A model generated the notes under the pieces. That model was not told where the DNA came from. It saw nothing but the letters and a program-made list of their open reading frames with translations, and did not search any database. Made by a program: the position numbers and the translations under genes. Of a stretch of DNA of 32,633 bases, positions 1 through 32,633 are shown piece after piece. Origin of the DNA: Hydrogenophaga sp. (lineage in GTDB: Bacteria > Pseudomonadota > Gammaproteobacteria > Burkholderiales > Burkholderiaceae_C); NCBI GenBank assembly GCA_020047875.1, contig JAIFNE010000199.1, forward strand, positions 1-32,633. The letters run 5' to 3'. Position 1 is the stretch's first letter. Each line of letters starts with the position of its first letter.

Positions 1-2090
1 CGCGATTTGATGGGCGCCGCCGCCGGGGTTTTCACCACCGGCAGCCACGGCGTGCGCCGCTCGGGTACCGCAATGGCGCAGGCGCCGCTGAGGTACTGGC
101 CGGTGAGCGAGCCGGGCGTGGCCACCACCTCGGCGCAGGTGCCCTGCGCCATCACCCGGCCACCGTGCACGCCGGCGCCGGGGCCCATGTCGATCACGTG
201 ATCGGCGGCGCGGATCATGTCTTCGTCGTGCTCCACCACCAGCACCGTGTTGCCCAGATCGCGCAGGTGCTTGAGGGTGTCGATCAGGCGGTCGTTGTCG
301 CGCTGGTGCAGACCGATGCTGGGCTCGTCGAGCACATACATCACCCCGGTGAGGCCGCTACCGATCTGGCTGGCCAGGCGGATGCGCTGGGCTTCGCCGC
401 CGGAGAGCGTGTCGGCGCTGCGGTCCAGGCTCAGGTAGTTCAGGCCCACGTCGTTCAAAAACTTCAGGCGCTGGCGGATTTCGTTCACGACGCGCGCCGC
501 AATGTCGCCCTTGGCACCGCTCAGGTGCAGCCCGCTGAAATACGCCAGCGACTCGCCCAGCGTGATGTGGCTGATCTTGTAGATGGGCTGGCGCTGCGCA
601 CCCTCGCCCACGAACACGTGGCGCGCCTCCTTGCGCAGCCGCGTGCCATGGCATTCGGGGCAGGGCTGGGTGGTGCGGTAGCGCGCCAGTTCTTCGCGCA
701 CGTGGGGCGAATCGGTTTCGCGGTGGCGACGCTCGAAGTTGCGGATGATGCCTTCGAACGGGTGCTTTTTGCTGATCTTCTTGCCCGCGCGCTCACCCGA
801 TTCCAGCGCGTAGCTGAACTTGATTTCTTCTTCACCCGAGCCATACAGCAGCACCTGCTGCACCGCGGCGGTTAGCGACTCCCAGGGCGCCTCGGCGTCG
901 AATTTGTAGTGCGCCGCCAGGCTTTCGATCATGGCGAAGTAGTAGCCGTTGCGGCGGTCCCAGCCTTTGATGGCACCGCTGGCCAGGCTCAGCGTGGGGA
1001 AGGCCACCACCCGCGCCGGGTCGAACACCTCGGTGTGGCCCAGGCCGTCGCAGGCCGGGCAGGCGCCCATGGGCGAATTGAACGAGAACAGCCGCGGCTC
1101 CATCTCGCCCACGCTGTGGCTGCAGACCGGGCAGGCGAACTTGGCCGAAAAGCCCAGCTCGGCGCCGGTGTCCATGTCGACCGCCAGCGCGCGGCCATCG
1201 GCCAGGCGAAGAGCGGCCTCGAAGCTCTCGGCGAGGCGCTGGCGCAAGGGGTTGTCGGCCCCCACGCTCCGCCCTTCCAGGGGTCGCTGCCCCCCGAGGG
1301 GGTGCGCCTGGCCTTGGGGCGGCCCGGCGTCCAGGCTGGCCTCGATCTGCCGAGCTGTTTCGGCCTCGTCGTGCGCGCGCACCTTGATGCGGTCCACCAC
1401 CACGTCGATGTTGTGCTTCTCCGTCTTCTTCAGGGCTGGCAGGTTCTCCGCCTCCACCACCTCGCCATTGAGCCGGAAGCGCACATAGCCCTGCGCCTGC
1501 ATGTCGGCAAACAGGTCGAGGAACTCGCCCTTTTTCTCGCGCGCCACCGGCGCCACGATCATCAGCCGTGTGCCCTCGGGCATGGCAAGCACCGTGTCCA
1601 CCATCTGCGCCACGCTCTGCGCGGCCAGCGGCAGATCGTGCTCGGGGCAATAGGGCGTGCCGGCGCGGGCGAAGAGCAGGCGCAGGTAGTCGTGGATTTC
1701 GGTCACGGTGCCGACCGTGGAGCGCGGGTTGTGGCTGGTGGCTTTCTGCTCGATCGCGATCGCCGGTGACAGGCCTTCGATCAGGTCCACATCGGGCTTG
1801 TCCATCAGCTGCAAGAACTGGCGCGCGTAGGCCGAAAGGCTTTCCACGTAGCGGCGCTGGCCTTCTGCATACAGCGTGTCGAAGGCCAGGCTGGACTTGC
1901 CCGAGCCCGAGAGGCCGGTGATCACCACCAGCGCGTGTTTCGGAATGTCGAGGTCGATGTTTTTCAGATTGTGCGTGCGCGCTCCGCGCACCGAGAGGGT
2001 GGCGTTGGCGCGGGCAGCGGCCTGGGCCGCGCGGCTGCGCTCCGGCACGGCATCGGGCAGCAAAACGGGGGGAAGCAGCGGGGAATTCAC
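1..2090 (-). CDS. uvrA: Excinuclease ABC subunit A (UvrA), 3' end outside the window
   Basis: Manual reverse-strand reading from GTG at 2090: [116 protein letters not shown]...; later [14 protein letters not shown]...TGQYLSG. Frame checked at 1409 and 194. Absent from the ORF track, probably because it is open at the window edge. Confidence 0.95.
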
Positions 2091-2238
2091 AGGAAATCGC
2101 CGGCCACGCCGGCGCCAGAAAGGCAACCCAGCATGATAAGGCGCGCACCCCGACGCTGCAGCGCTCCAGCCTGGAGCGCCCCGGGCGGGCCAGCGCCTCG
2201 CGCACAATACGGCCTCCTCCGCGCCCACTTGCCGCCCC

Positions 2239-3411
2239 GTGTCCGCCCTGAACCCCGCGCCCTCCGCCTCTCCCGCTGCCGCCCCGGCCGCCGCCGCGCG
2301 CATGACGCCCGGTGAGCGCCGCGCCAGCGTCTCGCTGGCCTCGATCTACGCGCTGCGCATGCTGGGTCTGTTTCTGGTGTTGCCGGTGTTTGTGCTGGAA
2401 GCCCGCAACTACCCCGGCGGTGACAACCCGGCGCTGGTCGGCCTGGCCATGGGCATTTACGGGCTGACGCAGGCGATGCTGCAGATTCCGTTGGGCATGG
2501 CGTCCGACCGGCTGGGCCGCAAGCCGGTGATCCTGGCCGGGCTGGCGCTGTTTGTGCTGGGCAGCCTGGTGGCGGCCTGGGCGCCCAGCCTGACCTGGCT
2601 GGTGGTGGGGCGTGCCCTGCAGGGTGCGGGCGCGATTTCGGCGGCGGTTACCGCGCTGCTGGCCGACCTCACGCGCGACCAGGTGCGCACCAAGTCCATG
2701 GCGCTGATCGGCATCAGCATCGCGCTGATGTTTGCGCTCTCGCTGGTGATGGCGCCCGCGCTGGTGCCCCACATTGGGCTGGCCGGCCTGTTCTACCTCA
2801 CCGCCGGCATGGCGCTCGTTGGCATGGCGGTGGTGGCCTGGGTGGTGCCGGCCGAGCCGGCGCAGCTGGTGGCCACCGGGCGCGCTGGGTTGCGCGAGGT
2901 GTTGGCCAATGCCGAGCTGCTGCGGGTGGATCTGGGCGTGTTCGTGCTGCATGCGGTGCAGATCGCGATGTGGATGGCGGTGCCGGCGCTGCTGCGCGAG
3001 GCGGGCGTGGCCACCGCGCAGCACTGGCATGTTTATTTGCCGGCGGTGTTGGGCTCGCTGCTGGTGCTGGGCGGCTTGCTGTTCCGGCTGGAGCGCCAGG
3101 GCCACTTTCGCGCGGTGTACCTGGGCGCGATCGCGCTGATGGTGTTGGTACAGCTGGGCTTTCTGGCCAGCCTGGGCGCGCCCAACGTGTGGGCGGTGGG
3201 CGTGTTGCTCGGGCTGTATTTCCTGGGCTTCAACACCCAGGAAGCCAGCCAGCCCAGCCTGGCCTCACGGCTGGCCGAACCCCGCCAGCGCGGCGCGGCG
3301 CTGGGCGTTTACAACACGCTGATGTCACTCGGCATTTTCGCTGGCGGCTCATTCGGTGGCCTGGTGCTCAAGGCCTCATGGCGATGTGGCTGGCGCTGGC
3401 CTGGCCCATGA
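2239..3411 (+). CDS. MFS transporter (probably frameshifted at the 3' end)
   Basis: 390-aa polytopic protein, MFS signatures ([24 protein letters not shown]); GTG start. The natural hydrophobic C-terminus lies in another frame, ending at 3434. Confidence 0.85.
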
Positions 3412-3446
3412 AGGGCCCCGCCTCGAACGGCTGACGCTGCGCCCGG

Positions 3447-4859
3447 TCAGCGATGGCTGGCGGGCGCGGGGGCTGGTGGCTTGTCGTCGGTGCCCGGACT
3501 GGCTGCCGTTGTTTCCATGCGCTGGGCTGGCGCGGCAGCGGCCTGTACCGCCCGGATCATCAGCGTCGACAGCATGGGGTAGAGCGGGCGGCTGATCAGG
3601 CGCGAAATCAGGCTGGCCAGCATGGCCCCGGCCATCAGGCTGAGCACCATGGCACGGCCATCGACCATCTCCATCACGATGATGAAAGACGTCAGTGGCG
3701 CCTGGGTGGTGGCCGCCAGAAAGCTCGCCATGCCCAGCGCGATGAGGATCGGTGCCAGGCTGCGCGCCTCGTCGCTGAACAGCAGCTGCGCCACGTCGTT
3801 GCCCACGCTGGCGCCGATGGACAGCGACGGCGCGAAGATGCCGGCCGGCACGCCGCTCCAGGCGGTGAGCCAGGTGGCTACCAGCTTGAGCAGGGTGTAA
3901 ACGCGGGACAGCTCCGCGCTGCCGGCCAGCATGTCCTTCACCTCGTTGGCGCCTGCGCCAAAGGTGGCGCCGCCAGTGACCATGCCGATGATGGCCACCG
4001 CCAGCCCGATACCTGCTGCAAACCGCACTGGTCTGGCCCGCCGGTAGGCGCTTACGCGGTCGGGCATGCCCTGGATCGAGGCCGCCAGCAGTCGCGAAAA
4101 CAGGCCGCCCAGCGCGCCACACAGCAGTACCACCAGCACGCCCGGGAAGAACACGCCCCAGCTCAGGCGCGGCAACGCGATCAAGCCGAAGTAGGTGAGG
4201 TTGCCGAACACCGAGATCGACACCAGACCGGCCAGCACGATGGCTGAAATGATGACGCCGTTGGTGCGCGAGTCCATGCGCTTGGAGAGCTCCTCGATGG
4301 CAAACACCACGCCGGCCAGCGGTGCATTGAAGGCGGCTGCAATGCCAGCCGCACCGCCGGCCACCAGCAGGGCGTGGTCGTTCATGGCAGAGCCTGGGCG
4401 CAGCCAGCGCCGCGCGTCGTGCATCACACCCGCGCCCACCTGAACCGAAGGCCCCTCGCGCCCGGCGGAGAGGCCGGCCAGCAGGCTGGCCGAGCCGAGC
4501 GCGATCTTTGCCAGGGCGAGCCTGAGCGAGACGAAGTGCGGGCGTATGGTGGTGTCGACCTGCGGGTCGAGCGCTGCGATCACCTGTGGAATGCCCGAGC
4601 CCGCTGCGCCCGGGAAGTAGCGCCGGGTGCACCAGACGATGGCGGCGGTGAGCGCCGGCGTCCAGATCAGGATCGACCAGGGGGCGACCTCGCGCAGGTG
4701 GGTGAACCACTCGAAGGCGAGCTCGCTCGTCAGGGTGAACGCCACCACAAACAGGCCCGCGATCACCGCATAGATCAGCACAATGCTGCGGTCAAGCCAG
4801 GCCCGTCCGTCCGACAGCTCGTCTTGCAGATTCTGGAAAAAATTCGGTTCGCGGTTCAT
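3447..4859 (-). CDS. ClC-type chloride channel/transporter
   Basis: 470 aa with ClC motifs [15 protein letters not shown] and GVxFAIEE-like segment. Confidence 0.9.
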
Positions 4860-4978
4860 GGCCAGTCAGACCATTGTGGCAGTCCACGCGGATGGCCGGA
4901 CACGCGGGCCTTGCGGCACAATGCCCCACTCGGGCGCTCGCGGCGCTCCGCCCCTTTGCGTTTCTCCAAGGAAATCCC

Positions 4979-5471
4979 ATGGCCTCCGTCAACCGGCAAC
5001 TGCGGCCGCGATCCCGAAGTCCGTTACCTGCCCTCGGGCCAGGCGGTGGCCAATGTCAGCGTGGCCACCTCCAGCCGCCGCAAGGACAAGAACAGCGGCG
5101 AGATGATCGAAGACACCCAGTGGCACCGCGTCACCTTCTACGAGCGGCTGGCCGAGATTGCCGGCGAGTATGTGAAGAAGGGCCGCCCGATTTACGTCGA
5201 AGGCCGTCTGAAATACGGCACCTACGTGGACAAGGCCACCGGTGTGGAGAAAAACACGGTTGACATCATCGCCACCGAATTGCAGCTGCTCGGCGGCCGT
5301 GAAGGCATGGGCGGCGGCGAGGAGGGTGGCAGCGCTGGTGGCGGTGGCTACTCGCGCCCGGCCGCTGCGCCCCGCGCGCCGGCCCCCGCCCCGCAGCGCC
5401 CCGCGCCCGCGCCAGCGGCGGCACGCCCGGCCAGCGGCTTCGACGACATGGACGACGACATTCCGTTTTAG
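4979..5471 (+). pseudogene. ssb: Single-stranded DNA-binding protein, frameshifted near the start as given
   Basis: AAGGA ribosome site then ATGGCCTCCGTCAAC (MASVN), but the SSB body ([63 protein letters not shown]...) and the DDIPF tail are in another frame. Confidence 0.8.
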
Positions 5472-5521
5472 GCACCCCTTCCCCACGATGGTCACGGTCG
5501 TCCTCCCCGGACGTGACCCTT

Positions 5522-5553
5522 GACCCGCCCGGCCTCGGCCCGGCGGGTCTTTT
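5522..5553 (+). terminator. Rho-independent terminator downstream of ssb
   Basis: GACCCGCC (5522-5529) pairs with GGCGGGTC (5542-5549), followed by TTTT. Confidence 0.75.
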
Positions 5554-5578
5554 GTTGACGCGTTGTGCAGGCGGGGTG

Positions 5579-5616
5579 CTGCCATGGCCTGACATTTTTG
5601 GCAGCAGTGTCTGCCA
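5579..5616. promoter_or_regulatory. Candidate upstream activating sequence (CTGCCA / TGGCAG half-sites)
   Basis: CTGCCA 5579-5584, TGGCAG 5599-5604, CTGCCA 5611-5616; the same half-sites occur upstream of cydA (14727-14760). Confidence 0.6.
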
Positions 5617-5708
5617 GCTCGGCGGATTCGACGCCATCAACCAGATGCCTGCTGCGGCGATCCGTGCGTAAGTTATTGATTTGTCTGGACTGTTGGCCTG
5701 TGTGACGG

Positions 5709-5725
5709 CTGGCACGCTTCTTGTT
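5709..5725 (+). promoter_or_regulatory. Candidate sigma54 (-24/-12) promoter
   Basis: CTGGCACGCTTCTTGTT against consensus YTGGCACGrNNNTTGCW; mismatch at the C of the -12 GC. Confidence 0.55.
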
Positions 5726-5787
5726 GATTCTTGCTGACACGCTGGTGGGCATTCCTCCGCAGCGGTTTCGTCGAGGAAGGCAAGTTC

Positions 5788-7191
5788 ATGGACATGATTG
5801 GTCTGTATCCCACCTGGTTCGAGCCGGGCGTGGGCAGCGGCTGGATCGTTGGCTTCATCGCCACGATCCATGTGCTGTTTTCCCACACCTCGGTCGGCGC
5901 GGCGATTTTCTTCGCCTGGCTTGCCAACCACGCGCACCGCCACAACAAGCCCGAGCTGCTGGAATTCATCAAGCGTTACGGCCTGTTCCTGCTGGTGTTC
6001 AGCTACGTGCTGGGTTCCATCACCGGCCCGGGCATCTGGTATTCCACCACCGTGGCCAGTCCGCGCGGCATTTCGGCGCTGATTCACAGCTTTGTCTGGA
6101 TGTGGGCCACCGAGTGGGTGTTCTTCGTGATCGAGGTGGTGGGTGTCTACATGCTGATCTACCTGGTGGGCAAGGTCGACGTGAAGACCCACACGCGCAT
6201 CGCGCTGATCTTTGGGCTGACCTCGTACACCACCATGCTGGTGATCGTGGGCATCCTGAGCTTCATGATGTGGCCGGGCAAGGCTGCCTGGACCGAGACC
6301 GGTGGCGTGCTCAACGCCTTTTACGGTCCCAACACCTTCGCCCAGCTGGGCATGCGCACGGCCTTCATGTTCACCATGACGGCGGTGGTGGGGGGCATCG
6401 TGGCCGGCCAGTTCAAGGACCTCACGCTCAAGAAAAGCATTGCGACCAAGCTGGCCTGGCTGGGCATCGTGGCCACGCTGGTCGGTGCCGCCATGTTGCA
6501 GTGGTATCTGGCCACCTTGCCCGAGACGGCCGACGTGGTGCTGCAGAACCGCCTGCCGGCGCACTTTCCCATGGCGCTGCTGAGTGTGGTGGCGGGTACG
6601 CTGGCGTACTTCATCCTGACGCTGGTGCAGCCGCGCGCGCTGGTTTCCAGCCTGGCGGCAGTCATGACGGTGGTGATTCTGGTGTTCGGCCTCTGGCCCG
6701 AAGAGGTGGCGCGCGAGTCGATCCGCAAGCCGTGGGTGGCCGGGCAGTACGTGTATTCCAACCAGGTGATTGGCCGCGACGTGCCGGGCATGGGCGTGAA
6801 GTCCGAGATTCCCACCATCGAGGCGCACGGTTTCATGAAGACGCTGGTGTTCGTGCCCGAGGCGCTGCGCACCATCGACGATGGCAACCGCGTCGAAGTC
6901 GGTCGACTGCTGGCGCTCAACACCTGCTCCAACTGCCATTCGCTGAGCAGCACCGGCATCCGCCCGCTGCGCAACTATTTCCCCGGCACCCACACCGAGG
7001 CCGAGGTCGCGGAGTACCTGCAGGCTGCGCTTTCGGGTGGCAACACGCTGTACATGCCGCAGATCCCGTTCAACGACGCCGAGGCCCGTGCGCTCGCCAG
7101 TTTCATCCTCACGCTGCCACCTGAGCGCACTACCCGTACCGCCACGGCCACTGCGCAAGCCCCGGTCGGCGCCACCGTGGTCAAGGAGTAA
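5788..7191 (+). CDS. CydA-like (bd-type oxidase family) membrane subunit with C-terminal cytochrome c domain
   Basis: Polytopic protein with CydA-like N-terminus (GWIVGFIATIHVLFSHTSVGAAIFFAWL) and one CxxCH (NTCSNCHSL) near the C-terminus. Start placed at Met20 of the 5731 ORF because of GAGGAAGG RBS and the upstream sigma54-like element. Confidence 0.75.
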   Translation: MDMIGLYPTWFEPGVGSGWIVGFIATIHVLFSHTSVGAAIFFAWLANHAHRHNKPELLEFIKRYGLFLLVFSYVLGSITGPGIWYSTTVASPRGISALIHSFVWMWATEWVFFVIEVVGVYMLIYLVGKVDVKTHTRIALIFGLTSYTTMLVIVGILSFMMWPGKAAWTETGGVLNAFYGPNTFAQLGMRTAFMFTMTAVVGGIVAGQFKDLTLKKSIATKLAWLGIVATLVGAAMLQWYLATLPETADVVLQNRLPAHFPMALLSVVAGTLAYFILTLVQPRALVSSLAAVMTVVILVFGLWPEEVARESIRKPWVAGQYVYSNQVIGRDVPGMGVKSEIPTIEAHGFMKTLVFVPEALRTIDDGNRVEVGRLLALNTCSNCHSLSSTGIRPLRNYFPGTHTEAEVAEYLQAALSGGNTLYMPQIPFNDAEARALASFILTLPPERTTRTATATAQAPVGATVVKE

Positions 7192-7194
7192 GAC

Positions 7195-8418
7195 ATGACC
7201 CCTGAAATGCTCTACGCGCTGCGCGACCAGGCTGGCGTACCGTCCCATCCGCTGGTGTTCCTGGTGCTGGGTGTGCTCACTTTCGCGTTGCACATCGCGG
7301 CGGTGCAGGTGATGCTGGGTGCGGCCTCGCTCACGCTGCGCGGCGCCTTCAGCCCCAGCCTGCACTGGCGCCGCCTGGCCCAGGCCATGCTCGTCACGGC
7401 CAAGATCGCGGTCTCGGTCGCCATCGTGATCGGCGTGGCGCCGCTGCTGTTTGTTCAGGTGGTGTACGACCCGTTCTGGTACACGTCCAATGTGCTCTCG
7501 GCCTGGTGGGTGATCGGCTTCATCGTCCTGCTGATTGCCGGTTACATCGCGATGTATGTTTTTTACTGGAAGAACCACGACATCGTGGCAGATGGTGGTC
7601 GCGACGGCGTCTGGATGGTGCTGTCGTTGGTCTTGCTGCTGGCCGTGGGTTTCATCGTGCACAGCCTGACCAACCAGATGCTGTTCCCCGAGCACTGGAT
7701 GGCTTGGTACGCACCCCGCGGCGTGGTCAATCCCGACGGCCACTCGCTGCACTACTGGCATGTGCCACGTTTCCTTTTCTTCATCGGGTTGTCGGCTCCG
7801 GTCACTGGTGCCTGGCTCTTCGGCTACCGACGCTACCTGCAGGGTGGCGGTGAGATCGATGCCGCCTACCTGGGCTGGGTGCGTGGCCTGGCGCAAAACC
7901 TCATGCTCGTTGGTGGCGTGGTCTCGGTGCTGTTCGGGGCGGTCTGGATGCTCACCCTGCCCGAAAAGATGGCCTGGTTCGCCACGTCGGTCTGGATGCT
8001 GATGGCGCTCGTGGCGCTGCTTGCGGTGGTGGCCTTGCCGCTGGTGCTGCGCGAGCGCATCGATGCCGGCGTCTGGGGCTACGCCATCTTCGGCGCCGGT
8101 GCGGCGGGCTTGATCGTGGTGGGCGCGGCGCGCGAGATGCTGCGTTTCGTGACCCTGCTGGGCACGCACGGCTACAACGCCATGGACTACAAGATCAACA
8201 TGGACTGGTACAGCACCGGCCTGTTCTTCACCACCTTCGGCCTGGTCGGTGGTGTGACGCTGGCCTATCTGCTCACCGTGGCTTGGCAGGCCGGCCAGAG
8301 CAAGGGCCTGTACACCCCGAGCCCGGCCGTCACCCGCATTGGCCAGTGGTCGGTCGGCCTGCTCGTGGCCTGGACCGTGCTGTATTTCGCCGTTGGCTTT
8401 TTCGTCTGGGCGCGCTGA
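7195..8418 (+). CDS. Polytopic membrane protein, putative partner subunit of the bd-like oxidase
   Basis: 407 aa, many TM segments, begins 3 nt after the heme-c oxidase gene; segments such as VLTFALHIAAVQVMLGAASLTLRG. Not an obvious classical CydB. Confidence 0.65.
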   Translation: MTPEMLYALRDQAGVPSHPLVFLVLGVLTFALHIAAVQVMLGAASLTLRGAFSPSLHWRRLAQAMLVTAKIAVSVAIVIGVAPLLFVQVVYDPFWYTSNVLSAWWVIGFIVLLIAGYIAMYVFYWKNHDIVADGGRDGVWMVLSLVLLLAVGFIVHSLTNQMLFPEHWMAWYAPRGVVNPDGHSLHYWHVPRFLFFIGLSAPVTGAWLFGYRRYLQGGGEIDAAYLGWVRGLAQNLMLVGGVVSVLFGAVWMLTLPEKMAWFATSVWMLMALVALLAVVALPLVLRERIDAGVWGYAIFGAGAAGLIVVGAAREMLRFVTLLGTHGYNAMDYKINMDWYSTGLFFTTFGLVGGVTLAYLLTVAWQAGQSKGLYTPSPAVTRIGQWSVGLLVAWTVLYFAVGFFVWAR

Positions 8419-8420
8419 AC

Positions 8421-8894
8421 ATGAAACACACCGCTTCTTCCTCTGCTGCGCGGCCCGATGCCACCGTCCTGCGCAAAGTCCTGGGCTGGTCGCTGCTGGT
8501 CGCGCTGGGCGCCTCCGGGGCCGCTTCACTGGCCGTGAAGGCCGTGGCACAGACCGCGCCCAAGGCCGCAGCGCCTGCCACCGCAGCGGCGCCAGCAGCT
8601 CCCACACCCACCACCAACCCCCACCCGGCGCCCGCTTCGGTCATGGCACACAGCTGCGCTGCCTGCCACGGCACCAACGGCCAGCTGGGCGACGAGTTCT
8701 TCATGCCGCTGGCCGGCATGCCGGTGCAGCAGTTCGTGCGCACCATGACTGACTTCCGCGAAGGCCAGCGCCCGGCCACGCTCATGGGCCATGTGGCCCG
8801 TGGCTTCACCGATGCCGATCTGAGAGCCATGGGCGAGTTCTTCGCTGCCCAGACACCGCCGGATCTCACCCTTGATGCGAAAGGAACCCGGTGA
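8421..8894 (+). CDS. Monoheme cytochrome c, FccA-like (flavocytochrome c sulfide dehydrogenase cytochrome subunit)
   Basis: N-terminal TM/signal and Ala/Pro linker, then SCAACHGTNGQLGDEFFMPLAGMPVQQFVRTMTDFREGQRPATLMGHVARGFTDADLRAMGEFFA; overlaps the fccB-like gene. Confidence 0.8.
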   Translation: MKHTASSSAARPDATVLRKVLGWSLLVALGASGAASLAVKAVAQTAPKAAAPATAAAPAAPTPTTNPHPAPASVMAHSCAACHGTNGQLGDEFFMPLAGMPVQQFVRTMTDFREGQRPATLMGHVARGFTDADLRAMGEFFAAQTPPDLTLDAKGTR

Positions 8895-10249
8895 TGGTCC
8901 ACACACAACACCCTTCGCGCCGCGAATGGCTGGCCCAGGCCCTGGGTCTGCTTTCGGTCGCTGCTGCGCCCTCGCTGGCCTTCGCACAGCAGAGCGCGCA
9001 CATCGTCATCGTCGGCGGTGGCGTCGGCGGGGCCACCGCGGCCAAGTACCTCAAGCTGTTCAACCCGACGATCAAGGTCACGGTGATCGAAAAGAACCCG
9101 GTCTATGTCAAGCCCTACGGCTCCAGCGAAGTGCTTAACCAGCACGCGAAGATGGACGACCTGAACGTCAGCTATGACGCGCTGAGATCGAAGTACGGCA
9201 TCCGCTTCGTGTTCGACACCGTGACCGGTTTCGACCCGGTCACACGCACCGTGAGCACCGCGAGCCGGCAGAAGATCGGCTACGACAAGCTCATCGTTTC
9301 GCCCGGCATCCAGCTCATGTACGAGGCCTACGCCGGCTACAGCGAAGCCGTCGCCCGCACGGCCGTGCCCTCGGGCTGGATTCCCGGTGAGCAGACCGCG
9401 CTGCTGGCCAAGCAGTTGCAGGGCATGCGTGCCGGCGGCACCTTCGTGCTGGCTGCACCACCCAACCCCTACCGCTGCCCGCCCGGCCCGTACGAGCGCG
9501 CCGCGCTCATGACCGAGTGGTTCAGCAAGCACAACCCAACGGCCAAGGTCGTCATCGTCGACCCGAAGGACAGCTTCGTGACCGACGAGACCATGATGCT
9601 TGGCTGGAACCGGCTGTACAACTTCAACCTGCCCGAGGACTACGTCAAGAAGATGTCCGCCGAGGTGGAGGTCAAACAGCACAGCGTCACCAGCATGCTC
9701 AGCTGGGTGCGTGGCAAGGACGGTGGCCGCACGCTGAAGATCGATGCCCGGCAGATGCGCATTGAGACCGAGGCCGAGGTGATCCAGGCCGATGTGATCA
9801 ACGTCATTCCACCCATGAAGGCGGGCCAGGTCGCCATGACGCTGGGCCTGGCCGACGGCAGCGGCTTCTGCCCGGTGGACCGCCGCACGTTTGCCTCCAC
9901 GCTGCAGCCCAACGTGTACGTGATTGGCGACGCCAGCATCGCCGATGCCATGCCCAAGAGCGGCTTTTCGGCCAACACCCAGGCCAAGGTGGTGGCGCGC
10001 GCCATCGTTGAAGAACTGGCTGGCCGCACCGCGCCGGAGCCGCTGTGGGAGAACACCTGCTACGCCCTCGCCGGCAAGGACTACGGCCTCTTCGTGGCCG
10101 ATGTGTTCAAGATCATCGACGGCAAGATTGCCCGCATCAATGGCCAGGGCCGCTACCTGCCGCTGAACGCCACGCCGGCGCAGATCAAGCTGGGCGCGCG
10201 CTATCAGCAGGCCTGGCTGCGAACCTTCACCGCCGACTGCTTTGCCTGA
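8894..10249 (+). CDS. fccB: Flavocytochrome c sulfide dehydrogenase flavoprotein subunit (FccB/SoxF-like)
   Basis: Tat-type leader (SRREWLAQALGLLSVAAAPSLAFA), FAD-binding IVIVGGGVGGATAAKYL, both family cysteine motifs (PYRCPPGPYERA and GFCPVDRRTF). Confidence 0.9.
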   Translation: MVHTQHPSRREWLAQALGLLSVAAAPSLAFAQQSAHIVIVGGGVGGATAAKYLKLFNPTIKVTVIEKNPVYVKPYGSSEVLNQHAKMDDLNVSYDALRSKYGIRFVFDTVTGFDPVTRTVSTASRQKIGYDKLIVSPGIQLMYEAYAGYSEAVARTAVPSGWIPGEQTALLAKQLQGMRAGGTFVLAAPPNPYRCPPGPYERAALMTEWFSKHNPTAKVVIVDPKDSFVTDETMMLGWNRLYNFNLPEDYVKKMSAEVEVKQHSVTSMLSWVRGKDGGRTLKIDARQMRIETEAEVIQADVINVIPPMKAGQVAMTLGLADGSGFCPVDRRTFASTLQPNVYVIGDASIADAMPKSGFSANTQAKVVARAIVEELAGRTAPEPLWENTCYALAGKDYGLFVADVFKIIDGKIARINGQGRYLPLNATPAQIKLGARYQQAWLRTFTADCFA

Positions 10250-10259
10250 AGGAACGCAC

Positions 10260-11048
10260 ATGCAACACGATCCCTACCTGCAAGAGCTGACCGCCGTGAC
10301 GAACGGCCTGTTTCATCGCGCCCGGGTGGCCTTGGCCATCGGCGTGACGGGGCTGCTCATGGGCCTGGCGGCCGACCCGGCCCACGCCACCGACCACGCG
10401 GCCGCACCGTCGGCCAAGGCCTGGACCCCTGCCAGCCTGCGCGGCGCGCTGGCGGCCCTGCCCAAAGGCGATGCCGAACGCGGCCGCGTGGTCAACCAGC
10501 AGCTGTTCTGTGCCTCTTGCCACGGTGAAAACGGCGTGGCGCCGACGCAGAACTGGCCCCATCTGGCCGGCCAGAAAGCCGCTTACACCGCCAAGATGTT
10601 GCTTGACTATCAGAGCCGCTTGCGGCTCGAGGGCAAGCGGGCCGAGCTGATGCACAACATCGCCGTGATGCTGACGCCGCAACAGATCGCCGATGTGTCG
10701 GCGTTCTACGCCAGCCTGCCGGCGCCCGGTGACGATGGCACGCCACGCCCGCCCCCCCGCGGGGAAGGCATGAGCGCCGCGCAGCTGGTTCGCAAGGGTG
10801 ACCCCGCACGCCTGCTCACGCCTTGCGCCAGCTGCCATGGCGTGAAAGGTCAGGGCGGCAAGCTCGAAGCCTCGGCCCTGGCCGGACAGAACCCGCTGTA
10901 CTTCACCCGCACCTTGCTCGATTACCAGAGCGGCGTGCGCGCGAACGACGCGGCCAAGGGCATGAGCACGTTTGCGAAAAAGCTCACGCGCGGTGAGATC
11001 GAGGCGCTGGCGGCCTACTACGCCGATCTGCCCTCACGCAACCAGTAA
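10260..11048 (+). CDS. Diheme cytochrome c (c4-like)
   Basis: Signal-like N-terminus; two CASCHG heme-c motifs (FCASCHGENGVAP and PCASCHGVKGQGG). Confidence 0.85.
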   Translation: MQHDPYLQELTAVTNGLFHRARVALAIGVTGLLMGLAADPAHATDHAAAPSAKAWTPASLRGALAALPKGDAERGRVVNQQLFCASCHGENGVAPTQNWPHLAGQKAAYTAKMLLDYQSRLRLEGKRAELMHNIAVMLTPQQIADVSAFYASLPAPGDDGTPRPPPRGEGMSAAQLVRKGDPARLLTPCASCHGVKGQGGKLEASALAGQNPLYFTRTLLDYQSGVRANDAAKGMSTFAKKLTRGEIEALAAYYADLPSRNQ

Positions 11049-11058
11049 CGTGCGGCCC

Positions 11059-11661
11059 ATGAGCTTCTGGGACCAGAACTTTTCAATCGCTGGCTACAAG
11101 TACGGCACTGCGCCGAACGCCTTTCTGGTCGAGCAGCAGGGGCGCTTCAAGCCCGGTGGCGATGTGCTGGTGCCGGGGGACGGTGAAGGCCGCAACGGTG
11201 TCTGGCTGGCCCAGCAGGGGCATCAGGTTACCGCCATGGACGGCTCTGCCGTGGGCCTGAACAAGGCGCAGTCGCTCGCGACCGAGCGCGGCGTTCTCCT
11301 GCGCACCGTGCTCGGCGACCTCGCCGACTGGACGCCAGAGCCGGTCCGTTTCGATGCGCTGGTACTGGTCTTCGTGCACCTGCCAACCGCCATCCGCGCC
11401 GGGGCGCACAGGCGCTTGGCCGCGGGCTTGCGCCCGGGGGGCTGGCTGCTGGTGGAAGGCTTTCATCCGCTTCAACTGCAGCATCGAAGCGGCGGCCCCA
11501 AGGACCCGAGCATGCTGTTCACCCCCGAGCTGTTGCGGGCCGATTTTTCTGGCTTGCTCGACGAGCGCCTGGCCTGGCAGGGGGAGGTGGTGCTGGACGA
11601 GGGGCTAGGGCACCAGGGGTTGGCGCACACCACACGCTGGCTCGGTCAGGTCCTGGGCTGA
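11059..11661 (+). CDS. SAM-dependent methyltransferase (TehB/thiopurine methyltransferase-like)
   Basis: MSFWDQNFSIAGYKYGTAPNAFL...VLVPGDGEGRNGVWLAQQGHQVTAMDGSAVGLNKA; class I MTase motif. Confidence 0.75.
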   Translation: MSFWDQNFSIAGYKYGTAPNAFLVEQQGRFKPGGDVLVPGDGEGRNGVWLAQQGHQVTAMDGSAVGLNKAQSLATERGVLLRTVLGDLADWTPEPVRFDALVLVFVHLPTAIRAGAHRRLAAGLRPGGWLLVEGFHPLQLQHRSGGPKDPSMLFTPELLRADFSGLLDERLAWQGEVVLDEGLGHQGLAHTTRWLGQVLG

Positions 11662-11682
11662 CGGGCTGCTTCTGCCTGCACA

Positions 11683-11709
11683 ATGCCATCCATGCCATCC
11701 ATGCCATCC
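11683..11709 (+). repeat. 9-bp tandem repeat (ATGCCATCC x3) at the DUF3422 start codon
   Basis: ATGCCATCCATGCCATCCATGCCATCC; encodes MPSMPSMPS with in-frame ATGs at 11683, 11692 and 11701. Confidence 0.9.
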
Positions 11710-13029
11710 CAACCTCCTGATTTTCGTTGCTTGCCAGCCGACGATGTCCTGCGCATCGAGTTGCACAACGAGGTGCATGCACGCCCGTCGGCGCGCATCC
11801 GCTTGCCGGCGCTGGTGGTGTTTGTCGCGGTGTTCAACGATGGCGTAACCCGGGAGCAGGAGTGTGAGCACCTGCGGCGCCTTCCGGGCCAGGAAGGTTT
11901 GACGCCCGCCGACCTGCAAGGTCACTTCCTGCGCTTGCGACTGCCAGGCTGCACCCTCAAGTGGGAGCGTCACACCGAATTCAGCCGCTACTCACTGGTG
12001 CAACCCCTGCCCGAAGGGGCTCGGCCAGGTTTGGGCGACCCTGAGTTGCTGTCGCAACTGGTGCTGCCGGCCGACTGGCTGGCCACGATCCCGGGGCGCA
12101 CCTTCGCCGCCATCAAGCTCATCATGCTGTATGGCGACCTGAGCGAGCCGCAGCAGACCTTGGCGCTGGCACGCACGTGGCTGAGCGAGCACACGGTGGT
12201 GGCCTCTCAGATGGGCAACAACAGCCACTCCATCGTCGTCACCGATTTCTTGCTGCGCGACAGCGGCTTCGAACGCATGCTGGTGGTCGCGCCGCCCGAC
12301 ACCACCGAGACCCGCGCCGGCCGCGTCTCCCAACGCCTGCTGGAAATCGAGACTTACCGCCTGATGGCCTTGCGCGGCCTGCCGGTAGCCAAGAAGCTGG
12401 GCCGGCTGCTCGCGGAGAGTGAGCGCCAGCTGGCCGACATCACCGCGCAACTGGAGAACAAGGGGGCGAGCGACCAGGCTCTGCTGGATACGCTGGTGTC
12501 GCTGGCTGCCGGTGTGGAGCGGGCCATTGCCGAGCACGCTTACCGCTTTTCGGCCACCCGCGCGTATGACGCGCTGGTGACGCAGCGCATCACCGAGCTG
12601 CGTGAGCGACCTATTCCAGGCACCCAGACCATCGGCGAGTTCATGCAGCGCCGGCTCTCGCCGGCCATGGGTACCGTGGCCGCCACCGGGCAGCGCCTGA
12701 CCTCGCTGTCCGAGCGCATCAGCCGCGCCAGCGCCCTGCTGCGCACGCGGGTGGATATCGCCACCGAGGTGCAGAACCAGCAACTGCTGGAGAAGCTGAC
12801 CCGCGGGCAGGAACTGCAGCTGCGCCTGCAGACCACGGTGGAAGGCCTGTCGATCGCGGCCATTTCTTACTACGTGGTCAGCCTGCTGCTGTATCTGGGC
12901 AAGGCGGGCAAGGCTGCTGGTCTGCCGCTGAATCCGGAAATTCTGGCTGGGGCCTTTATTCCGCTTGTGCTGTGGGGCGCGTGGCGCACCACGCGACGCA
13001 TCCACGAGAAGCTGCGCGGCCCGGGTTGA
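11683..13029 (+). CDS. DUF3422 family protein
   Basis: LHNEVHARPSARIRLPALVVF motif recognised from DUF3422; C-terminal TM segments. Confidence 0.75.
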   Translation: MPSMPSMPSQPPDFRCLPADDVLRIELHNEVHARPSARIRLPALVVFVAVFNDGVTREQECEHLRRLPGQEGLTPADLQGHFLRLRLPGCTLKWERHTEFSRYSLVQPLPEGARPGLGDPELLSQLVLPADWLATIPGRTFAAIKLIMLYGDLSEPQQTLALARTWLSEHTVVASQMGNNSHSIVVTDFLLRDSGFERMLVVAPPDTTETRAGRVSQRLLEIETYRLMALRGLPVAKKLGRLLAESERQLADITAQLENKGASDQALLDTLVSLAAGVERAIAEHAYRFSATRAYDALVTQRITELRERPIPGTQTIGEFMQRRLSPAMGTVAATGQRLTSLSERISRASALLRTRVDIATEVQNQQLLEKLTRGQELQLRLQTTVEGLSIAAISYYVVSLLLYLGKAGKAAGLPLNPEILAGAFIPLVLWGAWRTTRRIHEKLRGPG

Positions 13030-13315
13030 CAGCCGCGGCGCAGGCAGCGTTGTGCGCTCGCTGTTCGGGCGATGAAGTGCTGGTCAGTTGCAAGGGTTGT
13101 GCCGTTTCGATGGCGATTCATGGGCCTGCCAGCGCGCGCGGGTCGGCACTTCACAGCGCTCGTTCTCGGCCGCGCCTGCGGTGCCCGCCGACACGCGGAG
13201 TCTCAGCTCCTCGGCGGTGGATGTCTGGTCGAAGTTGGCCAGCCCCGCAGAGTCATGTTGATCAGACGCACGGCCACGACAGGCTCGTGGACAGCGTGCC
13301 GCAGAGCGTCTCGGC

Positions 13316-14701
13316 TCAGGATGCCGGGGGCATGTTTGTCGAATCCAGCGACTTGATTTTTCGGTACAGCGAGCGCTCGCTGATGCCCATCTTGGCCGCC
13401 AGTTCGGCCCGGCTACCGGTGTGCGCCGCGAGCGTCGCGCGCAGGGCGGTTTGTTCCAGGGCCTTGAAATCGGTCACCGATCCCGCGGGATTGTCGGTGG
13501 TCAAGGCCGCCGATGGCCGTTGGGCCGGCGGGCGGGTGGTACCAGCCGGGCGGCGGCCGGTGTCGATGGCCCGCTGCACATGCTCGGCCTCGATCAGGTC
13601 GCCGTCACACAGCAGTGCGGCGCGTTCCAGCAAATTGCGCAGCTCGCGCACATTGCCGGGGAACGCTTGCGCGCTGAGCAGTCTCAGAGCCGAGGTGCTC
13701 AGGCGCAGGTGGCGCGGCGCTGCCACACGCTCCAGCAGCGAGGGCGCCAACAGCGTCACATCGCCTGCCCGATCGCGCAGGCTGGGCAACCGGATCGGAA
13801 ATATCGATAGCCGGTAGTAGAGGTCCTCTCGGAAGCGGCCGTCTGCCACCATCTGGTCCAGGTCGCGGTGGGTGGCCGAGACGACGCGGATGTCGGCATG
13901 GCGCAGCTCGGTGCTGCCCACGCGGCGGTAAGTGCCCGTCTCCAGCAGGCGCAGCAACTTGACCTGCATGGGCAGCGGGATGTCCCCGACCTCGTCCAGA
14001 AACAGCGTACCGCCGCTGGCCGCCTCCACCAGCCCGCCCTTGGCGGCGTTGGCGCCGGTGAATGCGCCACGCTCATGGCCGAAGAGTTCGGATTCGAACA
14101 GGGTCTCGGGCAGGCTGGAGCAGTCCACCGCCACCAGCGGCTTGCCCGCGCGCGGACTCGCCTCGTGCAGGGCCCGCGCCACCAGCTCCTTGCCAGTGCC
14201 GGATTCGCCGAGCAGCAAAACGGTGGCGCGCGAGGGTGCGGCCCGCGCCACCAGGGCCAGCATGGCCTGAAACGCCTCCGACCGCCCGATCAGTCCCTGT
14301 GCTGCCGGTTGGCCCTGGGCCACGCGCAGCGGCTCCATCTTTTCCACGAAGAATGCGGGCTCACCGTCGGGGCCTGGCAAGGGCGAGAGCTCGATGTTCA
14401 CGTATTCCTCGCCTTGGGTGGTGTGGTGCAGGTGCAGCACACGCTCGCGCTGGCGCGAGGCGAGCGACCGCGCCAGCGGGCAGGACTCCCCGGCCTGATC
14501 GCAGGGCACTGAAAAGTGGTGCGAGACCTCGTAGCAGGTGCGGCCGACCACATCGCGCTGGCCGCCATAGGCGCGCCGATACGCCGCGTTCGCAGCGAGG
14601 ATGCGGTACCGCGCATCGAAGAGGATGTGCGGTTCGGGCAGGCCTTCGAGAAAGGCCGTGAGTTCGGGCAGGGGTTTCAATGCGGGTTCCTGGGCAGGCA
14701 A
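13316..14701 (-). CDS. Sigma54-dependent transcriptional activator, FisR-like (PAS-type sensor + AAA+ + Fis HTH)
   Basis: GESGTGKE Walker [14 protein letters not shown] (sigma54-interaction GAFTGA), C-terminal HTH ([21 protein letters not shown]); N-terminal domain with C56, C67 and C74 ([22 protein letters not shown]). Confidence 0.9.
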
Positions 14702-14726
14702 AAAGGGGCAGTCTGCGCGCCATTTT

Positions 14727-14760
14727 CTGCCAAAAATGGCAGTTTTGGCGGAAGTGGCAG
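14727..14760. promoter_or_regulatory. Candidate upstream activating sequence array (CTGCCA / TGGCAG)
   Basis: CTGCCA-AAAA-TGGCAG (14727-14742), TGGCGG (14746-14751), TGGCAG (14755-14760); between the activator gene and cydA. Confidence 0.6.
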
Positions 14761-14826
14761 AGCGGGCTCTGACGGGTCTTCGCTCAACACCTTTGATTCC
14801 ATTGCACTTATCCGCCTGCGGTCGCG

Positions 14827-14842
14827 CGGCACGGATCTTGAT
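14827..14842 (+). promoter_or_regulatory. Candidate sigma54 (-24/-12) promoter of the cydAB cluster
   Basis: CGGCACGGATCTTGAT; GG-N10-GA spacing, matches GGCACG-N4-TTG as upstream of 5788. Confidence 0.5.
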
Positions 14843-14951
14843 AAGTCATTGGTGATGAATGTCCCCTGTTTCCAGCAGCGCCGTCCCCGTGTGGGGCGGT
14901 TCCGGTGGCCAGCGGAACTGCGCGAACCCTGAATAACGCAAGGACCCCGAT

Positions 14952-16364
14952 ATGTTTGACTTACCCGATGCCCTGCTGCTGGCGCGAATCCAGTTCGCGT
15001 TCACGGTGAGTTTTCACTTCCTGTTCCCGGCGATCACCATTGGCCTGGCCAGTTACCTGGCGGTGCTCGAAGGCCTGTGGCTGAAGACTGGTCGCGAGGA
15101 CTACATGAACCTGTTCCGTTACTGGATCAAGATTTTTGCGCTCGTGTTTGCCATGGGCGTGGTCTCGGGCATCGTGATGTCCTATCAGTTCGGCACCAAC
15201 TGGGCGGTGTTCTCCGACAAGGCCGGGCCCATCATCGGGCCGCTGATGGCCTATGAGGTGCTGACCGCTTTCTTCCTGGAGGCCGGTTTTCTGGGCGTGA
15301 TGCTGTTTGGCATGAGCCGTGTGGGCAAACGCCTGCACTTCATCGCCACGCTGATGGTGGCCTTGGGTACCTTCGTCTCGGCGTTCTGGATTCTCTCGGT
15401 CAACAGCTGGATGCAGACCCCGTCGGGCTACGCGATCAACGCCAATGGCCAGTTCATTCCAGCAGGCAGCTGGATCGACATCATTTTTAACCCCAGCTTT
15501 CCCTACCGGCTGGTGCACACCCTCTCTGCTGCTTACCTGACCACCGCGTTCTTGGTGGGGGCGGTCGGTGCCTGGCATCTGTTGAAAGACCGCGCCAACC
15601 CGCGCGCGCGCCTCATGTTTTCGATGGCGATGTGGATGGCAGCCATCGTGGCACCGCTGCAGATCGTGTTGGGCGACATGCACGGGCTCAACACGCTGGA
15701 GCACCAGCCGGTGAAGGTCATGGCCATGGAAGGCCACTACCAGAGCCACCCGGAAGGTGCGCCGCTGATCCTGTTCGGGGTTCCCAACAGCGCTGAAGGG
15801 CGGGTCGACTACGCGGTGGAAATCCCGAAACTGTCCTCCCTCATTCTCAAACACGATCTCAACGCACCCATGAACGGACTCGACACGGTTCCCGTGGCCG
15901 ACCACCCGCCGGTGGGCATGGTGTTCTGGGCCTTTCGCATCATGGTCGGGTTGGGTTTTCTCATGGCTGGGTTGGGCTTGCTCAGCCTGTGGGCGCGTGC
16001 CCGGGGCCGGCTGTACGAGTGGAAGTGGTTGCATCGCTTTGCCCTGGTCATGGGCCCCTCGGGCCTGATCGCGGTGCTCGCGGGCTGGATCACCACCGAG
16101 GTGGGCCGCCAGCCCTGGACCATCCAGGGCCTGATGCGCACGGTCGAGTCGGCTTCACCGCTGGCGGCACCTGCTGTGGCGGCGTCGCTGGTGGCCTTTG
16201 TGGTCGTTTACTTCGCGGTCTTCGGTGCCGGGGTGCTCTACATCCTGAAGCTGATGGCCAAGCCGCCGGGGGTGCACGAGTCGGCCCCGCCCAACATCCC
16301 CGCGCGCGCTGCTGGCACGACACCCGCCGTGGCGCTGCGCCCCGACGCCATCGCCACCGAATAA
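14952..16364 (+). CDS. cydA: Cytochrome bd ubiquinol oxidase subunit I (CydA/CioA type)
   Basis: LARIQFAFTVSFHFLFPAITIGLASYLA, FGTNWAVFSDKAGPIIGPLMAYEVLTAFFLEAGFLG, GWITTEVGRQPWTIQG; AAGGA RBS. Confidence 0.95.
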   Translation: MFDLPDALLLARIQFAFTVSFHFLFPAITIGLASYLAVLEGLWLKTGREDYMNLFRYWIKIFALVFAMGVVSGIVMSYQFGTNWAVFSDKAGPIIGPLMAYEVLTAFFLEAGFLGVMLFGMSRVGKRLHFIATLMVALGTFVSAFWILSVNSWMQTPSGYAINANGQFIPAGSWIDIIFNPSFPYRLVHTLSAAYLTTAFLVGAVGAWHLLKDRANPRARLMFSMAMWMAAIVAPLQIVLGDMHGLNTLEHQPVKVMAMEGHYQSHPEGAPLILFGVPNSAEGRVDYAVEIPKLSSLILKHDLNAPMNGLDTVPVADHPPVGMVFWAFRIMVGLGFLMAGLGLLSLWARARGRLYEWKWLHRFALVMGPSGLIAVLAGWITTEVGRQPWTIQGLMRTVESASPLAAPAVAASLVAFVVVYFAVFGAGVLYILKLMAKPPGVHESAPPNIPARAAGTTPAVALRPDAIATE

Positions 16365-16374
16365 GGGGAGCCTC

Positions 16375-17379
16375 ATGAACATCGATCTGACCCTCATCTG
16401 GGCCCTCATCATCATGGTGGCCGTCTTCATCTACGTGGTGCTTGACGGCTTTGACCTGGGCATTGGCATCCTGTTCAACACCTTCGAGGTGGGCCACGAC
16501 CGCGACACTGCGATGAACAGCATCGCGCCGGTGTGGGATGGCAACGAGACTTGGCTGGTGATGGGTGGCGGGGGTTTGCTCGCGGCATTTCCACTGGCCT
16601 ACGGTCTGATTTTCTCTGCGCTGTATGCGCCCATCATCGCCATGCTGCTGGCGCTGGTGTTTCGTGGCGTGGCGTTCGAATTCCGCTGGCGCGACCCGGC
16701 CCACCGAGGCTTCTGGGACCTGGCTTTCACCGGTGGATCACTGCTGGCCGCGTTCGCGCAAGGCGTCATCCTGGGCGCACTGCTGCAAGGTGTGGCCATC
16801 AGCGAGCGGGCGTACGCCGGCGGCTGGTGGGACTGGCTCACGCCCTTTTCGCTGCTCACCGGTGCGAGTGTGGTGGTTGCCTATGCACTGCTGGGTGCCA
16901 CCTGGCTGGTGATGAAGACCGAGGGTACGTTGCAACGCCAGGCCCGTTCCATGGCCTGGTGGCTGGGTGCTGCCACGCTGGCGGCCATCGTCGCGGTCAG
17001 CATCGCCACCTTGTTCCTCAGCGCCGACTACTTCAGGAACTGGTTGAACTGGCCCAATGTCCTGTGGGTGGCACCGGTGCCGGTGCTGGTGGCATTGGCC
17101 AGCCTGGCCTTTGTGCGCAGCCTCAAAGCGGGGCAAGAGACGGCGCCCTTCCTGCTGGTGCTGGGCGTCTTCCTGTTGTGCTTCGTGGGTCTGGGCATCA
17201 GCGTCTTCCCCTACATCGTGCCGGGAGCGGTCACGATCTGGGACGCAGCCACCGACCGAAGCGGGCAGGTCTTCATGCTCTGGGGCACAGCCCTGGTGTT
17301 GCCGATGATTCTGGGCTATACGGCCTGGTCGTACTGGGTGTTCCGCGGCAAGGTGACTTCGGACGGATACCACGCATGA
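16375..17379 (+). CDS. cydB: Cytochrome bd ubiquinol oxidase subunit II (CydB/CioB)
   Basis: VVLDGFDLGIGILF...IAPVWDGNETWLVMGGGGLLAAFPLAYGLIFSALYAP. Confidence 0.95.
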   Translation: MNIDLTLIWALIIMVAVFIYVVLDGFDLGIGILFNTFEVGHDRDTAMNSIAPVWDGNETWLVMGGGGLLAAFPLAYGLIFSALYAPIIAMLLALVFRGVAFEFRWRDPAHRGFWDLAFTGGSLLAAFAQGVILGALLQGVAISERAYAGGWWDWLTPFSLLTGASVVVAYALLGATWLVMKTEGTLQRQARSMAWWLGAATLAAIVAVSIATLFLSADYFRNWLNWPNVLWVAPVPVLVALASLAFVRSLKAGQETAPFLLVLGVFLLCFVGLGISVFPYIVPGAVTIWDAATDRSGQVFMLWGTALVLPMILGYTAWSYWVFRGKVTSDGYHA

Positions 17380-17540
17380 AAACCCATCGCCTGCGCTGGC
17401 CGGAGATTGCTGATGTCCCCCGCGACGAGACGCCGCAGCCCTTGTGGCGGCGGCTGCTCTGGATGGCGGGGATCTGGGCAGCCACCATTGGCGTGCTGTT
17501 GCTCGTGTCCATGCTGTTGCGCCTGGTGCTCAAGCCGTAG
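17376..17540 (+). CDS. DUF2474-type small membrane protein (bd oxidase accessory)
   Basis: MKTHRLRWPEIADVPRDETPQPLWRRLLWMAGIWAATIGVLLLVSMLLRLVLKP; ATGA overlap with cydB. Confidence 0.75.
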   Translation: MKTHRLRWPEIADVPRDETPQPLWRRLLWMAGIWAATIGVLLLVSMLLRLVLKP

Positions 17541-17611
17541 GACGCCATTCAAGAGGTGCCGCATGCCATGCACTCACCTCACCCGCCACTGCCCATCACA
17601 AGGAGCCGAAC

Positions 17612-18229
17612 ATGCATCCCACACAGACACTTCCCCAACCCGTCGTACCCAGCGACCCGCAGCGCCGCACCTGGCTTCTGACCAGCAGCGCGATGGGCGT
17701 TGCCGCCACAGCTGCCGTGGCGGTGCCCTTTGTCTCCAGCTTCGCCCCCAGCGAGCGGGCCAGGGCACAGGGCGCGAGCGTGTCGATGAATCCAGCGGAT
17801 GTGGCGCCCGGCGAGATGAAGACCGTGGAGTGGCGCGGCCAGCCGGTTTGGGTGATGCGCCGAACACCCGAGATGCTGGCCACCCTGGACGGCATGCAGG
17901 GGCTGGCTGACCCAGACTCCCAAGCGAAGCAACAGCCTGCCTACGCGGCCAATACACACCGATCCATCAAGCCCGAGCTGTTCGTGACGGTCGGTATCTG
18001 CACGCACCTGGGCTGCTCGCCGGTGACGCTGAAGCAGGGCACCAGCAACCCCAGCGTGCCGCCCGACTGGCAGGGCGGCTTCTTCTGCCCGTGTCATGGG
18101 TCCACCTTCGATTTCGCCGGCCGTGTGTTCAAGAACAAGCCTGCGCCGACCAACCTGGTCGTGCCTTTGCACAAGTACCTTGCCGACGGCACCCTGCTGA
18201 TCGGCGAGGACGACAGCGACGCAGCCTGA
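17612..18229 (+). CDS. Rieske [2Fe-2S] protein, ubiquinol-cytochrome c reductase iron-sulfur subunit-like
   Basis: CTHLGC and CPCHGS Rieske motifs, Tat-like RRTWLLTSSAMGVAATAAVAVP; no cytochrome b or c1 gene adjacent. Confidence 0.9.
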   Translation: MHPTQTLPQPVVPSDPQRRTWLLTSSAMGVAATAAVAVPFVSSFAPSERARAQGASVSMNPADVAPGEMKTVEWRGQPVWVMRRTPEMLATLDGMQGLADPDSQAKQQPAYAANTHRSIKPELFVTVGICTHLGCSPVTLKQGTSNPSVPPDWQGGFFCPCHGSTFDFAGRVFKNKPAPTNLVVPLHKYLADGTLLIGEDDSDAA

Positions 18230-18247
18230 TTCCTGGTGGAGAACAGC

Positions 18248-18376
18248 ATGTGGTCTTCTCCCCAGTGGCTCGGCGGCGGTATTGTGTCGAGCTTCGCTCG
18301 TTGGCACGGGTGGCTTTCGGGCTTGGCTGGCCTGACGGTGTTGCTGTTGGCGCTCCGGCTGCGCGGGGAAGGCTGA
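18248..18376 (+). CDS. 42-aa single-TM peptide
   Basis: Manual translation: MWSSPQWLGGGIVSSFARWHGWLSGLAGLTVLLLALRLRGEG*; 1 nt before the next CDS. Below the ORF-track length cutoff. Confidence 0.55.
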   Translation: MWSSPQWLGGGIVSSFARWHGWLSGLAGLTVLLLALRLRGEG

Positions 18377-18377
18377 G

Positions 18378-19043
18378 ATGTTGTTTCGCATCCTCCACGA
18401 TGAGAGCGGTGGCGAGATGAGCTACCTGTTGGCCGACGTCGATGCACGTGAGGCGGTGGTGGTGGACCCTCACGGCCCCGATCTGCCGGTTTTGCAGGCA
18501 CTGCTGGCCGAGCGGGATCTGCGCCTGCGCTGGGTGCTGCGCACGCACCACCACGACGACCTGCAACCATCGGAATTTCCCTCGCTGTGCCAGCTGGGCG
18601 CCCCGGTGGTCCAGGGTGATCCGCGCCCCGGTGCTCACGCCGTGGCCGACGGCGATTTGCTGCCGTTCGGCAACGAGTTCCTGCAGGTGTTCGCAACCCC
18701 GGGCCACACGTCCGGTTGCCTCAGTTTCGTCTGGCGCGACCGGGTGTTTTGCGGTGGCCTGCTGGCGGTGGATGCCTGTCCGCACCAGCCCCGGCCTGCG
18801 CACCCCGCCGCGTTGTGGGACAGCGTGACGCAGCGCATTTTCACCTTGCCTGACGAGACCCTGCTGTTCGCGGGCCACGAGCGCCACGCACGCGCGGTGA
18901 GCACGGTGCAAGAACAACGGCGCTGGCACCCCTTCTTTGCCGCGACCTCGCGCGACACGTATCTGGCGCGCATCGCAACCTTGGCGGCGCAGGCAGACCA
19001 CCGGCACAGCGCAGCGGAGCGACCGCTCGATCAGCTGGCCTGA
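18378..19043 (+). CDS. Metallo-beta-lactamase fold protein, persulfide dioxygenase/glyoxalase II-like with degenerate metal ligands
   Basis: Fold landmarks TPGHTSGCLSF and LLFAGHERHARAVSTV, but THHHDDLQ in place of HxHxDH and FCGGLL in place of the TGD motif. Confidence 0.7.
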   Translation: MLFRILHDESGGEMSYLLADVDAREAVVVDPHGPDLPVLQALLAERDLRLRWVLRTHHHDDLQPSEFPSLCQLGAPVVQGDPRPGAHAVADGDLLPFGNEFLQVFATPGHTSGCLSFVWRDRVFCGGLLAVDACPHQPRPAHPAALWDSVTQRIFTLPDETLLFAGHERHARAVSTVQEQRRWHPFFAATSRDTYLARIATLAAQADHRHSAAERPLDQLA

Positions 19044-19100
19044 TCGGGCACACACCAACACCGCTTTCACCCACCTTTCCACTTAACTTTCGGAGCCACC

Positions 19101-19490
19101 ATGAAGCAGCTGCATTTCCAGGAAAAGTACCCCATCACTGTGGTCGACATCGCCAAGGCCGAAACCCGGTTCGAGAGCGCAGCCGCCATTGCCGATTACT
19201 TCAAGGCCTGCATCGCCGACACGCCTCGCGTCCAGTACATCGCCACCTTCGATCACTTGGCCCATACCCAGGCCATCGGTGGCGATGTCTCCCCTCAGAT
19301 CCAGGCCGCCATGAACGTGGTGTTCTGCTTCGGCCATGCGCTACCCAACCCGCAGGTTCTGGCGGTGCGTCCGCGCAGCATCGGTGTTGCCGACATGGGC
19401 GACCATTTCGTCATCAGCTTCATGGACGCACCCATGAAGCCTGCCAACGATGCCATGCAAGCGTGGGCCCTGGCCCTGCGGAACCGGTGA
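19101..19490 (+). CDS. Conserved protein of unknown function (possibly DUF6858)
   Basis: 129-aa ORF with good gene spacing; family name from memory only. Confidence 0.6.
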   Translation: MKQLHFQEKYPITVVDIAKAETRFESAAAIADYFKACIADTPRVQYIATFDHLAHTQAIGGDVSPQIQAAMNVVFCFGHALPNPQVLAVRPRSIGVADMGDHFVISFMDAPMKPANDAMQAWALALRNR

Positions 19491-19548
19491 ATACCCTCGC
19501 CGCGTTGCGTGGGTTTGCGCCCAGACCTTTGAAAATGAACAACAGGAA

Positions 19549-20550
19549 ATGATCATGTGGAACGTCCTGAACTGGCTGCAGAAACACCTGGTCTGGAGTA
19601 TCCCGCTGGCCATGCTGGGCGGGCTGGGTTTCGGTCAGCTCGTCGACCCCGGTTTCCTGCGCTCGGCCATCTTGCCGCTGACCTTCCTCATGGTCTATCC
19701 CATGATGGTCACGATGAATGTGCGCGAGTTGCTCAAGCCCGGCGGGGGCAAGCTGCAGGGCACCACGTTGGCCATCAACTTCGTGGTCCTGCCGGCCATC
19801 GGCTATGCGGCTGGTCTGGTGTTCTTTGCCGACCAACCCATGGTGCGGCTGGCGCTGCTGCTCACCGCGCTGCTGCCCACCTCGGGCATGACCATTTCCT
19901 GGACCGGTTTTGCCAAGGGCAACGTGCCCGCGGCGGTGAAGATGACCGTGGTCGGGCTGATTGCCGGATCTCTGCTCGCGCCGGTCTACCTCAAGGCGCT
20001 GCTCGGCACGGTGGTCGAGATCCCGGTGCTGCAGGTGTTCGGGCAGATCGCGCTCATCGTGTTCCTCCCGTTGCTGCTGGGCACGATCACCCAGCGCTGG
20101 CTGATCGGTAAACACGGCGAGCCGCACTTCAACCAGAAGATCAAGCCCAGGTTTCCGCCGATCTCCACGCTCGGTGTGCTGGGCATCGTGTTCGTGTCCA
20201 TGGCGCTGAAGTCGCAGGATATTTTTGCCCAGCCTGCGCTGTTGCCCGGATTGCTGCTTCCGCTGGTGTTGCTGTACGCGCTCAACTTTGCCCTCAGCAC
20301 CCTGGTCGGCAAACTCTTCTTTCAGCGTGGGGACGCCATTGCACTGGTTTACGGCACCGTCATGCGCAACCTGTCGATCGCCCTGGCAATCGCCATGGGC
20401 GTCTTCGGAGCCCAGGGGGCCGACGCTGCGCTGCTGATCGCACTGGCCTACATCGTGCAGGTGCAGGCCGCCGCGTGGTACGTCAAGCTCACCGACCGCC
20501 TGTTCGGCCCGCCACCGAATGCGCCCGGCGCAGCGGCCAAGGCTGGCTGA
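19549..20550 (+). CDS. Bile acid:sodium symporter / arsenic resistance (ACR3-like) family transporter
   Basis: Polytopic protein: LPLTFLMVYPMMVTMNVRELL...TALLPTSGMTISWTGFAKGN...YGTVMRNLSIALAIAM. Start at ATG 19549 or 19555 after AGGAA. Confidence 0.7.
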   Translation: MIMWNVLNWLQKHLVWSIPLAMLGGLGFGQLVDPGFLRSAILPLTFLMVYPMMVTMNVRELLKPGGGKLQGTTLAINFVVLPAIGYAAGLVFFADQPMVRLALLLTALLPTSGMTISWTGFAKGNVPAAVKMTVVGLIAGSLLAPVYLKALLGTVVEIPVLQVFGQIALIVFLPLLLGTITQRWLIGKHGEPHFNQKIKPRFPPISTLGVLGIVFVSMALKSQDIFAQPALLPGLLLPLVLLYALNFALSTLVGKLFFQRGDAIALVYGTVMRNLSIALAIAMGVFGAQGADAALLIALAYIVQVQAAAWYVKLTDRLFGPPPNAPGAAAKAG

Positions 20551-20594
20551 GTTCCGCTTCCTGCAGGTTCAACCCTTTTGAAAGGACGCATGGC

Positions 20595-21032
20595 ATGGAC
20601 AACGCCGCTGCTCAAACCACCTACCACACGCTCGGTGGCGCCGAAGGCATCCACCGCCTGGTGGACCGCTTTTACGAACTCATGGACGAACTGCCCGAGG
20701 CCCACGCCGCTCGCCGCCTCCATCCCGAGAGTCTGGCCGGCGCCAACGAAAGCCTGTTCGAATTCCTCTCGGGCTGGTTTGGCGGCCCCAACCTTTACAT
20801 CGAAAAAAAGGGCCATCCGCGTCTGCGCAGGCGGCACTTGCCGTACGCCATTGGCCCGACCGAGCGCGATGAGTGGATGCTGTGCATGCGCACAGCACTG
20901 AACGAACAGGTGTCAGACGAGGGTTTTCGGGCCGCGCTGATCAAGACCTTCTCTGACATGGCGGATCACATGGTCAACACCGAGGGTCGGGAAGGCTGCG
21001 GCCACGCATTGCACGACCGCGCCCCAGCATGA
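20595..21032 (+). CDS. Group II-like truncated hemoglobin
   Basis: LGGAEGIHRLVDRFYELMDELPEA...LSGWFGGPNLY...HPRLRRRHLPYAIGPTERDEWMLCM. Confidence 0.85.
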   Translation: MDNAAAQTTYHTLGGAEGIHRLVDRFYELMDELPEAHAARRLHPESLAGANESLFEFLSGWFGGPNLYIEKKGHPRLRRRHLPYAIGPTERDEWMLCMRTALNEQVSDEGFRAALIKTFSDMADHMVNTEGREGCGHALHDRAPA

Positions 21033-21304
21033 CACCCCTGAAAAAGACCCTCACCACCTTGGCGCTGACGCTGCTCCTGCCCCTGTGTACCCATGCCGCA
21101 GCCGTCGAACCCGGTCAACCCTGGCCCGCTTTGCGCGAGCATCCCTTCGACGTGGGGGTGTCGCGGCATGAGGCCCTGCTCGCCGACTGGCCGCGGCAGC
21201 AAGATGCGGTCACGCTCATTGCCTTGGCGGGCGGTCGGGTGCTGGATGTGCAGTACGCGCACAGCGAGTCCGAATTGCGCATGGCGCTGGGCTTGAAGCC
21301 CTGA
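21029..21304 (+). CDS. Small secreted/periplasmic protein of unknown function
   Basis: 91 aa with signal peptide (MTPLKKTLTTLALTLLLPLCTHAAA); ATGA overlap with the globin gene. Confidence 0.6.
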   Translation: MTPLKKTLTTLALTLLLPLCTHAAAVEPGQPWPALREHPFDVGVSRHEALLADWPRQQDAVTLIALAGGRVLDVQYAHSESELRMALGLKP

Positions 21305-21341
21305 GCGCTGCCCCTCCATACCCCAACTCCCCAGACGAGAC

Positions 21342-21809
21342 ATGCCCATGGACGCTTTCCAGGACCACTACCCCGACAACGCTTCGCACTGCTACGGCTG
21401 CGGCAGCCAGAACGAGCACGGCCACCGGATCAAGACCGTCTGGGACGGTGAAGAGACCGTCACACGCTTCAGGCCCGAGCCCTTTCATACCTCCGTGCCC
21501 GGCTTCGCCTATGGCGGCCTGATCGCTTCGCTGATCGACTGCCACAGCACCGGCACCGCCGCTGCAGCCATGTACCGGCAAGCAGGTCGCAACATGGATT
21601 CATTGCCGCCGTTCCGCTTTGTCACCGGCTCATTGCACGTGGACTTTCTCAAGCCCACACCCATCGACACAGAACTGGTGATCCGCGGCCGCGTGAAGGA
21701 AATCAAGGGCCGCAAAGTGATTGTGGAAACGGTGGTTTATGCCGAAAACGTGGCAACCGCACGCGGCGAAGTCGTCGCGGTTCAGATGCCTGAGCATTTC
21801 GGCGCCTGA
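21342..21809 (+). CDS. PaaI-family (hotdog fold) thioesterase
   Basis: CYGCGSQNEHGHRIK..., GFAYGGLIASLIDCHSTGTA, SLHVDFLKPTPIDTELVIRGRV. Confidence 0.75.
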   Translation: MPMDAFQDHYPDNASHCYGCGSQNEHGHRIKTVWDGEETVTRFRPEPFHTSVPGFAYGGLIASLIDCHSTGTAAAAMYRQAGRNMDSLPPFRFVTGSLHVDFLKPTPIDTELVIRGRVKEIKGRKVIVETVVYAENVATARGEVVAVQMPEHFGA

Positions 21810-21817
21810 TCCCTGAT

Positions 21818-21865
21818 GCCCCACAAGGAAACGGCGCCCCGCAGGGCGCCGTTTCCTTGTGGGGC
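21818..21865. terminator. Bidirectional terminator between convergent genes
   Basis: GCCCCACAAGGAAACGGCGCCC-cgca-GGGCGCCGTTTCCTTGTGGGGC: 22-bp perfect stem, 4-nt loop. Confidence 0.75.
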
Positions 21866-21875
21866 ACAGAGCCGA

Positions 21876-22298
21876 TCAGAACGCCAGCGAGTTCAAGCCT
21901 GGCTTGAGCAAGTGCGCGGCCACATCGGCGGGCTTGGCAGGCGTCACGCCCTCGATCAGATCGGTCGGCTTGCGGCCGGTGTTGGGCAGGTACAGGGCAC
22001 AGACCTCAACCTTGGCGCCAGCCTTGATGACGCCCTGCAGCATCTGCTGGGTGGTCACGTCGCGCGGCTTGAGCTTGGGCAGTTGTTGGCCCACCACGGC
22101 GATGTCGCCGGCCGCGTCGCACAGCAGGATGCGCACATTGGCCTTTTGCTCCAGCGCCTGACCGGCGAGCACCAGCCCGGCACCTTGCGCCATGGCGCTG
22201 CCGCTGTGGATGTTGACGAACAGTTCCGTGCTGTCAGCGGCGTGGGCAGCAGCGACGACGGCCAGGCCAATCAGGCCCAGAGCGAAGGATTTTTTCAT
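21876..22298 (-). CDS. DsrE-like family protein with signal peptide
   Basis: MKKSFALGLIGLAVVAAAHAADSTELFVNIHSGSAMAQGAGLVLAGQALEQKANVRILLCDAAGDIAVV...; conserved C in VEVCALYLPN. Confidence 0.75.
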   Translation of the reverse strand: MKKSFALGLIGLAVVAAAHAADSTELFVNIHSGSAMAQGAGLVLAGQALEQKANVRILLCDAAGDIAVVGQQLPKLKPRDVTTQQMLQGVIKAGAKVEVCALYLPNTGRKPTDLIEGVTPAKPADVAAHLLKPGLNSLAF

Positions 22299-22346
22299 GG
22301 GATTCGATTCAGAGAGGAAATAGAAATCTGGCCGGGCCAGGAGCGA

Positions 22347-22366
22347 GTATCGAAGTTTATCGATAC
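22347..22366. promoter_or_regulatory. Inverted repeat GTATCG-N8-CGATAC upstream of the dsrE-like gene
   Basis: GTATCGAAGTTTATCGATAC, perfect 6-bp arms, about 50 bp upstream of the start codon. Confidence 0.5.
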
Positions 22367-22460
22367 CCCATGGAGTGTCCGTGACATCCGTCAAACCCCT
22401 GCACGCAACAGGGCCTGCTGGGCCGTCAAAGGACAGCTGGTGGGTGCGGGGTGGTCGGCG

Positions 22461-24182
22461 TCATTCCGCAAGCGTGGTGATTGCCTGGTGGTGCGTCAGG
22501 AAGACCTGACCGCTGAGATGTTGCAGGAAATCGCTGCGCTGCAGGCGGTCCATCACCGGTCCTTTCACCTCGCTCAGGTGCAGTTTCACGCCCGCATCCT
22601 GCAGGCGTTGCGCGATGGTCTCCAGGCTCTCCAGCGCGCTGGCGTCGATGTCGTTGATGGCGGTGCACTGCAGCACCACGTGCGCAACGGACGGGTATGC
22701 GGCCACCTGTGCAGCGATGTGGTCTTCCAGGTAACGGGCGTTGGCGAAGTACAGGCTTTCATCCACGCGCAGGCCCAGTATGCGGGGGTGTGTTTGCACC
22801 GCGTGGCGCAACACATTTCGGTAGTGTTCGGTGCCAGGCACGCGGCCCACGGTGGCGATGTGCGGGCGGCTGGTGCGCCACAGGTACAGCAGCAGCGAGG
22901 TGCCGACGCCGGCCATCAGTCCGGCTTCCACACCGATCAGCAGCGTGAGCGAGAAGGTGAGGGCCAGCGCAGTGAAATCGGCGCGTGCGTAGCGCCAGGT
23001 GCGCGCAAAGGCGCCGAAGTTCACCAGTGTGAGCACGGCCACCACGATGGTGGCGGCCAGGGTGGCTTGCGGCAGGTAGTGCAACGCGGGCGTGAGCAGC
23101 AGTGCTGCCAGCAGCAGACCCAGCGCGGTGTATACCCCGGCAGCCGGCGTTCGCGCACCGGCTTCGAAGTTCACCACCGAGCGGGAGAAACCGCCGGTGA
23201 CCGGGAAGCCGCCGGTCAGGCCCGCAGCGATGTTGCTCGCACCGAGGGCGCGCAGCTCGGCGTCTGGCTCGATGCGCTCGCGCCGTTTGGCCGCGAGCGA
23301 CTGGCCCACCGAAACCGATTCGACAAAACCGACCAGGCTGATGAGCAGCGCAGCGGTTGCCAGCTGCTGCAGCTGCGGCCACAGGCTCGCATCGAGGATC
23401 GGCAACGTGAGCGGCGGCAGTCCGACGGGCACCGCGCCCACCACGCGCAGTCCGCTCTGGTCGAGCTGCAGCGTCCAGGCCAGCAGGGTGGTGACGGCCA
23501 GCGCCAGCACCGGCGCGGCCTTGGTGATCACGTCGGCAGCGACCGGCCCCAGGCCGATCCGACGCAGCAGGCCTTTGAGCGAGCGCCGCACCCAAAACAG
23601 AAACGCCAGCGCACCGCCGCCGATCGCCAGCGTGGGCGCGTGCAGCTGGTGCGCGTGTTGCCACAGGCTGGGCAGCAGCTCGGGCAAGGTTTGCCCCTGC
23701 AGCGGAATGCCCAGCAAGTGCTTGAGCTGGCTGGCGGCGATCAGCAGTCCCGAGGCCGACACAAAACCCGAGATGACCGGGTGGCTCAGAAAGTTGGCCA
23801 CCATACCCAGGCGCAATACGCCCATAGCGAACAGCATCACGCCGCTGAGCAGCGCCAGCAGCGAGGCCGCGGCGACGTAACCCAGGCTGCCCGATGTGGC
23901 CACCGTGCCGAGGGCTGCGGCCGTCATCAGCGAGGTGACGGCCGCCGGGCCCACGGCGAGTGCGCTGCTGGTGCCGAACAGGGCGTACAACACGAGCGGC
24001 GCCATGCTGGCGTAGAGGCCGGCTTCGGGCGGCATGCCTGCCAGCAACGCATAGGCCAGGCTCTGCGGGATCAGCATCAGCGTGACCACGGCAGCGGCCA
24101 CGGCATCGGCGCCGAAGTGTTCGGCGCGGTACTGCTTGCCCCAGCGCAGGATGGGCAACCAGTGGGACAGCGCGTGCTTCAT
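22461..24182 (-). CDS. SulP-family sulfate/anion transporter with STAS domain
   Basis: GADAVAAAVVTLMLIPQSLAYALLAGMPPEAGLYAS..., VGFVESVSVGQSLAAKRRERIEPDAELRALGASNIAAGLTGGFPVTGGFSRSVVN; C-terminal STAS. Confidence 0.92.
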   Translation of the reverse strand: MKHALSHWLPILRWGKQYRAEHFGADAVAAAVVTLMLIPQSLAYALLAGMPPEAGLYASMAPLVLYALFGTSSALAVGPAAVTSLMTAAALGTVATSGSLGYVAAASLLALLSGVMLFAMGVLRLGMVANFLSHPVISGFVSASGLLIAASQLKHLLGIPLQGQTLPELLPSLWQHAHQLHAPTLAIGGGALAFLFWVRRSLKGLLRRIGLGPVAADVITKAAPVLALAVTTLLAWTLQLDQSGLRVVGAVPVGLPPLTLPILDASLWPQLQQLATAALLISLVGFVESVSVGQSLAAKRRERIEPDAELRALGASNIAAGLTGGFPVTGGFSRSVVNFEAGARTPAAGVYTALGLLLAALLLTPALHYLPQATLAATIVVAVLTLVNFGAFARTWRYARADFTALALTFSLTLLIGVEAGLMAGVGTSLLLYLWRTSRPHIATVGRVPGTEHYRNVLRHAVQTHPRILGLRVDESLYFANARYLEDHIAAQVAAYPSVAHVVLQCTAINDIDASALESLETIAQRLQDAGVKLHLSEVKGPVMDRLQRSDFLQHLSGQVFLTHHQAITTLAE

Positions 24183-24192
24183 GGGCGGGGGT

Positions 24193-25089
24193 TCAGACAG
24201 CGTTGAGCGGAATTTTCAGGTAGCGCACACCATTGCTTTCGGCCGCTGGCAGCTGCCCGGCGCGCATGTTGACCTGCACCGAGGGCAGGATCAGCATCGG
24301 CATGTCGAGCGTGGCGTCCCGCGCCTGTCGCATCGCGACGAACTCGGCCTCGCCCACACCTTGGTGCACATGCACGTTGGCTGCTTTTTGCGCCGCCACG
24401 GTGGTGATGCACTGTGGCTCGCGGCCACCGGGCGGGTAGTCGTGGCAGAGGACGATCTCGGTGTCGTCGGGCAGAGCCAGCACCTTCTGGATCGAGCGGT
24501 AGAGCACGGCGGCGTCGCCGCCGGGGAAGTCGCAACGCGCAGTACCGTAATCGGGCATGAAGAGCGTGTCGCCAACGAAGGCGACGGTGCGGATCGGGTC
24601 TGTGCTGTGGTCGCGCACCACATAGGTCATGCAGGCGGGCGTGTGGCCCGGCGTGTGCATCGCCTGGGCTTGCAGGCCGCCAATGGTGAAGCGGTCACCG
24701 TCGCTGAACAGGCGGTCGAACTGACTGCCGTCGCGCGCGAACTCGCTACCAGCATTGAACAGCTTGCCAAACACGTTTTGCACGGTGGTGATGTTCGAGC
24801 CGATGGCCAACTGCCCACCCAGGTGATGCTGCAAGTAGGGCGCCGCCGACAGGTGGTCGGCGTGGACGTGGGTTTCCAACAGCCATTGCACCTGCAGGCC
24901 GAGTTCGCTCACGCGATCGATCAGGCGGTCGGCGCTGGTGGTTTTTGTGCGGCCCGATTTGGGGTCGTAGTCAAGCACGCTGTCGATCAGCGCGCACTGA
25001 CCGCTGGCCTGGTCCCAGAGGATGTGGCTGAAGGTGGAGGTGGCGGGATCGAAGAAGGATTCGATGTGCAGACGGGACGGTGTGCTCAT
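24193..25089 (-). CDS. MBL-fold hydrolase, Blh/persulfide dioxygenase-like
   Basis: ETHVHADHLSAAPYLQHHLGGQLAIGSNITTVQNVFGKLF..., TPGHTPACMTYVV, FVGDTLFMPDYGTARCDFPGGDA: all metal motifs intact. Confidence 0.85.
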   Translation of the reverse strand: MSTPSRLHIESFFDPATSTFSHILWDQASGQCALIDSVLDYDPKSGRTKTTSADRLIDRVSELGLQVQWLLETHVHADHLSAAPYLQHHLGGQLAIGSNITTVQNVFGKLFNAGSEFARDGSQFDRLFSDGDRFTIGGLQAQAMHTPGHTPACMTYVVRDHSTDPIRTVAFVGDTLFMPDYGTARCDFPGGDAAVLYRSIQKVLALPDDTEIVLCHDYPPGGREPQCITTVAAQKAANVHVHQGVGEAEFVAMRQARDATLDMPMLILPSVQVNMRAGQLPAAESNGVRYLKIPLNAV

Positions 25090-25118
25090 GGTGCCAATGC
25101 CTGTGACAGATAAGAAAT

Positions 25119-25149
25119 GGCCGCAGAGCCTGGATCGGGCTCTGCGGCC
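25119..25149 (-). terminator. Rho-independent terminator downstream of the peroxiredoxin gene
   Basis: 12-bp stem GGCCGCAGAGCC/GGCTCTGCGGCC; on the minus strand followed by ATTTCTTATC. Confidence 0.6.
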
Positions 25150-25205
25150 CCAGCATCCCGCGGCTTCACCGGGCGAGGTGAAGTCGGGGTGGGCGCTTCG
25201 GCCGA

Positions 25206-25844
25206 TCAGAGCGACTTGGTCGAGTAGTACCAGTCGGTCGTCTTGTAGCCCTCGGCCATGCGTGCCTTGATGGCGTCGGGGCTCTTGGGCGGTGGCACGA
25301 TCACGTCGCAACCCGGCGTCCAGCCCTCGGGTGTGGCGATTTTGTTGGCGTCGCTGGTCTGCATGGCTTGAAGCAGGCGAACGAACTCATCAATGCTGCG
25401 GCCGTTGCTCATGGGGTAATAGACCATGGCGCGCAAGATGCCGTTGGGATCGATGAAGAAGGTGGCGCGCACGGCCTGCGTGTCGGCCGCTCCGGGGTGC
25501 ACCATGCCGTAGGCGCGGGCCACATCCATCTTGATGTCTTCGATGATCGGAAAACTGATCTCGACGCCGAATTTCTCCTGGATGTTCTGGGTCCAGGCCA
25601 GGTGCGAGTAGAGGCTGTCAATGGACAGACCAAGCAGCTCGCAGTTCATGCCACGGAAGGTCTCCGCGTGTTTTTGGAAGCCGATGAACTCGGTGGTGCA
25701 CACGGGTGTGAAGTCGGCCGGGTGCGAGAACAGGATCAACCACTTGCCTTTGTAGTCGGCGAGCGTACGGTCACCATGGGTGGTTTTGGCGTTGAAGCCG
25801 GGAGCGGCTTCGTTGAGGCGGGGGAAAGTGGCAACGTTTTCCAT
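25206..25844 (-). CDS. Peroxiredoxin (Prx6/1-Cys-like)
   Basis: HPADFTPVCTTEFIGFQ, AWTQNIQEKFGVEISFPIIED, RATFFIDPNGILRAMVYYPMSNGRSIDEFVR; GGAG RBS before ATG 25844. Confidence 0.9.
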   Translation of the reverse strand: MENVATFPRLNEAAPGFNAKTTHGDRTLADYKGKWLILFSHPADFTPVCTTEFIGFQKHAETFRGMNCELLGLSIDSLYSHLAWTQNIQEKFGVEISFPIIEDIKMDVARAYGMVHPGAADTQAVRATFFIDPNGILRAMVYYPMSNGRSIDEFVRLLQAMQTSDANKIATPEGWTPGCDVIVPPPKSPDAIKARMAEGYKTTDWYYSTKSL

Positions 25845-25923
25845 GAGGAACTCCATTCACGTTGGGTTTCGGATGAACCGGGAAAGCAGGATTGCTTGTC
25901 CGATGAATGAAGTCTATGGATCA

Positions 25924-25952
25924 ATAATCTACGATAGTTTGACTTTTATCAA
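25924..25952 (-). promoter_or_regulatory. Candidate sigma70 promoter of the peroxiredoxin gene, overlapping an FNR-like box
   Basis: Minus strand TTGATA-N17-GATTAT; same place TTGACTTTTATCAA (25939-25952), 9/10 to TTGAT-N4-ATCAA. Confidence 0.45.
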
Positions 25953-26026
25953 GCGGCCGATTGGCATTCTCGAACGCACCGATAGTCGCGGTTGTCCGGC
26001 AAGAAGCAAGGCTGGCGCAGCCCGCC

Positions 26027-27148
26027 TCACGCCGGTGCATTGGCCGCATCGGTCGTGATCACGCCGCCGCCCAGGCACACCTCGCCGTCGTAAATCACCG
26101 CGCTTTGTCCGGGGGTGACGGCCCATTGCGGCTGATCGAAATGCAGGGTGAAGTGCGTGCCGTCATTGGGCTGGACGCGGCAGGGCGCGTCGGTCTGGCG
26201 GTAGCGCGTTTTGGCGGCCAGCGCGCCGGCGGCGGGCGGCGGGCCAGCGATCCAGCTCGCGTCCTGCGCGCGCAACGCGGGCGAGAGCAGCCACGGGTGG
26301 TCGTGGCCCTGCACCACCCACAGCGTGTTGTTGGCCATGTCTTTGCGCGCCACGAACCAGGGGGCGTGTTCGTTGCCCCCTTTTTGCGCGCCTTTTTCCT
26401 TCACGCCACCGATGCCCAGGCCCTGGCGCTGACCCAGGGTGTAGAACGAGAGGCCCTGGTGCCTTCCCAGCACGCGGCCCTTCTCGTCTTTGATCGGCCC
26501 CGGTTCCTTGGCGATGTAGCGGTTCAGGAAATCGCGGAACGGCCGCTCGCCGATGAAGCAGATGCCGGTGCTGTCTTTCTTTTTGGCGTTCGGCAGGCCG
26601 ATTTCGGCGGCGATGCGGCGTACCTCGGTCTTGGGCAGCTCGCCCACCGGGAACAGCGTTTTGCTCAGCTGCGCCTGGTTGAGCCGGTGCAGAAAATAGC
26701 TCTGGTCTTTCAGCGGGTCCAGACCCTTGAGCAGCTCGAAGGCGCCAGCGCGTTCGCGCACCCGTGCGTAGTGGCCGGTGGCGATTTTCTCAGCCCCCAG
26801 GCGCATGGCGTGGTCGAGAAACGCCTTGAACTTGATCTCGGCGTTGCACAGGATGTCGGGGTTGGGCGTGCGTCCGGCCTGGTACTCGCGCAGGAACTCG
26901 GCGAACACGCGGTCTTTGTATTCGGCGGCGAAATTGATGTGTTCGATCTCGATGCCGATCACATCGGCCACCGCCGCCGCGTCCACAAAGTCGATGTTGG
27001 ACGAGCAGTATTCGCTGTTGTCGTCATCTTCCCAGTTCTTCATGAAGATGCCGATCACCTCGTGTCCCTGCGCTTTGAGCAGGTGCGCGCTCACTGCGGA
27101 GTCCACGCCCCCGCTCAGTCCCACCACCACACGTTGTTTCTTGGCCAT
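26027..27148 (-). CDS. mnmA: tRNA-specific 2-thiouridylase MnmA
   Basis: [35 protein letters not shown]..., [48 protein letters not shown]. Confidence 0.96.
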
Positions 27149-27190
27149 GTGCGCGATTATCCCCAGCGCGCTGGCTGGGTGTGCGCCAGC

Positions 27191-28249
27191 TCAGGCCGCG
27201 TAAAGCAGAAGCACCGCGCCCAACACCAGGGCGCCAATGAACAGCGTCTCGGCAACGAACAGCCACAGCGGTCGCCAGCCCAGGTGCAGCAATTCCTCGA
27301 TGCTGGTCTTGATGCCCACAGCGGCAATCGCCAGCACCAGGCACGCGCGGGAAAGGTCCGACGCGCCCTGCACCACGGGTGCGGGAATCTGCCCGGTGGA
27401 CGACAGCAGCATGAACACCACAAAGGCCAGCAAGAAGCCCGGCACCAGCGGCGTGCTGGCGCGTGTTTCATCCAGCGTGTGGTGGTGGCGGTACAGGAAC
27501 GAAATGGCCATCACCACCGGCAGCAGCAGCATCACCCGGAACAGCTTCACCACGGTGGCGCTGTCGGCCTGCGCCGGACCCAGCAGCATGCCGGCGGCCA
27601 CCACCTGCGCCACGTCGTGGATGGTGCCTCCCAGAAACACGCCGCTGGCCACCGGCGCGAGCTGCAACGCCTGGATCAGCAGGGGGTACACGATCATCGC
27701 GATGGTGGACAGCACCGTCACGGCCACCACCGCCAGCAGCGTGAAGCGCTCGTTCGCTTTGGTCTGGGGCAGCACGGCGGCAATGGCCAGCGCGGCAGAG
27801 GCGCCGCAAATGGCCACCGATCCGCCAGAGAGCAAGCCCTCTTCGCGGCTGAGTCCGAGCAGCCGGGCCCACCACACGCCCATGAGAATGGTCAGCGCCA
27901 CGGCCAGCACCACGATGGCGCCCACCTGAACCCCGAGCTGGGTCACCTGGTCGAATGTGATGCGCGCACCCAGCAGGGCAACCCCGATGCGCAGCACCGT
28001 GCGGCCGCAGAAGTCCACCCCCTTTTTGGCCTGGGGGTTGCCGTGCAGGAAGTGCAGGCTCAGGCCGATCAGCAGCGCATACAGCAGCAGCGGGCCGCCG
28101 TAATGCTCGGCAATGAAGGTGGACGCGAGCGCAATCACCCCGCACACCAGAACGCCGGGCAGCCGCTCCCGGACAAAGCGGTACCCGGACAGGGGATGCC
28201 AGATTGGGCGCTGCGCGCCGGCCGAAGCGTGTTCCTCGGTGTTCGCCAT
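27191..28249 (-). CDS. YeiH family (UPF0324) membrane protein, putative sulfate exporter
   Basis: VLRIGVALLGARITFDQV..., GGSVAICGASAALAIAAVLP, FLGGTIHDVAQVVAAG. Confidence 0.85.
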   Translation of the reverse strand: MANTEEHASAGAQRPIWHPLSGYRFVRERLPGVLVCGVIALASTFIAEHYGGPLLLYALLIGLSLHFLHGNPQAKKGVDFCGRTVLRIGVALLGARITFDQVTQLGVQVGAIVVLAVALTILMGVWWARLLGLSREEGLLSGGSVAICGASAALAIAAVLPQTKANERFTLLAVVAVTVLSTIAMIVYPLLIQALQLAPVASGVFLGGTIHDVAQVVAAGMLLGPAQADSATVVKLFRVMLLLPVVMAISFLYRHHHTLDETRASTPLVPGFLLAFVVFMLLSSTGQIPAPVVQGASDLSRACLVLAIAAVGIKTSIEELLHLGWRPLWLFVAETLFIGALVLGAVLLLYAA

Positions 28250-28279
28250 GTGGTGCGTCAGATCAGCCGCCAGGCTGTC

Positions 28280-29158
28280 TCAGGCCTGCCCGGTGTGTGA
28301 GGTGGTTGCATCGCCGTTGCGGTTGGCCACGAATTGCGCCATCAGCCGCTGCAGTGCTTCGTCGCTGCGCCGCAGCTCGCGCAGAGTGCCTTGCTGCAGA
28401 TCGTGGGCAATCAGGGTTCTGGGAAGCCAGGCGGCTCCTTGATGGATCAGCGCCATTTCACGCAGGCCCAGACTGAACTCGCTCACGTACTGCACCGCGA
28501 CCAGCCGGGTGTGCATGAGTTCTGCCAGCGCGTGCGTGCGCACCGCCTGCCCAAAGAAGCTCTCGGGTGGAAAGCACAGCAGCGGCAGCGGGCGATCCGG
28601 CCGCATGAAGTCGTCGGAATCGCACAGTTTGGCGCTGGCCACCAGCACCAGGGCATCTTCGCGCAACGTGCACGAGGAGGCCAGCTGCGTCGGTATGGTG
28701 CTGCTGGTCTGTCGGGACTCGTATGTCATCAGAATGTCGGCCTGCCCCCGCAGCATCAGCGCCACGCCGTCGTCCCGGTTCTGTGACCGAATCCGGAATC
28801 GCTGCTCGGGCAGGATGGCCCGAAGCTCCTCGATGAAGCTGGGCAGGCAGCAAGCAGCCAGGCTGTGCTGCGCGGCCAGCACCATGTCTGGCGTGTGTGC
28901 GGCATCCGCTCGCAGCGTGGCCTGAAATTCGTAGATGTGGGTCACCAGGCTGCGAAAAGCCACCTCGTGCTGGGTGGCCAGGGGCGTGAACCGAAGGGGC
29001 TTGCGCGAGCGGTCGATGAGCGTGACGCCCAGCCATTCCTCAAGCTGCTGAATCCGCCGCGAAAAGGCCGGCTGCGACACATGGCGCTTCTCGGCGGCGG
29101 CTGAGAAAGAGCCGGTCTCGATGAGCGCGAGGTAGTCGTCCAACCACTTGAGTTCCAT
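28280..29158 (-). CDS. LysR-family transcriptional regulator
   Basis: MELKWLDDYLALIETGSFSAAAEKRHVSQPAFSRRIQQLEEWLGVTLIDRSRKPLRFT: LysR HTH. Confidence 0.92.
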   Translation of the reverse strand: MELKWLDDYLALIETGSFSAAAEKRHVSQPAFSRRIQQLEEWLGVTLIDRSRKPLRFTPLATQHEVAFRSLVTHIYEFQATLRADAAHTPDMVLAAQHSLAACCLPSFIEELRAILPEQRFRIRSQNRDDGVALMLRGQADILMTYESRQTSSTIPTQLASSCTLREDALVLVASAKLCDSDDFMRPDRPLPLLCFPPESFFGQAVRTHALAELMHTRLVAVQYVSEFSLGLREMALIHQGAAWLPRTLIAHDLQQGTLRELRRSDEALQRLMAQFVANRNGDATTSHTGQA

Positions 29159-29230
29159 GGGCGTTCTTGTGCGTGGTGTTGGGGTGGCGCCAGTGTAGGC
29201 AGCTGGGCGCCACCGCTCCGCGCAGGGCTT

Positions 29231-30028
29231 TCAGTGGGCGTGCCCGGATGGCTGGGGCTGCTGCCGGTGTCCCACCAGGAAGTCCAGCAGCAGGTGGTGA
29301 AAGACCACCGGGTTTTCCAGGTGCAGCGCATGGGCACACTGCGGCAACACCGCCAGCGAAGCGCCGGCAACGCCGCGCCACAGCCGCTCGATCTGTGGCC
29401 ATTGGTAGCTGCGGTCCTGGTCACCCCACACGATGAGTGTGGGTTGTGTGATGTGGGCCAGTTGGTCCTGGCCGTTCCAGCGCTCCATGGCCCAGAGCCC
29501 CGCCTCGGCCGCCTGCGCACTGGCCTGAGCCGCCAGATCCCCGAGCGCCCCGGCGCTGGGCGACGCCTCCCTAAGCAGCAGCCAGGTGGCGCTGATGCGC
29601 CGCGCTGTGGCCTCCACACCGTCCTGTGCGAGGCGCTCGCGGGAGCGGGCCATGGTCTCGAAGCGCCCAGGCAGCAGGCCCAGGGCGCCGGTGGCGTAGA
29701 GCACCAGCCGCGTTACCCGCTGGGGTGCGAGCCGCACCATCTCCTGCACCACCATGCCGCCCATGGAATGGCCCAGCAGGTGAAAGCGTTCCACGCCCAG
29801 CTCGTCCAGGCAATCCAGCACCGCCTGTGCGTAGCCGGTGATCTGGTCGGGTGATGTCAATTGGTTGCTTTTGCCAAAGCCGGGCAGGTCCGGAGCGATC
29901 ACATCGAAGTGAGGGCCCAGGGCCTGCAGCTCGGCAGCCCACTGGCTGGAGCCGCCCAGGTAGCCATGCACCAGCACCAGCGGTTCGCCACTGCCAGCGC
30001 GCTCCACATGCAAGCCAGACGCGTGCAT
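29231..30028 (-). CDS. Alpha/beta hydrolase
   Basis: LVLVHGYLGGSSQW, GHSMGG nucleophile elbow, VWGDQDRSYQ; ATG at 30028 overlaps the dctM stop. Confidence 0.88.
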   Translation of the reverse strand: MHASGLHVERAGSGEPLVLVHGYLGGSSQWAAELQALGPHFDVIAPDLPGFGKSNQLTSPDQITGYAQAVLDCLDELGVERFHLLGHSMGGMVVQEMVRLAPQRVTRLVLYATGALGLLPGRFETMARSRERLAQDGVEATARRISATWLLLREASPSAGALGDLAAQASAQAAEAGLWAMERWNGQDQLAHITQPTLIVWGDQDRSYQWPQIERLWRGVAGASLAVLPQCAHALHLENPVVFHHLLLDFLVGHRQQPQPSGHAH

Positions 30029-31326
30029 CACATCACCGAGGGCAGCCACAGCGCGATGGCCGGGAAGGCAATGACCAGCGCGATCAGCACCGCCATGCAG
30101 GCCAGGAACGGCAGGCTGCCTTTGATCACGTCACCGATCGGGATCGTGCCTCGACTGATCCCCTGAATGACATACAAATTCAAGCCCACCGGCGGCGTGA
30201 GCACCGCAATTTCCATGGTGATGGTGAAAATGATGCCAAACCAGATCAGGTCGTAACCCGAGGCGACCATCAGCGGGAAAATGGTGGGCAGCGTGATGAA
30301 GGTCATCGACACCGGCTCCATGAACATGCCAATGATCACGTAGAAAGCGATCACCATGGCCAGCACCATCACCGGGCTCAGCTCCAGCGCAATGAACATA
30401 TCGCTGAACTGCTGGGGCACGCGGTAATACGTGAGCACGAAGCCAAACAAAATGCCAGCTGAGAGCAGCAGCCCCAGGTAACCCATGGTGCGCATGGTGG
30501 CCATCAGCGCGTCTTTGAACCCTCTGATGGTCAGCCCGCCCACACCGAAAGCCAAGATGGCGGTCAGCAGCGCAGACACAGCAGCGGCTTCGGTGGGTGT
30601 CGCAATACCGGCGTAGATAGACACGGTGATGACCAGACCAATCAGGAAGATCGGACCGAAGGCCAGCAGAAAGTCGCGAACCGAAGCCCGAGGCGAGTTG
30701 TCTGCGTCGGGGATGTGGCTGGGGTACAACCGGCCCCAGATGAACACCGTGATGGCAAAAAAGGTGGCCAGCAACAGCCCTGGAATCACGCCTGCAATGA
30801 ACAGCTCGCCGATGGAGGTGTCGGTGACGATGCCGTAAAACAGCAAAATCAAGCTGGGTGGGATCAACACGCTGAGTGTGCCGCCGGCTGCCAACACACC
30901 GCTGGACAAGCGCTTGTTGTAGCCCAGCTTGGTCATCTCGGGCAGCGCAACCCCACCAATGGTGAGCGAACCCACCATGGACGAACCACACACCGCACCA
31001 AAACCAGCGCAAGCGGCAATGCTGCCGTAAGCCGCTGAGCCCTTGACCCGCACGCCCCGGTGCATGAGCCGATAAAGGTTGGGGCCGATGTTGCATCGCC
31101 CGATCAATTCCCCCAGCAGCACAAACAGGGGAACGGCCAGCAACACGTAGTCGATCCAGACGCCCCACAACTTCAGTTCTGTGCTCACCAAGGCGGTGGA
31201 CCACCCCTGGATGAACAGCAGAAACGGCATGGAAGCCAACGCCAGGGCGAAGGGAATGGGCAAACCGATTCCGATGAACACGACCAGCAGCGTCATCAGC
31301 CCCAGTCCGACGTGGTACCACTCCAT
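30028..31326 (-). CDS. TRAP transporter large permease (DctM-like)
   Basis: 432 aa: IPFALALASMPFLLFIQG..., GFGAVCGSSMVGSLTIGGVALPEMTKLGYNKRLSSGVLAAGGTLSVLIPPSLILLFYGI. Confidence 0.95.
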   Translation of the reverse strand: MEWYHVGLGLMTLLVVFIGIGLPIPFALALASMPFLLFIQGWSTALVSTELKLWGVWIDYVLLAVPLFVLLGELIGRCNIGPNLYRLMHRGVRVKGSAAYGSIAACAGFGAVCGSSMVGSLTIGGVALPEMTKLGYNKRLSSGVLAAGGTLSVLIPPSLILLFYGIVTDTSIGELFIAGVIPGLLLATFFAITVFIWGRLYPSHIPDADNSPRASVRDFLLAFGPIFLIGLVITVSIYAGIATPTEAAAVSALLTAILAFGVGGLTIRGFKDALMATMRTMGYLGLLLSAGILFGFVLTYYRVPQQFSDMFIALELSPVMVLAMVIAFYVIIGMFMEPVSMTFITLPTIFPLMVASGYDLIWFGIIFTITMEIAVLTPPVGLNLYVIQGISRGTIPIGDVIKGSLPFLACMAVLIALVIAFPAIALWLPSVM

Positions 31327-31335
31327 GGGAAACCT

Positions 31336-31842
31336 CTATTGTTGGTTGGGGGTGAGCTGGGCCGGGCTTGACAACACAGACAGCAAGCGAACGAAGGCGT
31401 ACAGCGTGAACACCACGAGCGCCAGCGCGCCAGGTGCCCAAAACAGGTAGCGCGGCCACAACAGGATTTCAGAAGCGGTGCCCGACGCGTAGGCACGCAT
31501 CGTGGCCTGAACGCCTGCAATGGAAAAGAACACGCCCACTGCGATCATCAGGACGAGGTTCACCGCGGTCAGCGCCTTTCGGCTCTGGTGCCCCAGGGCG
31601 TCGAGCAAAAACGTGACTTTGGGGTAAGCGTCTTCGCGCAGCGCAAAGGCCAGTCCCAGCAGCGCCGCGGGAAACAGCAGCATGGCCGTGGCTTCGGTCA
31701 CGGTGCCGTCGGGTCGTCCCATGACATAGCGCATAAAAACGCCATAGGAGATCCAGAGCGTCTGTACAACGATGATCAGCGCACCCAGAGCGGCCAGCCA
31801 GACGGCCAGCCGCTCCAGACCACGTTCAATGGTGGCCAGCAT
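31336..31842 (-). CDS. TRAP transporter small permease (DctQ-like)
   Basis: 168 aa, four TM segments, adjacent to dctM. Confidence 0.88.
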   Translation of the reverse strand: MLATIERGLERLAVWLAALGALIIVVQTLWISYGVFMRYVMGRPDGTVTEATAMLLFPAALLGLAFALREDAYPKVTFLLDALGHQSRKALTAVNLVLMIAVGVFFSIAGVQATMRAYASGTASEILLWPRYLFWAPGALALVVFTLYAFVRLLSVLSSPAQLTPNQQ

Positions 31843-31848
31843 GCTCGC

Positions 31849-32633
31849 TTACAGCGCGTTTTGGTTGAACAAGGTGCGCACCTTGCCAGCCAGCTCGGGG
31901 CCACAGCCGGCGTTCACCTCGGCGTCCCACTTGCCGGTCACGCTGCTGAGCAGTGCCTTGCGCTTTTCAGCGGTGATGGTGGTGACAGTGCCCCCCTGCT
32001 TCACCGCGTCAGCGATGCTGTCGTCCACCCACTTTTCGTATTTCGGCTTGAGCCAAGTCTCCGATTCAGCGGCGGCAGCCTGCAGGGCTTTCTGATCGGC
32101 GGGCGACAGCGAATCGAACTTGCGCTTGCTGATCATGTACTGAATGTTCCCGTAGAACAGGTTGGCTTTGACCATGTGCGGCATCACGCCCCACAGCTTC
32201 CAGGCGCTGTAAGTGGCCACACCCATGTTGATGCCGTCCACCACGCCGCGCTCGGCCGACTGAAACACCTCTTTGGGCGCAATGAACACCGGCTTGCCGC
32301 CCCAGGTTTCGATCATCATGGACGTCAGCGGGCCGATGGAGCGCACCAGTTGCCCATCAATCTTGCCGATGTCGGTGTTGGGCTTCTTGAACCACCATTC
32401 CTGGTCGTAGGAGTAGTTCGAGTTGATCAACGGCACGAGCCCAGCTTTGGCAGCCTCGGGGGCAATCAGCGCTGCATACGCGGCATCCATCGGCAGCTGC
32501 TTTTTCATGTCGATGGCAATCGGGTACAGCGAGGTCACCCGATAGCAGGGCAGGCGCTTGTCGGCCGAAACCCAGGCAATGTCAGCCACGCCGCCCAACA
32601 TGGCATCGATGCCCTCGCTCCAGCCGTGCAGGG
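31849..32633 (-). CDS. TRAP transporter substrate-binding protein (DctP-like), 5' end outside the window
   Basis: GVADIAWVSADKRLP..., GKPVFIAPKEVFQSAERGVVDGINMGVATYSAWKLWGVMPHMVKANLFYGNIQYMISKRKFDSLSPADQKALQAAAAES. Confidence 0.9.
   Translation of the reverse strand, partial: LHGWSEGIDAMLGGVADIAWVSADKRLPCYRVTSLYPIAIDMKKQLPMDAAYAALIAPEAAKAGLVPLINSNYSYDQEWWFKKPNTDIGKIDGQLVRSIGPLTSMMIETWGGKPVFIAPKEVFQSAERGVVDGINMGVATYSAWKLWGVMPHMVKANLFYGNIQYMISKRKFDSLSPADQKALQAAAAESETWLKPKYEKWVDDSIADAVKQGGTVTTITAEKRKALLSSVTGKWDAEVNAGCGPELAGKVRTLFNQNAL

Follow-up and report, generated by a model that had tools for sequence, protein, structure and literature searches.

A probable FisR-controlled sigma54-type promoter upstream of a flavocytochrome c sulfide dehydrogenase operon in Hydrogenophaga sp.

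Transcription of the sulfide oxidase operon of this Hydrogenophaga sp. very probably starts at a sigma54 promoter that is enhancer-dependent and regulated by FisR, whose gene lies on the same 32,633-nucleotide stretch of DNA, called here the window. The main operator (UAS) is a FisR-type dyad, CTGACA-TTTT-TGGCAG (CTGACATTTTTGGCAG; 5589-5604, plus strand), with its centre 113 bp ahead of the TGG of the core, at about -140. A second half-site, CTGCCA, follows at 5611-5616 (plus strand) and is kept in orthologous promoters, being CTGCCA or CTGTCA in all eight. The sigma54-type core, TGGCACGCTTCTTGTT, occupies 5710-5725 (plus strand): TGGCACG at 5710-5716, conserved in the orthologues, contains the GG of the -24 element (5711-5712), TTG at 5721-5723 stands at -15 to -13 with fixed spacing to this GG, and GT at 5723-5724 forms the -13/-12 positions. 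The dyad co-occurs with fisR and is probably the upstream enhancer for an AAA+ activator. The transcription start is predicted at about 5736, and a terminator-like hairpin with a T-run (5537-5549, plus strand) lies between the 3' end of ssb and the promoter. An earlier note on this DNA had reported CTGCCA at 5579 and 5611, TGGCAG at 5599 and CTGGCACGCTTCTTGTT at 5709-5725, exactly where we found them, and had proposed a sigma54-type core with an enhancer for the activator beside cydA; conservation of core, dyad and spacing, together with the co-occurrence with fisR, supports that proposal. Its pairing of the half-sites at 5579 and 5599 was wrong, because 5579 is not conserved in orthologues; the operator is the 16-bp dyad plus one more half-site.

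CTGCCA alone is not enriched (38 occurrences in the window versus 39.9 expected), and a lone half-site is therefore no evidence. The combination that stands out from chance is the 16-bp dyad CTGNCA-N4-TGNCAG located about 90-115 bp ahead of a TGGCACG-N4-TTG core. Only two such dyads are present in the window, at 5589-5604 and 14727-14742, and these precede the two best-scoring cores by 113 and 92 bp, respectively; two or more dyad-core pairs arose in 1 of 100 dinucleotide shuffles of the window. The available 2.25 Mb of the genome, which is 59.5% complete, holds eight such palindromes, the window's two included, and no comparable core was found at the other six. Helical phasing of the dyad-core distances (60, 69, 83, 92, 103, 106 and 113 bp) was only suggestive and was set aside, with p values of 0.03-0.06 at periods of 10.5-11 and 0.37 at a period of 10.0.

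The second dyad, CTGCCA-AAAA-TGGCAG (CTGCCAAAAATGGCAG; 14727-14742, plus strand), lies ahead of cydA, its centre 92 bp before a sigma54-type core with A at -12 (CGGCACGGATCTTGAT; 14827-14842, plus strand), and an additional half-site, TGGCAG, is found at 14755-14760 (minus strand). The genes that follow, cydA and cydB (14952-17379, plus strand), encode cytochrome bd oxidase. The earlier note had held that half-sites and core match those upstream of cydA; the dyads do match, but the two cores are similar rather than identical. In another locus (L249), a gene for a 59-residue membrane protein, perhaps a small bd-oxidase subunit, is located between the FisR-type promoter and cydA. A DUF6858 protein is encoded at 19101-19490 of the window, 3' of cydAB and of the Rieske and metallo-beta-lactamase genes, and a Gallionellaceae genome (L063) has one close to fisR-cydAB as well.

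The gene divergent from cydAB (13316-14701, minus strand) encodes a protein with PAS_4, Sigma54_activat and HTH_8 domains and a C-x10-C-x6-C sensor motif. Judged by its sequence, this activator is a FisR-type sigma54 activator: it has the sigma54 interaction domain with GAFTGA, a Fis-type HTH, and three N-terminal cysteines in the 53/64/71 arrangement, here beginning at C56. The cysteine motif is kept in 59 of 59 relatives, a set collected in part with a pattern containing the first cysteine, and the orthologue of Cupriavidus metallidurans CH34, 51% identical, has Cys53, Cys64 and Cys71. A divergent pdo/sqr pair, which accompanies the characterised fisR genes but does not enter into the definition of the protein, is absent from this position, cydAB being divergent and fccB lying in a second operon; in many beta- and gammaproteobacterial loci, fisR adjoins cydAB. 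Inspection by eye of the translations from the C. metallidurans locus revealed a metallo-beta-lactamase-fold protein, which we read as a likely persulfide dioxygenase (PDO), a protein like sulfide:quinone reductase (SQR) and a TauE-like exporter, and the locus also carries CTGCCA/TGGCAG half-sites and a core, TGGCACGGGTTTTGAG, with A at -12. We did not find rpoN in the host genome, at its 59.5% completeness; the gene is present in 34 of 34 near-complete relatives.

Phylogenetic footprinting, which the earlier note had suggested as a check, showed that orthologous promoters conserve core, dyad and spacing. The P1 proteins (P1 being the first gene of the operon) are 91-95% identical in the orthologous loci L032-L037, and eight P1 promoters have in common the dyad, its companion half-site, an IHF-like site and a core that hardly varies, with the dyad centre 112-115 bp ahead of TGG and the IHF-like site at -41/-40. 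Pairwise identity among P1 promoters is 94% for the 14-bp core, 52% for the IHF 13-mer and 27% for the spacer. The fisR-divergent promoters have the same set of parts, with the dyad mostly at 91-94 bp. We then scanned 67 genomes of the Hydrogenophaga-like genus for a dyad followed after 80-110 bp by TGGCA, and scored the cores. The matches were mainly fisR-divergent, cydAB, bc1-Rieske and sulfide-operon promoters. At least 25, filtered from part of the 72 listed matches, had a core score of at least 11, and all but two of those listed lay ahead of respiratory or sulfur genes, the exceptions being one overlapping false locus, counted twice (L213/L256), that lacks a proper core. Targets listed at this score encode P1, two cydA types, a small protein 5' of cydA, a Rieske protein, a metallo-beta-lactamase-fold protein and a multihaem cytochrome c, and some of them are on contigs other than that of fisR (L212 and L250). 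In one member of the genus (L210), a fisR-divergent FisR-type promoter precedes a multihaem c-type cytochrome gene.

Promoters of the strict form were present in 9 of 17 genomes with FisR versus none of 24 without it (Fisher p 7e-5, for genomes that are not phylogenetically independent), and dyad and core were both absent from five P1 operons in FisR-less genomes of another family. One genome of the genus has FisR and a divergent P1 without the promoter, and no clear FisR-type promoter was seen at P1 of Limnohabitans sp. Bal53 (L051), in which fisR, DUF3422, cytochrome c4, FccB, cytochrome c, P2 and P1 genes form one block. With six matches to further sigma54 activators in the sequenced part of the host genome (59.5% complete), the dyad might be read by a different enhancer-binding protein at a promoter that is still sigma54-dependent, FisR regulating something else nearby. 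We regard this as quite unlikely, since the strict promoter is confined, among the genomes tested, to those with full-length FisR and in most cases is the very one divergent from fisR, and since the same type of half-site occurs at the Cupriavidus FisR-PDO-SQR locus.

Between operator and core, an IHF-like site that the earlier note had overlooked matches the reverse complement of WATCAANNNNTTR perfectly (9/9; 5669-5681, minus strand), 41 bp ahead of TGG and at an offset fixed in orthologues. A weaker site (7/9; 14786-14798, minus strand) has the same offset of -41 ahead of the cydA core. IHF-like matches of at least 8/9 at offsets from -43 to -38 were found in 14 of the 29 promoters of the host's family; 500 runs of shuffled controls averaged 0.08 and never exceeded 2 of 29. 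In other proteobacteria, 10 of 27 promoters had the site at an equal offset (0.27 expected), some of those outside the host's family in the opposite orientation.

In place of the C of the canonical GC at -12, the sulfide operon core has T (5724), which the earlier note had considered to weaken the match. We found that this is instead a conserved property: with cores located without using the -12 position, none of the 29 promoters of the host's family has C (G in 12, A in 10 and T in 7), so that GT is not a chance deviation, while C is found in 19 of 27 promoters outside the family. The base tracks the promoter class within the host's family, being T before P1 in all cases, A ahead of the window's cydA type and mostly G at the others. 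Sigma54 sites of Salmonella mapped by ChIP-chip include T in pspA (TGGCACGCAAATTGTATT) and A in STM0649.S (TGGCACGCCTTTTGATTA) (PMC3844500), indicating that C at -12 is preferred but not absolute; the E. coli pspF-pspA intergenic stretch contains a sequence identical to the Salmonella pspA site. In 150 genomes of the order, TGGCACG-N3-YTTG followed by C or by another base exceeded the reversed-pattern control modestly in both cases with no clear difference, and we therefore make no claim of changed sigma54 specificity. It is a tentative and rather doubtful idea that, in the cores of the FisR regulon, -12 is a selected tuning position that is never C, is fixed by class (T, A or G) and sets leakiness or strength. 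A search that insisted on GC at -12 would overlook this regulon entirely. In several Hydrogenophaga-like genomes (L151, L153-L156 and L158), a further apparent sigma54-type core that has no C at -12, TGGCACGGAACTTGT, is conserved just ahead of a gene whose product resembles a TonB-dependent receptor at its start.

The GT at -12, with canonical GC in no family member, could also be taken to mean that the likeness to TGGCACG-N4-TTG is incidental, that most transcription starts at a sigma70-type promoter which has escaped recognition and that the dyad serves a classical activator or repressor. This is very unlikely: no sigma70-type match was found in 5400-5850, with a scanned consensus that may differ from the host's own, the 14-bp core of P1 promoters is far better conserved than their spacer, and the mapped Salmonella sites, with which the E. 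coli stretch agrees, accommodate T or A. That all of these matches are a coincidence in GC-rich DNA, a view to which the ordinary frequency of CTGCCA lends itself, is extremely improbable and already disfavoured by the dyad-plus-core pairing, the conservation and the co-occurrence with FisR.

The operon downstream owes its label to FccB, the flavoprotein of flavocytochrome c sulfide dehydrogenase (8891-10249; PF21706, PF09242). It begins with P1 (5788-7191), a polytopic membrane protein with a C-terminal c-haem domain (CSNCH), and P2 (7195-8418), a partner membrane protein whose gene follows P1 in the examined loci; a small c-type cytochrome (8415-8894) precedes FccB and a c4-like dihaem cytochrome c (10242-11048) follows it, all on the plus strand. 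P1 and P2 had no match in Pfam or NCBIfam, only the c-haem tail of P1 resembles a solved protein, and the AlphaFold model of P1, with a pLDDT of 48.6, is too poor to be of use. Relationship of P1 to CydA was considered and rejected, the profile comparison giving a probability of 1.5%. The P1-P2 pair is conserved, being present as well in a second, FisR-less family of Burkholderiales, and is possibly an undescribed membrane cytochrome complex.

From elements, conservation, spacing and co-occurrence with fisR, all of them read in DNA sequence, we infer binding, bending and sigma54 dependence as follows. FisR (13316-14701, minus strand) would bind as dimers to the dyad at 5589-5604 and the half-site at 5611-5616, and IHF would bend the DNA at 5669-5681. 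If the inducer is the one known for Cupriavidus FisR, sulfane sulfur (persulfide or polysulfide arising from sulfide) would modify the three N-terminal cysteines and turn on the AAA+ ATPase, whose GAFTGA loop would remodel RNA polymerase-sigma54 at 5710-5725, so that transcription of the P1-P2-cytochrome c-fccB operon would begin near 5736. An equivalent arrangement would drive cydAB, and sulfide would therefore induce its own oxidation together with an oxidase that tolerates it. Haem-copper oxidases are inhibited by sulfide, and cytochrome bd resists it. In the presence of sulfide, E. coli can go on respiring by means of cytochrome bd (Forte 2016 and Korshunov 2016, as cited in PMC9774590). 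The proposed regulon would link a persulfide sensor directly with two ways in which respiration responds to sulfide, the operon for a periplasmic sulfide dehydrogenase and cytochrome bd, and it provides an exact, testable operator motif, CTGNCA-N4-TGNCAG. In the literature searched, we found no paper tying FisR to cytochrome bd expression.

Among known systems, PspF-pspA of E. coli and Salmonella is similar in that the activator gene lies divergent from its target and the promoter has TGGCACG at -24 with T at -12. PspF, however, has no sensory domain, responds to a membrane-stress signal and uses an operator sequence other than the FisR-type dyad. FisR of Acinetobacter baumannii (PMC7315123) is likewise a sigma54 activator of a sulfide-detoxification operon, divergent in that organism, but its targets are pdo, sqr and tauE, and the three regulatory cysteines are missing from it. 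In Cupriavidus pinatubonensis JMP134, FisR controls sulfide-oxidation genes that depend on sigma54 (Li et al. 2017, as described in PMC9495516, PMC9774590 and PMC12170894) and forms a Cys53-Cys64 tetrasulfide (PMC9495516): the Hydrogenophaga protein has the same three cysteines in the 53/64/71 arrangement and would likewise exert sigma54-dependent control of sulfide oxidation. Instead of pdo-sqr, however, the Hydrogenophaga FisR is predicted to act on a flavocytochrome c sulfide dehydrogenase operon and on cydAB, and the sulfide operon includes an unclassified membrane cytochrome pair.
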